Below, in pieces: positions 1 to 64,000 of a stretch of DNA of 64,000 bases; positions within the stretch are counted from its first letter, which is position 1; each line of letters begins with the position of its first letter. The stretch comes from Colwellia sp. (lineage in GTDB: Bacteria > Pseudomonadota > Gammaproteobacteria > Enterobacterales > Alteromonadaceae): assembly GCA_013215655.1 (NCBI GenBank), contig JABSOX010000002.1, forward strand, positions 37,125 to 101,124, read 5' to 3'. A model generated the notes under the pieces. That model did no database searches. It saw nothing but the letters and a program-made list of their open reading frames with translations, and was not told the origin of the DNA. Both the position numbers and the translations under genes were made by a program.

Positions 1-1
1 T

Positions 2-490
2 GATCGTTTTTTGATGTTTATTCGTGTTGGTTACCCAACAGCTGCAGATGAAATTGAAATACTTAAACGTACCACAGGTACAGAGTCGGTGAAACTTGAA
101 CGGGTATTAACCGGTGATGATTTAATTGCTTTACAAAAATTAGTACGCTCGGTAGATATTGCTGATGCTTTACTTGATTATGTGAGTCGTTTGGTGAGAA
201 CTACTCGCCCAGATGACGAAAGTAAAAACCAAAACCAAACTATTAAAGATTATGTTCGTTGGGGGGCGGGGCCAAGAGCGGGACAAGCTTTAGTTTTATG
301 TGCAAAAGCAAAAGCTCTGTTATCAAACCGTTATGCGGTGAGTTTAGATGATATTAAATTTGTTGCGCCGGCAGTATTGCGTCACCGAATATTACTTAAC
401 TTTCAAGCAGAAGCTGAGAATATAAATACCGATCAGGTTGTCAGTACGTTATTGGCAAGTATTAATGAACCAAGCAGTCCACTGGTTTAG
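2..490 (+). CDS. MoxR-family AAA+ ATPase, C-terminal part (5' end outside window)
   Basis: This is the last ~160 residues of a MoxR-type AAA+ ATPase, a class of chaperone-like ATPases usually encoded beside DUF58 and von Willebrand A proteins. The frame is already open at base 2 and reads DRFLMFIRVGYP, the conserved stretch with the arginine-finger region (LDRFL...GYP). The ORF-track start at base 11 is therefore an internal TTG, not the real start. A lid domain follows, including RWGAGPRAGQAL, which is typical of the MoxR C-terminus. Walker A and B lie upstream of the window. The gene heads an operon with the DUF58 gene 15 nt downstream. Family assignment is firm; substrate is unknown. Confidence 0.9.
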   Translation, partial: DRFLMFIRVGYPTAADEIEILKRTTGTESVKLERVLTGDDLIALQKLVRSVDIADALLDYVSRLVRTTRPDDESKNQNQTIKDYVRWGAGPRAGQALVLCAKAKALLSNRYAVSLDDIKFVAPAVLRHRILLNFQAEAENINTDQVVSTLLASINEPSSPLV

Positions 491-505
491 GTAAGAACTA
501 TAAGT

Positions 506-1441
506 ATGCATCAGTTTATTGATCCTAAAACATTATCACGTGTAAAAGACTTACCTTTGGCGGCTAAGACTTTAGCGCAAGGTTTTTTACAAGGCATGCA
601 TAATAGTATGCAACGTGGTGTTGGTATTGAGTTTAGTCAATATCGAATATATGAACCTGGTGATGATTTATCAAAAATAGATTGGAAGCTTTTTGCACGC
701 TCTGATCGTTATTTTGTTCGTGAAGCTGAGCGAGAAAGTGACATTAATGTCTATCTGGTGCTTGATTCTAGTCGTTCAATGTTGCAAAAATCACTCTTTA
801 GTCATAACAAGATAGCGAGTGAAAAAGGTAACAATGAAAAAGTTAACTGGGATAAACTTGAATATGGTCGCTATTTACTGGCAACGGTCGCTTATTTGGC
901 ACAAAAGCAAGGTGATGCCGTTGGCTTATTGAGCCTTTCTTCCGATCATAGTAGCTATTTACCTGCTTTTTCTGGAGAGAGACATTGGCAAAAAATCCTT
1001 ATACAACTTGCTCGTATGACCGCGAAAGATACTTTTCCTGATATTGATCAAGTACGTGCGCAACTCAGTACGATGCGAAATAATGGCGTGATATTTATTG
1101 TCAGTGACTTTCATCAACAAAATAATGAGATTATTGATTTAGTCTGTCAGTTATCTAACCCTAGAACTGATGTCGTTGCGATTCAATTAGAGTCACAAGA
1201 TGAAATTGATTTCCCTTATAAAGGTGCAGTACGTTTTGAAGACTTGGAAACTAACGAGCAGATATTGGTATCAGCAAGCCAAGTAAGAGAGAACTACTTT
1301 AAAAATAAAGCACTCTATCAAGAGCAACTTCTTGGTCAATTAGCCAAACATAAAGTACAACATTTTGTTGCTAATATTGATAAACCGCTTGATCAAACCT
1401 TGCATGATATTTTACGCGCTAGAAATAAGGTTGTACGTTGA
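506..1441 (+). CDS. DUF58 / vWA-like protein, MoxR partner
   Basis: A 311-residue cytoplasmic protein of the DUF58 family. It has the family signature YRIYEPGDDLSKIDWKLFARS (about residues 48-70, two short blocks of it typical of DUF58) and a vWA-like MIDAS motif DSSRSM near residue 90. A second vWA-like strand, VIFIVSDFHQQ, lies near residue 200. DUF58 proteins are thought to act with MoxR ATPases in maturation or assembly of envelope or metal-dependent complexes, but a molecular role is rarely known. The TGA stop overlaps the ATG of the next gene (TGATG), which indicates translational coupling. Confidence 0.9.
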   Translation: MHQFIDPKTLSRVKDLPLAAKTLAQGFLQGMHNSMQRGVGIEFSQYRIYEPGDDLSKIDWKLFARSDRYFVREAERESDINVYLVLDSSRSMLQKSLFSHNKIASEKGNNEKVNWDKLEYGRYLLATVAYLAQKQGDAVGLLSLSSDHSSYLPAFSGERHWQKILIQLARMTAKDTFPDIDQVRAQLSTMRNNGVIFIVSDFHQQNNEIIDLVCQLSNPRTDVVAIQLESQDEIDFPYKGAVRFEDLETNEQILVSASQVRENYFKNKALYQEQLLGQLAKHKVQHFVANIDKPLDQTLHDILRARNKVVR

Positions 1442-3042
1442 TGTTTTCTTCGTGGTCACTACAATCACCCAATTTATTATTGGCTTTATTGAGTTTATTA
1501 ATACCACTAGCTATTCACTTATTTAGTAAAAGCAAAGGCAAGTTAGTACCCATTGGCAATATTAAATTTATTCAAACAGGGAAACCTGTGCGAATGAGAG
1601 AAATAAGGTTAGTTGACCGCTTGTTATTGCTTTGTCGATTATTGGTTTTATTTTTTTCGGTGCTCTTATTGGCGAATTTGTTTTTTTATGGACAACTAAA
1701 CCTACCAAATAATGTAGTAATAATCACTGCTGATTGGTTAAATAACTCTAATAAAAACGAGAAACGTCAGTTAATAGAAAATGAGCGAGGCAGTGATTAT
1801 TATCTCCTATCTAATAATATCTCTGCAAATATATCTAAAAATTCGTCTGCAAAGACGTCACAAAAACTATCAAAAGACCCATCTTTATCAAATAAAAGCT
1901 TATCTAAACAAGATATTTTGTTGTGGCAACCGGAGAATATTGATTCGCTAAACTCGCGACCCCTACCAACAACAAGAAAAAATACTTGGGCATTAGTAGC
2001 TAATTTTGAAAAAACACTTGCTGAAAAAACCACATTAACAGTATATAGCACCAATCGTGTTGCAGAGTTTAGTGGTAATAAAGTTAAGTTTTCAAGAAAC
2101 GTTAATTGGCAGATAAAAGTACTTGCTAATAATCCTACGACTGCCTTTCAAGAACTCAAGCAAGTGAGACTATCAATAGCTGTTATTAGCGACGATGATC
2201 GCAAAGAGGATGTAAGTTATATCAAAGCAGCGTTGGATATTTTAAAGAGTGAGAAATTAAAAAATTTAAAACTTACTTATTTTGACGATGTTTCTTCATA
2301 TCAAAGCTTTTATAAAAATGAAGCGACGCAATGGATCTTTTATCTAAGTTCAATGGCTGTACCTGAAAGTATTCTAAAGCAAGTAAAATTAGGTAGTCAG
2401 CTTCTCCTTGATGCTAAAGTAATCGATGCGCAAGAAGGTGATACAAAAAAAACTAAAACATCATCTAAGCATTTATGGGAAGTACAAATTGCAGAACATA
2501 ACCTTAGTATTATCAAAGGCTTTCTTTATGGGAATACAGTTTTAGAACGCATTAATTTATTAGATGAAAGTTTAGTTATTGATGTTTTGTGGAAAGCAGC
2601 TGCGGTTAACAATAAGGTTAAAAAAGATCTTTTAATAGAGCATTCACAAGGTTTAGGGAAGATCATTGCATTTAATAGCCGCTTTAATCCAAAATGGAAT
2701 GATTTAGTCATTCAACCGCAATTTCCACATTTTATCTTATCTTTATTTTTATCTGAAAAATTAGCAGAGCTTGAGCAACAGCATGGTCGCTTAACTCTTG
2801 AGCAAATAGGCACGGAGCAAATAAGTACTGTAGATAGTAAAAAACAGAGTCAGGATAGTTTTTCTAATGAGGGTAATAAGCGACCATTTAAAGAAAAATC
2901 TCAATCAATGAGCAAGTCTTGGTTAAATAAAATACTGATGGTTTTATTAGTCTTATTCTTCTCAATTGAACGTATATTAAGTGAAATAAAAATAGCAAAA
3001 AAAGTACGCAGCTTACAAGACTCAAATGCAGGGTCGTTGTAA
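1441..3042 (+). CDS. BatA-like membrane protein
   Basis: A 533-residue inner-membrane protein. The N-terminus matches the BatA/double-transmembrane domain: one hydrophobic helix (LLALLSLLIPLAIHLFS), a short loop containing VPIGNIKFI, and a second helix (RLLLLCRLLVLFFSVLLLA). A long periplasmic region with a possible degenerate Rossmann or vWA-like core follows, and one C-terminal helix (MVLLVLFFSIERIL) anchors the tail. I chose ATG 1441 over the ORF-track TTG at 1438 because it overlaps the upstream stop as TGATG. It is the third gene of the MoxR operon. Function is inferred only from family and context (Bat-type envelope complex). Confidence 0.8.
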   Translation: MFSSWSLQSPNLLLALLSLLIPLAIHLFSKSKGKLVPIGNIKFIQTGKPVRMREIRLVDRLLLLCRLLVLFFSVLLLANLFFYGQLNLPNNVVIITADWLNNSNKNEKRQLIENERGSDYYLLSNNISANISKNSSAKTSQKLSKDPSLSNKSLSKQDILLWQPENIDSLNSRPLPTTRKNTWALVANFEKTLAEKTTLTVYSTNRVAEFSGNKVKFSRNVNWQIKVLANNPTTAFQELKQVRLSIAVISDDDRKEDVSYIKAALDILKSEKLKNLKLTYFDDVSSYQSFYKNEATQWIFYLSSMAVPESILKQVKLGSQLLLDAKVIDAQEGDTKKTKTSSKHLWEVQIAEHNLSIIKGFLYGNTVLERINLLDESLVIDVLWKAAAVNNKVKKDLLIEHSQGLGKIIAFNSRFNPKWNDLVIQPQFPHFILSLFLSEKLAELEQQHGRLTLEQIGTEQISTVDSKKQSQDSFSNEGNKRPFKEKSQSMSKSWLNKILMVLLVLFFSIERILSEIKIAKKVRSLQDSNAGSL

Positions 3043-3043
3043 T

Positions 3044-5356
3044 ATGTTCACCAAAAAAACGGCTATTAAAAAGCGTCTAAATACCCTTATTAAAACGCTA
3101 AAACAAAAACTGTTATTGCAAAATATTATTCAGTCTTGTTCATGGATTATAGCGCTAGCCTTTATAACGTCTTGGTTGAATTTATCGAATATTTACCAAG
3201 TAATAATATTCTTTTTTATTATTATCATTCGTTTACTCATGATGACAAAATCTGCTCGTTATAAGGATATAACCGTAGAAAACCTTGTATTACATTTAAA
3301 TCGTCAATATCAGCAGCTAGAAGAAAGTATGCAGTTGGTTTTTATTGAAGATCACCTGCTCACGAATCTACAACTATTGCAGAAAAAAAGGGTTATACCG
3401 CGACTTAATCATATTTTAGAAAAAAACAATGAGCAATTAATACCGGCAATATCCTACCGAAAAAGCTTTACGCAATGCTTAATTGTTATAGCGATTGGTT
3501 CAATCCTATTGTTTGCAAATAAGCTCTTATTTCCAATTTCTTTAATTGAAGAAAAAATGAGCGATGTTCAACAACAATTATTAACAAAAACTCTAGCCAA
3601 AATAAAAACGAGTGAAATAACAGTTATTGCCCCTCAATATACGTCATTAAAAGATAAGCAATATGAAACACTTAATGTGGAGTTTATCGAAGGCGCCACT
3701 ATTCGTTGGCAACTTAGGTTTAGCGATGAACAGCAAGACTATTTTATTAAATTTGCGGATGGAACGTTAAAGCAGTTACAACAACAAACCGATAAATCTT
3801 ATTCGCTGGAAAAGAAGATATATTTTACCGGTATTTATCAAATAGTGACTAAAAATGAAGTGTTGGAAAACATTTATACCTTAACGGTGATAAAAGATAA
3901 AAAGCCCCGTATTCGTATTATTTCACCTAAGAAAACCATCACCGAAATAGCAACAAACGGTATTACTGAATTTGAAACACAAGTGCTAATTTCAGATGAT
4001 TTTCATATCAGTAAAGTTGAAATTTTAGCATCTATTGCTAAGGGCTCAGGTGAGTCGGTTAAATTTAGAGATCAGGTGTTTTCTTTTGATTCCAAACAAC
4101 ACCTTGATGGCGGTGATCTTTATAGGAAAAATTGGCAGTTAACATCTTTAGGTATGGAGCCTGGCGATGAGCTTTATTTCACCATTAAGGCATGGGACAA
4201 CCATGTACCGACTGCACAAATGACACGCTCGGCAACTAAAATTGTACGCTGGGTAGAAGAAGAAGAGCAAGGTGTCTTATCAAGCGGTATTTTAATTGAT
4301 TTTATGCCTGAGTATTTTAAAAGTCAGCGTCAAATTATTATTGAAACTATTGAACTCATTGACGATAAAAAAGAGTTATCAAAAGATAAATTTGTAGAAA
4401 CATCTGAATTATTAGGCATCGCTCAAAGTGAATTAAAAGAAAAGTATGGCCAATATCTCGGTGATGAAGTTGAAGATGGCGGTGGTGGACATGCTATTAG
4501 TGCTGAAGATATTGAAGATCTTTCTCATGACAACCAAACCGCACATGATAGCAGTGAAGAAAACAGTGGTCATGGGCACGAAAATGAACATGTTGTAGAC
4601 ACTTTTGCGATGAATAGTTTTGGTAATGACCGCTCTGGACTTAGTGATAATATCGCTCGTTTTGGTCATAACCATGGAGATGCAGATATTGGCATAATGA
4701 GCCGACAAGACCCCAAGGCATTAATGAAAAGATCGATTTCAAACATGTGGCAAGCAGAATTACATTTAATGTTATCTGAGCCTGATAAAGCACTACCTTT
4801 TGAACAAGAGGCGTTAAAGTATTTAAAAATGGCGAAAAAAGCAGAACGAATTTATGTGAAACGTTTAGGTTTTGAGCCACCTCCAGTGAGTGAACAGCGT
4901 CGCTATCAAGGAGAGTTAGACGATATTTTAAGTTATCAGCGTAACCAAAAAGTTGATTTAACAAACAGTGAAAGTAAGCCGTTATATGACTTGTTTACAT
5001 TGCTTAATGAAAAATTATCGTTACGCGAGTCTATAGAAAAGCCGTTAAGTATTGGGCAACGTAAGTTGATACAAACAGTGAAAAGTCGATTTGAACAATT
5101 ATTACTTAAACGCCCTGCGTTGATAACGTCAGTGGCAATACTTGAACGAATATTACTCGGTAATAGTTTTAGTTTAGCGAATTGTCAGGACTGTCAAACT
5201 AAGCAAAATAGTATTGCGCAATTGAGTCATAAAATTTGGCAGATTTTACCGCAGGTAACGGCTATGCCAAGTGTACGCCGTGAAAGTTATGCTGATAGGG
5301 ATAGCTTGTTTAAAAAATACAGTTCATTTTTAATCGATGAAGTGGACGTTAAATAA
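3044..5356 (+). CDS. DUF4175-like large membrane protein
   Basis: A ~770-residue protein with two closely spaced N-terminal membrane helices (about residues 35-75) and a third near residue 150, followed by a large periplasmic part. Between about residues 480 and 530 there is a stretch rich in His, Asp, Glu and Gly (repeated HGHEN and HNHGD-like groups) that could bind metal. This architecture resembles DUF4175 proteins found with MoxR/DUF58 genes, but the match is by eye. I prefer ATG 3044, just after the upstream TAA with AGGGT ahead of it, over ATG 3026. The stop overlaps the next start (TAATG). Confidence 0.6.
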   Translation: MFTKKTAIKKRLNTLIKTLKQKLLLQNIIQSCSWIIALAFITSWLNLSNIYQVIIFFFIIIIRLLMMTKSARYKDITVENLVLHLNRQYQQLEESMQLVFIEDHLLTNLQLLQKKRVIPRLNHILEKNNEQLIPAISYRKSFTQCLIVIAIGSILLFANKLLFPISLIEEKMSDVQQQLLTKTLAKIKTSEITVIAPQYTSLKDKQYETLNVEFIEGATIRWQLRFSDEQQDYFIKFADGTLKQLQQQTDKSYSLEKKIYFTGIYQIVTKNEVLENIYTLTVIKDKKPRIRIISPKKTITEIATNGITEFETQVLISDDFHISKVEILASIAKGSGESVKFRDQVFSFDSKQHLDGGDLYRKNWQLTSLGMEPGDELYFTIKAWDNHVPTAQMTRSATKIVRWVEEEEQGVLSSGILIDFMPEYFKSQRQIIIETIELIDDKKELSKDKFVETSELLGIAQSELKEKYGQYLGDEVEDGGGGHAISAEDIEDLSHDNQTAHDSSEENSGHGHENEHVVDTFAMNSFGNDRSGLSDNIARFGHNHGDADIGIMSRQDPKALMKRSISNMWQAELHLMLSEPDKALPFEQEALKYLKMAKKAERIYVKRLGFEPPPVSEQRRYQGELDDILSYQRNQKVDLTNSESKPLYDLFTLLNEKLSLRESIEKPLSIGQRKLIQTVKSRFEQLLLKRPALITSVAILERILLGNSFSLANCQDCQTKQNSIAQLSHKIWQILPQVTAMPSVRRESYADRDSLFKKYSSFLIDEVDVK

Positions 5357-7395
5357 TGAATGAAGCGATGATCTTTAATTTATTTGGTTATATAAGCTTT
5401 ATTTTACCAACAATCGTTGAGCAAATACTTTTTGTTATTGCTGTCATTATTTTATTTGTGACAATACTTTTATCTTTCAACAGGATTATTGTTAATTCAT
5501 CTCATGAAAGTACAGTACTTGATACTTTGCGCTTTACTTTGGTGGTAATACTTAATATCGCTACTTTTATTACCATGATAGTACTGATTAATGAGGTAAA
5601 AGTAATAACAGAAGACACAGCCAAACATGTATTGATTACATCAGGAACCAACCAACTACAACTAGCTTCACTTCACTTATCTGATAATGATCATGTTTAT
5701 TTGTTATCTCAGTATCGGAAGAAGTATCAAAATGAAAATGATGAAAGTGAAACTATAAATACTGCTATTTTAACCTCGAGTATTATTAAGATTGATAATG
5801 TTCAACAACTTCTATATTTAAAACCCAATCTGTCAAATTTAACAGTAGTTGGTGATGGTTTAACAAAGCAAGAGCTATTATATTTAAAGCAAATAGATCT
5901 TACTTTTAACTTATCAAAAACGCTAATGGGGCCAGTAAATATGAGCTGGCAAAAGCAGTTGTTGATGGGGCAAATATTGACGATACAAGGCGTATTTCAA
6001 AGTGCAGAACTTGATGAACAACAAATTTACCAAGTTGCTTTATACGATACAGACGATCAACAAGTGGATAGCTTACGGGTTAAACATGATGAACACTTTA
6101 CTTTGTCCTTATTGCCGAAAACAACGGGGTTGTTTGCTGCTCAGTTGAAAATATTTGATGAAAATGAAACGTTATTAGTAAGTGAACCTATTGCTTTTGA
6201 AATTATCAAATCAGTCTCACCAGCAATTGTAATCAAGCAATCATCTGCTTCTTTTGAATCTCGCCATATCAAGAATTGGGCAGAGCAACAGGGCAGTAAA
6301 ATATTACTTTTAACACAAGTGAGCAAAAATAAACAAATCCAACAACAGGTTAATTTTGTTGATAATAACAATACAGCAGCTAACCTTGACGGCTCAGTGT
6401 TAAAAAATAATGTCACTAAGTTAAATCCTGACTTTGAAGTATTAGCACACGCTTGGTTGAAAGATTTTGATCTGTTAATTATTGATGGCAGAGCTCTACT
6501 TGCTTTAAATAGTAATGAACAAGCAGAGTTAAATAAAGCCATTGTTGATGGCTTAGGTCTTTTAGTCTTAGTCGATGAAAGCTTGGTTGTGGCTTTTGAA
6601 CAATCATCGCCTAAAATTTTGACTCAATATCAATTGACACCAATACCAAGTGGTATTAATAAAAACTCAAATAAACGAGTAGATAAACAGAGTACAACGG
6701 GTATTTGGTGGGAAAACAGTTTTAGCAACATTGCTGAGTTAACTCTTCCATACAAGAACATTAATATCAGTGCTGTGCACGCTAAAACGTTAGTTTATGG
6801 CGACAATCGTAATCCTTTAGTTTTGAGTACAAATTTTGGTTTAGGTAAAGTGAGTATTTCACTTATTAATCACAGTTATCAGTGGTCGATATCTGGTCAA
6901 AAAACAGCGTATAGCCAGTATTGGCAATATCTAATGACGCAAATGTCGAGAAACACATTACAATCATATTGGAAAAATGAAGCCGGTAATGAAGTTTCAT
7001 ATCTGGGTGAATATTTTCGGTTATGTGCTCAGTCTAACGAAGAAAATTTAACAGCGTCGATAATTATTCAACGAACATTTACACGAGAGTCAACTTACTG
7101 CGGTATTGATTGGTCAACTAAACTTGGCTGGCAGCAACATTCTTTGTATCAGAAGCAAAATAATACTTCTGTTAAAAGTACCTTATTTGCACAAAAATCT
7201 CGTTATATTTATCCTAAAAGTAGTTGGTTAACTTGGCAGCAAGCACAAAAACATCAAGCTAGCCGTCAGGTACATAAAGAGAACAAAAATGTTAGAACGG
7301 TTAAAATTTACCAGCCAATAAATAAAGACGTCATCTGGTTAATATTTTTTATCTGTTTATCTTTTTTGTGGATTGAGCAGAAGTTTTTTAAATGA
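5356..7395 (+). CDS. Large membrane protein, last gene of the MoxR operon
   Basis: A 679-residue protein with two N-terminal hydrophobic helices (about residues 10-35 and 55-80), a long periplasmic segment and one C-terminal helix (VIWLIFFICLSFLWIEQKFF). The middle contains DFDLLIIDGRALLAL and a following GLGLLVLVDES stretch, reminiscent of the glutamine-amidotransferase-like fold seen in BatA-associated membrane proteins; no catalytic residues are obvious. It overlaps the previous gene by one base and closes the operon, facing ilvH. Likely part of the same envelope complex as the three upstream membrane or vWA-like proteins. Exact function unknown. Confidence 0.6.
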   Translation: MNEAMIFNLFGYISFILPTIVEQILFVIAVIILFVTILLSFNRIIVNSSHESTVLDTLRFTLVVILNIATFITMIVLINEVKVITEDTAKHVLITSGTNQLQLASLHLSDNDHVYLLSQYRKKYQNENDESETINTAILTSSIIKIDNVQQLLYLKPNLSNLTVVGDGLTKQELLYLKQIDLTFNLSKTLMGPVNMSWQKQLLMGQILTIQGVFQSAELDEQQIYQVALYDTDDQQVDSLRVKHDEHFTLSLLPKTTGLFAAQLKIFDENETLLVSEPIAFEIIKSVSPAIVIKQSSASFESRHIKNWAEQQGSKILLLTQVSKNKQIQQQVNFVDNNNTAANLDGSVLKNNVTKLNPDFEVLAHAWLKDFDLLIIDGRALLALNSNEQAELNKAIVDGLGLLVLVDESLVVAFEQSSPKILTQYQLTPIPSGINKNSNKRVDKQSTTGIWWENSFSNIAELTLPYKNINISAVHAKTLVYGDNRNPLVLSTNFGLGKVSISLINHSYQWSISGQKTAYSQYWQYLMTQMSRNTLQSYWKNEAGNEVSYLGEYFRLCAQSNEENLTASIIIQRTFTRESTYCGIDWSTKLGWQQHSLYQKQNNTSVKSTLFAQKSRYIYPKSSWLTWQQAQKHQASRQVHKENKNVRTVKIYQPINKDVIWLIFFICLSFLWIEQKFFK

Positions 7396-7422
7396 TTTGA
7401 TGTTTAGATAAAGGGAAATTAC

Positions 7423-7450
7423 AACGCCTGATAAAACTTACTCAGACGTT
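7423..7450. terminator. Hairpin between convergent operons
   Basis: AACGCCTGA and TCAGACGTT form a 9-bp stem with one mismatch around an 10-base loop, in the 80-bp gap between the convergent MoxR operon and ilvH. On the plus strand it is followed by a U-rich stretch (ATATTTTATAA). It is probably a weak, possibly bidirectional terminator. Confidence 0.45.
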
Positions 7451-7475
7451 ATATTTTATAAGTGATATAAAGGAC

Positions 7476-7973
7476 TTAAACTCGCAACGCTTTTTCACCA
7501 CGCGCAATACCTACGCAGCCAGAGCGTACTGCTTCGATGATCTCGGTTTCATTGCTGAGTGTTTCAACAAAAGCATTAAGCTTTTCGGCGTCCCCAGTGA
7601 GTTGAATGGTATAAACCTGTTTACCAATATCAATGATAGAACCTCTAAAAATATCAGTAATACGTTTAACTTCAGTGCGTGATTTATCATTCATTGCCAG
7701 TACTTTTATTAATATCAATTCACGTTCAACATGTTTTCTCTCGGTTAAATCAGTAATTTTAATAACATCAATTAACTTGTTTACTTGTTTGACAATTTGC
7801 TCGAGGATTTTATCATCACCTCTGGTTGCTATGGTGATCCTCGATAAACTTGCATCTTCTGTTGGTGCTACCGTTAAGCTTTCAATATTAAAAGCACGTT
7901 GTGAAAATAATCCGACAATACGAGATAGCGATCCCGGTTCATTTTCTAATAATATGGCTAATATACGACGCAT
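7476..7973 (-). CDS. ilvH: Acetolactate synthase 3, small regulatory subunit
   Basis: A 165-residue IlvH. It starts [26 protein letters not shown], the ACT-domain signature that binds valine and gives feedback inhibition of acetohydroxyacid synthase; a C-terminal ACT-like domain (about residues 80-160) completes the usual two-domain form. Length is normal. The start codon directly abuts ilvI (its last base is shared with position 7973), so the two subunits are translationally coupled. Expression is expected to follow the leader-peptide attenuator upstream of ilvI. Confidence 0.97.
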   Translation of the reverse strand: MRRILAILLENEPGSLSRIVGLFSQRAFNIESLTVAPTEDASLSRITIATRGDDKILEQIVKQVNKLIDVIKITDLTERKHVERELILIKVLAMNDKSRTEVKRITDIFRGSIIDIGKQVYTIQLTGDAEKLNAFVETLSNETEIIEAVRSGCVGIARGEKALRV

Positions 7974-9697
7974 TATGCTTTTACTCCTTTTTTTATCAAC
8001 ATGTCATCGATTGCTCCATGGCGAATTTGCATTGGATAAACATGTTCTTTTTCATCAACTAAAACATCAACAAATACTAAGCGCTTTTTAATAGCGAACG
8101 CTTGCTCAAGCTTCTCATCTAACTCATCAATGTGATCGATTTTAATACCTACGTGACCATAAGACTCCGCCAGTTTAATAAAGTCAGGTAAAGACTCCAT
8201 ATAAGATGATGAGTGGCGGCCGCCGTATACCATGTCTTGCCATTGACGAACCATGCCTAATGAACGGTTATTTAGGGTGACAATTACAACAGGTAAATTA
8301 TATTGCAGACACGTTGATAACTCTTGAATATTCATTTGAATAGAGCCGTCGCCGGTGATACAAATTACATGACTATCAGGGAAAGCGAGTTTTACGCCCA
8401 TCGCTGCTGGTAAACCAAAGCCCATGGTGCCTAATCCTCCAGAGTTAATCCACTGGCGAGGTTTGGCAAACGGATAATATTGTGCAGCAAACATTTGATG
8501 TTGACCTACATCCGAGCATACATAAGCCTCACCTTTGGTAATACGATACATAACTTCAATGACATGTTGTGGTTTTATTTTATCGCCGTCTTTTGAATAA
8601 CTGATGCTTTTAACCGCTCGCCATTCGTTAATTTGTTGCCACCAAGTATTTAAAGCCTCTGCATTAGGGCTATAGTCTGTGGTTTTTAATTCATCGAGTA
8701 ATTGTTGAATAACAATATCAAGCAAACCAACAATAGGCACATGAGCGTTGATAGTTTTTGATATGGAGGTGGGATCAATATCAACATGAATAATGGTAGC
8801 GTCAGGGCAGAACTTTTTAACGTTATTAGTAACACGATCGTCAAAACGTGCGCCAAGCGCTAAAATCACATCAGCATTAGCCATCGTTTTGTTAGCTTCA
8901 AGACTACCGTGCATACCTAACATGCCGATAAAGTTTTTATGAGTCCCGGATAAACCACCTAAGCCCATTAATGTATTGGTACAAGGGGCATTTAGTTTTT
9001 CAACAAGTTCAGTTAATAATTCAGAGGCGTCAGCTATAACGATACCACCACCTGAATATACAACTAAACGTTTAGCGGCACTTATGGTTTTAACTGCTTT
9101 GCGAATTTGTTTAATGTGACCTTTTGCTGATGGATTATACGAACGCATCTTTACATCAGTGGTTATTTGATATTCGCCTTTGTTTTGTGGGATTAACAAG
9201 TCTTTGGGCAATTCAACAACAACGGGTCCTGGTCGACCCGTTTTAGCGATATAAAACGCTTTGGCAATAATGTTTGGGATGTCTTCAAGGCGGCGACAAT
9301 TAAAACTATGCTTAACGATAGGACGAGTACAGCCAACAATATCGGTTTCTTGAAATGCATCATCGCCAATAAGTGTTGTTGCAACTTGTCCGGCCAAGAC
9401 CACCATAGGAATCGAGTCCATATAAGCGGTGGCAATACCTGTTACACAGTTTGTTGCCCCAGGTCCTGATGTGGCTAAAACAACGCCAACCTTACCTGTC
9501 GCTCGGGTATAACCGTCAGCCATATGTGTTGCCGCTTGCTCATGACGAACAAGAATATGCTCAAAATCATCTTGTTGAAATATTGCATCGTAAATATCCA
9601 ATACTGAACCACCGGGGTAGCCAAATACGTATTTTACATCGAGTGCTGAGAGGGCTTTTACCACCATTTCGGCACCGGTAAATAATTGAGCAGTCAT
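7973..9697 (-). CDS. ilvI: Acetolactate synthase 3, large catalytic subunit
   Basis: A 574-residue ThDP-dependent enzyme that condenses two pyruvates to acetolactate, or pyruvate with 2-ketobutyrate, the first common step of Val, Leu and Ile synthesis. Visible features are the N-terminal PYR domain with the catalytic Glu in [14 protein letters not shown], a central FAD-binding domain, and the C-terminal PP domain with the GDGS...NN thiamine-diphosphate motif ([19 protein letters not shown], ending at VTLNN). Length and order with ilvH match the classical ilvIH operon. Upstream lies a leader peptide and attenuator on the same strand. Confidence 0.97.
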
Positions 9698-9740
9698 GAG
9701 AATATCCTTTGTTAACTCTAATATAATTAATTATTAAATA

Positions 9741-9776
9741 ATAAAAAACCCTCGGTCTTATGCAGAGCGAGGGTTT
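9741..9776 (-). terminator. ilvIH attenuator (intrinsic terminator)
   Basis: On the minus strand AAACCCTCG pairs with CGAGGGTTT, followed by a run of U (TTTTTTATT). It lies between the leader-peptide stop and ilvI. The 5' arm contains CCTCGC, which can alternatively pair with GCGAGG inside the leader ORF (plus-strand 9821-9826). This gives the mutually exclusive terminator/antiterminator arrangement expected for ribosome-mediated attenuation. Confidence 0.85.
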
Positions 9777-9801
9777 GTTGTTTTAGTTTGTTTATTTGCT
9801 T

Positions 9802-9897
9802 TTATCTTACACAACACCAGCCTCGCAATGGTTTGAGAACCACGACGACAGAGAGGACTTTATTGAGTGAAATGTTGAGTAAAATTTTGTGCATCAT
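9802..9897 (-). CDS. ilvIH leader peptide (31 aa)
   Basis: A short ORF missing from the track, starting ATGATG at 9897 and ending TAA at 9802. It encodes 31 residues unusually rich in branched-chain amino acids: HKILLNISLNKVLSVVVVL contains four consecutive valines and many Leu and Ile. It ends 26 nt before the attenuator stem. Scarcity of charged Val, Leu or Ile tRNA should stall the ribosome at the control codons, free GCGAGG (within codons 24-26) to pair with the terminator 5' arm, and allow ilvIH transcription. This mirrors the ilvB and ilvGMEDA leaders of enterics. No strong Shine-Dalgarno is visible, only an A-rich AAAAAGA. Confidence 0.85.
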   Translation of the reverse strand: MMHKILLNISLNKVLSVVVVLKPLRGWCCVR

Positions 9898-9957
9898 TAT
9901 ATGCTGTAATCTTTTTAATAAACTTGTTAACGGAAATACAAATAAACTTATGCTGTA

Positions 9958-9986
9958 TTTTTAAAGGGTTTAACTAAATCTGTCAA
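9958..9986 (-). promoter_or_regulatory. Putative ilvIH promoter
   Basis: On the minus strand a perfect TTGACA (9986-9981) is followed after 17 nt by TAAAAA (9963-9958) as a weaker -10. Predicted transcription would start about 55 nt before the leader peptide. The rest of the gap to 10203 shows nothing further except a weak open frame listed under rejected items. Confidence 0.5.
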
Positions 9987-10203
9987 CTAATAAATACAAA
10001 TAAAAACTTATAGCTAATAACAAACTTAAAAAAGGCATTGGTTTCTGCAAGATAAAGTACTATAAACATGACGAAAAATGCCAATAAACTAATAAAGCAT
10101 ATGGGTACAGTTAGTTTCAACACTATAATTTTACGCCATTATTACGCAAAAAAAAATGGATGGCTTACACTCAATAGTAATGTGATTCTAATAAATTGGT
10201 TTT

Positions 10204-11751
10204 ATGTCAAATTTCCTCTTCAAAGATGAGCCGGAAGATAATTCAACTGCTCCAACAAAAAATCAAAAAGTTTGGAGGATTTTAGTGGTTGATGATGATG
10301 AATCTGTTCATCAAGTCACCAAGTTAGTATTGTCGGATGCAAATATAGAACATCGTTCTTTAGAGATTGTTTCTGCGTATTCATGTATTCAAGCTCAGGA
10401 AATCCTTAAAGGTGACGATTCTTTTTGTATGGCATTTGTTGATGTGGTGATGGAAACTGACCATGCAGGTTTAGAATTAGTAGAATGGATTCGAAAAGAC
10501 TTAAAAAACCAAGCAATACGTTTGATTTTAAGAACTGGGCAGGCGGGTAATGCGCCTGAATCAAGAGTCATTAAAGAATTTGATATTAATGATTATAAGG
10601 AAAAAACAGATTTTACTTCCGGAAAAATGATCACCACGGTCTATGCAAGTATTAGAGCTTACCGCGATATTATGACCATTCAAAAAAGCTTAGACGGTTT
10701 TAAAAAGCTGATTGAAGTTACTCACGATTTATTGAAAATTGATCAATTTAAATTATTTGGCTCCGCCGCATTAAACCATTTATTAACCTTGATGGATGTT
10801 GAAAGTTCCGCTTTATATATTGCTCGTAATCAATTTGATTTTAATCACGAGTGCAGCAATATGATTATTGCTTGTACTGGGAAATATGTCAGTGAATCAG
10901 ATAACCTCGACACATCAAATATTGACGAAGCGGTAAAAGTGCAAATTAAGAGAGTATTTGAAGATAAAAAACATTATTTAAGTGAAGAGTGTTTTGTTGG
11001 TTATTATAAAACAGCAAATAACTCATGTTCAGTGTTATATATTGATTTTGAAGATAACCCTGAGCATTTTAAGCTAAATTTAGTGGAAATGTTTGCTAAT
11101 AATGTTGCCTTGATATTAGAAACATTGACCAAGCTGCACGACATGGAAAATAGTCAAAAAGAGTTAATGTACATCGTTGGTGAGGCTATTGAAGCACGAG
11201 AAGAAGCCAAAGGCTCTCATGTTAAACGAGTAGCTTTGATTTGTGAGTTATTGGCGAAAAAACTATCTCTTGATAGTCAGTTTGTTAGTGCAATTCGTTT
11301 GGCTGCACCCTTACATGATATTGGCAAAATAGCGATACCGGATGAGATCTTAAGAAAACATGGCAAGCTTGATGAAAACGAATGGCAAGTTATGAAAACT
11401 CATGCTGAAGTTGGCTGTGATTTACTTGAACAGTCAAAAACAAGCATCTCTAAATTGGCAGCTAAGATTGCTCATTTTCATCATGAAAATTGGGACGGTA
11501 GTGGTTACCCAGATGCTTTAGCCGGTAATGACATTCCTATTGCAGCACGCATTATGGCCATCGCCGATGTTTTTGACTCACTAGGTTCAAAGCAGTGTTA
11601 TAAAGACTCTTGGGGTGAAGATGATATTAAAGCGCATTTATTAAAAGAGCGGAACAATAAGTTTGATCCGCAATTGGTCGATATTTTTATAGAGCACTTT
11701 GATGAATTTTCCAATATACGAGTTAATTACCCAGATAAGAAAAAGAACTAA
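10204..11751 (+). CDS. Response regulator with receiver, DUF3369 and HD-GYP domains
   Basis: A 515-residue predicted cyclic-di-GMP phosphodiesterase. Residues ~25-155 form a receiver (VVDDDESVH acidic pocket; phospho-acceptor Asp in AFVDVVMET; Lys in YKEKTDF). Residues ~170-310 resemble the DUF3369 sensory domain. Residues ~320-500 are HD-GYP, with LHDIGKIAIPD, HHENWDGSGYP and ARIMAIADVFD, all key residues present. The partner histidine kinase is not adjacent, though the hybrid kinase at 58.9-60.1 kb has a very similar receiver. The stop overlaps the convergent yfbR stop by 4 bases. Confidence 0.93.
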   Translation: MSNFLFKDEPEDNSTAPTKNQKVWRILVVDDDESVHQVTKLVLSDANIEHRSLEIVSAYSCIQAQEILKGDDSFCMAFVDVVMETDHAGLELVEWIRKDLKNQAIRLILRTGQAGNAPESRVIKEFDINDYKEKTDFTSGKMITTVYASIRAYRDIMTIQKSLDGFKKLIEVTHDLLKIDQFKLFGSAALNHLLTLMDVESSALYIARNQFDFNHECSNMIIACTGKYVSESDNLDTSNIDEAVKVQIKRVFEDKKHYLSEECFVGYYKTANNSCSVLYIDFEDNPEHFKLNLVEMFANNVALILETLTKLHDMENSQKELMYIVGEAIEAREEAKGSHVKRVALICELLAKKLSLDSQFVSAIRLAAPLHDIGKIAIPDEILRKHGKLDENEWQVMKTHAEVGCDLLEQSKTSISKLAAKIAHFHHENWDGSGYPDALAGNDIPIAARIMAIADVFDSLGSKQCYKDSWGEDDIKAHLLKERNNKFDPQLVDIFIEHFDEFSNIRVNYPDKKKN

Positions 11752-12341
11752 GAAGCTGACAGTTTATCAACAGTGGAAGTACAGGCTTGTAAAAAAATAT
11801 CCATAAAATATTTAACTTCAGGCATTTTTTGTTTAATTCCTTCCAATTTCTCTTCTAAGCGTTCTTTTACATGGTCAAATTCACGGTTCTGATGGCTGAG
11901 TTCATCTAAAGCTTTGATGTAAGCAACTAAAATATCGGCTGCTTTTACTATTTCTTTATATTCTGACTCAACATTATCTTGTACGATGATATCAGAAAAA
12001 ATCTCTTGGAATTCATTAGGTAATGAGGCTAAGCATTCTTTCTCAGCCAAATATTCTATTTTTTTAAATTCTCGGGCAATTTCAGGATTAGCATATTTTG
12101 TAGGGCTAACAATATCACCATACCTTGTTTCACTGGCCTCATGGTAAAGAGCAATGGTTGCGACTCGGTCGGCGTTAATATTGCCTGAAAACTTTTTGTT
12201 TCTTATCACGGCAAGCAAATGAGCAACAATGGCTACTTGATGTGAATGCTCGGCAACATTTTCAGGTTTAACACAAAACATTAATGCCCATCTTTTAATG
12301 AGCGGCATTCTAAACATCCAAGCAAGAAAAGTACTTTGCAT
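11748..12341 (-). CDS. yfbR: 5'-deoxynucleotidase, YfbR-type HD hydrolase
   Basis: A 197-residue HD-superfamily phosphohydrolase resembling E. coli YfbR, which removes phosphate from deoxynucleoside 5'-monophosphates. The HD residues are visible in PENVAEHSHQVAIVAHLLA and YHEASETRYGDIVSP, with the last metal-binding Asp in KAADILVAYIKA. Length is typical. Its start lies 11 nt downstream of the alaA stop, so the two genes are probably cotranscribed, as they are in several gammaproteobacteria. Confidence 0.9.
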   Translation of the reverse strand: MQSTFLAWMFRMPLIKRWALMFCVKPENVAEHSHQVAIVAHLLAVIRNKKFSGNINADRVATIALYHEASETRYGDIVSPTKYANPEIAREFKKIEYLAEKECLASLPNEFQEIFSDIIVQDNVESEYKEIVKAADILVAYIKALDELSHQNREFDHVKERLEEKLEGIKQKMPEVKYFMDIFLQACTSTVDKLSAS

Positions 12342-12352
12342 CCAATTCAGCC

Positions 12353-13567
12353 TTATTGACGATAATTATTAAAGAAGTTTTTGAGTTTGTCCATTGCTGG
12401 TACAAGTTCATCAACATGAGGTAAAAAGACTAAACGGAAATAGTTTTTTTCAACAACGTTAAAAGCACTGCCATGAACCAGTAATATTTTTTCTTGTTTA
12501 AGTAAGTCCAAAATCATTTTTTCATCGTCTTTAATATTAAATTTCTTGGCATCTACTTTAACAAATAAATATAAGGCGCCCATCGCCGGGTTACATGATA
12601 ATCCATCGATATCATTAATCATTTGATGTGCTAAGTTACGTTGTTTAAGTAAACGCCCATCGTTACTAATTAATTCATTAATACTTTGATAACCACCAAG
12701 CGCTGTTTGAATGGCATGCTGACAAGGGACGTTAGCGCATAAACGCATTGATGATAAAATATTCAATCCTTCTAAATAATCTTCAGCATGAATTTTAGGA
12801 CCGGTAATTACCATCCAACCCGCACGAAACCCAGCAATTCGATAGTTTTTAGATAAACCGCCCATAGTTATTATTAATACATCGCTGCTTAAGCGAGCGA
12901 TAGGAATATGTACAGCATCGTCATAAAGGATTTTGTCATAAATTTCATCACTAAAAATAATTAAGTTGTGCTTTTGGGCTAAAGTGATGATGCCTTGTAA
13001 TATTTCTTCAGAATAAACCGCACCTGTTGGGTTATTAGGGTTGATTAATACAATCGCTTTAGTATGTTTCGATATTTTACTTTCTATGTCAGCAAGATCA
13101 GGAAACCATTGATTTTCTTCATCACATTTATAATGTATTGGATTACCGCCTGAAAGGGCAACTGCAGCCGTCCATAGCGGATAGTCAGGTGCGGGAATGA
13201 GAACTTCATCGCCATTGTTTAATAAACCTTGCATTGCCATCACAATGAGTTCACTAACGCCGTTACCAATATAAATATCATCAACACTGACGTCTTTAAT
13301 GTTTTGTTGCTGAAAATACTGCATCACAGCGACACGAGCAGAATAAATTCCTTTTGATTCACTGTAACCTTGTGATGTTGGAAGGTTATGAATAACGTCT
13401 TTTAAAATATCATCAGGGGCTTCAAATCCAAATGGGGCAGGGTTGCCAATATTAAGTTTAAGAATTTTATGGCCTTCGTCTTCTAAACGGCGTGCTTCGG
13501 CTGCAATTTGCCCGCGAATTTCGTAACAGACGTTTTTTAGTTTTGATGATTTTGTTATCTTCTTCAT
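12353..13567 (-). CDS. alaA: Glutamate-pyruvate aminotransferase (AlaA-type)
   Basis: A 404-residue class I/II PLP aminotransferase of the AlaA/YfbQ type, making alanine from pyruvate and glutamate. It has the substrate-binding INPNNPTGAVY motif, the FSDEIYDKI segment with the PLP-contacting Asp and Tyr, the Schiff-base Lys in GGLSKNYRIAGFRAGWM, and a C-terminal FRLVFLPH with the carboxylate-binding Arg. Length is typical. It sits just upstream of yfbR, which supports the AlaA assignment over other class I aminotransferases. Confidence 0.92.
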   Translation of the reverse strand: MKKITKSSKLKNVCYEIRGQIAAEARRLEDEGHKILKLNIGNPAPFGFEAPDDILKDVIHNLPTSQGYSESKGIYSARVAVMQYFQQQNIKDVSVDDIYIGNGVSELIVMAMQGLLNNGDEVLIPAPDYPLWTAAVALSGGNPIHYKCDEENQWFPDLADIESKISKHTKAIVLINPNNPTGAVYSEEILQGIITLAQKHNLIIFSDEIYDKILYDDAVHIPIARLSSDVLIITMGGLSKNYRIAGFRAGWMVITGPKIHAEDYLEGLNILSSMRLCANVPCQHAIQTALGGYQSINELISNDGRLLKQRNLAHQMINDIDGLSCNPAMGALYLFVKVDAKKFNIKDDEKMILDLLKQEKILLVHGSAFNVVEKNYFRLVFLPHVDELVPAMDKLKNFFNNYRQ

Positions 13568-13742
13568 AATTAGTGTTCTTTTAGGGAAATGTACTATTTT
13601 TAATAGTGATTAAGGAAAAAATTCTTGATGTCCATTGTTGCCAATTATGAACAGTTTTGAAACAGTTTCTTGCAACTTTTTTATAGTAAAATGATTAAAA
13701 AAGGATAATCTTGTTATTAGAATCCTGTGAGGAGATTAAATT

Positions 13743-14333
13743 ATGGCATTACCATTACTTTGGCTAGGCGCTGCGGCTATTTCGGCGTTGACGGTTAAAG
13801 GTTTATCCGATGACAGAGAAACCCAACAAAAAAAGCGGAAATATTCTTATAAAGCACAAACATTGTCGGATTTATCGGAACATGAGTCTGTAATAGCAAC
13901 TTACCCTACCGATCTTTTTGATACGGATGAACTTGTTAAACCGCAAGTTGGAGCCATTGTTTGTTGTGGAATTGGCGGGGTTTTAGATCATACCGGTATT
14001 TGGGTTGATGATGATACTGTTGTTGAAATGGACGGACAGGGCTTAATTAAACCTATCTCAAGTCACAGATTTACAGCGGAAAGATCAGGGGAAAATATCT
14101 TCATTGCCTGTGACTCAAACGCCAAGCCATTGATAAGTGAAGTTGCTGCGCGGCGAGCACTTGAACAAATATTTCAGTGTCAGCAGTACGACATGATAAA
14201 TAACAACTGCCATCAATTTCTCTGGCAGCGCTTTAAACCACAAGATCAAACTTTAACAACCTTTAAAGAATTAAATCAACGTATCGCGAAATATTTTGAT
14301 CGACAAATATTTTGGGATGTATGTGATTGTTGA
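13743..14333 (+). CDS. LRAT / NlpC-like domain protein
   Basis: A 196-residue protein with a single N-terminal hydrophobic stretch (LPLLWLGAAAISALTV) and a circularly permuted NlpC/P60-like LRAT domain. The likely catalytic His is in VLDHTGIWVDD (~residue 85) and the nucleophile Cys in NNNCHQFLW (~residue 158). LRAT-like proteins are acyltransferases or phospholipases in eukaryotes; bacterial members are poorly characterised and may act on lipids or amide bonds. A GAGGAGA Shine-Dalgarno precedes the start. It is monocistronic, between divergent alaA and convergent yvcK. Confidence 0.75.
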   Translation: MALPLLWLGAAAISALTVKGLSDDRETQQKKRKYSYKAQTLSDLSEHESVIATYPTDLFDTDELVKPQVGAIVCCGIGGVLDHTGIWVDDDTVVEMDGQGLIKPISSHRFTAERSGENIFIACDSNAKPLISEVAARRALEQIFQCQQYDMINNNCHQFLWQRFKPQDQTLTTFKELNQRIAKYFDRQIFWDVCDC

Positions 14334-14351
14334 TTCATTCTTTTGATGACA

Positions 14352-15284
14352 TTAAGAAGTGCAAGCGATAGGTTTAACTTTAATAGACTCAAAATTTGAG
14401 TCAAACTGCTCAATACAATAATTAAGTGCGGCGATGAGTTTGTCCTTATCGTGGTGGTGTGCGGTATTTTCATGGGCAAGGTCTCGGCAAATAATAGCTA
14501 CTTTTTCTGAAGTGGTATTTTCATCTTGACATATAACACTATCAATCGGTAAACATCCGATATTTTCTTCTATCCAAGATAACTTCTCATCTAAAGATAA
14601 CTTTGCGGCAGGACTTTGTTCAGGAACAATATTTTCTATAAATACACAATGGCCTTTTCTATCTCTTAACGCATTAGAAATATCTCTGACCAGTAAAGGC
14701 GGTATGATACTCGTTAAAAAACTTCCAGGGCCTAAAATAATAAGGTCAGCATTTGCTATCGCATCTATACAAGGTTTAATAGTTTTTACTAGTGGTGCCA
14801 AGATCAAGTTTTTTGGCATAATTGGCATTTCATCAACTGAAAGTTCACCTACACGACATCTTCCTTTAGGGTAAAATGCCATAAGATCTGTTGGCGTTTC
14901 AGACATTGGCAATACGGGGGTTTTTATACCTAACATACGTCTAACGAGTTTGATCGAATCAAGAGGTCGTGATTGAATTTGTCCTAAGCCGTATAAAATC
15001 AAATTACCTAAGTTATGACCACCAAGTTCGTCGTTACCGTCAAATCTAAAATCAAAGAGCTGGCTACCGACAGAGTTTTTATCCACAAGTTGCGTTAAAC
15101 AGCTACGCAAGTCTCCCCAAGCAATAGTACTACTACGTTTTCTTAAACGTCCTGTTGAACCGCCATTATCGGTTGTGGCAACAATACCCGTGAGTTGGGT
15201 TTTTAAAAAGGAGAGGGTAGAAAGAACTCGGCCTAAACCGTGTCCACCACCAATTGCGACGACGTTAAGTTTATTAATTTGCAT
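14352..15284 (-). CDS. YvcK / CofD-like protein (gluconeogenesis factor family)
   Basis: A 310-residue member of the YvcK/CofD-like family (E. coli YbhK). Visible motifs are the glycine-rich VAIGGGHGLGRVL near the N-terminus, TTDNGGSTGRLRK (~residues 37-50), DLRSCLTQL, GHNLGNLIL and LGPGSFLTSIIPPLL. In Bacillus, YvcK binds UDP-GlcNAc and is needed for growth on gluconeogenic carbon sources and for cell shape; the role in gammaproteobacteria is not settled. It is convergent with the LRAT gene, with a 270-bp gap to the tRNA promoter. Confidence 0.85.
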   Translation of the reverse strand: MQINKLNVVAIGGGHGLGRVLSTLSFLKTQLTGIVATTDNGGSTGRLRKRSSTIAWGDLRSCLTQLVDKNSVGSQLFDFRFDGNDELGGHNLGNLILYGLGQIQSRPLDSIKLVRRMLGIKTPVLPMSETPTDLMAFYPKGRCRVGELSVDEMPIMPKNLILAPLVKTIKPCIDAIANADLIILGPGSFLTSIIPPLLVRDISNALRDRKGHCVFIENIVPEQSPAAKLSLDEKLSWIEENIGCLPIDSVICQDENTTSEKVAIICRDLAHENTAHHHDKDKLIAALNYCIEQFDSNFESIKVKPIACTS

Positions 15285-15556
15285 AAAAACTTACTTTGTA
15301 TGAGCTTAAGTAAACTCTACCTTGTAATCACCTAAAAATAAAGAATAGATGAGTGATTTAGCAGAAGATATGAATATTTTGGAAGATATAAATGAAGATA
15401 ATAAATTTATCTATAGTTAACGGAGAAAATTAAACTGTGATGGTGAAAATTGAAGAAAGATAAACATTTGATTATGCAAAATTTAGTCAAGTTGTTGCAT
15501 TAGTAAACACTTAGTCGTGAACTGTAAAAATATTGTCTTAATTATTCAAATAAGGG

Positions 15557-15585
15557 TTGACAGTAACAGGGGCTCTGCTTAGAAT
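15557..15585 (+). promoter_or_regulatory. tRNA operon promoter
   Basis: TTGACA, a 17-nt spacer and TAGAAT form a near-consensus sigma-70 promoter about 80 nt upstream of tRNA-Ala. The bases just after the -10 (GCGCC) are GC-rich, the discriminator type associated with stringent control of stable RNA genes. I see nothing else in the 15285-15556 gap. Confidence 0.85.
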
Positions 15586-15665
15586 GCGCCTCGCTTTCAA
15601 CAAGTACTTGTTACTTTGAGAAAGGTAAGTTAATAAGTATTAGGCCACTTATTATATTTACATGC

Positions 15666-15741
15666 GGGGCTATAGCTCAGCTGGGAGAGCGCTTCGCTGG
15701 CAGCGAAGAGGTCTGCGGTTCGATCCCGCATAGCTCCACCA
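15666..15741 (+). tRNA. tRNA-Ala (GGC)
   Basis: A 76-nt cloverleaf. The acceptor GGGGCTA pairs with TAGCTCC, with encoded CCA. The anticodon stem CTTCG/CGAAG holds loop CTGGCAG, so the anticodon is GGC (alanine). The T-arm GGTTCGATC is canonical. It is first in a three-tRNA operon. Confidence 0.97.
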
Positions 15742-15874
15742 ATATTATCGTTAGCTGATTCTTAGAATGAGTTAACAAAATTAAAAAGTTAAGTGTCTTG
15801 TGAGTAAGTTTGCGTAGCAAATTTTTTTCACTACACTAAAACAATAAAGCAATGCTTTGTTGAACAATTTTAGT

Positions 15875-15950
15875 GTCCCTATCGTCTAGAGGCCTAGGAC
15901 ACCGCCCTTTCACGGCGGTAACAGGGGTTCGAATCCCCTTAGGGATGCCA
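15875..15950 (+). tRNA. tRNA-Glu (TTC), copy 1
   Basis: A 76-nt cloverleaf with acceptor GTCCCTA/TAGGGAT, anticodon arm CCGCC-CTTTCAC-GGCGG (anticodon TTC, glutamate), T-loop GGTTCGAATCC and encoded CCA. It lies 133 nt after tRNA-Ala in the same operon. Confidence 0.97.
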
Positions 15951-16074
15951 ACTTTTTAAAAGAATGAGTAAGTGTTTTTTGACACAAACTTTAAAGTAGT
16001 AGTTCATTTGCAAGCTCACTAGGCTAGAGCTTTCAGTATAAATGAAATTACAATTATACTTAACTGTTTACTGT

Positions 16075-16150
16075 GTCCCTATCGTCTAGAGGCCTAGGAC
16101 ACCGCCCTTTCACGGCGGTAACAGGGGTTCGAATCCCCTTAGGGATGCCA
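16075..16150 (+). tRNA. tRNA-Glu (TTC), copy 2
   Basis: Identical in sequence to copy 1 across all 76 nt, 124 nt further downstream. The spacers between the copies are not alike, so the duplication is old or the gene copies are kept identical by conversion. Confidence 0.97.
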
Positions 16151-16204
16151 CTTATTTCTTTATGATTTTGTGATAGAGCAATAGGTGTAAAAAGTGAAAT
16201 ATTA

Positions 16205-16229
16205 AAACCGACTTTTAGTCGGTTTTTTT
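16205..16229 (+). terminator. Intrinsic terminator of the tRNA operon
   Basis: AAACCGAC-TTTTA-GTCGGTTT followed by a run of T: a compact stem, small loop and U-tract, 55 nt after the second tRNA-Glu. Confidence 0.9.
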
Positions 16230-16346
16230 ATGTCTGAATTTTCTACACTATTATTTTAGTTTAATGCAGGTCGAGATTTACCTCGACGAGTACAATATTT
16301 AATCTTACTATAACTTCCTATTGTCCCAAGTTTCACTCTTATTGAC

Positions 16347-16967
16347 CTAGCGCTCAAAAATTCCTTGCAGTTGTTTTTCCACATAATCGGCAATAAGTGG
16401 TTGTGCTTTTGCATTGGGATGAATGCCGTCACCTTGCATCATCTTAGAGTCTGTAGCTACGATCTCAACGAAAAAAGGTAATAAGGTTACTGCTTTTTCT
16501 TTTGCAACATCAACAAAAATCTGCTCAAACATTTTATTGTAGCGAGCACCGTAATTAGGTGTGATTTTTATTTTGTACATTGATACTTTTATACTTTTAT
16601 CTTGAGCTAAGGTTATCATTTGTAACAAATTATTTTTAATTGCTTGAGGAGTATAGCCACGTAAACCGTCATTTCCACCAAGTTCAATAATTAAATGGTC
16701 TATACTTTTATCTTTTAAAAGTGTCTTAAGGCGAGACAATCCGCCGCCTGTAGTTTCTCCCGCTATGCTGGCATTGGTGATATGATAGTCAGCATTTCTT
16801 TGTAATAACCTTTGGTTTAATATATGAACCCACCCCTCATTTTGTTTCATTCTATAGCTTGCACTGACACTATCTCCTAGTAGTAGAATAGAGGTCTTGG
16901 CCCAAACGGACTGAGTAATTGTTATCCCGCATAGAAATATTAACGCTAAAATTGGATGTTTTTTCAT
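16347..16967 (-). CDS. tesA: Periplasmic thioesterase I / lysophospholipase L1-like arylesterase
   Basis: A 206-residue SGNH/GDSL hydrolase with an N-terminal signal peptide (ILALIFLCGITITQSVWA). Block I is LLLGDSVSASYRM (nucleophile Ser), block III is LGGNDGLRG (oxyanion Asn), and block V is DGIHPNAKAQ (catalytic Asp and His). E. coli TesA cleaves acyl-CoA, lysophospholipids and esters in the periplasm. It is divergent from ybbA and the two start codons overlap within the four bases CATG, matching the close tesA/ybbA linkage known in enterics. Confidence 0.94.
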   Translation of the reverse strand: MKKHPILALIFLCGITITQSVWAKTSILLLGDSVSASYRMKQNEGWVHILNQRLLQRNADYHITNASIAGETTGGGLSRLKTLLKDKSIDHLIIELGGNDGLRGYTPQAIKNNLLQMITLAQDKSIKVSMYKIKITPNYGARYNKMFEQIFVDVAKEKAVTLLPFFVEIVATDSKMMQGDGIHPNAKAQPLIADYVEKQLQGIFER

Positions 16968-17739
16968 GAAATCGAATTCCGAAATTATATTAAAAGTAAG
17001 TGAACTGACTAAATCAGTACAATTAGAAGATAAAACCTTAGTGCTACTTCAGCCACTCAACTTATCCGTGAATGCTGGAGAAACGCTGGCGATTGTGGGC
17101 TCTTCAGGTTCAGGGAAAACAACATTATTGTCAATTTTAGCTGGACTTGATATACCTACATCAGGGCAAGTCTATCTTAAAAACCATGCCTTGCACCAAT
17201 TTAATGAAGAAGAGCGTAGCCAAGTACGAGCAAATCATGTCGGATTTATTTTTCAGCAGTTTTTATTGATCAATAGTTTAACTGCACTTGAGAATGTGAT
17301 GTTGCCTGCTGAACTTGCTAACCTTGATGACGCTAAAGAGCGTGGTTTAGAATTACTATCTCAAGTGGGTTTAGCTGAACGATCTGACCATTATCCTTCT
17401 CAACTTTCTGGTGGTGAACAGCAACGAGTTGCCATTGCGCGAGCGTTTATTTCTCAACCCGATGTGTTATTTGCAGATGAACCTACTGGAAACCTAGACA
17501 CTAAAACAGGTAATCATATTGCAGATTTATTATTTGAGCTGAATGAAAAGCTTGGTACTACTTTAATTTTAGTTACCCACGACCCTAAATTAGCTGCTCG
17601 TTGTCAACGTCAAGTTCAAATGGACAGTGGCTTCCTTTCGGAAAAATTATCAGAGAAAGTATCTGAGAAGGCATCAGAAAAAGAAAACATCATAGCGGCA
17701 ACTGAACCTTCAACATCATCGATTTCTCAGGTGGGTTAG
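16966..17739 (+). CDS. ybbA: ABC transporter ATP-binding protein, YbbA-type
   Basis: A 257-residue LolD/MacB-type ATPase. It has Walker A GSSGSGKTTLL, Q-loop FQQFLLINSLTALENV, signature LSGGEQQRVAIARA, Walker B VLFADEPTGNLD and H-loop LVTHD. The C-terminal tail beyond the domain is a short degenerate repeat (SEKLSEKVSEKASEKE), probably unstructured. The permease gene follows 2 nt later. The complex is of the mechanotransmission type without a membrane channel; with tesA next door a role in lipid or ester handling at the envelope is inferred. Confidence 0.93.
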   Translation: MKSNSEIILKVSELTKSVQLEDKTLVLLQPLNLSVNAGETLAIVGSSGSGKTTLLSILAGLDIPTSGQVYLKNHALHQFNEEERSQVRANHVGFIFQQFLLINSLTALENVMLPAELANLDDAKERGLELLSQVGLAERSDHYPSQLSGGEQQRVAIARAFISQPDVLFADEPTGNLDTKTGNHIADLLFELNEKLGTTLILVTHDPKLAARCQRQVQMDSGFLSEKLSEKVSEKASEKENIIAATEPSTSSISQVG

Positions 17740-17741
17740 CT

Positions 17742-20357
17742 ATGAACGATCTTTCTAAAATAGAACTGCAGGATAAAAGATTGTCGCAGCAGTCATCGGG
17801 TCGCGGTGCATCTAATTTGTGGTTGAAACAATCATTAAGACTTTTGCATCATGAATTGCGTCGTGGTGAGTTAACCATCATTTTTTTAGCTATTGTCTTA
17901 GCCGTCGCCACCGTGTTTTCATTAACGGGTTTCTCTGGACAAATAAAACAAGCAATTGTTGCCAATAGCACCAATACCATCGCAGCTGATCGGGTCTTTA
18001 GTGGTACAAGTAAAATTAGTGTTGAAATACTTGAAAAAGCTGAACAATCAAACCTTAAACTAGCCAGAAAAATTGAAACCGAATCGATGGTTTTTGCTGA
18101 TGATAAAATGCTTTTAAGTGAACTTTCAGCGGTCAGTAATTCTTACCCATTACGAGGTGAGTTACTAGTGAAAACCCAGCTTGATCAAATGGATCCTGTT
18201 GCTGTTAATGCACCTCCAGAAGGAAGTGTATGGGTTGAGCGTAGCGTATTAGGGCGATTAGGTGTAAAAATTGGTGATGAGGTTGAAATTGGTGAAGCAA
18301 CTTTTATCATTGCTGGCATCGTTACCGATATTCCTGATAAAAGTTATCAAATGCTCATTGCCGGACCAACAATATATTTAAATATCCTTGATATGCCAAA
18401 AACTCAGCTTATACAGCCGGGTAGTCGCATGTGGTACATGTATTTGTTTGCTGGAGAAGTAGCGGATATTGAATCGTTTGAAGAATGGGTTAAACCCAAG
18501 GTAAACGAAGCGCAAAATTGGTACAGCGCTAAACAAGCACAAAACAGATTATCTTCAACATTAGACAGTGCTGAGCGTTTTCTCTCTTTAGCAAGTATGT
18601 TAGGAATAGTGCTTGCAGCGGTTGCAGTAGCAGTAGCTAGTCGACGTTATGGACAACGACATCAATCAGTTGTTGCAGTATTTAGAGCTTTAGGTGCTTC
18701 AATCAGTCATATTCGAAAACTTTATACATTTCATTGGAGCTTATTAAGTTTAATTAGTATTTTGGTGGGCTTATGTTTAGGTTATGTTTTAGTCCTTATT
18801 GGCGCTAGTGCTATCGAAAGTTATCTTTCTTTAGATGATACGCCATTAACTTATACACCATTTCTAACCGCTATCTTTACCGGGCTTTTGTGCGCAATAG
18901 CTTTTGCTATTCACCCTATTAAAGAACTTGTTAATACTTCACCTTTGTCAGTGATTAGAGGTTTTAAAAATAACAAACTTGCGCGTTTTGGTTGGTATCA
19001 ACTTCCGCCTTTAGCTGCCTTATTTATTTTATTACTACTCTTTAGTGGTGATGCGATTATGAGTATTGCCTTATTAGGCGGCGGCCTGTTTGTTTCGTTT
19101 TTATTATTGCTTTTTGGTAATAGTATTATGAGTGCAGGTCGAACGGTTGGCACAAAAGCGGGTAAGTCTTGGCATTTGGCGCTAGCAAATTTGAAACGTA
19201 GAGCAAGTGAAAACAGTGTTCAATTGGTCAGTTTTACTATTGCAATAAAATTATTGTTACTTATTACGGTAATGAAAACCTCGATAGTGGATGAATGGCA
19301 AGATCAGTTTCCTGAGGATACTCCTAATCAATATTTAGTTAATATTGCTCCACATGAAGTACCCGTACTTAAGCAGTTTACTATTGATCATGATATTCCT
19401 AATCGGGGTTTCTTCTCTATTTATCGTGGCCGATTATCAGCAATAAACGGCGAAGCAACGATATCGATGGAAGATGATGAAGTAGACAATTCCTCTGAAG
19501 AAAAAGATGAACAAATTAAGGAAGAGGATGCTGAACAAAGTGGCCGCGAAGGAATGGGACGTGAATTGGGACTTACATGGCTTAATGACGTTCCGATGGA
19601 AAATAGAATTCTCGAAGGGAGTTGGTGGCAAGCCGATGATAATAAACCGCAGGTTTCAATTGAAAGTGGTATCGCGGAACGACTAAAAATAGTATTAGGT
19701 GACCAACTCTCTTTCTCAATTGATTCACAAGAAGTAACCGCTGAAGTGACCAGTATTCGAGAAGTTGATTGGGAAACCCGTCAATTAAATTTCATTATGA
19801 TATTTAATGAATCGGTACTGAAAGATTTTCCTGCCACGGCAATTTCTGCATGGAATATACCTGAAAACAAAAAGGATGATTTTTTTAAATTATTATCTGA
19901 GCACCCAACATTAACTTACATTGATTTTGAAGCCATTATGGAGCAGTTACATACCTTGATTGAACAAGTATCAATAGCGATAGAGTTAATTTTAGTCTTA
20001 GTTGTACTTGCCGGTAGTTTAGTTTTAGTTGCCCAAGTTCAGGCTAGTATGGAAGATCGTGAACGAGAGCTCGCTATATTACGTACATTAGGCGCAAAAG
20101 GCTCTCTGTTACGTAATAGTATTTTATTTGAGTTTGTAGCTTTAGGTGCTATCGCAGGGCTAATGGCAAGTATTGGTATGGAAATAGGTGTGTTTATTCT
20201 TCAAACTCAAGCGTTTGAAATGGCCGGAAGTTTTCATTTTAAATATTGGTTAATGGGCATTGGTGCGGGTGCTGGTTTTGTTGGTTTAATTGGCATGTTA
20301 AGTTGTTATCGCTTATTAAATTTAACGAGTGTGACCTTAATCCGTAGAACCATGTAA
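17742..20357 (+). CDS. ybbP: FtsX-like ABC permease, YbbP-type
   Basis: An 871-residue membrane protein with the double-FtsX architecture of YbbP. Helix 1 is near residue 45-65, followed by a large periplasmic domain, then helices at ~275-430. A second membrane block (~470-520) precedes another periplasmic domain containing an acidic insert (SSEEKDEQIKEEDAEQ), and a C-terminal FtsX block (~745-865) contains ERELAILRTLGAKGSLLRN, the coupling motif. It pairs with YbbA. Length agrees with the family (about 800-850) plus the acidic insert. Confidence 0.92.
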   Translation: MNDLSKIELQDKRLSQQSSGRGASNLWLKQSLRLLHHELRRGELTIIFLAIVLAVATVFSLTGFSGQIKQAIVANSTNTIAADRVFSGTSKISVEILEKAEQSNLKLARKIETESMVFADDKMLLSELSAVSNSYPLRGELLVKTQLDQMDPVAVNAPPEGSVWVERSVLGRLGVKIGDEVEIGEATFIIAGIVTDIPDKSYQMLIAGPTIYLNILDMPKTQLIQPGSRMWYMYLFAGEVADIESFEEWVKPKVNEAQNWYSAKQAQNRLSSTLDSAERFLSLASMLGIVLAAVAVAVASRRYGQRHQSVVAVFRALGASISHIRKLYTFHWSLLSLISILVGLCLGYVLVLIGASAIESYLSLDDTPLTYTPFLTAIFTGLLCAIAFAIHPIKELVNTSPLSVIRGFKNNKLARFGWYQLPPLAALFILLLLFSGDAIMSIALLGGGLFVSFLLLLFGNSIMSAGRTVGTKAGKSWHLALANLKRRASENSVQLVSFTIAIKLLLLITVMKTSIVDEWQDQFPEDTPNQYLVNIAPHEVPVLKQFTIDHDIPNRGFFSIYRGRLSAINGEATISMEDDEVDNSSEEKDEQIKEEDAEQSGREGMGRELGLTWLNDVPMENRILEGSWWQADDNKPQVSIESGIAERLKIVLGDQLSFSIDSQEVTAEVTSIREVDWETRQLNFIMIFNESVLKDFPATAISAWNIPENKKDDFFKLLSEHPTLTYIDFEAIMEQLHTLIEQVSIAIELILVLVVLAGSLVLVAQVQASMEDRERELAILRTLGAKGSLLRNSILFEFVALGAIAGLMASIGMEIGVFILQTQAFEMAGSFHFKYWLMGIGAGAGFVGLIGMLSCYRLLNLTSVTLIRRTM

Positions 20358-20379
20358 TAGCAAATAGATTAATCACTGC

Positions 20380-20432
20380 CAACAACCTCAATATGCTGAA
20401 ACTCGCATCTTGAGGTTGTTTGGGTATAATAC
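20380..20432. repeat. Long hairpin with MITE-like end, possible terminator
   Basis: AACAACCTCAATATGC pairs with GCATCTTGAGGTTGTT around an 8-base loop, between ybbP and the AI-2E gene. The right arm runs on into GGGTATAATACC. This end matches the terminus of the 54.1-kb MITE at about 18 of 26 positions. It may act as the ybbP terminator, although the T-run is short. Confidence 0.55.
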
Positions 20433-20459
20433 CTTCAAATTATATTAGAACTTAACGCT

Positions 20460-21494
20460 ATGACCTTATTGCCAAAATCTGACGGAGTGGTAAAAGTACT
20501 CGTTGTTACTGCTGCTTTGTTTATTGTTTTAGCGGGTATAAAAACAGCAAGTAACCTTTTAGTACCTTTTCTTCTTTCCGTATTTATTGCTATTATTTGT
20601 AATCCGATTATCGTTAAAGCGGCTAAATATAAAATACCAAAAGCCTTGGCAGTTGTTATTGTTATTGCCATTTTTGTTACCATCGCGTTGTCTTTGGCAG
20701 GATTAGTGGGGCAATCACTAGCGGAATTATCGCAAAAAATTCCCGAATATCGAGTACAACTTAAAGAGCAATTTTCTTGGTTAACAACCACACTTGAAAG
20801 TTATAATATTCAAATATCCTCCGAATTATTGATTGAGTACTTTGATCCCGCTGCTGCGATGGGTTTAGCTACGGATATGTTAAGTGGATTAGGCAGTGTT
20901 ATGGCCAACCTATTTTTAATAATTATCACGGTAATTTTTATGTTATTTGAGGCTTCATCATTGCCAGTTAAGCTTCATTTAGCACTTGATGATCCTGAAA
21001 TGCGGATGAATCAAATTGATCGTTTTGTAACATCAGTAAACAATTATTTAGCAATCAAAACGTTAGTTAGTATCGCTACCGGTGTTTGTGTCTCTCTGAT
21101 GTTATGGATATTTGGTTTGGACTTTTTTCTTTTATGGGGAGTCTTAGCATTTTTACTCAATTATATTCCTAATATTGGTTCTATAATTGCGGCAGTGCCG
21201 GCGATGTCTCTAGCCGTTTTACAACTGGGTATCGCTGAAGCGGGATTTATCGGTTTGGGTTATATGATTATCAATATGGTAATGGGCAATGTTATTGAAC
21301 CTCGATATTTAGGCAAAGGATTAGGGCTTTCAACCTTAGTGGTCTTTTTATCGTTGATCTTTTGGGGCTGGTTATTAGGTACTGTTGGTATGTTGTTATC
21401 TGTTCCTCTAACCATGGTGATTAAAATTGCTCTAGAATCCTCACAAGAAGGACGTTGGTTTGCGGTGATGCTGTCCAACGAAGAGAGCTCTTAA
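20460..21494 (+). CDS. AI-2E family transporter (PerM/YhhT-like permease)
   Basis: A 344-residue polytopic protein of the AI-2 exporter superfamily (PF01594). It has paired N-terminal helices (residues ~12-75), a cytoplasmic or amphipathic segment (~85-140), and C-terminal helices including LNYIPNIGSIIAAVPAM, the family hallmark, and NVIEPRYLGKGLGLSTLVVFLSL. Substrates of most members are unknown; some export autoinducer-2 or act as Na+/H+ antiporters. Monocistronic after the hairpin at 20.4 kb. Confidence 0.88.
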   Translation: MTLLPKSDGVVKVLVVTAALFIVLAGIKTASNLLVPFLLSVFIAIICNPIIVKAAKYKIPKALAVVIVIAIFVTIALSLAGLVGQSLAELSQKIPEYRVQLKEQFSWLTTTLESYNIQISSELLIEYFDPAAAMGLATDMLSGLGSVMANLFLIIITVIFMLFEASSLPVKLHLALDDPEMRMNQIDRFVTSVNNYLAIKTLVSIATGVCVSLMLWIFGLDFFLLWGVLAFLLNYIPNIGSIIAAVPAMSLAVLQLGIAEAGFIGLGYMIINMVMGNVIEPRYLGKGLGLSTLVVFLSLIFWGWLLGTVGMLLSVPLTMVIKIALESSQEGRWFAVMLSNEESS

Positions 21495-21613
21495 GGAAAT
21501 TGAGTCTTACTCTTTCTTACATTTTTAAACGTTTTTTAGACAGTTAATTTGCTGATTTACATTCATTAAAAGTTGATAATGGTTTTATTATAAAGTTTCT
21601 CAAGGTGAAGCCT

Positions 21614-22228
21614 TTGTCATTATCACTTTTATCTTTTAAGTATGTAAAAAATACCGTTACTACCATTACCACATCATTTTTATTATGTTGTGCTTTCTCT
21701 AGTAATGCAGAAGATAGTTTTTCAATATTTATTTCAAGTGAACATCAAAGTGAAGATCAAATTAATGGTTTTGGTGTCTCTGCGTTATTAAAAAATTCAG
21801 AATCAAATATTGGTGTTTCAATATTTTCATCTATTGCACCATCTGAGGTTATTGATACTCGAGGGTTTAATCAACACTATATCGCTTGGGAGGTTGGCGC
21901 TAAGTTTGGTTACTTCTCCGATGTGTTTTTTTATGCCGAGCTAGGTTTTGATTTTGGTGAATTGACACTTCAAAGTCGAGGTGAAGATGACCGTTATGAC
22001 TATCATGATGACGATGGAGAATTTGATTTTACAGACTTTATTGAAATCAGAAACCGAGTGCATGATAACTCTAATGATATCGACGGCTATGTTGGTATTG
22101 GTGCTGGTTATGATTTTGGACGCTTTCAAATTGAAGCATTCACCCGCTATCGACAAATAGATGGTGAATTTTGGAAAGCTGATAATCAAGCATTTGCTGG
22201 GGTCAGAGCTTCACTTTCCTTTTTCTAA
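21614..22228 (+). CDS. Small outer-membrane beta-barrel protein
   Basis: A ~204-residue secreted protein: a signal peptide ending near CAFSSNAED is followed by alternating amphipathic strands and a terminal Phe (GVRASLSFF), as in outer-membrane barrels. An Asp-rich stretch (DDRYDYHDDDGEFDF) near residue 130 may be an extracellular loop. The track start is GTG 21605, but AAGGTGA at 21602-21608 is a full Shine-Dalgarno placed 5 nt before TTG 21614, so I choose the TTG. No specific family recognised; the fold call is inference. Confidence 0.65.
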   Translation: MSLSLLSFKYVKNTVTTITTSFLLCCAFSSNAEDSFSIFISSEHQSEDQINGFGVSALLKNSESNIGVSIFSSIAPSEVIDTRGFNQHYIAWEVGAKFGYFSDVFFYAELGFDFGELTLQSRGEDDRYDYHDDDGEFDFTDFIEIRNRVHDNSNDIDGYVGIGAGYDFGRFQIEAFTRYRQIDGEFWKADNQAFAGVRASLSFF

Positions 22229-22257
22229 AAAGTTTTATCAAAAATGGAGCAAATAAT

Positions 22258-22689
22258 TTAATTAAAAAATTTAGTTATGAAGGTGACAAATTTATTTTCT
22301 GTTTGTAGCTGAGGTGCATATTCATAACTGTTTTTGAGAATAGTTAAGCGTAATGATAAAGTAGCGCCGTGTCCCCAAGGCCACCAAATGGCCAGTACTG
22401 CAGGTTGTGTATCTGTTGCAGGGCGAGTAAATAACTTTTGCTCTTTAGTTACTTTTGCTAATTCACCTAACTGAGTCTTTAATTCTTTAGGGGCTTTTTT
22501 AATGGTTTTTCTATCCCATTCATCAACAAAATTACTACGTAACACTGCCAATGTTTGCTCTGCTTTTCCGTTGGCAAACTCAGACAACATTACTTGACGA
22601 GATTCTTCCCAACGCCAATTCAATAGGTCTTTAAGTGGCTCAGTGATATCTAAAGTTACTGCTGATATTTCTTCAAAGCTAAGTGTCAT
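22258..22689 (-). CDS. Conserved-looking hypothetical protein
   Basis: A 143-residue soluble protein with no signal peptide or membrane segment. It has an aromatic- and Gly-rich core (VLAIWWPWGHGATLSLRL, residues ~98-115). I do not recognise the family. It is convergent with the outer-membrane protein gene and lies 81 nt downstream of... no shared operon partner is obvious; rlmF lies upstream on the same strand at 22770, so it starts 80 nt after the rlmF stop and could be cotranscribed. Confidence 0.6.
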   Translation of the reverse strand: MTLSFEEISAVTLDITEPLKDLLNWRWEESRQVMLSEFANGKAEQTLAVLRSNFVDEWDRKTIKKAPKELKTQLGELAKVTKEQKLFTRPATDTQPAVLAIWWPWGHGATLSLRLTILKNSYEYAPQLQTENKFVTFITKFFN

Positions 22690-22769
22690 TGATAATCCGT
22701 CATACCTTCTTTTTATTAGATACTGATAATATCTTATTTATACTTAAAAAATCAAAGCTCTAATGAGAT

Positions 22770-23741
22770 TTATTTGCGATAAAACCAGGCTTGTTGTTGT
22801 TCTTTATTTAAAAAGCTCCATGCAATAAAACGGCTGGTTTTTTGGCCTTGAGCCATTTTTATAATTTTAATCTCTACTACCTTTGCTTTTTTCAATGCTT
22901 GTTTTATGGCACTTAAATTATCTTTTTTTGATATTAAACTGGTAAACCATAAGACTTGTTGTTGATAATGACAGCTTTCGTTGATGATATTTTTGATAAA
23001 GGTTAATTCACCCCCTGCGCACCATAACTCTGCATTTTGGCCACCAAAATTTAACTTAACTTCTTGGTTTCTTTTGTTAGTGCTTGGAGGGCTTTTAGCT
23101 TTATCTTTAGTTATATTTAAGTTTTGCCATTTACGTTGAGAACCTTGTGTCGCCTCTTCAATTGAACGGTGAAAGGGAGGATTACACATGGTTAAATCAT
23201 ATTTTTTATCAGCCTGTAATATTCCCTTAAATATTGATTTAGTATCTTCCTGTAATACACATGTTATTGCGTCATCAAGGTGAATATTGGCTTGAATATT
23301 CTTGTTAGCATATTCTATTGATATGGGATCAATATCTGTTGCGACAAAACGCCATTTATATTGCTGGTGCCCAAGTAATGGATAAATACAGCTGGCGCCA
23401 GTACCAATATCGACAACGGTAATATTTTCACTGTTGGGGATTTTATTGTTGTTAGTTGTTTTTAATAAATCGGCTAAATAATGAATATAATCAATACGTC
23501 CCGGTATTGGTGGGCATAAATAACCTTGAGGTATATCCCAGTGGGTAATTTTATAATGTTGTTTTAGTAATGCTAAGTTTAATGCTTTTACCGCATTAGC
23601 ATCGGAGAAATCGATGCTTAAATTTTGATATTTATTGGTATAAATAAAGGGGGCTAGTGTAGGGGAACTTAACGCCAGTGCGGTAAAGTCATAACCGTAT
23701 TTATGAACATTTCTCGGATGAAGATTATCTTTTATTTGCAT
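22770..23741 (-). CDS. rlmF: 23S rRNA (adenine1618-N6)-methyltransferase
   Basis: A ~323-residue RlmF. The start is set at ATG 23741 because homologues begin shortly before LHPRN.HKYGYDFTAL; the longer ORF-track start at 23798 would overlap the upstream gene. It has the family hallmark LCPPIPGRIDYIHYLADLL, SAM motif I VVDIGTGASCIYPLL, and the adenine-pocket motif NPPFHRS. It methylates A1618 of 23S rRNA. The gap to the upstream DUF2947-like gene is 7 nt, so the pair is an operon. Confidence 0.93.
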   Translation of the reverse strand: MQIKDNLHPRNVHKYGYDFTALALSSPTLAPFIYTNKYQNLSIDFSDANAVKALNLALLKQHYKITHWDIPQGYLCPPIPGRIDYIHYLADLLKTTNNNKIPNSENITVVDIGTGASCIYPLLGHQQYKWRFVATDIDPISIEYANKNIQANIHLDDAITCVLQEDTKSIFKGILQADKKYDLTMCNPPFHRSIEEATQGSQRKWQNLNITKDKAKSPPSTNKRNQEVKLNFGGQNAELWCAGGELTFIKNIINESCHYQQQVLWFTSLISKKDNLSAIKQALKKAKVVEIKIIKMAQGQKTSRFIAWSFLNKEQQQAWFYRK

Positions 23742-23748
23742 AGCGCTA

Positions 23749-24222
23749 TTAGGGTTTTGAACCGATTTTAAATGAACCGTTTGACATAAACTGCACAACT
23801 TCTTTGCGTTTTTTTCCGATCAATAATGTCCCATCATCCATAAACAAGAAGTTTTTCCAACAACGTTGAAAAACAGCCCATGTTGTTTCGATGATGTTAC
23901 TTCTTGAAGAGCAAAAATAGACAACCGTATTATTATCCCAATGTAGGTGTTCAATCATTAGTTCAGGAAGCGCTTCATCTTCGCTATCCCATCTAGGTTC
24001 CCACTGACCATTGTCTTGCCAAGTATCCGTATTAAAAGCCCAATCGCCACTTTTAAAGAAATCGGGATGATCAACTTGTTTACTGATAAAAGTATCCCAA
24101 AGGATGTTAGCTCTACTCACTGACATCGGTTTGATTTTTGTGACATCAGACTCTTTAATGGGTAAGCTTTTGTGTTTAAAAATCCAAGCGTTTTTGAGCT
24201 GATCTAGCGAGGTATAACTCAT
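23749..24222 (-). CDS. DUF2947-like protein
   Basis: A 157-residue soluble protein beginning MSYTSLDQLKNAWIFKHKSLPI and rich in Trp and acidic residues (GQWEPRWDSEDEALPE). The pattern KNAWIF.H.SLPI...IKPM is what I associate with DUF2947, but this is recall rather than a search. It has no known function. It sits 7 nt upstream of rlmF on the same strand and likely shares its transcript. Confidence 0.6.
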   Translation of the reverse strand: MSYTSLDQLKNAWIFKHKSLPIKESDVTKIKPMSVSRANILWDTFISKQVDHPDFFKSGDWAFNTDTWQDNGQWEPRWDSEDEALPELMIEHLHWDNNTVVYFCSSRSNIIETTWAVFQRCWKNFLFMDDGTLLIGKKRKEVVQFMSNGSFKIGSKP

Positions 24223-24324
24223 CGTATTTATTGTTCTATTGTGATTTCTAAAAAGGCGAAGGAATTATAACAGAGTGATGGCAATACCAAACTACTTAAA
24301 TTATTTGAATGTGATGAAACAACT

Positions 24325-24350
24325 AAAAGGCTCCCTATTAGAGAGCTTTA
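24325..24350 (-). terminator. Terminator after the methyltransferase gene
   Basis: On the minus strand GCTCTC-TAATA-GGGAGC, flanked by AAA and CTTTT, then a U-rich stretch. It is 26 nt beyond the methyltransferase stop and separates that operon from the DUF2947-rlmF operon. Confidence 0.65.
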
Positions 24351-24375
24351 TTTTGATCGGAGTATATGATTAATT

Positions 24376-25149
24376 TTAGGTAGATGATTTTTTAAATTTA
24401 AAAACAAATCTATCGGTTTTTCCTCTTACGGCAGGATCAAAAACCATTTTACTGTAATCGTCACTTTTGTTTTGTAAGAAACTCGCTTCAGCATCTAATG
24501 AAAATCCAGCTTCTGCAAGTTCATCACGGACACGTTGATGATGAATTCGGTGTAATTTAGGGTTGTGTTCTCCAGCACCTGATTCCATATCTATGAGTCC
24601 TAAAGTGCCTCCGGGTTTAAGGGCGTTTTTCAATTGACTTAATATTTTCATACGTGTTTCTTTAGGAACAACAGAATATAAGTCATGGTAGTTGAGTACA
24701 ACAGTCACCACATCAACTTCATTGTTTAAATCAAACTCACCAAATTCTTTTTTATAATGAGTTACGTTTGCTAAGCGGTTATTGGCGGTGCGTTTATTAA
24801 ATTCTTTACCAAATCTGCCATCCATAATCTCTAAAATGAATTTATTATTTTGCGCAATAACTTTACCTTTTTTACCTACGCGGTGTGATATAACTTCCGT
24901 GTAATAACCCCCACTAGAAAGTACTTCTAAAACAGTCATACCGGGCTCAATACCAAAAAACTGCATAACTTCTTGCGGCTTACGACCAACATCTATTTCT
25001 TTGTCTTTTTCTGCACGATGTTCAGATTGTAAAGCTTTGCTGAACTGCACTTCATTAGCAGCGAAACTTATTGAAGTATATGAACTGACGATTGCTGACA
25101 GGCTTATTGCTATTAATGTTTTTTTTAAGTAATTACCTTTAGTTAACAT
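24376..25149 (-). CDS. Exported SAM-dependent methyltransferase-like protein
   Basis: A 257-residue protein of the COG4798 predicted-methyltransferase type. The N-terminus has a signal peptide (LIAISLSAIVSSYTSISFAANE). The mature part begins HRAEKDKEIDVGRKPQEVMQFFGI, followed by a degenerate SAM motif I (VLEVLSSGGYYTEV), motif II-like VVTVVLNYHDLY, and KPGGTLGLID. Family members are predicted to be periplasmic, which is odd for a SAM-dependent enzyme; substrate unknown. It lies 16 nt after the MATE gene and is probably cotranscribed with it. Confidence 0.8.
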   Translation of the reverse strand: MLTKGNYLKKTLIAISLSAIVSSYTSISFAANEVQFSKALQSEHRAEKDKEIDVGRKPQEVMQFFGIEPGMTVLEVLSSGGYYTEVISHRVGKKGKVIAQNNKFILEIMDGRFGKEFNKRTANNRLANVTHYKKEFGEFDLNNEVDVVTVVLNYHDLYSVVPKETRMKILSQLKNALKPGGTLGLIDMESGAGEHNPKLHRIHHQRVRDELAEAGFSLDAEASFLQNKSDDYSKMVFDPAVRGKTDRFVFKFKKSST

Positions 25150-25165
25150 AAATATTCTCCGTATT

Positions 25166-26569
25166 TTAGTGGGTACTGATTAAAGAGGGGGCTGTTGATA
25201 CTTGAGCTTTATTGTTTTCTACTGCTTTTCGTTTTTTGAATAAATAAATAACATATAAGCCACTGCTCAGATGACCAAGCATAATAGCTTGGAAAAAGCT
25301 GTTTTCACTCGCAATCAGTGCACCAATAAAAGCTATCGGTAATAAAAGTAATAGTCGGTGCACAATGCCAACCGAGCTTGCTTGTAAAGTTTTCCCTTCA
25401 CTGTTAAGGCATGATTGATAAACAATCGCGCAACCTGCGCCAATATAACCTATGGGAACCCAAATTAAGAAATCTGTTATTAAGCGTGCAACGGCACTTT
25501 CAGGGCAAATAAAATAAGAAAGTAAATCGCTATTAATATAAAGCACAATAGCCAATATCGATTGACTTAATACCACGGTAATAAAAGTAATAAAATATGC
25601 CTCTTTCACTCTACTCAAATGTCCAGACCAATAGTTTGTGCCAATAATGCAGGGCATTGAGGTGGTTAATACCATGGGCAGTAACAGTAAAATAGATTCT
25701 ATTCTTAAGATGAAAGCAAATGCGGCGACATAGGTGTAATCAATAGAAGCGGCGATCATAGTTAATAAAGCAATACTTATAGGCGTAATAAGTTGCTGTA
25801 ATATAATGAATAATCCATCATGCTGTGAGGAAAAAACGGTGATACGTAGCTCAGCGAATGATGGTAATTCAAGCTCTGTTTTATTCACAAGTAGTAATAA
25901 TGAGATAAACGCAAACAGCATATCAACAGATACATGACTTAACGCTAAGCCTGATAATCCTTGAAGATGCCAAGTACTTTCGGGGGTTAATAAAGCGATA
26001 GCTAAAATACTTTTTACTAATAACCAAGATAACATCAAACCGCTGGCTAATTTAGTATTACCTAAAGCGCGTAATATCGCATTTACTTGCCAGATAATGG
26101 TTAAAAATATCCAACCTAAGTAACGTGTATTTAAATAAGTATTTTGTGTATTGGCAAAATCAATGGTGCTATCAATGGAGTTTGACCAAGACTTGCTACC
26201 CAATAATGCAAGTAAATTGTCATTCATTGCGTAAAAGAACAATGATAAAAGCGAGACAACTAATACTGAAATAATGATTGAGCTTGAAATGACTTTGGCT
26301 AATTTTTCTTTGTGCAAACAAGCGTATTTAACGACTTTGTTATTTGTTCTGACACTGGTACCAATGGCAATAGCAGCGATAGCTGTGGTGATAGGCAGTG
26401 TAAAACCTAAAGCAGTAAGAACATGTTCGCCATTAAGCGCAAGTAAACTAGACTCTAATAAATCATAGGCGAATAGCGCAAGTATGGCACCAACCATAGG
26501 TACAGATGACTTCCATATGACTTGATGAATTTTTGCATGGGTAAACCAATTTTTTAATTGTTGATCCAT
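25166..26569 (-). CDS. MATE-family efflux transporter
   Basis: A 467-residue membrane protein with about twelve hydrophobic helices in two halves, consistent with the multidrug and toxin extrusion family. The N-terminal helix carries IWKSSVPMVGAILALFAYDLLES, and the second half begins near residue 235 with LFIILQQLITPISIALLTM. It is diverged from NorM, so drug substrates cannot be predicted. It precedes the exported methyltransferase by 16 nt. Confidence 0.83.
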   Translation of the reverse strand: MDQQLKNWFTHAKIHQVIWKSSVPMVGAILALFAYDLLESSLLALNGEHVLTALGFTLPITTAIAAIAIGTSVRTNNKVVKYACLHKEKLAKVISSSIIISVLVVSLLSLFFYAMNDNLLALLGSKSWSNSIDSTIDFANTQNTYLNTRYLGWIFLTIIWQVNAILRALGNTKLASGLMLSWLLVKSILAIALLTPESTWHLQGLSGLALSHVSVDMLFAFISLLLLVNKTELELPSFAELRITVFSSQHDGLFIILQQLITPISIALLTMIAASIDYTYVAAFAFILRIESILLLLPMVLTTSMPCIIGTNYWSGHLSRVKEAYFITFITVVLSQSILAIVLYINSDLLSYFICPESAVARLITDFLIWVPIGYIGAGCAIVYQSCLNSEGKTLQASSVGIVHRLLLLLPIAFIGALIASENSFFQAIMLGHLSSGLYVIYLFKKRKAVENNKAQVSTAPSLISTH

Positions 26570-26705
26570 CTAAGTTAACAATACTCAATAATTGACATCT
26601 TTTAACTAGATAGTGATTGTTGCCATTTAATTTCAGTTAGGAATGTAACATTTGATGTACTAAAGTGAGGAGGATTTTTCTGTTCACGTTAAAAGCTTAT
26701 TAAAT

Positions 26706-28544
26706 TTAATTTTCATCTATAGCCACAATACAATTTCGACCATTTTTCTTTGCCTGATAGAGATTTTTATCAGCAAGAGTAAACAGCGTTTTAACTTCAT
26801 CATTTTCTTGAGGGATGATGGTTGCACAACCTATGCTCATCGTAACAAAGGAATAAAACGTGTCAGGAGCTTGTTCAATTTTTTCAGCAATCATAGCATC
26901 ACATATTTGCTGACCAAGTTTGATTGCCCCTTGATTTTCAGTATTTGGAAGAATGATCACAAACTCATCACCACCAAAACGTGCCGGAATATCTCCTGGG
27001 CGATTAATAATGCTTTTTAGCACTTCAGTAACAGCCAATATACAATCATCACCATATTGATGACCAAAGTGGTCATTAATATTTTTAAACTGATCAATAT
27101 CACAAATTAACAGTGAAAGTGGCGACTTTTCTCTACTGCAACGTTCCCACTCAGTTGTTAGTTGATGGTCTAAATGTCTTCTATTGGCTAAACCTGTTAA
27201 CGCATCAGTACGAGATAATTCGACCAGTTGTTGATTGCTTATTTCTAGTTCTTGGGTACGTAAATCTACTTTATGTTCAAGTTCAATGGTTTGTTTTTCT
27301 AGTGCTTGGGTTAATACTCGATATTTATCACTTAATGCTAATGACAACATGATTATTTCGATAAGCAAACCAAGGGAAGATGAATTATGGGTGATGAAAT
27401 TATCGGGTAGCACGCCAAAGCGACTGATGATTAACATGGCTGTGCCAACAGCATAAAATAGCCACGCAGCAACAAAATATCGTGCAAATCGATTACCATT
27501 TTTCCAACAAACGATACTGACAACTAGAATTAAAATTCCATTAAAGAGCGCTAAACCTGTCGCTATTTTTATCGCTAATTGATAAGGGCCTAATAAGCTA
27601 AATACTACCGAAAATAATGCTAAGGCGATTTGAATATTTAAAGCAATGTAAAGTCTAGGGGCAAAGCGTTTTGTTTCTAAAAACATTTGTGTAAAAAGAG
27701 CGCTAAAGACCATCCACAGAGAAGGGAGTAAAGGGACTGATGTATTTGCTAATTGAGAATTCTCAGGCCAGATATATTGATAAGCATGACCATTAAGTGC
27801 CATGATAAAAACACATCCAGATATTACTGAAAATACATAAATTAAATAAGAGGTATCCTTAACCGCGAGATATAAGAAAAAGTTATATATCGCCATCATT
27901 AGCATTATGCCGTAGATCAAACCAAAGAACATTTCGCTATTAAGTGCTGAAAGTAAAAATGCTTCTTTTGCGACAATGGCTAATCTCAGTTGCATTGAAC
28001 TGGTCGTGTTAACTTTTACATAAAATTCAGTTACTTGATGTAAATGGGTATTTAATTTACTTAAAAAAGCGCGGTAACTTACTGGACGTTGGTTAAATGG
28101 ATAATGATCACCCATGGTTTGTTCTTGCCAAATACCTTGTTTAGTTTTAGAGAAAACCACTATGTTGTCTAATAATGGATAGTCGATTAATAGCTGCCAG
28201 TTTATATTTTGCGTCGATTGATCATCAACAATGAAATTTAGCCATATTGTAGATTTAATATAACCCAGTGAAATATTATCTTTTTTAATGCCGATAAAAT
28301 TGCCTTTTGAGGACATTTCTTCGACCTCTTGTAAGGTAAGTACGTTAGTTTTATCTTCAAAATAACGGATATGATTGGCTAAAGAGTAATTTAGTTGTTG
28401 TTCATTAATAACAAGTTTATTTTGTACTGAAGTACTATTTGCGTTTAAAGACAGTAAACTTAATAAAATAGTAAACAGTAACGAGCAAGAGAGAAGTTTA
28501 TTGGTAAAAGACAAAGTAAATAATTTCAAAGATGTATGCTGCAT
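26706..28544 (-). CDS. Membrane diguanylate cyclase (7TMR-DISM + GGDEF)
   Basis: A 612-residue cyclic-di-GMP synthase. A signal peptide (~1-37) is followed by a periplasmic 7TMR-DISMED2 domain (~38-175), seven membrane helices (~190-390), a short coiled coil (EKQTIELEHKVDLRTQELEI) and a GGDEF domain (~440-605). The active site is intact (RFGGDEFVIILP), and RPGD lies five residues upstream as a complete inhibitory I-site, so product feedback is expected. The periplasmic domain probably senses a carbohydrate or similar ligand. Monocistronic; 28545-28847 upstream shows no recognisable feature. Confidence 0.95.
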   Translation of the reverse strand: MQHTSLKLFTLSFTNKLLSCSLLFTILLSLLSLNANSTSVQNKLVINEQQLNYSLANHIRYFEDKTNVLTLQEVEEMSSKGNFIGIKKDNISLGYIKSTIWLNFIVDDQSTQNINWQLLIDYPLLDNIVVFSKTKQGIWQEQTMGDHYPFNQRPVSYRAFLSKLNTHLHQVTEFYVKVNTTSSMQLRLAIVAKEAFLLSALNSEMFFGLIYGIMLMMAIYNFFLYLAVKDTSYLIYVFSVISGCVFIMALNGHAYQYIWPENSQLANTSVPLLPSLWMVFSALFTQMFLETKRFAPRLYIALNIQIALALFSVVFSLLGPYQLAIKIATGLALFNGILILVVSIVCWKNGNRFARYFVAAWLFYAVGTAMLIISRFGVLPDNFITHNSSSLGLLIEIIMLSLALSDKYRVLTQALEKQTIELEHKVDLRTQELEISNQQLVELSRTDALTGLANRRHLDHQLTTEWERCSREKSPLSLLICDIDQFKNINDHFGHQYGDDCILAVTEVLKSIINRPGDIPARFGGDEFVIILPNTENQGAIKLGQQICDAMIAEKIEQAPDTFYSFVTMSIGCATIIPQENDEVKTLFTLADKNLYQAKKNGRNCIVAIDEN

Positions 28545-28847
28545 ATACTTATGTTACCTCTAAATACTCATTTCAGCGAGAATTAAAAGACATAGAGGTA
28601 GGTATTGATTGAAGAGAATAATAATTCTTATTGTTGGAATCAATAACGTCGCTTTTAAACTCACTCTTAGGGACTATTGAGAAAATTATGCTCGTTGTTG
28701 CTTATTTTTTAAGATTCTTTCATGAATGTAAGCCTTTAAGGCAACGTAGGACGCGGGTACCGAATAACCACTAACAAAAATAAGCGCCTTCTTCATAAAT
28801 CACTTAAACGTCCTAAAATTAAACTTAAGGTGTCGAAACTCGTTAAT

Positions 28848-29360
28848 TTACTCGTCATTTAACCAATCGAAATAACATTCAAAAAATTGTTCCCAAAAGT
28901 CTTTACAACTTGATGCCTCAATAAGTTGATTTTCTAATTGCGATAAAACTATTTTATCAATAACTGTGTGTTCATCAGGTACAAATATTGGACTTGCTTG
29001 GTCATTTGCTTTGATGAAAAGTATTAAACAACTGATAAAACGTTCAAGTGATTGTGCCACAGGATTTGTTTCCCAAGCACCGTCAATTTGAATCGCCGTA
29101 TACACAGGTGAGTTATCATCATTAAGATCAATAAAGTAAGGATCGCCTAGTTCTGTATCTAATGCAATAACTTGCCAATTTCCTTGCCAATCACCTTGAT
29201 TATTGCCAACCACATTGGTGCCATCAGGATGAATAGCAAAACCAATTTGTGCTTTTTCAAGCTCTTCTTCACTTGATGTTAATAGAAAACCTTGAGGGCC
29301 AAAATAAACTTCTTTTCTGCCTAAAGTACTGAGTTTCTTTAAAAGTTCAGCTGTTGTCAT
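28848..29360 (-). CDS. SMI1/KNR4 (SUKH)-like protein
   Basis: A 170-residue soluble acidic protein. Residues ~30-105 fit the SUKH pattern: GFLLTSSEEELEKAQIGFAIHPDG, then DWQGNWQVIALDTELGDPYFIDL and the PVYTAIQIDGAWETNPVAQSL block. SUKH proteins include immunity proteins against contact-dependent nuclease toxins as well as housekeeping members. No toxin gene is next to it, so an immunity role is speculative. Monocistronic. Confidence 0.7.
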   Translation of the reverse strand: MTTAELLKKLSTLGRKEVYFGPQGFLLTSSEEELEKAQIGFAIHPDGTNVVGNNQGDWQGNWQVIALDTELGDPYFIDLNDDNSPVYTAIQIDGAWETNPVAQSLERFISCLILFIKANDQASPIFVPDEHTVIDKIVLSQLENQLIEASSCKDFWEQFFECYFDWLNDE

Positions 29361-29450
29361 CGTTATCTCTGTAATAGCTATTTTATCGAAAGGATATTAA
29401 CTCAATTTACTTTCATTGTATAAATTAACTAGGTATATAACATAAAAGTA

Positions 29451-29483
29451 AAAACGGGTTCACATTGTTGTGACCCCGTTTTT
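29451..29483. terminator. Strong hairpin without an obvious upstream gene
   Basis: AAAACGGGTTCACA and TGTGACCCCGTTTTT form a ~14-bp stem with one G:T/mismatch and a 4-base loop, with A- and T-runs on either side so it could end transcripts in both directions. It lies between divergent genes, where no terminator is expected. The rest of 29361-29864 shows nothing recognisable. Confidence 0.65.
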
Positions 29484-29864
29484 GTAAAATGGCAGATACT
29501 GATGTTAAGTTTTATATTTTGCGTTGCGTATTCATTCATTTATAGAGTTAGAACTATTTTAGAACTTTTTTACATAGAACTTTCAAGCATTTTAATTTCA
29601 CTAAGTAGAGACTTTTAGTTGAAGTAATTAATTAGGGAAATGAATGGGTACAGTTAACATACTCAAGGTTACAGTCGCTGTGATATTCCCACGTACATAA
29701 TGGCGTCAAAGTATTATGGTGCCTTTGTTGTTATGAACTTGAAAATACATAACAAACAACTATACCGAGCTTCTAATTGATAACAGCGTGTCGTTTAGCG
29801 ATACATTTATATTAATAATAAACATCTTGTTAAGTCGTTAGACACTAAAAGAGGGTATCAACAA

Positions 29865-31328
29865 ATGAAAGTATTTATTATCAGTTTCATCGCCGTACTT
29901 ATGATGTATTGTGCCAGCGTACAGAGTAAGCCGTTGGTGGCAGATAGCGGTTTTGCCGCGCAGGCACTTAAAAGCTGCAAAACAGATTTACGTTACCTTA
30001 ATCAGGTTATCGGTTGGCAGGTAAAGTGGCCTAGGCAATGGCAGAACACTATAACGGATGGACCAGATAGCGCTAATAAATCAATCACCACTTGGTCTCA
30101 AATTCCTGCGGCATTAACGTTCGCGATAGAGACACTGCGTTTAGGTATCGCCAGTAGTGAAACCGCACCACGCCCTGTGGTTATTAGAGTGCAGCAACAA
30201 GTTCGCGATCTTTTAACCGATCTCACGGCGTTAAATTCTAAGTATAGTTTCAAAAATGTTAAACATAAAAATGCAGCACAGTGGAATACACTTATAAACG
30301 AAAAAATTGCGCCAGCAGTTTCAGCGTTTGAGAGTTTTCTTCGCAATGAGTATCTCCCTAATACCAGTAAATCCCCCGGACTTTCTGTACTTAAAGGAGG
30401 AACTGAGTGTTTTTATGAAGCAGTAACATGGTGGACTACCTTAAACCCATCTCTGCAAGAAATTGAAGAGACGGGTAGGCGATTACTTGATGATTCACGT
30501 GTTCAATTACTGGCAACGGGGAAAGAAGGTGATACGGTTAGTAGCATACTTACAGGACTGCGTACTAAAACAAAGGCTAACCATACTACCGCTAAGGAAT
30601 TACTTTCTATTTCCGAATTAGCATTGGCTCGGGCCCAAGATAAAACACTATTGTCATTTTCAAAGCAAACAAAAAAGAAATTTTTAGTGAGTGAAATGCC
30701 AATATATATGCAAGCTTCCGCGCCCGCTGGCTATTATGGTAAAGCACAAGGCAATACACCAGCTCGCTATATTATTAATCCATCGCGACCCAACGAGCGA
30801 CGTCTGATGGCAGAGGTGATAGCTTTTCATGAAGGGATACCTGGGCATCACCTTTGGGTAACCTATCCCCGAGATAATCCTTCTACAGGTTATAATTCAG
30901 GCATTCTTGAGGGCTGGGCACTCTATTCTGAATATCTGGCAGATGAAATGGAGCTATATAGCACGACGTATGACCGCCAAGGTATGATCGCTAAGCATCT
31001 TTGGGCTGCGTGCCGTCTTATTGTTGAGCCTGGGCTTCATTTGCGAGGTTGGACACGTGAGGATGCTATTCGCTTTATGATGGAAAATACAGTGATGTCT
31101 CGTACTGAAATTGAAATTGAAGTAGACCGCTATATTGCCATGCCAGGACAATCACTGAGTTATATGCTCGGTGCTGATCTGATCCTGTCTGAACGTAAAC
31201 GAGCCAAAGATCTTTTAGGCAATGCGTTTGATCTCGCTGCATTTCACGATGTCATATTAGGGCCAGGAGTACGCCCTCTACCTAAAGTTCGCGAAGATAT
31301 TAGAAATTGGGTTCTGATGGTTAAGTGA
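29865..31328 (+). CDS. Secreted DUF885-family metallopeptidase
   Basis: A 487-residue exported protein with a signal peptide (VFIISFIAVLMMYCASVQS). The DUF885 zinc site is intact: AFHEGIPGHHLW (~residue 322) and the downstream Glu in EGWALYSEYLADEM. Members are typically 550-600 residues, so this one is short at the N-terminus of the mature domain. Predicted to be a periplasmic or surface peptidase of unknown specificity. The M20 gene follows 90 nt later on the same strand. Codon usage looks somewhat richer in G and C than its neighbours, hinting at acquisition. Confidence 0.88.
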   Translation: MKVFIISFIAVLMMYCASVQSKPLVADSGFAAQALKSCKTDLRYLNQVIGWQVKWPRQWQNTITDGPDSANKSITTWSQIPAALTFAIETLRLGIASSETAPRPVVIRVQQQVRDLLTDLTALNSKYSFKNVKHKNAAQWNTLINEKIAPAVSAFESFLRNEYLPNTSKSPGLSVLKGGTECFYEAVTWWTTLNPSLQEIEETGRRLLDDSRVQLLATGKEGDTVSSILTGLRTKTKANHTTAKELLSISELALARAQDKTLLSFSKQTKKKFLVSEMPIYMQASAPAGYYGKAQGNTPARYIINPSRPNERRLMAEVIAFHEGIPGHHLWVTYPRDNPSTGYNSGILEGWALYSEYLADEMELYSTTYDRQGMIAKHLWAACRLIVEPGLHLRGWTREDAIRFMMENTVMSRTEIEIEVDRYIAMPGQSLSYMLGADLILSERKRAKDLLGNAFDLAAFHDVILGPGVRPLPKVREDIRNWVLMVK

Positions 31329-31418
31329 TGATTCAAGGTGGTTTGGAAGAATAACATAGCCATCAAGAAGAAAAACATGCTCCCAACTCAAAATAATTAA
31401 TAAAGGAAGAAAGTGATC

Positions 31419-32687
31419 ATGAACAGATTAGTTAACATGCTCATCATTATTGTCATTGGGTTGCAAATGTCCCCAAGTGCTAAAGCAAATTGGTTTGATC
31501 AAAAAGTTGCTGAACAACCCGCTGTAAAAAAAGTGATTGAATATTTAGACGAACACTTTCAACAACAAGTTGCGCAGTGGATAACCATTAGCGAAATACC
31601 TGCACCGCCAGGACAGGAGAAAATGCGAGCGAAATATATTTCAGCACAGTTTCGCCAATTGGGCTTAATACCTCAAAACGATGAACTAGGTAATATCTGG
31701 GTAGTTTTAAAAGGAATAAAGCAAGGGCCAACGTTATTGTTTGCGGCTCACATGGATACCGTATTTGATGCTGATACTGATGTTAAGGTTACCCGCAAGA
31801 ATGGCCGTTTATACGGTCCTGGGGTTTGGGATAACAGTGCCTCAGTAGCCAATATGCTCGCGGTTGTTGAAGCTATGGTCAAAACCGGTTATCAACCCCA
31901 AGGTGATGTGATTTTTCTAGCGACGGTACAGGAAGAAGCTGGCCTGGTTGGTATGAAATATTTTATGAAAAAACAAAGCAATAACATTGATTATGTCGCT
32001 GCACTCGATGGCAATTTAGGACCGATACTCTATGGTGCCTTAGGTATCTATTGGATGGATATGACATTTACCGCAGCGGGCGCTCATACAGTTAATTCTT
32101 ATAATCAGCCTCACCCTGCTAAAGCGGCAGCTCATTGCATACTTGATATTTATGATATTGATCTTGATATTAAGGAACACCAAGAAACCCCGTTAGGCAT
32201 TTTCAATGTAGGTCAGGTGCATGGCGGTAAAATATATAATGGTATTCCGCCGGAAGTTAACGTAACTGTTGATTTGAGGAGCGCCGATCCAAAGGAATTA
32301 AAACGACTAAATAGTGAAATAACCCAAGCTTGTAAAAGCGCTGCCGATAATGAAAGTGTTTCTTTTGAGCTGAGTTACAAAGTAAAAAATGCCGCTGGCG
32401 GTACAATTAATAAGATGAAGCCTGCTTTTAATGGCGATTTTGTCCAGACCATCATCAGTATTCAATCCTACACTGGAGCACTTAAGCAGGGGCAAATACC
32501 TGCAATTGCGACGGGTAGTACAGATGCCAATATTGGTGTTGTTCGTGGACTGCCTTCATTTTCAATGGGACGAAGCTATGGTAAAGACCAACATACCTTA
32601 GGTGAATGGGCTGATATCGCATCGGCTAAAGTAGGAACCAACCAAATTATTTACCTATTGGCTGCACTCGACGCCTCGCAGCAGTAA
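31419..32687 (+). CDS. Secreted M20-family metallopeptidase
   Basis: A 422-residue exported aminopeptidase or carboxypeptidase. The signal peptide ends near SAKANWF. The di-zinc ligands are visible: AHMDTVFDA (His, Asp), YGPGVWDNSAS (bridging Asp) and TVQEEAGLVG (Glu-Glu general base); a dimerisation or lid domain (~200-310) contains the usual HTVNSYNQPHPAKA. I place the start at ATG 31419, 9 nt after GGAAG, rather than GTG 31413. It probably forms a transcription unit with the DUF885 gene and may complete peptide degradation in the periplasm. Confidence 0.88.
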   Translation: MNRLVNMLIIIVIGLQMSPSAKANWFDQKVAEQPAVKKVIEYLDEHFQQQVAQWITISEIPAPPGQEKMRAKYISAQFRQLGLIPQNDELGNIWVVLKGIKQGPTLLFAAHMDTVFDADTDVKVTRKNGRLYGPGVWDNSASVANMLAVVEAMVKTGYQPQGDVIFLATVQEEAGLVGMKYFMKKQSNNIDYVAALDGNLGPILYGALGIYWMDMTFTAAGAHTVNSYNQPHPAKAAAHCILDIYDIDLDIKEHQETPLGIFNVGQVHGGKIYNGIPPEVNVTVDLRSADPKELKRLNSEITQACKSAADNESVSFELSYKVKNAAGGTINKMKPAFNGDFVQTIISIQSYTGALKQGQIPAIATGSTDANIGVVRGLPSFSMGRSYGKDQHTLGEWADIASAKVGTNQIIYLLAALDASQQ

Positions 32688-32845
32688 AATGGAGCAAGCG
32701 GCAAAGCAGAGCAAGCAGTGAAATAGCTCTGATTTTAATACTTTTGTTGATACTGAATAATCCTTTTATAGTCAAAAACTTAACAACAGAGATATAAGCG
32801 GACCTTTGTATTGGCCGCGGGTATATGTTTTCATTTGCTGTTCAG

Positions 32846-34450
32846 TTATTGTCTGTTTATTTTGCGGGTGCCATTTTGCCAAATGGGATCTAGTTTCAGC
32901 CAGTTGTAGCTGAGTAGGGATGGTTTTGCCATGATGGCAGACTTTAAATTTTCAAATTCACTTTTATTACCTGTTAGTGCGTGGATTTGCAGCAGTTCAA
33001 TTTCGAGATACATTTTCCCAATGGCATCCTTTTGTTGTGGATAAATTTCAAGTGCTGTTTTTGCCAAAATAAGCGCTTGTTGATGTCTTTGTGTAAGCGC
33101 AAATACGGTTGCTAGAGACATCATAACTCGGGGATCATGAGTTGTATCCATTGCTAACAATTGCTGTTCAGCTTTGACAAGCAATGCTTTTTTATTTTTT
33201 GATTGAGACTGCTGCAGATGAAGACTGATTGCTTGCAATAAACTTAATGGGTAAATTTGGTTCTGGTTTTCAAAGATATGCTCTTGTGAAAATACTTTAG
33301 ACGTAAGAATAGCTTGATAGGCGGGTTCAAATACGTTAAATAGTAATATATGTGTTTGATTTTCAGGTAACTTTATTTTATTCATGGAATTTAATAAGAT
33401 AGCCAGGTTAGCGTCTTTAAAGTAAAGGACTAAAGCGCTTCGATAATCTAATCTAGCGGTATCTTGATATCTTTCTCGAGCAAACAAGCTTGCCTTTTTC
33501 AACATATCTATAGCATTATCGTATTGACTAACCATAAGGTAAGTCATTGCCAGTGAATCAGCTAAAAAAGGTGTGCGAGAGTTATCTTTTAAGGCCTCTT
33601 CCATAATTGTTAATGACTGCTGAAAATCACCTTGTCTACGCAGAACTGCAGCTTTAAATAACTGAACATGGGAATTTAACGCCGGATCAGACTCTGCTTG
33701 TTTTATTGCTTGTAAAGCCTTTTGATGATCGCGTGTAATCAAGTAGTGCCATGACGCCAAAGCATAATGTCCCAAGGCAAGATCGGGTTGTAGCTGCAAG
33801 GATTTTATTGCGGCTTGCCACGATTTTTGCGCAACATCACTGCTTCTATCAAAAGTTTTGCTGTAAATAGTAGATTGAATAATGGAAAGTTGTGCCCATG
33901 CCTGAGCGTACTCGCTGTTTATTTCGACTGCGTGCTCATATTGTTTTAGTGCTTTCAAATAATAGGACTTATCTTCACTGCGGCTCTGGTAATCTAGACC
34001 AAGTAGATAGAAGTTTTTGGCTGTCTCAGTGGTATCGACTCGTTGTTCAGTGATCAATTCCTTGCCAAAATAGAGAACGATGATTAATGATAAGGTAGCA
34101 AGTAACCAATTTAATTTTTTGCCAGCTTTAAATTTAGATTTTTGGGTGACTTTTGGTAAAAATTGATAACCTTTTTTAGGCCAAGTTTTTATATAAATAG
34201 ATTCTTTAGCTGAATCACCCAAAGCGAGTCTGAGCTCATTAATGCATTTAGCTAAACTGTTATCTTGAACTATGGTGTCTGCCCAAAGTTCATTGTATAA
34301 ACTTTCTTTAGAGCAAAGTTGATTGTCTGATTTTAATAACAACAACAGTAATTGTGCATTTTTTACACGTAAGCTTACAACATGTCCATCTTTGGATAAT
34401 GAACCAGTCTTATCATTAAAATAATATTCAGAGAATTGGTATTGTGACAT
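32846..34450 (-). CDS. CadC-like winged-helix regulator with TPR repeats
   Basis: A 534-residue membrane-anchored regulator. Residues ~1-100 form an OmpR/PhoB-type winged helix (DGHVVSLRVKNAQLLLLLL...ELWADTIVQDNSLAKCINELRLALGD). One membrane helix at ~112-128 (LNWLLATLSLIIVLYFG) puts the rest in the periplasm, where tetratricopeptide-like repeats run from about 140 to 500. ToxR/CadC family members respond to periplasmic signals without phosphorylation. It lies between the M20 and M24 peptidase genes, so control of this cluster is a reasonable inference. Confidence 0.88.
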   Translation of the reverse strand: MSQYQFSEYYFNDKTGSLSKDGHVVSLRVKNAQLLLLLLKSDNQLCSKESLYNELWADTIVQDNSLAKCINELRLALGDSAKESIYIKTWPKKGYQFLPKVTQKSKFKAGKKLNWLLATLSLIIVLYFGKELITEQRVDTTETAKNFYLLGLDYQSRSEDKSYYLKALKQYEHAVEINSEYAQAWAQLSIIQSTIYSKTFDRSSDVAQKSWQAAIKSLQLQPDLALGHYALASWHYLITRDHQKALQAIKQAESDPALNSHVQLFKAAVLRRQGDFQQSLTIMEEALKDNSRTPFLADSLAMTYLMVSQYDNAIDMLKKASLFARERYQDTARLDYRSALVLYFKDANLAILLNSMNKIKLPENQTHILLFNVFEPAYQAILTSKVFSQEHIFENQNQIYPLSLLQAISLHLQQSQSKNKKALLVKAEQQLLAMDTTHDPRVMMSLATVFALTQRHQQALILAKTALEIYPQQKDAIGKMYLEIELLQIHALTGNKSEFENLKSAIMAKPSLLSYNWLKLDPIWQNGTRKINRQ

Positions 34451-34686
34451 TCATTGGTAACTGAGCAATCAGGAGGAAACAATCATATAATCTTCAAGCT
34501 GGTTACGCAACAAAGCACTAATTTTATTATATATTTAAACACATTACCTTATATAGACTACGAGTAAAAAAGGTTATTGAAAACAGCTATATCGAATGAT
34601 TTTTTATTGCAAGCTTCTTACATATTAATAGCCTTTACCCGGTGTTACTTTACAAAGAGTATCAAGTTGAATATAACTTACATTTT

Positions 34687-34818
34687 TTAATAAATGTATC
34701 TGTTAACAATATGCTCTAACTCACCATTTATTATCAACTCTCTCATATGTTTATCAAATAGCTTTTTTACCAGAATTTTATCGAAAATATCTAAGGCACT
34801 GAAATATATAAAAATCAC
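34687..34818 (-). pseudogene. C-terminal relic of a solute-binding protein
   Basis: In the 440-bp gap between the regulator and the M24 gene, one minus-strand frame is open for ~43 codons and ends in ...RELIINGELEHIVNRY-IY-stop, preceded by IFDKILVKKLFDK. This is the ending typical of SBP_bac_3-like periplasmic proteins. No start or upstream domain is present, so it is a decayed fragment. Nothing else is recognisable in the gap. Confidence 0.5.
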
Positions 34819-34889
34819 TTATAACTTTGTTTTGATTAGTTGTTTCCATTGGTGTTATGTTTGATTTACTTTAAATATTAGGGGAGGGT

Positions 34890-36230
34890 ATGCAAATGAT
34901 TTTTCGATTATTTATGATCACTTGGTGCGTTATATTGAGTAGTTCAGCCGTTGCACATCAAAAAGCGGTGCATACAATTTTATCGATGCAAGAACGTGCT
35001 ATTTTCATTAATGATATTACCCAAAAAAGAGTCTCGCAACTATTGCCACGTCTAATGGACGAAACAGGAATAGATATGTGGGTAATGATCAGCCGAGAAT
35101 ATAATGAAGACCCTATTTTAAAAACGCTATTACCTGCAACTTGGCTTTCTGCACGCCGAACCACAATATTCGTTTTTTCAAAGAATGAAAATGAAAAGGT
35201 CAATGCTTATGCAATTGCACCTTATAAAGTCGGCAGTGTATTTAAAAAAGCTTGGGATAAAAATAAACATCCTGACCAATGGCAAGCATTACTTGCCTTA
35301 ATCGCAAAAATTGATCCTAAGAAAATTGGTATTAATCAGTCAGAATTCTGGGCACATGCTGATGGCCTAGTTGCGTCGGATAAGGATAAGTTTTTATCGG
35401 TCTTACCTAAGAAATATCAGTCAAGGGTAGTTTCTGCACAAGCGTTAGGTGTGGCGTGGTTAGAGCAGCGCATACCTGAAGAAATAAAAGTTTATGAAGA
35501 GATTGTTGCTATTGCTCATGAAATTATAGCGCAAGGTTTTTCTAATGAAGTCATCAAAGTAGGTAAGACGACATCTAACGATTTAGTGTGGTGGTTTAGA
35601 GAACGAGTGAGAGAGTTAAAGCTTCAAACATGGTTTCATCCAAGTATTAATATTCAACGAAAAGACAGCAAGAAATTTGATCATGTTGATAGTTTTACCA
35701 ATGGCTACGAAGATAATGTTATTCAACCAGGTGATTTATTGCATGTTGATTTTGGCATTAGTTATTTACGACTGAATACCGATACACAACAACATGCTTA
35801 TGTATTAAATGATGGTGAACTTAGTCCGCCACAAGAACTTATTTCTGCATTTAAAAGTGGTAATGAATTACAGGATATTTTTACTAATAATTTTACCGTG
35901 GGAAGAACAGGTAACGAAGTTTTAAAACGTGCGAGAGAGCAAGCGATAAAACAAAACCTTAAGCCCACAATTTATACACATCCTATTGGCTTTCATGGTC
36001 ATGCTGCGGGAACTACTTTAGGTATGTGGGATTCGCAACAAGGGGTCGCTGGGAGTGGAGACTATCCTTTACATGCTAATACCGCCTATTCGATTGAACT
36101 CAATAATGCTGTGTTTTTGAAAATATGGAATAAAGAAATTAGAATTATGTTGGAAGAAGAAGCTATTTTTGACGGTAAAGATGTTAAGTACATTGATGGT
36201 CGACAAACAAAGTTGCATATTATTAAGTAG
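34890..36230 (+). CDS. Secreted M24-family metallopeptidase (Xaa-Pro aminopeptidase type)
   Basis: A 446-residue protein with a signal peptide (MIFRLFMITWCVILSSSAVAH). An N-terminal creatinase-like domain (~25-190) precedes the pita-bread catalytic domain. All five metal ligands can be placed: Asp in LLHVDFGIS, Asp in RLNTDTQQ, His in HPIGFHGHAAG, Glu in YSIELN and Glu in MLEEEAIF. Secreted M24 proteins of this type are common in peptide-degrading marine bacteria. A GGGGAGGG Shine-Dalgarno precedes the start. Confidence 0.88.
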   Translation: MQMIFRLFMITWCVILSSSAVAHQKAVHTILSMQERAIFINDITQKRVSQLLPRLMDETGIDMWVMISREYNEDPILKTLLPATWLSARRTTIFVFSKNENEKVNAYAIAPYKVGSVFKKAWDKNKHPDQWQALLALIAKIDPKKIGINQSEFWAHADGLVASDKDKFLSVLPKKYQSRVVSAQALGVAWLEQRIPEEIKVYEEIVAIAHEIIAQGFSNEVIKVGKTTSNDLVWWFRERVRELKLQTWFHPSINIQRKDSKKFDHVDSFTNGYEDNVIQPGDLLHVDFGISYLRLNTDTQQHAYVLNDGELSPPQELISAFKSGNELQDIFTNNFTVGRTGNEVLKRAREQAIKQNLKPTIYTHPIGFHGHAAGTTLGMWDSQQGVAGSGDYPLHANTAYSIELNNAVFLKIWNKEIRIMLEEEAIFDGKDVKYIDGRQTKLHIIK

Positions 36231-36253
36231 TAATAATATGTGTTAGTTAGGCT

Positions 36254-36312
36254 AATTATATTTAGGTCAATTATATTTAGGTCAATTATATTTAGGTCAA
36301 TTATATTTAGGG
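36254..36312. repeat. 15-bp tandem repeat, about 3.9 copies
   Basis: The unit AATTATATTTAGGTC is repeated perfectly three times and then nearly completely a fourth time, just after the M24 stop. It is non-coding. Copy number is likely to vary between strains by slippage. The rest of 36231-36668 shows no other clear feature. Confidence 0.9.
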
Positions 36313-36668
36313 GAAAGTATTTTCCTCTTTGTGGTCTTAATTCTTGGAATAATTACCTCGACTTTTGTATCCATTAGTTTTAAGTGTTAATTTACTTTAG
36401 GGCAATCGTAAACGTACACAAACAGAAACCTATTGGAAATTTTCATTAATTTGTATAATAAATAAAATTACATTTAATCTCTAATTAAATAAAAGGAATA
36501 TGGTCGTGTTTCTTGCGCATTTTTAATAATACCTAACTGTGTGAAACTTCAACTGATTGAAAATTACACAGTTATTATATATGCTGCGATTTGTACATTT
36601 ACAATCCGAAAATAATTATAACAATGACTCATCAGTGTAGTAGGGACCGGAATACAAAGGGAAATTAT

Positions 36669-36773
36669 ATGATATTCCAATTTAGAAAAGTTAAACTATT
36701 AGAATTTGTAATTCTTTTTGGTCTAACGAGTACCTCAAATCTGCCGCTCATTGAACATGGCAATTATACATGA
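36669..36773 (+). CDS. Possible 34-aa peptide coupled to the hydrolase gene
   Basis: An ATG preceded by AAAGGGA at 7 nt opens a 34-codon frame with a hydrophobic centre (LLEFVILFGLTST). Its stop overlaps the start of the next gene (ATGA). It may be a leader that couples translation, since the hydrolase start lacks its own good Shine-Dalgarno. The longer ORF-track version from 36591 has no support. Could be chance. Confidence 0.25.
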   Translation: MIFQFRKVKLLEFVILFGLTSTSNLPLIEHGNYT

Positions 36774-38551
36774 GCAATAAAATTGTAATCGTCATTTTGT
36801 TAAGCCTATTATGTGTGGCTTGTGGCAGCGATAACAAAAAAGAGCAGCCACTCCCTGAAATAGATAAATCTTATTTAACCTCGCCTGAAAACAAACTAAG
36901 AGATTGGCTTAGTTACGACGAACTCAATGCTCAGAAAGTTTCCAAAAAGAGTCCTTATCATAACGATTACTTTATGCCTATTGGTCAAGAAAATCCGGCG
37001 TTGCATGTTTTTAATGGCACTCTAACCATAGCTGGCAATAGATTAGATGGTTTTCCGAATAATTATTATGAAACCATGAAGCGCTTTCCGAACCTAACCG
37101 TTCAGTTTGTATCCCATGATGGCTATCTTATTCCGGCTAACCGAGACATCATAGTACCTGATGACCAGCAAAGTTTTTGGCGAGTGATATTGTCCCCCGG
37201 CAAAGTTTGGAGTGAAACCACAGATAATGGCATGTCACGGGCGTCATTCCCTTTTGTTTTAGTTGAAACTGGCTGGAATACTACATTAAATGGACTAGCG
37301 ACTTTTTTATATGACGATAACCAAGTGTCCAGTTTACGTGTTCAGATTGTGCAGCATACGGCGCCAGGATTTAGGGATGAAGCAGCTGGCACACTTGGCT
37401 TGAGTTATCATACGACGCCAGACCAGGATAATTCCACTTTAACTCAAAAATTCGATGTCGAGTTACAGCAACGATTGCCGATAGCCAACTGGCAAAGCTT
37501 GATAGATCAATTTCCGTTATTAAACTGGCCACATTTCAATAGCGGATTGGCAGACAACGATATAAGTGCTTCTGCCATTTGGTTTCAAGAAAAAATTTAT
37601 ATGCAGCCTTGTCACACCCTCTACGGCGAATATCCATTTTGCCGATTTATGCGTCATGGCGTTTATTCCGCTACTAAACCGGCAGCTGGTGCAGTGGCAT
37701 TAACTTATTTAGTACAACGCTACGGCAGTGAAGTTTTAAATTATTTTATCAAAGACTATGTTGAGGTAACCGCAGATCACAATGGATGGGACCAAGTTAG
37801 ATTTGTTGACGCCTTGAATATGGTAACGGGTATAGGTAATAACGATCATGATCCCAATTCAACCAATACCTCTCCCGATGAGCACGGTAGTCTTGTAGGG
37901 GACTGGAGTCGAGCCTTAAGTGAACAAGAAAAGTTGGATATAGCTTTTCAACGGTACGGTAATTACCCCTGGGGACCGAATGAAGTATTTCGTTATAATA
38001 CCAACCATTATTTTATTTTATCAGCAGCCATAGATAATCTTGTTAGACAACGAGAAGGAATAGGCTTATGGCAACTACTTAAAGACAATGTCTATCAGCC
38101 CATTGGTATACAGCATTCGCCTATGATGCACACCACAGAGTCGGATGGTAGTCGCGGAGTGCCTATTCTTGGTATTGGACTGTATCCGACGGTCGACGAT
38201 ATGATAAAAATAGGGCGACTATTGCATCAAAACGGCCAATTTAACGGTGCTCAACTACTGCATGCTGAAACCTTAAATAAAGCACTATTTAGAACTACAG
38301 AACATGGATTTTTCTCGCATTGGCATGACAATCAAGATGGAAAAGGACGTTATTTATTGTCGTTTTTTAGTGTGCCCTACCTAGGAGAAAGTGGCTGTTT
38401 AATTCAGGTGCCACTACTGAGCGGTTCTGGTGGTAATTTGGTGACCATATTGCCAAACGGCGTGATAAGCCTACGTTTTGCTGATGCTAAAAATTATGAT
38501 GCACGCGCAATGATAGACATATCAGGGGCACTTGCACCTGTGTGTCAATAA
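36770..38551 (+). CDS. Lipoprotein serine hydrolase (beta-lactamase class C / S12 type)
   Basis: A 593-residue lipoprotein: lipobox LLCVACGS gives Cys near residue 18. The catalytic domain has the SxxK motif in GVYSATKPAAGA (~residue 302) and a YxN-type motif in RYNTNHYFILSAA (~residue 412). An unusually long N-terminal region (~20-270) precedes SxxK, so it is not a simple beta-lactamase; esterase, peptidase or DD-peptidase activity are all possible. No resistance role should be assumed. The gene stands alone, followed by an attC-like hairpin. Confidence 0.8.
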   Translation: MSNKIVIVILLSLLCVACGSDNKKEQPLPEIDKSYLTSPENKLRDWLSYDELNAQKVSKKSPYHNDYFMPIGQENPALHVFNGTLTIAGNRLDGFPNNYYETMKRFPNLTVQFVSHDGYLIPANRDIIVPDDQQSFWRVILSPGKVWSETTDNGMSRASFPFVLVETGWNTTLNGLATFLYDDNQVSSLRVQIVQHTAPGFRDEAAGTLGLSYHTTPDQDNSTLTQKFDVELQQRLPIANWQSLIDQFPLLNWPHFNSGLADNDISASAIWFQEKIYMQPCHTLYGEYPFCRFMRHGVYSATKPAAGAVALTYLVQRYGSEVLNYFIKDYVEVTADHNGWDQVRFVDALNMVTGIGNNDHDPNSTNTSPDEHGSLVGDWSRALSEQEKLDIAFQRYGNYPWGPNEVFRYNTNHYFILSAAIDNLVRQREGIGLWQLLKDNVYQPIGIQHSPMMHTTESDGSRGVPILGIGLYPTVDDMIKIGRLLHQNGQFNGAQLLHAETLNKALFRTTEHGFFSHWHDNQDGKGRYLLSFFSVPYLGESGCLIQVPLLSGSGGNLVTILPNGVISLRFADAKNYDARAMIDISGALAPVCQ

Positions 38552-38635
38552 AGAACTGGCTTCATTGATTGATTTAAATCGGTAATTGGTTTTCTGGTTC
38601 AACTACGAGAGTTCTTACGTTATGAAAAATCGCTT

Positions 38636-38733
38636 GATAAGACGTAGTAGTGAAAGGACTCGTAACAGTTTGCTCGGTTCTGCTGCGCTTCACAATTTGG
38701 CAAACTTTTAGCAGCCCCTTATGGAAAAGTTAT
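38636..38733. repeat. attC-like imperfect hairpin (possible integron-cassette relic)
   Basis: AAAGGACTCGTAACAGTTTGC and GCAAACTTTTAGCAGCCCCTTA pair at ~16 of 22 positions with a central loop. The outer ends GATAA and TTATC also pair. The AGCAGCCCCTTA side resembles the superintegron attC sites of vibrios and Shewanella. The outer GTTRRRY core is not a clean match (GTTATCT). There is no integrase in the window. The rest of 38552-38943 shows nothing else. Confidence 0.35.
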
Positions 38734-38943
38734 CTATACAAAACCTAATTCGAATTCAGTTAAAGACTGCATTCACCATTTGAACTCAAGGCTCACAGTC
38801 GATGTTAGCAACCAAAAAACTAACGTCTTCTTTGTGGTAGAACGCAACCTTTTGAACCGATTTTTTATCGATCTAAAACCTAACCCGATACGATAATGTG
38901 CTTTCACAACTAGTTGATTATAATGATGATGATTAATGCAAGC

Positions 38944-41079
38944 TTAATCAGTAATATCAACATAACTTAAATATCTTTGTTGGATCTCTCTCACATAATT
39001 AACGGGTTCACTGCCACGACAATAACCATAACGAGTCTTCTTATAATATTCTGGTTGTTGTAGTAATAACATCGCTTTTTCAACGTTATCAAACCATTTG
39101 TCGTCACGAAGATTCATTTTCCTTGCTAATTTCTGGGCGTCTCTTACATGACCAAATCCAGCATTATAGGCAGCAAGCGCAAAGTATACTTTTTCCTCAA
39201 GGTGTATATTCTTTTCAAATCGAGCTCGGGTCCAGTCCATATACTGTATACCTGCAGCAATCGATTGTTCCGGTTGAGTCAAATCTAAATAGCCAAGCTC
39301 TTTTGCCGTGCGAGGTAGTACCTGCATTAATCCTTGGGCTCCTGCAGAAGAGCGAGCGTCAGGGTTAAAACGACTTTCCTGAAACATTTGTGAAGTGATT
39401 AATCGCCAATCAAATTGGTACTTCCTAGCGTCAGCTTTAACCTGCTGGTCATAAGGTGAAAGGTTCGAATCTACAGTGATACGCTCCTGTCGATAGCGTT
39501 TTAGTCTTTTCTGGCTAGCAAAATATTTACCTTTGATCACATTATAGAAAGTACCACGATATTCTTTTTTAATAAACGCGTTGAGGGCATTGAGTAACTG
39601 TGGATTATTCTCACGCACGGCATAAGCATAGGGCACATTTTCTTTGAGAGTAAGCGGCGTCACTATATTGTCTCTAAAGCGCTTTTCGATGCTGACTAAA
39701 TTGCTGTCCGCTATGGTTAAATCGATGGTTTTATCGGCAACTTGAGCGATCAATAATTCAGTCGGTAGCTGTTCGTCGGCGGCGATGATGTTAACTCCAT
39801 GCTGTTTAGCAATTTGCTGAGCGGTCGTCCAAAATGCGCTGGTCTTTCGTATGGATATCGTTCGACCTTTAAGGTCTTGAAGGTTTTTAATCAATGGGCT
39901 GTGCTTATGTGCCACTAACAATTCGGACACCCGATTATATCGCATACTAAATTTTAGCTCAGATTTTCGCTCTTCACTTCGAGAAAGGCCGGCGGCAATC
40001 AGATCGCCTTTTCCTTGTTCTAGCAATGATTTCATTTGTTGATAGTTATCAGCAACAATCACTTCTAATCTCACCTTGTGGCGTTTTGCAAATTCACGCA
40101 TCAGCTCATATTCGAAACCCATTAACTCTCCGCGCCATAAAAAATAGGTTTCAGGGCTATTTCGAGTAATAATGCGTAAAGTTAAGTTGTTTTTATTAAT
40201 ATCTTTAAGGTCTAATTTTCGTTCTGATCTAAATGATTGAGTGACATGATGAACCGCGATAAATTCATTTAATTTGTCCAGCAGACTCTGGTTATTTTGA
40301 CTGACCGCCCAAGCGAGTTTTCTAGACTTTGGCAAGACCATCAAAGCGACTATATCATCGCGATAGTTCAACAAAGTGTTCACGGATGCACCATCTAATA
40401 GGCTATATTCAAACTTGTCTTCAACCAAAGCATCCGCGATATCATCAGAGCTAAGTGTACCTTTCAAAATATCAGTTTTCCAATTTGGAAAATGATTGTG
40501 AATGCTGTCTATATAGGCGGTTCCTTCAGGAACGGAAACGGTAATTGATGAGTCTTGTGCCGGTTTTTTTGTGCCTTTTTTAGCGATTAGTACTTCCGTA
40601 TCGTGTAACAGAGGTTGAGTGAAATCCATGTTGCTTAAACGATTCTTGGTGATGGTGAGATGTCGAGGAATAATGTCGGCCTTATGTTGAGCTAAATGCT
40701 CAAACATTTGATTAAGATCTTTAACCGCCATCCACTGAATACTTAAATCGTGTTTTGCTGCGAACTGATTAAGTAGTTCAATATGGTAGAAACTATTTGA
40801 GCCGGAGCGCGGCAGGCTGTTTTCTTCTTCCCATACTAATTTTAATGCCCTAATAACACCTGACTGTTTGATTTGGCTCCAACTTCGTAAAGTGTTTGCA
40901 ATGGCTTTCATCGACGCACTTTTATTGCTTGGCTGTTGATTTATTAATGCCCTGGATTGACCTGTCTCTTTGCTGCTTGCTGGCTGATTTGTGTCAGAAT
41001 GACTTGGTTCTGGACTACACGAAACAAATGTACAGAGCAAAAAAATCGAAAGTATGGTCCTTCGTAAGACTAAAAGCAT
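38944..41079 (-). CDS. MltF-like lytic transglycosylase lipoprotein with two solute-binding domains
   Basis: A ~711-residue lipoprotein (lipobox near FVSCS). Order: a first SBP_bac_3-like domain (~65-285, starting SQIKQSGVIRALK), a second complete one (~295-515, starting LTLRIITRNSPETYF), then a transglycosylase SLT domain (~540-705) with catalytic Glu in FQESRFNPDARSSAGAQGLMQV and AAYNAGFGHV. E. coli MltF has a single SBP domain and ~518 residues, so this protein has gained a sensor-like module. Start set at ATG 41079, with AGGTG 9 nt upstream, rather than GTG 41094. The region 41080-41761 upstream shows only a 10-bp direct repeat and no gene. Confidence 0.9.
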   Translation of the reverse strand: MLLVLRRTILSIFLLCTFVSCSPEPSHSDTNQPASSKETGQSRALINQQPSNKSASMKAIANTLRSWSQIKQSGVIRALKLVWEEENSLPRSGSNSFYHIELLNQFAAKHDLSIQWMAVKDLNQMFEHLAQHKADIIPRHLTITKNRLSNMDFTQPLLHDTEVLIAKKGTKKPAQDSSITVSVPEGTAYIDSIHNHFPNWKTDILKGTLSSDDIADALVEDKFEYSLLDGASVNTLLNYRDDIVALMVLPKSRKLAWAVSQNNQSLLDKLNEFIAVHHVTQSFRSERKLDLKDINKNNLTLRIITRNSPETYFLWRGELMGFEYELMREFAKRHKVRLEVIVADNYQQMKSLLEQGKGDLIAAGLSRSEERKSELKFSMRYNRVSELLVAHKHSPLIKNLQDLKGRTISIRKTSAFWTTAQQIAKQHGVNIIAADEQLPTELLIAQVADKTIDLTIADSNLVSIEKRFRDNIVTPLTLKENVPYAYAVRENNPQLLNALNAFIKKEYRGTFYNVIKGKYFASQKRLKRYRQERITVDSNLSPYDQQVKADARKYQFDWRLITSQMFQESRFNPDARSSAGAQGLMQVLPRTAKELGYLDLTQPEQSIAAGIQYMDWTRARFEKNIHLEEKVYFALAAYNAGFGHVRDAQKLARKMNLRDDKWFDNVEKAMLLLQQPEYYKKTRYGYCRGSEPVNYVREIQQRYLSYVDITD

Positions 41080-41761
41080 AATAATAGACAGCACCTGTAA
41101 TTAGAATTACTAAAGAAAATATCACAAATATTCTCGTCATGATAGGCAGTTACACAAGTGGATAAATGCAATTCTATTGATTCAATATAATAAAATAATG
41201 GAGGATAGATAAATCAGACTCAGGAGCAAAAAACTTCTATCAAGCTAAATGTTTAACCGTTGTTTTTTTTGCACCGTGTCGCTAAATTTTACTAACTACG
41301 ATTTGTCTATTAGTGAGGTATAGTGAGGTATTATTGATTCAAAATTTAGTCTTAAACGTCATTTTAACATCAACTCCTAATGACGATAACATGGTACTTT
41401 ATGCCCTTAACAATTCATTTTAAAAAATTAGCGAATTCTGAATGAAACCGCTATGTTTTAATTGTTTCTTGGTGTGCATTCCAGACAATAATTAGCTTAA
41501 GTGTTGATTTATACTCTGAGTCATAAAATCGAAATAATTTGCTTTGTTAGAAGAAAAACGGCAATGATTTAGGCAGCATTAAAGCAATCGATAATCTTTA
41601 CCACTGAATGATTAACTCATTAAAATTAAAGCTATTATTTTTCTGATACGATAACATCGAGTAGGTTATTGCAACAATCATTTGAACATACTGTTTTTTG
41701 TTCAGGTGATAAAATATTTACCTATAGGTTTTTTAAATTTTGCATTGGGAGCAACTTACAC

Positions 41762-43828
41762 ATGTTAAAACATGTTAAAAATTTATCATTATTAGCCACT
41801 ATAGTCATAACTTCATTTGTATCATTGCAGACAAGTTCAGCTGAAAAGGCCGATAGTAAACTCATCGATTACCAAGATATTTTTAACTTGGAATATGCCG
41901 CATCTCCACAAGTTAGTCGTGATGGTAAATATGTTATTTATGAACGCCGTTCTATGGACATAATGGCAGACAGTACTCGAATTAATTTATGGCAGGTTAA
42001 TGTTGATGGCACCGGTCATGAGCCGGTATTGTCAGGAAAAGCGAATTATCGTATGCCACGCTTTTCACCTGATGGAAAACGTTTAGCTTATCTCTCTTCT
42101 GAAGAAGGGGATAACCAACTTTATATTCTCTGGCTTGCGTCAGGCAATACATCCAGTGTGACCAATTTACAAAAAACCCCAAGCTATATCTCTTGGTCTC
42201 CCGATGGACAATGGATTGCATTTTCAATGTTTAAACCGGGTGAAGCTACTCACCTTTTTGAGGATATGCCTGAAAAACCTGAAGGAGCAAAATGGGCAGG
42301 TAAAGCCAAGTATATTGATCAAATGTCTTACCGTAGCAATGGCGGAGGTTATACCGAAGCAGGTTTTAATCATATTTATGTTGTACCCGCACTAGGTGGT
42401 ACCGCACGTCAAGTGACTTCAGGTGACTTTCATCATGGTGGCGTGATTAACTGGTCAAAAGACAGTAAAAAACTCATCATTGATGGCGATCGACATGATG
42501 ACTGGCAAGACCGACCGCTTGAATCTGATATCTATCAAGTGGATGTTAATAGCGGAGAGATTATTGAACTGGTGAAGCGAACTGGACCTGACCATAGTCC
42601 TAGTATAAGTCCTAATGGTAAAAAAATAGCGTATTTAAGTTTTGAAGACAAAAAACTTTCCAGTCAAAATGCTCACCTTTATGTCATGGACAGTGATGGA
42701 AAAAATGCAAAAGACCTCACGCCTTCTTTAGACCGTAATGTGGGTAATGTACGCTGGGCTAAAAATGGAAAAGGTTTATATTTTTCTTATGATGACTATG
42801 GTCAGAGTTATGTCGGCTATGTCGATTTAAAAGGTAAGCTTAAAAAACGCATCGTTGAAATTGGTGGTCAATCACTTGGACGTCCTTATACATCGGGCGA
42901 TTACTCTGTTGCAGGAAATAAAACACTAGTCTACACCGTGGCGAACAATCAACGTCCAGCTGATTTAGCTCTGGTGAATAGAAAAGGTAAGGTGATTCAA
43001 TTAACGCGATTAAATGATGATCTCCTTGGACATAAAACTTTGGCTGCTGTTGAGACTATGACGGTTACATCGAGCGTTGATAGTCGTGATATTGAAGCGT
43101 GGATTGCTTTACCACCAAATTTTGATAAAACTAAAAAATATCCATTAATTTTAGAGATTCACGGTGGACCACATGCTGCTTATGGACCCAATTACAGTAC
43201 AGAAATTCAATTAATGGCTGCTAAAGGTTATGTTGTTGTTTGGGCTAACCCTAGAGGAAGTACGTCTTATGGGGCCGACTTTGCTAATTTAATTCATCAT
43301 AATTACCCTTCACAAGATTATAACGATTTAATGGATGTGGTTGATGGCGTTATTGCAAAGGGCTATGTTGATGAAGAACAATTATTTGTTACGGGTGGCT
43401 CAGGAGGAGGCGTTTTAACCGCATGGATTGTTGGTAAAACAAATCGCTTTAAAGCCGCTGTAGTAGCCAAGCCGGTTATTAACTGGATGAGCTTTAGTTT
43501 AACCGCTGACGGTTATGCCTATTACACTAAATATTGGATGCCTGGTAAACCTTGGGAGCATGCCGACCATTTATGGAAGCATTCCCCGTTGTCATTAGTG
43601 GGTAATGTAAAGACACCCACTATGTTACTTACCGGAGAAGTAGATTATCGTACGCCGATGAGTGAAACCGAGCAATACTATCAAGCGTTGAAGTTACAGA
43701 AAGTAGATTCAGCAATGGTACGTATTCCTAAAGCTCATCATGGTATTGCCGCAAGACCAAGTAATTTGATTCAAAAAATTGGCAATATATTAGCGTGGTT
43801 TGAAAAGTATAAAACACCAGAAAAATAG
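41762..43828 (+). CDS. Secreted S9 prolyl-oligopeptidase-family peptidase
   Basis: A ~688-residue exported serine peptidase. ATG 41762 is chosen because a signal peptide (LSLLATIVITSFVSLQTSSAE) follows directly; the track start adds 31 residues that do not look secretory. A beta-propeller with PD40-type repeats (for example PRFSPDGKRLAYLS, SWSPDGQWIAFS, SISPNGKKIAYLS) covers ~30-420, and the alpha/beta-hydrolase domain covers ~430-685. The triad is visible: Ser in VTGGSGGGVLTAW, Asp in GEVDYRTP and His in KAHHGI. Probably a periplasmic dipeptidyl or acylaminoacyl peptidase. A strong terminator follows. Confidence 0.92.
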   Translation: MLKHVKNLSLLATIVITSFVSLQTSSAEKADSKLIDYQDIFNLEYAASPQVSRDGKYVIYERRSMDIMADSTRINLWQVNVDGTGHEPVLSGKANYRMPRFSPDGKRLAYLSSEEGDNQLYILWLASGNTSSVTNLQKTPSYISWSPDGQWIAFSMFKPGEATHLFEDMPEKPEGAKWAGKAKYIDQMSYRSNGGGYTEAGFNHIYVVPALGGTARQVTSGDFHHGGVINWSKDSKKLIIDGDRHDDWQDRPLESDIYQVDVNSGEIIELVKRTGPDHSPSISPNGKKIAYLSFEDKKLSSQNAHLYVMDSDGKNAKDLTPSLDRNVGNVRWAKNGKGLYFSYDDYGQSYVGYVDLKGKLKKRIVEIGGQSLGRPYTSGDYSVAGNKTLVYTVANNQRPADLALVNRKGKVIQLTRLNDDLLGHKTLAAVETMTVTSSVDSRDIEAWIALPPNFDKTKKYPLILEIHGGPHAAYGPNYSTEIQLMAAKGYVVVWANPRGSTSYGADFANLIHHNYPSQDYNDLMDVVDGVIAKGYVDEEQLFVTGGSGGGVLTAWIVGKTNRFKAAVVAKPVINWMSFSLTADGYAYYTKYWMPGKPWEHADHLWKHSPLSLVGNVKTPTMLLTGEVDYRTPMSETEQYYQALKLQKVDSAMVRIPKAHHGIAARPSNLIQKIGNILAWFEKYKTPEK

Positions 43829-43861
43829 CTATGGCCACTAAATAATAATTATGAACTGAAC

Positions 43862-43899
43862 AAAAAATCACCAGTAGTTACCTTGCTTGGTGATTTTTT
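43862..43899 (+). terminator. Terminator of the S9 peptidase gene
   Basis: AAAAAATCACCA and TGGTGATTTTTT form a 12-bp stem around a 13-base loop, ending in a T-run, 33 nt after the stop. Confidence 0.85.
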
Positions 43900-44090
43900 A
43901 ATTTTAAGCGTATGCATAGTACATATTAAGGGCTAATCTCAGTTTCGGAGACTTCCTCTTACGTATAAATTTTTTAAATGCATGTTGAAAATTCGATATA
44001 GCTGCAGTCAATCAACAAGCTTGCTCGTTAAATTAAAAGGATTGTTTAGCTAATAAGGATTGTTTAGCTAATAATGCTTTAATTCAGCTT

Positions 44091-45164
44091 CTAATAAATC
44101 CGATAGCTAGTGCCAGCTTCATTTAACGCTCGATAAAAATCGTCAATTTGGCAGAGTTCTTCCAATTGACAGACTACTCGATATTTTTCTATTGCGGGTT
44201 GATAACCTTGTAAAGCGGCCTGCAATAACCAATGAGCAGCTTTTTCAACATCACGACTTCCTTCAATGCCGGTTAAGTAGAGTTCAGCCAAGTTGGTTTG
44301 ACCAGGTGCATATCCTAACTCTGCCGATTGTTTTAATAATATAAAAGCTTGCTCAAATCTATCATCAATATAATTTGCTTTAAGGAAAGCCACCCCTTGG
44401 GTATTTTGGCGCTTGCCAGGAATATAATGCCATGCTTCTTTCGCTACGGTAGGGTTAGCTACAGCATTACCATCAATCGTATAAACCGCTCGATTGCCAC
44501 CGATCATATTAAATTCGGGCCGAACTACTCGATAAATAAAGCCTTGTTCAAATAAGCTGTCTAATTGTGCATAAGAAAAATGCTGACGTTGTTTTTCGAA
44601 ATAATCAAAATTTCTAGTGTGGCCGAAACGCATACCATCGTTCAACGAATTTTTTAAAGGATAAAAGTAATTACCATAAGTAAGAGATACTGTACCACCC
44701 GTAATATCTACAATTTTAGCAAGTCGATATTTGTGGTGTGGACGTCGATCGCCTGCAACTTTTCGATAGTCTAAATAATAAAAATCGTTAACTTTAGGAG
44801 CATCAATATACACTTGGCTCTGACGGTATTTTTGTTGTTCTTCAGAAAAGTAATAACTCAGCAATAGGATGATAATAATGCTGCCAGTAAAAGTGCTAAG
44901 CAAGCGTAGCTTGTTTAAAAATGCCAAACTCAAATCAGAAAAAATGAGCTTTCGATCGGATGCATTATTAGCAACCTCAGCAAGGTTTTGACATTGCATA
45001 CATTGTATTCGTGTATCACGCTTTACTGGGAAAATAGGTAAGTACTCAAAAAAATAAAAACCATAAGTGATCACTGAATTGACACGATGTTGTTGGCTAC
45101 CGCAACAAGGACAAAGTAATTTGTCCGTTATGCCTAAACTCATTGTCGACTCGCGATAATCCAT
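44091..45164 (-). CDS. Zinc-ribbon membrane protein with Sel1-like repeats
   Basis: A ~357-residue protein of unknown family. The N-terminus carries two Cys pairs (LCPCCGSQQH ... IQCMQCQNLAE) forming a zinc ribbon, followed by one membrane helix (TFTGSIIIILLLSYYF, ~90-108) and a central domain that may be beta-rich. Sel1-like helical repeats occupy ~265-335 (AFILLKQSAELGYAPGQTNLAELYL, AAHWLLQAALQGYQPA). ATG 45164 is preferred to the track's TTG 45170. Sel1 repeats suggest protein-protein contacts; function unknown. The 540-bp gap upstream (45171-45712) holds no recognisable gene. Confidence 0.6.
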   Translation of the reverse strand: MDYRESTMSLGITDKLLCPCCGSQQHRVNSVITYGFYFFEYLPIFPVKRDTRIQCMQCQNLAEVANNASDRKLIFSDLSLAFLNKLRLLSTFTGSIIIILLLSYYFSEEQQKYRQSQVYIDAPKVNDFYYLDYRKVAGDRRPHHKYRLAKIVDITGGTVSLTYGNYFYPLKNSLNDGMRFGHTRNFDYFEKQRQHFSYAQLDSLFEQGFIYRVVRPEFNMIGGNRAVYTIDGNAVANPTVAKEAWHYIPGKRQNTQGVAFLKANYIDDRFEQAFILLKQSAELGYAPGQTNLAELYLTGIEGSRDVEKAAHWLLQAALQGYQPAIEKYRVVCQLEELCQIDDFYRALNEAGTSYRIY

Positions 45165-45712
45165 AATCAAAACCTATTGTTAATTAATACTTTTACATTG
45201 CTGTTATTTTTATAACATTCGTTTATAAAACAAACAAGTATTTTATACTAATGATTTCGTAGTTTGGCTTTGGGTAAATTATAATACCGTTAAATGAATG
45301 TTAATGAACAAGGGTTTGTGCATGAAAATAGGTGTGGCTGTGAACAAAAACGTCCCTAATGACAATTCCGGACGTCCGTAGTAAATTGGTGTTTATTTGA
45401 GAGAATTTTAATAGAAGTTGACGGATTAGTTATTGGCTGTGCTTTAGGTCAACTGATTGGTGTTAGTTGTCATGTCTTAATCGTTTGGATTTAAAGCATT
45501 AGCCACAAATTATTTGCCATATATTTACTAATGAAAAATCACAAGTGCTTAATTATTTACCAAGAGAGAACTCGGTGATATGTGCGAATGGTTATTGATT
45601 GCTTTTGTCACCGAACCCTTTAATTAGTGCTAAAATATTATAATAATCATAAATATCACATTAGATTATTGAAAGATAATTTCAATGTAAGTACGTATTA
45701 AGTGAGATTTAT

Positions 45713-46423
45713 ATGACATATTCGGTGCATTGGAAAGCTATCCTTTGTAATGTTTTCTTTCTGACGACAATCCTATGGAACTTTCAGGTATTCGCCGAAA
45801 AGATGCCCCAAAAAACTTATATCATTGGATACGCTCAAAAAAGTGCTTTTGCTCTTGATGCTATTTATAGGGTCAAAGCTATGTATGAACGGGCTGGTTT
45901 TAGTGTTGATTTCAAAGCTTTACCAGCCAAACGAGCCTTGTATAGTTCAAACGAAGGGGTGGTGGATGGCGACGTGGCGCGCATTCCATCTATATTGCTG
46001 ACCTACAAGAATCTTCGCAGAATAAATGTAGTGTTGAGTAACCTAGAGGGTTTTGCTTTCACTCTTAACAAGACGTTAGCTGAAGTCGATGACAATATGT
46101 TGAAGCGATATAGAGTAGGGGCCATACGAGGTTCACTTTGGTCCGAAGCGCGCCTGAAAGGGATTGATGCAACTTACGTAACTAACAATGAAATCCTGTT
46201 CAAAAGGTTGTTAAATGGTCACTTTGATATTATTTTGCTAAATCGGACGAGCGCTTTAGCGTTACTCAAGAAGTTTGCTGGTGCAGTTTCTAATGTGAGG
46301 CGTTTAGAACCAAGCCTATATTCCTCAGTAATCCACCATTATGTGCATAAAAAAAATGAGGACATCATTCCTCGTTTGGAAAGAGCATTGTCGGAATTAA
46401 TTAAGGAACATGGGTGGGAGTAA
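45713..46423 (+). CDS. Small periplasmic solute-binding-like protein
   Basis: A 236-residue exported protein with an N-terminal hydrophobic signal (ILCNVFFLTTILWNFQVFAEK). The mature part looks like a SBP_bac_3 fold: YIIGYAQKSAFALDAIYRVKAMYERAGF, then VDGDVARIPSIL, and a second lobe starting YRVGAIRGSLWSEA. No transporter genes are adjacent, so it is more likely a sensor-type or stand-alone binding protein. Long non-coding gaps on both sides. Confidence 0.65.
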   Translation: MTYSVHWKAILCNVFFLTTILWNFQVFAEKMPQKTYIIGYAQKSAFALDAIYRVKAMYERAGFSVDFKALPAKRALYSSNEGVVDGDVARIPSILLTYKNLRRINVVLSNLEGFAFTLNKTLAEVDDNMLKRYRVGAIRGSLWSEARLKGIDATYVTNNEILFKRLLNGHFDIILLNRTSALALLKKFAGAVSNVRRLEPSLYSSVIHHYVHKKNEDIIPRLERALSELIKEHGWE

Positions 46424-47154
46424 CGACATTATATCTAATTTTGCTGTTTCAACCTCTAATTCTATACCTAAATTTCAAATTTAACCTTTAAGGTTTGTCT
46501 ATCCACTGTCGGCTCTTGGCACTAAAACCGTCTTTTTGAGGTGGATTTTTAGTATCAAAAAAATGTCTTCAAAGTGGTGGAGAAGTCATTAGCGGTTACC
46601 TGTTTTTGATTGCTCATTGATTACGAGCTAATACTCACTTTCACCACAAAGCCGTCGTTTTTTGTGAACCAAAAAAAACTCAGCTAAGGGGCAGTTTGGA
46701 TACGAAAGCTGACATTATCTCTTCCTTATCTAACGGAAAAAGTACCGACGATAGCGGACATTAACCTCAATAGATTTTGGGGCTGTTTAGAGCATTCAGA
46801 AAACATAAACCAATCTTTATCCTGACAGGCAACTAAGCCACCATAGTCGCCAGTCACGAAGTCGCATCGGCATGACTTCAAAGTGTGCGAAGCGAAAGTG
46901 AACGGCTATAAGCATGTATTTCCGCCAGTAAGAACAAAGCAGTCGTCAGAGATATCATCAGTAATGCATAATTGGGATAAAATTCTCTACTTGTTAATGT
47001 CCTTTTCCCTTTTGTAACGCCTTCACACATATTAGCAGTTTACTTTGTAGTCATAATTTTGTTACAACTAGTTCCATTAATTGATAAATCCCGAGTAATA
47101 CATTGGTATTTATCAAAAATAAAACCTCTAAACAATATTTTAGAAGCATAAAAA
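46424..47154. other. 731-bp gap with no intact gene
   Basis: All frames are broken by frequent stops. Bases 46690-46960 are less AT-rich than the surroundings and look like decayed coding or mobile sequence, but I could not assign a family. No tRNA, clear promoter or strong hairpin was seen. Confidence 0.5.
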
Positions 47155-47709
47155 ATGAATAAATACATTTTAATCTTACTGTTGCTGTTGCCATTACCGG
47201 GAATTGCCGAGAGTGAAACTACTGTTGGGCTCGAGCGGGATCACCCTAAAGCAAACATGAAATACCTATATGGCAGTGTTATCAGAACCTTTGCCAATAT
47301 TAGTGACAATGCATTGATCATGAATATGATGGCCAATGTTCAACTCATCGTTTATGGCAAAGTAACGCTAGCTTCAGTTGAGCTTGCTAAAAGCCAATTC
47401 AAACAAGTGATACCGTCACTTTTGAATGAAGAATACTATGAAGTAATTCGCCTAGGAGAAATAAATCAATTGCTGAATTTATCAGAGCTATTTGATGAAT
47501 TTGGCCTCTATGCGTTAAAAGCTGGCGATCATATCTCGGCTATTTTCATTTTCAGAAGACAGGCTCAAAACCTGGAGTTTTTAGATATCTCAGGAGTATT
47601 AGAGCGGACAAAGATATCAACCAGTGATATTTCTTCACTGTACCAATTGCTTGATACCCTTAATAACAGTGATTTATTGAATTTTACTGAGGTAGAAGAT
47701 GATACTTAA
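47155..47709 (+). CDS. Secreted hypothetical protein, first gene of ABC unit
   Basis: A 184-residue protein with a clear signal peptide (YILILLLLLPLPGIAES). The mature ~165 residues are predicted mostly alpha-helical with no Cys and no recognised motif; the family is unknown to me. Its last 11 bases overlap the start of the ABC ATPase gene, which argues for tight translational coupling and a shared function with that exporter. Confidence 0.6.
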   Translation: MNKYILILLLLLPLPGIAESETTVGLERDHPKANMKYLYGSVIRTFANISDNALIMNMMANVQLIVYGKVTLASVELAKSQFKQVIPSLLNEEYYEVIRLGEINQLLNLSELFDEFGLYALKAGDHISAIFIFRRQAQNLEFLDISGVLERTKISTSDISSLYQLLDTLNNSDLLNFTEVEDDT

Positions 47710-48589
47710 AATTGAAAATTTGAGTAAAAACTTTGGCAAGCTCAAAGCTGTAAATCAAATAAATCTACAAATTGAACAAGGTAGTGTTTTTGGCTTGCTT
47801 GGACCAAACGGCAGTGGTAAAACAACGACACTGGGCATGTTACTTGGGGTGACAAACCCTAGTTCAGGTTCATTTTCTTGGTTTGGGCAAGGGGACTCTC
47901 CGAAAGTAAGAAAAAATATCGGCGCTATACTTGAGCAACCTGTTTTCTATCCATATATGACCGGTGCTCAGAACCTTGATATTGTTTGTAAAATAAAAGA
48001 GGTACCAAAATCACGGGTTGAACAAGTACTGGAACAAGTTAACCTGCTAGACAGAAAAGATGATCTCTTTAGCGCTTATTCCTTAGGTATGAAGCAACGC
48101 CTTGCCATAGCATCTGCCTTACTGTGTGATCCTAAAGTATTAGTATTAGACGAGCCGACCAATGGCCTAGATCCCCAGGGAATTGCTGAGATCAGACAAA
48201 TAATTACTGATATAGCCGATTCAGGTAAAAGTATTATTCTCGCTTCTCATCTTTTAGATGAAGTGCAGAAAGTATGCTCTCATTTTTGCGTATTGCAAAA
48301 AGGTAACCTCATATACCAGGGTAAGGTAGAAGACGATTTTTCTACGAGTACCAGCATAGAAGTCGCGAGCGATAATAATCAGCAGCTGATGTCAGTCCTT
48401 AAATCTATGCCTCACGTAAAAGAGGTTATTGAAAATGAAAAAACATTGCTAGTTAAAGGTGATAGCAGCCTTAATAGTTTGCAAGTGAACAAACATCTTA
48501 CGGCACAAGGTATCGTTGTATCTCATTTGACAACCATATCAAAAAGCCTGGAAGAAAGGTTTCTTGAAATATTAGCAGAATCGAAATGA
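47699..48589 (+). CDS. ABC-2-type transporter ATP-binding protein
   Basis: A 296-residue ATPase of the CcmA/BcrA type. It has Walker A LLGPNGSGKTTT, Q-loop ILEQPVFYPYMTGAQNL, a signature variant YSLGMKQRLAIASAL, Walker B VLVLDEPTNGLDP and H-loop ILASHLLDE. A C-terminal extension of ~80 residues follows, as in exporters of peptides, antibiotics or lipids. It overlaps both neighbours (11 nt upstream, 4 nt downstream), so it is the middle gene of a three-gene operon. Confidence 0.93.
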   Translation: MILKIENLSKNFGKLKAVNQINLQIEQGSVFGLLGPNGSGKTTTLGMLLGVTNPSSGSFSWFGQGDSPKVRKNIGAILEQPVFYPYMTGAQNLDIVCKIKEVPKSRVEQVLEQVNLLDRKDDLFSAYSLGMKQRLAIASALLCDPKVLVLDEPTNGLDPQGIAEIRQIITDIADSGKSIILASHLLDEVQKVCSHFCVLQKGNLIYQGKVEDDFSTSTSIEVASDNNQQLMSVLKSMPHVKEVIENEKTLLVKGDSSLNSLQVNKHLTAQGIVVSHLTTISKSLEERFLEILAESK

Positions 48590-49404
48590 TTAGACTCTTA
48601 AAAATAGAATTAGCGAAACTCTGGCCTGCCAACTATTTTCGAATATTATTGATGTTATGGTTAGTGGCTTTTATTACTATTCCATTTGCTAGTAATAGCT
48701 TTCTAGAGTGGATGGCAAGTAATAAAATGATGAGCCAGAACCCTATGTTCAATCCTAGTCAATGGCCAATATTCGATTTTGCCGACCTCTGGCAAAACCT
48801 TGCTTATATTTATAAAATGATCTCCATTTTCATGTCTTTTATCATCATCATTAGTGTAACCAATGAATTTGATTATAAAACGGTGCGGCAAAATGTTATT
48901 GATGGCTTCAGTAAAAAAGAGTTTTGGCTGAGTAAAATTAGTTTGATTGTTTGTTTTAGCCTATTATCTGCTGTGCTGTTATTCATCTTAGGTTTGATCA
49001 TTGGCTACAGCATGTTTCCTATCTTTAAAATTGAATTACTGTTTACTAATATAGAGTTCGTTTTTGCCTATTTTTTTCAGGTTTTTTACTTGCTTATGTT
49101 TGCCTTTGTTTTGAGTATTTTGATCAAGCGTGCTGGCATTGTAATTGCCATTATGGTGTTTTGGATATACATAATAGAGCCTATGCTTAGCGGCATCATC
49201 GCCAGCTCTCTGGTCGACTGGCCGTTGGTCGCTGATAGTCTCCCTATGGAAGCCGGATGGAATTTGATCCATCTTCCTTTCAAAAAATATATAATGATGA
49301 AAACACAAGATTTTATCAGTTTACAAGATGTCGTTACAGCCGGAGTCTGGTTTGTTTTCTTTTTTTTGTCATCCTATTTGCTTCTTACCAAAAGGGATTT
49401 ATAA
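48586..49404 (+). CDS. ABC-2-type transporter permease
   Basis: A 272-residue membrane protein with six hydrophobic segments (~20-40, 75-95, 120-145, 155-180, 185-205 and 245-265) and the usual C-terminal ending YLLLTKRDL. The ATGA overlap with the ATPase gene shows coupling. The coding sequence appears complete, and the IS110 relic begins within about 7 nt of its stop. Confidence 0.88.
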   Translation: MIRLLKIELAKLWPANYFRILLMLWLVAFITIPFASNSFLEWMASNKMMSQNPMFNPSQWPIFDFADLWQNLAYIYKMISIFMSFIIIISVTNEFDYKTVRQNVIDGFSKKEFWLSKISLIVCFSLLSAVLLFILGLIIGYSMFPIFKIELLFTNIEFVFAYFFQVFYLLMFAFVLSILIKRAGIVIAIMVFWIYIIEPMLSGIIASSLVDWPLVADSLPMEAGWNLIHLPFKKYIMMKTQDFISLQDVVTAGVWFVFFFLSSYLLLTKRDL

Positions 49405-49410
49405 GGCCGG

Positions 49411-49670
49411 TGCCCAATCAATTCCAATGTGCAACATGGGCTCTTGTTTAGTCGTCATGTGCAATCTCCTCAAAGTAATGTCAGGAGAAACAAAAGCTCT
49501 TCGAAAGCAATAGAGCCAGCAGTTTAGAGCAAGCCCTGAGTATTCGTTTATGAGCTTAGGAGTACCTGCAACATCGAAAGCAAAGCGGGAAACATTAACT
49601 GTGTTTTGAGTTTGTTATTCGTATGACGCAGACATATGACCTGAACTAGTTAAGTATGGCTTAATTCAGG
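49411..49670 (-). mobile_element. IS110-family relic B: transposase start plus upstream non-coding end
   Basis: On the minus strand ATG 49458, preceded by AGGAG, opens a frame MTTKQEPMLHIGIDWA that then runs into the ABC permease end. GIDWA is the first DEDD-domain block of one IS110 subgroup. Only 16 codons survive. The ~210 nt upstream should correspond to the element's left non-coding end, where IS110 elements encode a bridge RNA; it contains an inverted repeat CTGAATTAAG ... CTTAACTAGTTCAG. Assignment rests on a short motif. Confidence 0.5.
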
Positions 49671-49810
49671 ACGGAAAGACTATATAGAGTTTACTACGTT
49701 TGTTCATCTACAAACCAATATCGTTGAATAGTCGTATCTTCTCTTATTTTTGATTCCATTTCTCTTGCTGCCCACCCGAAGGGGGAGAAAGAGCTCCGTG
49801 TAAAAGAATC

Positions 49811-49970
49811 TTAAACAGCTTTCACCATTTCCATTCCAATGAGAAAAAGTGGTGATTTTGCTAATTCAGCTAACAGTTTTACGTAATTTACACTTGTCAT
49901 GCTGATCAATTCCATTAATACTAAAAACAAATTTGGCTAAATCGATGCCAAGGACTTTAATTAAAGACAT
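49811..49970 (-). pseudogene. IS110-family relic A: truncated, frameshifted transposase
   Basis: Minus-strand ATG 49970 with a GAGGAGAG Shine-Dalgarno reads MSLIKVLGIDLAKFVFSING, the N-terminal DEDD block of IS110 transposases (VLGIDLAK). After 34 codons it hits a stop, and the next frame continues with ELAKSPLFLIGMEMVKA, matching the LIGMEA block. The sequence ends there, with the rest missing. A different IS110 subgroup from relic B. 49671-49810 between them shows no assignable feature. Confidence 0.75.
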
Positions 49971-50062
49971 ATGAACTCTCCTCTAATTGACCGTTTGCAC
50001 ATTTAATATGGCACATAGAGGCCCTTATGCAGGGGAATCTATATCATTCGTTAGGAGCTAGC

Positions 50063-50785
50063 ATGAACGAAACACATGAAGAGTGCGTTGAAATCGCTGA
50101 AGAGGTATTAGCGTTAATAAAGGACAGCTTCCAACCTCAGCATAAGTTTATTAGGGTCGACGATAAGAATTTTGAGGGTATTGACCCAGAGTTCTATACC
50201 CAGCAGCAAGCACGCTTTGAGGAGTTAGGCTTCGAATTTATCTGTGACCTAGAAGATAAAACCATCAGCGATCAAGGCAAGATAGTTACCTTTATCAGGA
50301 CAATGAGAAATCCAGCCTCTAATGCAATGGCCGCTTTTTACCACGTGCCGATTCTTGATGTCGGTTTTTTTGAGATTGAAAGTTTTCTCTCCGATGGCAG
50401 ATTTGTAGTCTCAACAATCGTTCCAGAATCAAACAAGATCGCTAATTGGCCCTCTATCAATAGTCATCATTACCTGATGGATATTGGCGAAGATGTTTTA
50501 TACAAAAACCATCTGAGTAATGTTAAAGAAACCTGCGATGAAAACATAAATGCCATTGAAATCACTTCGTATGAGGCTGTCACTAAGCTACTAAATGCTC
50601 AGAACCGATATATGCATATATATCTACAAAGTATCTGCTGGGTTACCAAAGAATACCTGTTAAACCAATGTTCTGGGGACAAACAGCTTACCGATAGGGT
50701 ATACAACGTTATTCAGGAGATGGCTAAGCGACCTACGAACCAGATGCAAAGATATCGATGTCCGTCCACGGTGAAGATACATTAG
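50063..50785 (+). CDS. Hypothetical protein beside IS110 relics
   Basis: A ~240-residue soluble, slightly acidic protein of unknown family. Start ATG 50063 has TAGGAG 5 nt upstream, better than the track start at 50027. There is no signal peptide or membrane helix. Visible pieces are EFYTQQQARFEELGFEFICDLED and a Met/Trp-containing centre, with no catalytic motif I can name. It stands alone between the IS110 relics and dcyD, which suits an acquired gene. The 330-bp gap downstream (50786-51115) has a TATAAT-like box near 51044 but no gene. Confidence 0.55.
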   Translation: MNETHEECVEIAEEVLALIKDSFQPQHKFIRVDDKNFEGIDPEFYTQQQARFEELGFEFICDLEDKTISDQGKIVTFIRTMRNPASNAMAAFYHVPILDVGFFEIESFLSDGRFVVSTIVPESNKIANWPSINSHHYLMDIGEDVLYKNHLSNVKETCDENINAIEITSYEAVTKLLNAQNRYMHIYLQSICWVTKEYLLNQCSGDKQLTDRVYNVIQEMAKRPTNQMQRYRCPSTVKIH

Positions 50786-51115
50786 TGATTCCTAACAGTC
50801 TGTAAATAGTGCACCAATGTCATTAACTTAAGGATTTAACACATACGTTTATAATTCATTGGGCACTTATTTGTCTTGTTTCTACGGTCTTGTCGAACTG
50901 GACTTTCCAGTTTCATTAGACCATTACAAAATTAACTGTCCATTATTCTGGGGCAAGATCAAAGAGCAAAAAGCAGCCAACGGCAATTAAAAAAAATTCC
51001 ATGAAAGAACAATTATCAAATATATTTATGTCACTTTATTCTTAGTTATAATGGGGTGTTCATCCTCTGGAGTTTTAATAATTGAATTTTTTTAACATTA
51101 AAGGAAAACTCACCT

Positions 51116-52111
51116 ATGATTGAATTTGAATCTTTTCCAAGAATAACCATTTCTCATACACCAACACCTCTAGAGAAGGCACCAAGACTCTCTGATGACT
51201 TAGGGTGTAATGTCTATATTAAGCGCGATGATTGTACAGGCCTTGCGGGTGGGGGAAATAAAACACGAAAATTGGAATATTTGCTAGCGGATGCAAAAGT
51301 ACAAGGAGCTGACACTTTAGTCACTATTGGAGGTTTACAATCCAATCATGCGAGACAAACGGCTGCTGCGGCCGCAAAATTTGGCTTTAATTGTGAGTTA
51401 ATATTGCAAGATGTCATCGGTACACCTGAAAAAGACTATAAGACTAATGGGAACATTCTACTAGACCACTTATTCGGAGCAAAAATCCACCGTTTATCGG
51501 CAGATGAGGACTGCGAAATTTACGCTGCAACATTGATGAATCAATTACAATGTGAAGGTAAAACACCTTATTTGATTCCCATAGGCGGTTCAAATGAAAT
51601 AGGTAGTTTAGGTTATATACGTTGTGCAAACGAGCTATTGGGTCAAATAAAGGCACAAGATATACACATTGATCAAATTATATTAGCAACAGGTAGTGCA
51701 GGTACGCAAGCTGGATTACTTGCTGGCTTAATAGCAGCTAAAAGTCATATTTCTGTCCTTGGTATTAATGTTAGTAGACCAGCTCAAGAACAAACTGAGT
51801 TGGTGGAATCACTACTTAAAAATATACTGCGAAGTCTTAACCTCGACCAAAATCTAGCAAATGGTAGGGTTTTCACTAATGGTAGTTACTACGGTGAAGG
51901 TTATGGTGTTGCAACCAAAGAAATGGTTGCTGCCGTTAAAAAATGTGCAGAATTGGAAGGGCTATTGCTCGATCCAGTTTATAGTGGAAAAGCAATGGCA
52001 GGCTTTATAGATTTATGCCAAACAAAGCATATTAAAGCGAGTAGTAATCAAGTATTTTTACATACTGGGGGGAGTGTCGGGTTATTCGCTTATCGAGAAG
52101 TATTTTATTAA
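51116..52111 (+). CDS. dcyD: D-cysteine desulfhydrase-type PLP enzyme
   Basis: A 331-residue PLP fold-type II enzyme of the D-cysteine desulfhydrase/ACC deaminase family. Schiff-base Lys lies in GGGNKTRKLEYLL (~residue 50); the substrate Ser in LQSNHARQTAAAAA; the phosphate-binding loop ATGSAGTQAGLLAG; and the C-terminal LLDPVYSGKAMAG and LHTGG blocks match E. coli DcyD closely. It converts D-cysteine to pyruvate, sulfide and ammonia. ACC deaminase activity is less likely because IKRDD...GGNKTRKLE is the DcyD form, but not excluded. A strong terminator follows. Confidence 0.85.
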   Translation: MIEFESFPRITISHTPTPLEKAPRLSDDLGCNVYIKRDDCTGLAGGGNKTRKLEYLLADAKVQGADTLVTIGGLQSNHARQTAAAAAKFGFNCELILQDVIGTPEKDYKTNGNILLDHLFGAKIHRLSADEDCEIYAATLMNQLQCEGKTPYLIPIGGSNEIGSLGYIRCANELLGQIKAQDIHIDQIILATGSAGTQAGLLAGLIAAKSHISVLGINVSRPAQEQTELVESLLKNILRSLNLDQNLANGRVFTNGSYYGEGYGVATKEMVAAVKKCAELEGLLLDPVYSGKAMAGFIDLCQTKHIKASSNQVFLHTGGSVGLFAYREVFY

Positions 52112-52155
52112 GAGATACTCCAATCATAATGCTAGCCGCTTTATTGACAAACTAT

Positions 52156-52186
52156 AGCCCTTCATTTCTCACGGTGAAGGGCTTTA
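52156..52186 (+). terminator. Terminator of dcyD
   Basis: AGCCCTTCA and TGAAGGGCT form a perfect 9-bp stem with a 10-base loop, followed by TTAT, 45 nt after the stop. Confidence 0.8.
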
Positions 52187-52321
52187 TACTTAATGCTAAG
52201 CCATGACCATCCGACAAATTATACTCTTTGTCCTTTGGGCTTGATTGTTTAACTTCAGTGTTGGTTAGGGGCTTGGTTAGCTTTGCCATGATATAAGTCA
52301 CTCTGTGCGTATTAATCCTTT

Positions 52322-52399
52322 AAAATCAATGTGTATTGATTTTCCATGTAACACCAAAAATGTTGGTTTATGCTGGTGTTATAACAAGTGTTACATTGG
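52322..52399. other. Cluster of nested and alternative hairpins
   Basis: AAAATCAAT-GTGT-ATTGATTTT is a perfect hairpin. Directly after it, TAACACCA (52349) can pair either with TGGTGTTA (52374) or, as ATGTAACAC, with GTGTTACAT (52388). The two pairings exclude each other. It lies in the 408-bp gap between dcyD and tRNA-Val, not next to a coding start. Confidence 0.6.
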
Positions 52400-52482
52400 A
52401 GACTATTTTTTACAATACTTTACAGGTCTTTAAAAAACCTTATAAAACTATGGATTAGTTATTCTTATTGGTCTGAGGGCAC

Positions 52483-52508
52483 AAAAAAAGACGTCATAGG
52501 ACGTCTTT
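52483..52508 (-). terminator. Terminator of tRNA-Val
   Basis: On the minus strand AAAGACGTC-CTAT-GACGTCTTT is followed by TTTT: a perfect 9-bp stem, 12 nt after the tRNA. Confidence 0.9.
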
Positions 52509-52519
52509 AATCTTAAATA

Positions 52520-52596
52520 TGGTGCTCGCTACTGGACTCGAACCAGTGACACCTTGCATGTCATGCAAGTACTCTAACCAACTGAGCTAAGCGAGC
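52520..52596 (-). tRNA. tRNA-Val (GAC)
   Basis: A 77-nt cloverleaf on the minus strand. Acceptor GCTCGCT pairs with AGCGAGC, CCA is encoded, and anticodon arm CTTGC-ATGACAT-GCAAG gives anticodon GAC (valine). T-arm GGTTCGAGTCC is canonical. Confidence 0.96.
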
Positions 52597-52722
52597 ATAT
52601 TCGTTTCAGTTATTCTTATATCTGAGTAACTTAACGAGGCGCTATGGTAGCGATCTGTTTTAGCAGTTGCAAGCAGTTTTATTTAATTCAATTTAAAATA
52701 AGACTGTTTGCTTGTTTTTACA

Positions 52723-54087
52723 TCAATATTGTAATTGTTCAACTCTTTTTTGAACGATATTTAACCGCCAAGCAAGTAGTATTGCCGCGGCAGTGAGCCC
52801 TGATATAAATCCTATCCAAAAGCCATAAGGACCAATAGCAGGGATAATCCAATCAGTAATTCCTAAAATTAGGCCAATACTTAAACCAATACCCCAGTAT
52901 GAGGCAAAGGTAATATATAAAATGGATTTTGTATCTTTGTATCCTCGTAATGCGCCTGCAGATATGACTTGAATGGCATCTGAAAATTGAAATAAAGCGG
53001 CAAGAAACATCAAGCTTGCTGCCAATTCAACAACGGCTTGATCTGTGGTGTATATACTGGCGATAGCTTCTCTGAAGACTAAGGTTAAAATCGCGGTGAC
53101 TATGGCAAGAAGCAGTCCTAAAATTAATGAATATTGGCAAAGTTCTTTCGCTTCAATATAGTTTTTATCACCAACAGAAAAACCTACTTTTATGGTGACT
53201 GCCATGGCTAAACTTAGAGGCACCATGAAAACTAAACCGGAAAAGTTAATGGCTATTTGATGACTAGCAACCACTTCGGCGCCAAATGGTGCAAGGATAA
53301 TGGCAACAACAGCAAATAGACTAACTTCAAATAATAATGAAAGTGCGATAGGTATACCTATCGCTAGTATTTTTTTTATTTCTGCCCAGTCAGGCCAATA
53401 GAATTGGTTAAATAACGGTGCATGTTTTAAGTGTTTTGATAGATAAGTATAAATAAGCATACCTAAAAACATCACCCAATAAACGATAGCTGTCGCTATA
53501 CCACAACCCGCGCCGCCTAAGGCAGGTAAACCAAATTCACCATAAATGAAAATATAATTTGCTGGAATATTAATCAATAAACCAATAATACTAATGATCA
53601 TGGTTGGTTTGGTATGTGATAACCCTTCTGAGTAATTTCTTAATACCAAATACAAACAAAATCCTGGACCACCCCAAACGATATAACCAAGATAATCAAA
53701 CATTAAATGTTTAAGTTCAGGCTCTAAACCTATTTGTGGCGATATAATGGGGATGATTACACTAAAAAGTAATATCAATAAACAACCGAGAGAGATTGCT
53801 ATCCATGCTGTTTGGTAAGTCGCTTTGGCAATACCATCAAACTTTTTTGCGCCAGCAAGCTGAGATACTATGGTGGCAAGTGCCATTATTAACCCGTAGA
53901 TGGTTAAAATAAGCGGTAGCCAAACACTGCTAGCAACAGCAACGGCGGCCATATCGGTGGCACTAACTCGTCCCGCCATGACAGTATCAGCAAAGCCCAT
54001 TAAAGTTTGGATCAACTGGGCGATCAAAATAGGGTAGGCGAGCTTCATTAAGCTCTTGGTATTAACTAAGAATTTATCTAAATTCAT
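52723..54087 (-). CDS. MATE-family efflux transporter, NorM-like
   Basis: A 454-residue transporter with twelve predicted helices in two homologous halves. The first helix region LMKLAYPILIAQLIQTLMGFADTVMAGRVSATDMAAVAV is the classical NorM N-terminus with the conserved Asp, and the second half starts near residue 245 with IALSLLFEVSLFAVVAIIL. NorM proteins export cationic drugs with Na+ or H+. It is divergent from ribE, and a MITE occupies the intervening region, as the norM/ribE pairing is common in gammaproteobacteria. Confidence 0.9.
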   Translation of the reverse strand: MNLDKFLVNTKSLMKLAYPILIAQLIQTLMGFADTVMAGRVSATDMAAVAVASSVWLPLILTIYGLIMALATIVSQLAGAKKFDGIAKATYQTAWIAISLGCLLILLFSVIIPIISPQIGLEPELKHLMFDYLGYIVWGGPGFCLYLVLRNYSEGLSHTKPTMIISIIGLLINIPANYIFIYGEFGLPALGGAGCGIATAIVYWVMFLGMLIYTYLSKHLKHAPLFNQFYWPDWAEIKKILAIGIPIALSLLFEVSLFAVVAIILAPFGAEVVASHQIAINFSGLVFMVPLSLAMAVTIKVGFSVGDKNYIEAKELCQYSLILGLLLAIVTAILTLVFREAIASIYTTDQAVVELAASLMFLAALFQFSDAIQVISAGALRGYKDTKSILYITFASYWGIGLSIGLILGITDWIIPAIGPYGFWIGFISGLTAAAILLAWRLNIVQKRVEQLQY

Positions 54088-54122
54088 TGATTATTTATTT
54101 CTAGGTCTTGTTTGATAAAGGT

Positions 54123-54390
54123 ATTATACCCGTGTTACTTCAAAATGCTTGTTCAGGACTGCTGAGTAATTCATGATCAAGGCGCATCTTTTTATTAATG
54201 GTTGCTCCCTTAAAAACAGGTGCAACGACGAACATGATTTGCTCAGAAGTCCCCTACGGGTTGTTTTATAAACGTTTTATGCTACGTTATTGATTTTGAC
54301 AAGGGAATAACCATTCTCTACAATCAATACCTTGCCTAAAACGTTTATAAACCAACTGAATCATGCAGTTTGAAGTGTCACGGGTATAAT
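54123..54390. mobile_element. MITE-like element 1 (268 bp)
   Basis: Terminal inverted repeats ATTATACCCGTGTTACTTCA and its counterpart reading ATTATACCCGTGACACTTCA match over ~26 bp with few mismatches. Inside is a perfect 14-bp inverted repeat (TTATAAACGTTTTA at 54266, TAAAACGTTTATAA at 54337). No ORF. It fills the intergenic region between divergent norM and ribE and so may carry or block their promoters. No clear target duplication seen. Confidence 0.8.
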
Positions 54391-54421
54391 CAAAAATATA
54401 CATTAATTCCATGGATAATAT

Positions 54422-55063
54422 ATGTTTACAGGCATAGTGCAATCACAAGCTGACGTTATATCAATAAATATTGTTAATGAGCTTTGTCGTTTAGTTATTT
54501 CAGGTGAAACGTCACTTGTTACGTCATTATCATGCGGAGCAAGTATCGCTATTAATGGTGTGTGTTTAACTGTTGTTGAATTTTCTGAGCTCGATTCTGG
54601 GTTAGGTTCTGAGTTAGGTCATGGCAAAGCCACAATAGCCTTTGATGTGATTGATGAAACACTTAAAGTGACTAATTTGGGGATGTTGGCTTTGCATTCG
54701 CAAGTTAATGTTGAGCGTTCATTAAAAATAGGTGATGAAATTGGCGGACATATGGTTAGTGGACATGTGCATTGTCAAGCAACTCTCATTAGAAAAAAAT
54801 CGACAGCTACAAACTGCGCATTGTTTTTTCAATGTGATAAAAAATGGATGAAGTATATTTTAGCAAAAGGTTTTATTACCCTTAATGGTACGAGTTTAAC
54901 TATAGGGGAAGTGAAAGATGAGCATTTTAGTGTGCACCTCATTCCAGAAACTCTTGCACGTACAAATTTAGGGGGCTTAGCGCTACAAGAGCAAATAAAC
55001 GTAGAGTTTGATCAACAAACCATGACGATAGTTTCTACGATAGAAAGAATGAATATAGGTTAG
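54422..55063 (+). CDS. ribE: Riboflavin synthase alpha subunit
   Basis: A 213-residue riboflavin synthase, which dismutates two 6,7-dimethyl-8-ribityllumazines to riboflavin. It has the two internally repeated lumazine-binding barrels: MFTGIVQSQADV...ITINGVCLTV-type block in the N-half, and GGHMVSGHVHCQATL...LNGTSLTIGEV in the C-half. Length is normal, with a short insertion near residues 58-66 (SELDSGLGSELGHG). No FMN riboswitch is visible upstream; the MITE lies there instead. Confidence 0.95.
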   Translation: MFTGIVQSQADVISINIVNELCRLVISGETSLVTSLSCGASIAINGVCLTVVEFSELDSGLGSELGHGKATIAFDVIDETLKVTNLGMLALHSQVNVERSLKIGDEIGGHMVSGHVHCQATLIRKKSTATNCALFFQCDKKWMKYILAKGFITLNGTSLTIGEVKDEHFSVHLIPETLARTNLGGLALQEQINVEFDQQTMTIVSTIERMNIG

Positions 55064-55081
55064 CTCTTTTCTAAACATTTT

Positions 55082-55303
55082 TTAAAACACCTGTTCGTCA
55101 TCACTATCAATAGCTAGTTGAATTTTTTGATGGTACTCATCAATGTGCATATTAAAATGAATATCCTTGCAGCAAGAAGGGCATTCATCATAATAGTCTT
55201 GGTCGCCTGCTGAACTATCTAAGGTTACATGTAGATGATGTCCACAATGTGGACAGCTGATACGTTTTTCACTGGTTTTTTGTAAGTTAATATCTTGGGG
55301 CAT
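55082..55303 (-). CDS. CPXCG-motif cysteine-rich protein
   Basis: A 73-residue zinc-ribbon protein. Cys pairs CPHCGHHL and CPSCCKDI lie ~21 residues apart, and a C-terminal IDEYHQKIQLAIDSDDEQVF tail matches the small CPXCG family (PF14255). Function is unknown; the gene often lies near ribE or MATE genes. Its stop is 18 nt from the convergent ribE stop. Confidence 0.85.
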   Translation of the reverse strand: MPQDINLQKTSEKRISCPHCGHHLHVTLDSSAGDQDYYDECPSCCKDIHFNMHIDEYHQKIQLAIDSDDEQVF

Positions 55304-55404
55304 GTTGCCTCCTAGATTTTTATCGAAAAAGGTGAACGTGTACTGCTAATTATGGACGATTTTAAGCAAAGTGCTAGGGATTATTGAACTTTCATTTAGA
55401 CCCA

Positions 55405-56277
55405 TTAATGCAAAGGCATAGACATAATGCGTGTTAAAATAGCTTTAGATTGGTCTATATAGTTACCACCAAACAAGTTTGCGTGATTAAGTACATGATA
55501 AAAATTATAAATGATTTTACGTTGTTCATAACTGTCTGGAAGTGGAAAAATTTCTTGATACCCTTGGTAGAACTCAGCAGGCAGATGACCAAATAATTCT
55601 GTCATCGCAATATCCACTTCTCTATCACCATAATAACAAGCGGGGTCAAAAATAATGGAACTTGACTCAGTAAAGCCTAAATTACCTTGCCATAAATCAC
55701 CGTGAACTAAACAAGGTTCAACATGATGGTGTTTTAATGCATCGTGACAGACTTGAGTTATGTGCTCTATTTTACCAATATTAATAGATTTTTCATGTAA
55801 CAACTGTAATTGCCATGCAATGCGTTGCTCTGCAAAAAAAGTTTTCCAGTTACTGCTCCACGTATTGGGCTGTAGAGTATCACCAATATAGTTATCAGTT
55901 TGCCAACCAAATTGTCCATGGCTGGAAGACTTATGCATATTTGCAAGTTGTTGTCCTAGTTGATGCCATTGTCGATTTTTTGCACCCGCTAAAGGAATAT
56001 AATTCAATACCAAATAACTTTTGTCTAGTGTTGTACCCATAGTAACAACGTCCGGACAGGATATTTGCTTTAATGCCGAAATTTGTTTTAGCGCATAGGC
56101 TTCTGATTCAAAATGTTCGAAGTGGTCTTTATTATTGATTTTTACAAAGTAGTGGCGTTCTGCGTCACTTACTCGATACGATAAATTTATATCGCCTCCT
56201 GATATGGGGGTTTTTTCATTGATATGAAAGTTATCACCAGTCTCATTGCTAATCGCTTGTTCAATTGATCGCCACAT
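55405..56277 (-). CDS. Fructosamine kinase-family protein (YniA-like)
   Basis: A 290-residue kinase of the fructosamine/ketosamine-3-kinase family. The N-lobe opens ISGGDINLSYRVSDAERHYFVKIN with the ATP-binding Lys. The catalytic loop is LVHGDLWQGNLGF (base Asp plus Asn), and the metal-binding Asp lies in IIFDPACYYGDREVDIAM, followed by the ELFG block. It phosphorylates sugar adducts on amines or proteins, initiating deglycation. Upstream lies MITE 2. Confidence 0.92.
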   Translation of the reverse strand: MWRSIEQAISNETGDNFHINEKTPISGGDINLSYRVSDAERHYFVKINNKDHFEHFESEAYALKQISALKQISCPDVVTMGTTLDKSYLVLNYIPLAGAKNRQWHQLGQQLANMHKSSSHGQFGWQTDNYIGDTLQPNTWSSNWKTFFAEQRIAWQLQLLHEKSINIGKIEHITQVCHDALKHHHVEPCLVHGDLWQGNLGFTESSSIIFDPACYYGDREVDIAMTELFGHLPAEFYQGYQEIFPLPDSYEQRKIIYNFYHVLNHANLFGGNYIDQSKAILTRIMSMPLH

Positions 56278-56338
56278 GACGTTTTACCAAATACTTATGC
56301 TCATATGATGAGTATAGTAAAGATGTGCAATTATATAA

Positions 56339-56641
56339 GGGTCTGTTGATCTTTCGAGATTATTTTTACAGCTATTTATTGGGTATTTATACAAGGTAGA
56401 GCCTTTGTCATGTGGTTGTTCCACATAAAAAGGCGATAACGGCTTAAAAAGCTCCAACAGATGCTATCCAAAGGATTCGGCTAAAAGTGCTTTACTCTTT
56501 GTTGCCTACAGGACGTAGGTACTTAGCGTGAGCAGTATTTGCTTAGAATGGCTAGGCGACACACTACTCGCCACTATTAAAACGCTTTATTTTATTGCAA
56601 AAAAGGTGAACAAAATTTAACCGCGAAAGATCAACAGACCC
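56339..56641. mobile_element. MITE-like element 2 (303 bp)
   Basis: The left end GGGTCTGTTGATCTTTCGAG and the inverted right end CGCGAAAGATCAACAGACCC match over 20 bp with one mismatch. The ~260-bp interior has no ORF. It is unrelated in its ends to MITE 1. Flanks are TATAA on the left and TATTA on the right, so any duplication is short or eroded. It sits between fructosamine kinase and fdxA, both on the minus strand. Confidence 0.85.
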
Positions 56642-56652
56642 TATTAACAGTG

Positions 56653-56991
56653 TTAAGTAGAGTTTTCATCAATAATAAGGTGCTGAATTTTGTTGGTTAT
56701 TCCATCCCACTCTTTGGCATCGGTGGGCGGCGCTTTTATCTCAGTAATTCTTGGCCATACCTTTGCTAGTTCGGCATTAAGTTCAATAAATTCTTTTTGA
56801 TTGTCAGGTACATCATCTTCTTGAAAAATGGCGTCTGCAGGGCATTCTATCGGGCATAAATCACAGTCAATACAGTCATCTGGGCTGATCACTAAAAAAT
56901 TTGGACCTTCAAAAAATGCATCAACTGGGCATACAGCAACACAGTCAGTGTATTTACATTTAATACAGTTATCGGTTACTACAAAAGCCAT
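56653..56991 (-). CDS. fdxA: Seven-iron ferredoxin (3Fe-4S + 4Fe-4S)
   Basis: A 112-residue FdxA. The first cluster region is [20 protein letters not shown], with the non-Cys position typical of a 3Fe-4S site, and the second is [19 protein letters not shown], binding 4Fe-4S. The C-terminal extension (KVWPRITE...KEWDGI) is normal. It is a low-potential electron carrier in the cytoplasm. The stop lies 11 bp from the end of MITE 2, so the element may provide its transcription end. Confidence 0.94.
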
Positions 56992-57141
56992 AACTTCTCT
57001 TTTTAAAAGTGTAAAGTTGGAATGAATTATTTTGCGCTGATCATACCTAGCCTAGAAAGAATTTCAATTGTTGATTTATCTGTGTCGGCTGTTCAGGTAA
57101 AATACTGACAAATTATTACCTTCTATTACTCTTGGAAAACT

Positions 57142-58839
57142 ATGTTGCGTTTAACAGACATCAAGTTAGCTCTTAATCATCAACCAGAAGAACTAAAGCA
57201 GGCAGTTCTTGATAAGTTACTGATCCTTGATGAAGAGCTTGTTGAATTTACAGTTTTTAAACGTGGCTATGATGCACGTCGCAAGAATAACATTATTTTA
57301 ATGTATTCCCTTGATGTTGAAACAACGAACGATACCGCTATTTTAGAAAAATTTGCCGATGATAATCATGTCAAAGAAAGCCCTGATATGCATTATCACT
57401 TTGTTGGTAAGGCGCCTCAAAACCTTGAAAAACGACCGGTAGTTATTGGTTTTGGTCCTTGTGGTTTATTTGCGGGGTTAGTATTAGCGCAAATGGGTTT
57501 TAAACCCATTATTTTGGAACGCGGTAAAGAAGTGAGAGAGCGCACTAAAGATACCTTTGGTTTTTGGCGTAAAAAAATTCTAAACACCGAATCAAATGTC
57601 CAGTTTGGTGAAGGTGGTGCGGGTACTTTTTCTGATGGTAAGTTATATAGCCAAGTTAAAGACCCAAAACATTATAGTCGTAAAGTTTTAAATGAATTTG
57701 TAGCTGCGGGTGCACCAGAAGAAATTTTATATGTCAGTAAACCGCATATAGGTACGTTTAAATTGGTCACTATGATCGAAAAAATGCGCGCTAAAATCAT
57801 TGAACTAGGCGGTGAAATACGTTTTTCAGCGCGTGTTGAGCAACTGCATTTTTCAAAAGTAGAAAGTGAAGATGTTGAAGGTGAAAATAGTCAAGATGAA
57901 GCTAGTCAAATTGATGGTAACCAAGGTCGTACAAGTAAAAGAAAAATAGTCGGCTTAACACTGGCTTCAGGTGAAAAAATTGAAACGAATCATATTGCTT
58001 TAGCTATTGGCCATAGTGCGCGTGATACTTTTGAAATGTTACATCATAATAATGTTTATATTAAAGCTAAGCCATTTTCAATAGGTTTTAGAATAGAGCA
58101 TGAGCAGTCAGTTATTGATGAGGCGCGTTTTGGCAAAAATGCAGGCCATCCAATTTTGGGCGCTGCAGATTACAAGCTAGTTCATCACTGTAAAAACGGG
58201 CGTTCGGTATATAGCTTTTGTATGTGTCCCGGTGGAACTGTGGTTGCAGCCGCATCGGAAGAAGGTCGAGTTGTTACTAATGGTATGAGTCAATATTCAC
58301 GCCATGAGCGTAATGCCAATAGTGCTATTGTGGTGGGTATTGAACCAAAAGATTATGACATTGATGGAAATGTCGATAATGTTTTAGCCGGAATAGAGTT
58401 TCAACGTCGCCTTGAAGAAAAGTCTTTTGAATTAGGGGGCAGCTCGTATGATGCTCCTGTGCAATTAGTGGGCGATTTTTTAGCCGGTCGTAAAAGTGGT
58501 GAACATGGCTGCGTAAAACCTTCATATAAGCCCGGTGTTAAATATTGTGATTTAAGTGAAACGTTGCCGCAATATGCTATTGATGCAATCAGAGAAGCAT
58601 TGCCTGCATTTGAAAAGAAAATAAAAGGCTTCTCAATGGCTGATGCTACCTTAACGGCCGTTGAAACCCGCACATCATCACCTATTCAAATAACGCGAGA
58701 TAAAGAAACGTTGCAGAGTCTTAATGTGGATGGGCTTTTTCCTGCGGGAGAGGGAGCTGGTTATGCTGGTGGTATTTTATCCGCAGGTATTGATGGCATT
58801 AAAGTCGCTGAGGCTATAGCTAAAGACATATTAAAATAA
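57142..58839 (+). CDS. FAD-dependent oxidoreductase, COG2509 type
   Basis: A 565-residue flavoprotein. An N-terminal ~95-residue domain (MLRLTDIKLALNHQPEEL...VFKRGYDARRKNNI) precedes the dinucleotide-binding motif VIGFGPCGLFAGLVLAQMGF. The family-typical NVQFGEGGAGTFSDGKLYS follows, then C-terminal LFPAGEGAGYAGGILSAGIDG. The enzyme's substrate is not established; members are sometimes annotated as uncharacterised dehydrogenases. There is an internal acidic insert (~residues 235-260, EDVEGENSQDEASQ). Convergent with the histidine kinase downstream. Confidence 0.9.
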   Translation: MLRLTDIKLALNHQPEELKQAVLDKLLILDEELVEFTVFKRGYDARRKNNIILMYSLDVETTNDTAILEKFADDNHVKESPDMHYHFVGKAPQNLEKRPVVIGFGPCGLFAGLVLAQMGFKPIILERGKEVRERTKDTFGFWRKKILNTESNVQFGEGGAGTFSDGKLYSQVKDPKHYSRKVLNEFVAAGAPEEILYVSKPHIGTFKLVTMIEKMRAKIIELGGEIRFSARVEQLHFSKVESEDVEGENSQDEASQIDGNQGRTSKRKIVGLTLASGEKIETNHIALAIGHSARDTFEMLHHNNVYIKAKPFSIGFRIEHEQSVIDEARFGKNAGHPILGAADYKLVHHCKNGRSVYSFCMCPGGTVVAAASEEGRVVTNGMSQYSRHERNANSAIVVGIEPKDYDIDGNVDNVLAGIEFQRRLEEKSFELGGSSYDAPVQLVGDFLAGRKSGEHGCVKPSYKPGVKYCDLSETLPQYAIDAIREALPAFEKKIKGFSMADATLTAVETRTSSPIQITRDKETLQSLNVDGLFPAGEGAGYAGGILSAGIDGIKVAEAIAKDILK

Positions 58840-58889
58840 CGCTGAGTTACTGAAAGCTGAAGATTACAACTAAGATATTAACAAGCATT

Positions 58890-60116
58890 TTAATTGGCAA
58901 GAATATCGTTAATGCTCATTGGATTTTGTGAAATAGGTAATGATATTTTAAAAATTCCGCCAGTATTTTCATCTGTTGTTGATTCAGCCCAAATCTTTCC
59001 TTGATGAGCTTCGATGATTTCTTTACTTATGGCTAAACCTAGCCCAGTACTGCCCATTCCTGTGCCTGTTTCCATGCTTTGATCTTGAATGAATTTATTA
59101 AAAACAACGTCAAGCTTACCTTGTTCGAGGCCTACTCCTTGGTCAATAATACTGAGTTCAAGATGTTGTGCGATAACGGTGTAGTTAAAGGTTATGTTTT
59201 TACCACGAGGAGAGTGTTTAATGGCATTTGATAATAAATTGGTGATCACTTGATGGAAAAGTGCATTATCACATTCAATTAATATCGGCGATGCTGGCTT
59301 ATTGGTAATAATACTTAATTGTTGATCTTCTAATTTAACGGATAATTCATTACAGCAGTTATTAATGACTTCCTCAATATTATATTCTGCTAAGTTGAGC
59401 TCCATTTTTCCAGCTTCTAGCTTCGATATATCTAGAAGATTATTGATTAGCTCAAGTAGACGTAAACCACTGCTTTCAATATTTTCAAAATATCGTTTTA
59501 ATTTCTCTGTTGATACTTTGTCGACACGTGTTACACCCATTTGTGCGTAACTTAATATGCCATGCAGAGGAGTACGTAGTTCGTGTGACATATTGGCTAA
59601 AAAATGAGACTTAGCTTTATTGGCATCTTCTGCTGCATTTTTAGCTTTTTCTATTTGGTTAATGAGTTGGTAGCTTCGTAATGCACTTTTAAGGTTCATC
59701 TTAAGATCGCGACTGGATAAGTGAGATTTATCCAAAAATGAGTTTATATCATATAAATCAAAAACCTCGTCTTCAGAGCACTGTCCTGTTCTTAATAAAA
59801 TTCGCACTTGTTTATTATTCAATTCATTACGTACATAGGTCACGACATCTAAACCTGCACTGTCTGTTTCCATAATAACATCAAGTAAAATAACAGAAAT
59901 ATCTTGGTGTGTTTGCATCAATGTCCGAGCATCACTTCCTGAATAACCGGGAATGATTTCTATTGGTCGTTGGTCAAAAATAAAATCACGAAGTACTAAA
60001 CCCGTACTTACATGGACACCCTCATCATCATCGATAACAAGTATTTTCCAAGGAGCCTTTGTATTTTCTGTAGAAGGCTCAATAGATTCACTGAACAGGA
60101 AAGTATCATCAGTCAT
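58890..60116 (-). CDS. Hybrid receiver-histidine kinase
   Basis: A 408-residue cytoplasmic protein with an N-terminal receiver (~25-150; VIDDDEGVH pocket, phospho-Asp in ILLDVIMETD), a HisKA domain (H-box FLANMSHELRTPLHG, ~175-240) and HATPase_c (~290-400; N-box NLLSNAIKHSP, G1 DQGVGLE, G2 GLGLAIS). There are no membrane helices, so it is probably driven by an input from the adjacent receiver protein. It overlaps that gene by 8 nt. Its receiver closely resembles that of the HD-GYP regulator at 10.2 kb. Confidence 0.93.
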   Translation of the reverse strand: MTDDTFLFSESIEPSTENTKAPWKILVIDDDEGVHVSTGLVLRDFIFDQRPIEIIPGYSGSDARTLMQTHQDISVILLDVIMETDSAGLDVVTYVRNELNNKQVRILLRTGQCSEDEVFDLYDINSFLDKSHLSSRDLKMNLKSALRSYQLINQIEKAKNAAEDANKAKSHFLANMSHELRTPLHGILSYAQMGVTRVDKVSTEKLKRYFENIESSGLRLLELINNLLDISKLEAGKMELNLAEYNIEEVINNCCNELSVKLEDQQLSIITNKPASPILIECDNALFHQVITNLLSNAIKHSPRGKNITFNYTVIAQHLELSIIDQGVGLEQGKLDVVFNKFIQDQSMETGTGMGSTGLGLAISKEIIEAHQGKIWAESTTDENTGGIFKISLPISQNPMSINDILAN

Positions 60117-61260
60117 TTTGATTACTACCGGGTATACGGCGTTGTAGTAAGTGACAAAGTTCTTTGATTATTTCATCAAAAACATGTTCTGCTTGTTTTC
60201 CATCTTCATAAACTTTATCCAGTTTGTTTTCTGCTGTTAATATTTGTTGTTTAATATGCTCTCCATCGTCTTCATCTAATTCTAGTTTTATAAATGAGTT
60301 TTGTATGTCTTTCGATAATCCTCCTAATATTTTTGTATTTTGTGCGCGATGATGAAGGCTTAACTCTTTGAACTCCTTTAACCGTAGTGCGACGACCTTG
60401 ATAGTATTTTCGAGCAACTGATCTTGTCGTTGTTGTTTGAAATCAGTGACGCGCTGCTTTAATTTTTCTTCTAAGGCATCAATAATTATACACAGATGAT
60501 CTTTATAGCGACTTTTAGCATCTTCGTCTTCAGGCATTTCCCTGATCAATATTGCTGCATGTTCACTATTAAATATGGCTCGATTAGAGAATTCAATAAT
60601 TTTTCCTCCAAGGTGCATTTCACGTAATACATCTTGTTCAATAGGTCTTATTTTATTATCTGTGGAAAAATATACTGATGGCATTGTATGAGCTAACATA
60701 ATGCAGGCTTCCAAATTGAAGTTTCTAAGTACTTCTTTTACTAATGCTAAAATAGCATTGAGATTGTTTTCTGTTAACAAAGACTTCAAAAAATGGAATA
60801 TGGCACTTAGTTCACCGCTGCTTGTTAAAGCAGTCATTGCCGTGCCCATGGCATTGCGTATTTCTTCTTTGCTTTTGCTTTTGTCATCTTCTATTTTTAG
60901 TAATAAACTAATTTTGGCTTTTAATTCCTCTTCTTCAAAAGGTTTAGTTAGGTAGTCATCTCCTCCAGCTTGATAGCCCGCAAGTCGTTCTTGTGCGGAG
61001 GCCAATGCAGAAATGAAAATAATTGGCAAATCTTCATATTGTCTTTTTTTACGCAAATGTCTGCATGTATCTAAGCCATTTAATACCGGCATATTGACAT
61101 CTAGTAAAATAAGATCAGGTCTACTATGTTCAACACTGTCAATGCATTCTCGACCATTACAAACAAACTCGACCTCAAATTCATCTTCTAATAAATCTAA
61201 GATAATATTTTGATTCATCACTTCGTCGTCAACGACTAATAAGTTAGGTCTAATATTCAT
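60109..61260 (-). CDS. Response regulator with non-DNA-binding C-terminal region
   Basis: A ~383-residue protein. The start is set at ATG 61260 (MNIRPNLLVVDDE), with AAGG 9 nt upstream; the track adds 26 implausible residues. Residues ~1-125 form a receiver (VVDDE, phospho-Asp in LILLDVNMP, Lys in YLTKPF). Residues ~150-290 resemble a degenerate GAF-like sensory domain (GELSAIFHFLKSLL...ACIMLAHT), and the last ~90 are a coiled-coil-rich helical segment. There is no DNA-binding domain, so it likely modulates the coupled hybrid kinase. The 61261-61659 gap holds the thrS leader. Confidence 0.85.
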   Translation of the reverse strand: MNIRPNLLVVDDEVMNQNIILDLLEDEFEVEFVCNGRECIDSVEHSRPDLILLDVNMPVLNGLDTCRHLRKKRQYEDLPIIFISALASAQERLAGYQAGGDDYLTKPFEEEELKAKISLLLKIEDDKSKSKEEIRNAMGTAMTALTSSGELSAIFHFLKSLLTENNLNAILALVKEVLRNFNLEACIMLAHTMPSVYFSTDNKIRPIEQDVLREMHLGGKIIEFSNRAIFNSEHAAILIREMPEDEDAKSRYKDHLCIIIDALEEKLKQRVTDFKQQRQDQLLENTIKVVALRLKEFKELSLHHRAQNTKILGGLSKDIQNSFIKLELDEDDGEHIKQQILTAENKLDKVYEDGKQAEHVFDEIIKELCHLLQRRIPGSNQND

Positions 61261-61620
61261 TGTTACTACCTTGGATGTTGCACATTTTTTTAATTCAATG
61301 ACTTGTTTTTTCTTTGATATGTTAACTTTAGTGCACAATATAGGCTTATGCGAATTGTTGGTTAACTAGGTTGTATCGATGTTTATTGCAAATTTACGGT
61401 ATGAGTTGTTCAAGTAATAACTAACGTTAACTAGATAATTTAGAATGTGTGAGAAAATCATTTCTTTTAATGAAAAATGAATATATTGCATTGTTAGCCA
61501 CTTTCGCCTATATTCCCGTCTCTGTTGGCTTTAAATGAAAGATTTTAAAGCTAATTCAGGTCCTCAGACCTAACAATAATTGTGCATTTTATTATTAAAT
61601 ATTAATGTAAAAATACTCAA

Positions 61621-61641
61621 GCGACGCCTCGTATACGCCGC
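61621..61641 (+). promoter_or_regulatory. Putative ThrRS translational operator hairpin
   Basis: GCGACG-CCTCGTATA-CGCCGC forms a 6-bp stem (one A:C mismatch) with a 9-base loop holding U-CGU-A, the same arrangement as positions 33-37 of a threonine tRNA anticodon loop. It lies ~8 nt upstream of the AAGG Shine-Dalgarno of thrS. In E. coli, ThrRS represses its own mRNA by binding such a tRNA-like hairpin. Confidence 0.6.
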
Positions 61642-61659
61642 CACTGATAAGGAAAATAC

Positions 61660-63570
61660 ATGCCTGTAATTACTCTCCCTGATGGTTCACAACGCACTTT
61701 CGAAAATGCAATATCGGTAATGGATGTTGCTCTTGATATAGGCCCAGGGCTTGCGAAAGCAACCATTGCTGGCCGTATCGATGGTAATCTTGTTGATGCT
61801 TGTGAATTAATTACCCAAGACGCGTCTTTACAACTGATCACCAGTAAAGACAGTGAAGGTCTTGAAATTATTCGTCACTCTTGTGCACATTTATTAGGGC
61901 ATGCAATAAAACAATTATACCCAAATGTTAAAATGGCTATTGGTCCAACTATTGATAATGGCTTTTATTATGATATCGATCTTGATGAGTCAATAACTGA
62001 AGATGATTTAGTTAAACTTGAAAAGCGCATGACAGAATTGGCTCGTACTGGCTACCAAGTAGAGAAAAAAGTCGGTACTTGGCAAGATGCTTACGATGCG
62101 TTTACTGAGCGCGGCGAAACCTATAAATTACAAATTCTTGATGAAAATATTGAGAAAACTGATACACCTGCGTTATATCATCATCAAGAATATGTTGATA
62201 TGTGTCGTGGTCCTCATGTACCAAGCATGCGTCATTGTCATCATTTTAAATTAATGAAAGTTGCGGGTGCTTATTGGCGTGGCAATTCAGACAACAAAAT
62301 GTTGCAACGTATTTACGGCACTGCATGGGCAGATAAAAAACAACTTAAAGCTTACATTGTGCGTTTAGCGGAAGCTGAAAAGCGTGACCATCGTAAAATT
62401 GGTAAAACATTAGATTTATTCCATTGGCAAGAAGAAGCGCCGGGCATGGTCTTTTGGCATAATGATGGTTGGACAATTTATACTGAATTAGAAAAATTTA
62501 TTCGTGAAAAATTACGCGAATATGATTATGACGAAGTTAAAGCGCCAATGATGATGGACAGAAGCCTTTGGGAAAAATCAGGTCATTGGGATAAATATAA
62601 AGATGGAATGTTTACCACGACTTCAGAAAAGCGTGAATACGCGATAAAGCCAATGAACTGCCCGGGTCATGTACAAATATTCAACCAAGGTTTAAAATCA
62701 TACCGCGATTTACCTTTGCGTATTGCTGAATTTGGATGTTGTCATCGTAATGAACCGTCAGGCTCTTTACATGGCTTAATGCGTGTACGTGGTTTTACCC
62801 AAGATGATGCACATATCTTTTGTATGGAATCACAAGTTCAAGACGAAGTGAAAAAATGTATCGAAATGGTTTACGATGTATACAGTTCATTTGGTTTTGA
62901 AGATATTATTGTTAAATTATCAACGCGTCCTGAAAAACGTATCGGTAGTGATGAAATTTGGGACAAAGCCGAAGCAGGTTTAGCACAGGCATTAACTGAT
63001 AGTGATATTAAATTTGACTATTTACCGGGTGAAGGTGCTTTTTACGGTCCTAAAATTGAATTTACTTTAATGGACTGTTTAGGGCGTGCTTGGCAATGTG
63101 GTACGGTGCAATTAGATTTTGCACTGCCAGAGCGTTTAGGTGCTACTTATGTTGGTGAAGATAACGAAAGATACATTCCGGTAATGATCCATCGTGCAAT
63201 TTTGGGTTCACTTGAACGTTTTATTGGTATTTTGATCGAAGAGTACACCGGGAAATTTCCGACGTGGTTATCGCCAACTCAAGCCGTAATTATGAATATT
63301 ACCGACAAACAGAGCGAATATTGCAAAATAATTGCAAAAAAACTGAAAGAAAGTGGATTTAGAGCAAAACTAGACTTGAGAAATGAGAAGATAGGCTTTA
63401 AAATCCGCGAGCACACTTTGAAGCGTGTTCCGTATTTGTTAGTTGTTGGTGATAAAGAAATGGAAGCCGGTGAAATTGCAATACGATCTCGAAGTGGTGA
63501 AGATTTAGGTAAAGTGTCTGTTGATGATTTTATTAGTAAACTTAATGAAGAAGTAAAACAAAGAGTTTAA
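61660..63570 (+). CDS. thrS: Threonyl-tRNA synthetase
   Basis: A 636-residue class II ThrRS. Order: TGS domain (~1-60), N2 editing domain (~65-225, with [17 protein letters not shown] and [12 protein letters not shown]), catalytic core (~245-535), anticodon-binding domain (~540-636). Zinc ligands can be placed in [10 protein letters not shown] (Cys), the [18 protein letters not shown] block (His) and [10 protein letters not shown] (His). Length matches E. coli (642). It heads the usual thrS-infC operon, with a putative autoregulatory hairpin upstream. Confidence 0.97.
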
Positions 63571-63670
63571 TGGTAAAATAACAGGCATAATATATTTTTT
63601 TAATCCAAGTATTATATTCAGCCCAAGGGTAAATATAACTTGGTACAAAGTTCTTTGGAGGAACATGGCT

Positions 63671-64000
63671 ATTAAAGGTGGACAACGAGGCGGGCAAAAA
63701 GAGCCAGCACATCGTTTAAATGAGTTGATTACAGGCATCGTAGATAACGAAGTTCGTTTGATTAAATATGACGGAGAGCCTGGTGGCATCGTCACATTAG
63801 ACGAAGCAATGGATCAAGCTGATGAAGCTGGCGTAGATCTCGTTGAAATTAGCCCAACAGCTAAGCCTCCTGTTCTTCGTGTAATGGATTACGGCAAGTT
63901 TCTTTACGAAAAAGCTAAAGAGCAGAAAGAACAGCGTAAAAACCAGAAACAAATACAGGTTAAGGAAATTAAATTCCGTCCTGGAACAGATGAAGGCGAC
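63671..64000 (+). CDS. infC: Translation initiation factor IF-3 (3' end outside window)
   Basis: The first 110 codons of IF-3, absent from the ORF track because the frame runs off the window. The start is ATT 63671: GGAGG (63657-63661) lies 9 nt upstream of it, while the in-frame ATG at 63665 would have only 3 nt. E. coli infC also starts AUU AAA GGC GGA, exactly aligned with ATT AAA GGT GGA here. Conserved blocks are [21 protein letters not shown] and [19 protein letters not shown] start is needed for IF-3 autorepression. Confidence 0.9.

Follow-up and report, generated by a model that had tools for sequence, protein, structure and literature searches.

A predicted valine/leucine-responsive attenuator upstream of ilvIH in Colwellia and related gammaproteobacteria

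The ilvIH operon in the stretch of Colwellia sp. DNA analysed here (64,000 nucleotides, referred to below as the window) is preceded by what, by all the sequence evidence, appears to be a genuine ribosome-mediated attenuator. Ribosome-mediated transcription attenuation via a leader peptide is a textbook type of mechanism, and we consider it very probable that ilvIH is controlled in this manner; the conclusion rests on the anatomy, conservation and covariation of the leader, from which a response of read-through to amino-acid supply would follow. The elements lie on the minus strand in the canonical order: leader ORF, 1:2 hairpin, antiterminator segments, terminator, ilvI (Table 1). Transcription would start from the promoter near 9957, and RNA polymerase would make the leader. 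When Val-tRNA, and probably also Leu-tRNA, is charged, the translating ribosome would clear the Val/Leu codons, reach the stop codon and cover segment 2; segments 3 and 4 would then form the terminator and transcription would end before ilvI. Under a shortage of Val or Leu, the ribosome would stall on the GTC/GTG/GTT/CTC run and block segment 1, leaving segment 2 (GCGAGG...TGTTGT) free to pair with segment 3 (ACAACA...CCTCGC), so that the terminator would be prevented and ilvIH transcribed. Segment 3 sits in both the 2:3 and the 3:4 helices, which are mutually exclusive.

Table 1. Features of the ilvIH locus in the window
Feature	Coordinates	Strand	Details
Candidate sigma70-like promoter of the leader transcript	9957..9986	-	TTGACA (at 9986), 18 nt, AAAAAT (ending 9957)
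Leader peptide ORF MMHKILLNISLNKVLSVVVVLKPLRGWCCVR	9802..9897	-	31 codons; second ATG at 9894; stop codon 9804-9802
Regulatory codons GTC GTC GTG GTT (Val x4)	9838..9849	-	Read from sequence; overlap segment 1
1:2 hairpin	9828..9843	-	GTGGTT (9843-9838), loop CTCA, AACCAT (9833-9828)
Segment 2, antiterminator 5' half	9811..9826	-	GCGAGG (9826-9821) + TGTTGT (9816-9811)
Segment 3, antiterminator 3' half	9767..9781	-	ACAACA (9781-9776) + CCTCGC (9772-9767); overlaps terminator 5' arm
Intrinsic terminator 3:4	9743..9776	-	Stem AAACCCTCG (9776-9768)/CGAGGGTTT (9754-9746), inner 3-bp TCT/AGA, U tract 9748-9743
ilvI, acetolactate synthase 3 large subunit, controlled gene	7973..9697	-	NCBIfam PRK06466, 986 bits, above cut-off
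ilvH, acetolactate synthase small subunit	7476..7973	-	NCBIfam PRK11895, 218 bits, above cut-off

An earlier note on this DNA had described a minus-strand leader ORF of 31 codons at 9897-9802, followed by a U-tract terminator, and both lie exactly where it had placed them. It had also called the peptide dominated by Ile, Leu and Val. This holds for Val and Leu, with six codons each, but not for Ile, with only two. The ORF gives a weak match to the NCBIfam "ilv operon leader peptide" model PRK10424 (E 0.011, below its cut-off), has a ribosome-binding site that by eye looks weak, and ends 104 nt before the start of ilvI; its Val codons are overlapped by the stem of the 1:2 hairpin (GTGGTT/AACCAT). 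The candidate promoter matches the consensus at 10 of 12 positions, a score that in the scan alone is not above chance, similar sites being frequent here; by eye, a TTGACA...TTAAAAAT-like element occupies the equivalent spot in most relatives. The region 9950-9735 folds with z = -4.0, none of 200 shuffles being as good. A simple terminator scanner did not call the terminator, most likely because its stem has a mismatch and a large loop. A search of 9600-10200 against Rfam 15 found no family at its gathering score, the best being ohsC_RNA (28.6 of 50) and His_leader (23 of 49). The divergent neighbour (10204-11751, plus strand) encodes a response-regulator-like protein with an HD phosphohydrolase-type domain, whose NCBIfam matches to a NosR-family c-di-GMP phosphodiesterase model fall below the cut-off.

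Pair covariation was assessed on a MAFFT alignment (A1) of 24 leaders. The hairpin of TGGTT/AACCA type that had been proposed near the Val codons is present at 9843-9828 and covaries: five of its seven alignment pairs are changed on both sides, and cognate arms pair better than non-cognate ones (0/20000 permutations as good). The terminator shows compensatory changes in 7 of 12 pairs, with 92% of cells paired. Of the 19 pairs that make up the 1:2 and 3:4 helices together, 12 are changed on both sides, where shuffles average 5.4 (0/500 as high), and sliding the partner by one column lowers the proportion of paired cells from 87% to 55-57%.

For the antiterminator the result is divided. In the window, segments 2 and 3 form a duplex of -18.2 kcal/mol, and across 25 loci the extended 2:3 pairing is specific to cognate partners (mean -15.2 versus -12.8 kcal/mol for non-cognate; 0/20000 permutations as good, the permutations ignoring relatedness and the segment 2 anchors having been set by hand). 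The GCGAGG/CCTCGC core, which the earlier note had taken as the antiterminator and for which it had suggested looking for covariation in relatives, is conserved, but its six base pairs (79% paired) show no covariation beyond column shuffles. The outer 2:3 helix taken alone gives P 0.0007, compared with P 0.83 for an unrelated-region control and P 0.03 for a reversed-sequence control; the latter value indicates that part of the outer signal is compositional. Support for a 2:3 antiterminator, as judged from these comparisons, is thus good but weaker than that for 1:2 and 3:4. In loci L005-L008 the core antiterminator is weakened (-2.7 to -4.9 kcal/mol) and the outer helix is retained; the cores there read ATGGCG, GCGGAG or ACGGAG against CCTCGC, and the L005 leader ends ...KPLWRWCCV.

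A simple ensemble calculation, with segments masked to mimic ribosome positions, behaves largely as the mechanism would predict. If segment 1 is masked before segment 4 has been synthesised, 2:3 has a probability of 0.84 in the window (mean 0.81); masking segment 2 gives the terminator a probability of 1.0. Once segment 4 is present, the terminator wins at equilibrium in nearly all sequences, including the window, as expected for a decision made during transcription. A weak point of the model is that, in the window, the 1:2 hairpin alone does not keep GCGAGG from 2:3 pairing: with no ribosome and before segment 4 is made, 2:3 has a probability of 0.82.

The arrangement is a property of a clade rather than of a single genome. 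The earlier note had held that loss of the leader frame and of its BCAA codons among relatives would count against it; both features, together with the terminator, precede ilvI at all the loci examined from Colwellia, Thalassomonas, Thalassotalea and Pseudoalteromonas. Viewed by protein similarity, all sampled loci whose IlvI is at least 73% identical carry a leader ORF with a Val/Leu/Ile codon run followed by a terminator. Another 24 relatives share the leader ORF, the 1:2 hairpin and the terminator, which places the attenuator beyond chance; examples of their ilvIH leaders are NVVLVVVVIVKSLRG, NLVLFVVVIVKSPRG and TLVVLVLVLVVSPAG. Mean column identity in the leader alignment is 61%, yet the BCAA codon run is preserved. 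The other sampled loci, with IlvI of 62-68% identity, lack such a leader. By taxon, ilvI is without an attenuator in Alteromonas, Paraglaciecola, Psychrosphaera, Shewanella, Vibrionaceae, enterics and Pseudomonas.

A covariance model, R1, built from 24 ilvIH leaders only, matches every leader-bearing locus among L001-L080, with 45.9-133.6 bits; at the leader-less loci of that set, nothing convincing was matched upstream of ilvI. Over 399 genomes of the family, its best 30 matches, taken as loci (80-87% identity, plus the window itself), all lie directly upstream of ilvI. Beyond the order, a class-wide search gave few matches and weak ones, most of which we took as noise or unrelated; of three that were inspected, one lies before a gene resembling acetolactate synthase (39% identity) and the other two before genes of other kinds. 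A separate observation concerns a contig labelled Kangiellaceae (L040:1480-1599), in which an attenuator is present with an IlvI of 69% identity, at the base of the attenuated clade. Its leader lies about 230 nt from ilvI, compared with the usual 77-134 nt, and transfer, deep ancestry or mis-binning are possible readings.

It is worth considering what else such a region might do. E. coli ilvIH is activated by Lrp (reviewed in PMC6123439), and the genome encodes an Lrp orthologue (PRK11169, 286 bits, cut-off 233); Lrp could therefore be the main regulator here as well, the leader and terminator being minor or vestigial. Across such divergence, however, a vestigial leader would not keep its run of BCAA codons, the covariation of its helices and a terminator of this strength, and we regard this reading as improbable. 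Control by Lrp does not rule out attenuation, nor the reverse, and, the orthologue being present, both may act on ilvIH. One could also envision that the region serves chiefly as a terminated sRNA or a small peptide acting in trans, in the way of rnTrpL/peTrpL of Sinorhizobium. The terminated leader would be an sRNA about 200 nt long, and there are known cases of attenuator-derived sRNAs that act in trans, such as Sinorhizobium rnTrpL (PMC10117765). In the clade, however, the leader always lies directly upstream of ilvI, and what is conserved is the BCAA codons and the alternative pairings, as cis control requires; a predominantly trans-acting role is accordingly very improbable. Chance, in the form of a random small ORF before a plain terminator, for instance that of an upstream transcript, can be dismissed: small ORFs do turn up often within 250 nt of any sequence, and the promoter scan says little by itself, but the nearest upstream gene is divergent, so that no upstream transcript needs a terminator at 9776-9743, and chance would account neither for the clade-wide conservation and covariation nor for the way in which the presence of the attenuator coincides with a single IlvI clade.

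Ribosome-mediated attenuation remains the preferred reading for ilvIH, and the same genome offers material for comparison. Searching it with R1 gave three strong sites, upstream of ilvIH, of an ilvG-type gene and of leuA. The ilvG-type site (G000:C53:48585-48710, L156) precedes a second acetolactate synthase and has the leader MAKSFSSIIINILVVVIIKSSRGCLLS; the third (G000:C73:113570-113693, L157), with the leader MTYFISTLSILLLVLTIRG, precedes a gene that we take, from its N-terminal sequence, to be leuA. Only two acetolactate-synthase large-subunit matches were found in the genome, ilvI and the ilvG type. The three attenuators are predicted to differ in what they sense: Leu for leuA, Ile/Val for ilvG, and Val/Leu for the Ile-poor ilvIH leader. 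Ile accounts for 46% of I+L+V in nine same-clade ilvG leaders and for 13% in 24 ilvIH leaders, with complete separation between the two sets; the ilvIH leaders contain on average 1.6 Ile, 5.5 Val and 5.0 Leu. Their poverty in Ile makes them resemble the ivbL leader of E. coli, where Val and Leu occur but Ile is absent.

Codon choice in the leaders is likewise unusual. Across 24 leaders (the window and 23 relatives), Val is encoded by GTC in 48% of cases and Leu by CTC in 36%, compared with 14% and 6%, respectively, in the long ORFs of the window; the enrichment has a nominal P < 1e-18, to be read with the relatedness of the leaders and the constraint of RNA stems on some codons in mind. According to theory, the codons used for regulation are those that respond sensitively when an amino acid becomes limiting (PMC1183508). 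The GTC/CTC bias fits this view, without amounting to a test of it.

How the ilvIH attenuator arose can be approached through the IlvI phylogeny. We placed 107 IlvI proteins on a quickly made maximum-likelihood tree, rooted at its midpoint. A single change, on a branch supported by SH-aLRT 99, suffices there to explain attenuator presence; the closest attenuator-less rows are a Psychrosphaera record, G028 and G038. Some of the attenuator-less neighbours are on long branches and near-copies help the clustering, and one gain is the simplest reading of this distribution, short of proof. A VVVI-KS-RG pattern is common to ilvIH and ilvG leaders, which suggests that the former may have been copied from the latter; a nucleotide tree of the leaders, on which descent of ilvIH leaders from ilvG leaders might be seen, is poorly resolved. 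It is tempting to speculate that the attenuator originated once, in the ancestor of Colwellia, Thalassotalea and Pseudoalteromonas, by copying of the ilvG module, that sensing then shifted from Ile/Val to Val/Leu, and that ilvIH thereby assumed the role that ilvBN and ivbL have in E. coli. We hold this full scenario tentatively, at somewhat short of an even chance.

Among known systems, the ilvL/ilvGMEDA attenuator of E. coli shares with the one described here a BCAA leader peptide, the 1:2/2:3/3:4 layout and an acetolactate synthase operon as its target. R1 matches the ilvL attenuator of E. coli K-12 (41.9 bits, E 2.8e-7), as it does ilvG leaders of Colwellia's and other families, and the ilvL peptide (MTALLRVISLVVISVVVIIIPPCGAALGRGKA) has a Val-Val-Val run in common with the ilvIH leader. 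In contrast to the latter, ilvL controls ilvG and not ilvI, and its peptide is richer in Ile; the attenuator of the window adjoins ilvI, the ilvG copy lying elsewhere in the genome. By leader composition, the nearest analogue is E. coli ivbL/ilvBN, where a Val/Leu-only leader with a Val run (MTTSMLNAKLLPTAPSAAVVVVRVVVVVGNAP) likewise precedes an acetolactate synthase operon. The gene is a different one (ilvB), however, and R1 finds no match there, so that ivbL and the ilvIH leaders are not visibly homologous as RNA. E. coli ilvIH itself, the orthologous target, is controlled by Lrp, and R1 finds nothing upstream of E. coli ilvI.

The earlier note had considered an attenuated ilvIH noteworthy against the Lrp-controlled operon of E. 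coli. The attenuator reading is supported, but the contrast is tempered by the Lrp orthologue present here too, and there is a precedent in Caulobacter crescentus, whose ilvIH is subject to transcription attenuation through a leader CDS (PMC4117421). These bacteria are distant, and the likeness is one of mechanism, with no claim of homology. BCAA attenuators had also been predicted in Shewanella and other proteobacteria (PMC3223726). Given the Caulobacter case and the earlier predictions, neither this type of control nor its application to ilvIH is without precedent. BCAA attenuators in proteobacteria were reportedly also surveyed by Vitreschak et al. in 2004. Our literature search, which did not cover that survey, found no description of a gammaproteobacterial ilvIH attenuator, of its single gain or of its Val/Leu tuning, and no paper that connects attenuation of ilvI with either Colwellia or Pseudoalteromonas. 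What is new here is the gammaproteobacterial branch of ilvIH attenuators, with its apparent single origin and its tuning to Val and Leu.

R1 provides a covariance model for ilv attenuators where Rfam had no match; it recognises the attenuators of ilvIH and ilvG as well as that of E. coli ilvL, and a general family for ilv attenuators could be constructed. For the bacteria themselves, the picture is one of an orthologous ilvIH operon that is attenuated in one gammaproteobacterial lineage and not in close sister lineages. Being limited to a lineage and having a single apparent origin, the attenuator offers a testable example of attenuator gain, and the divergence of its amino-acid specificity from that of a sister attenuator in the same genome is testable here as well.
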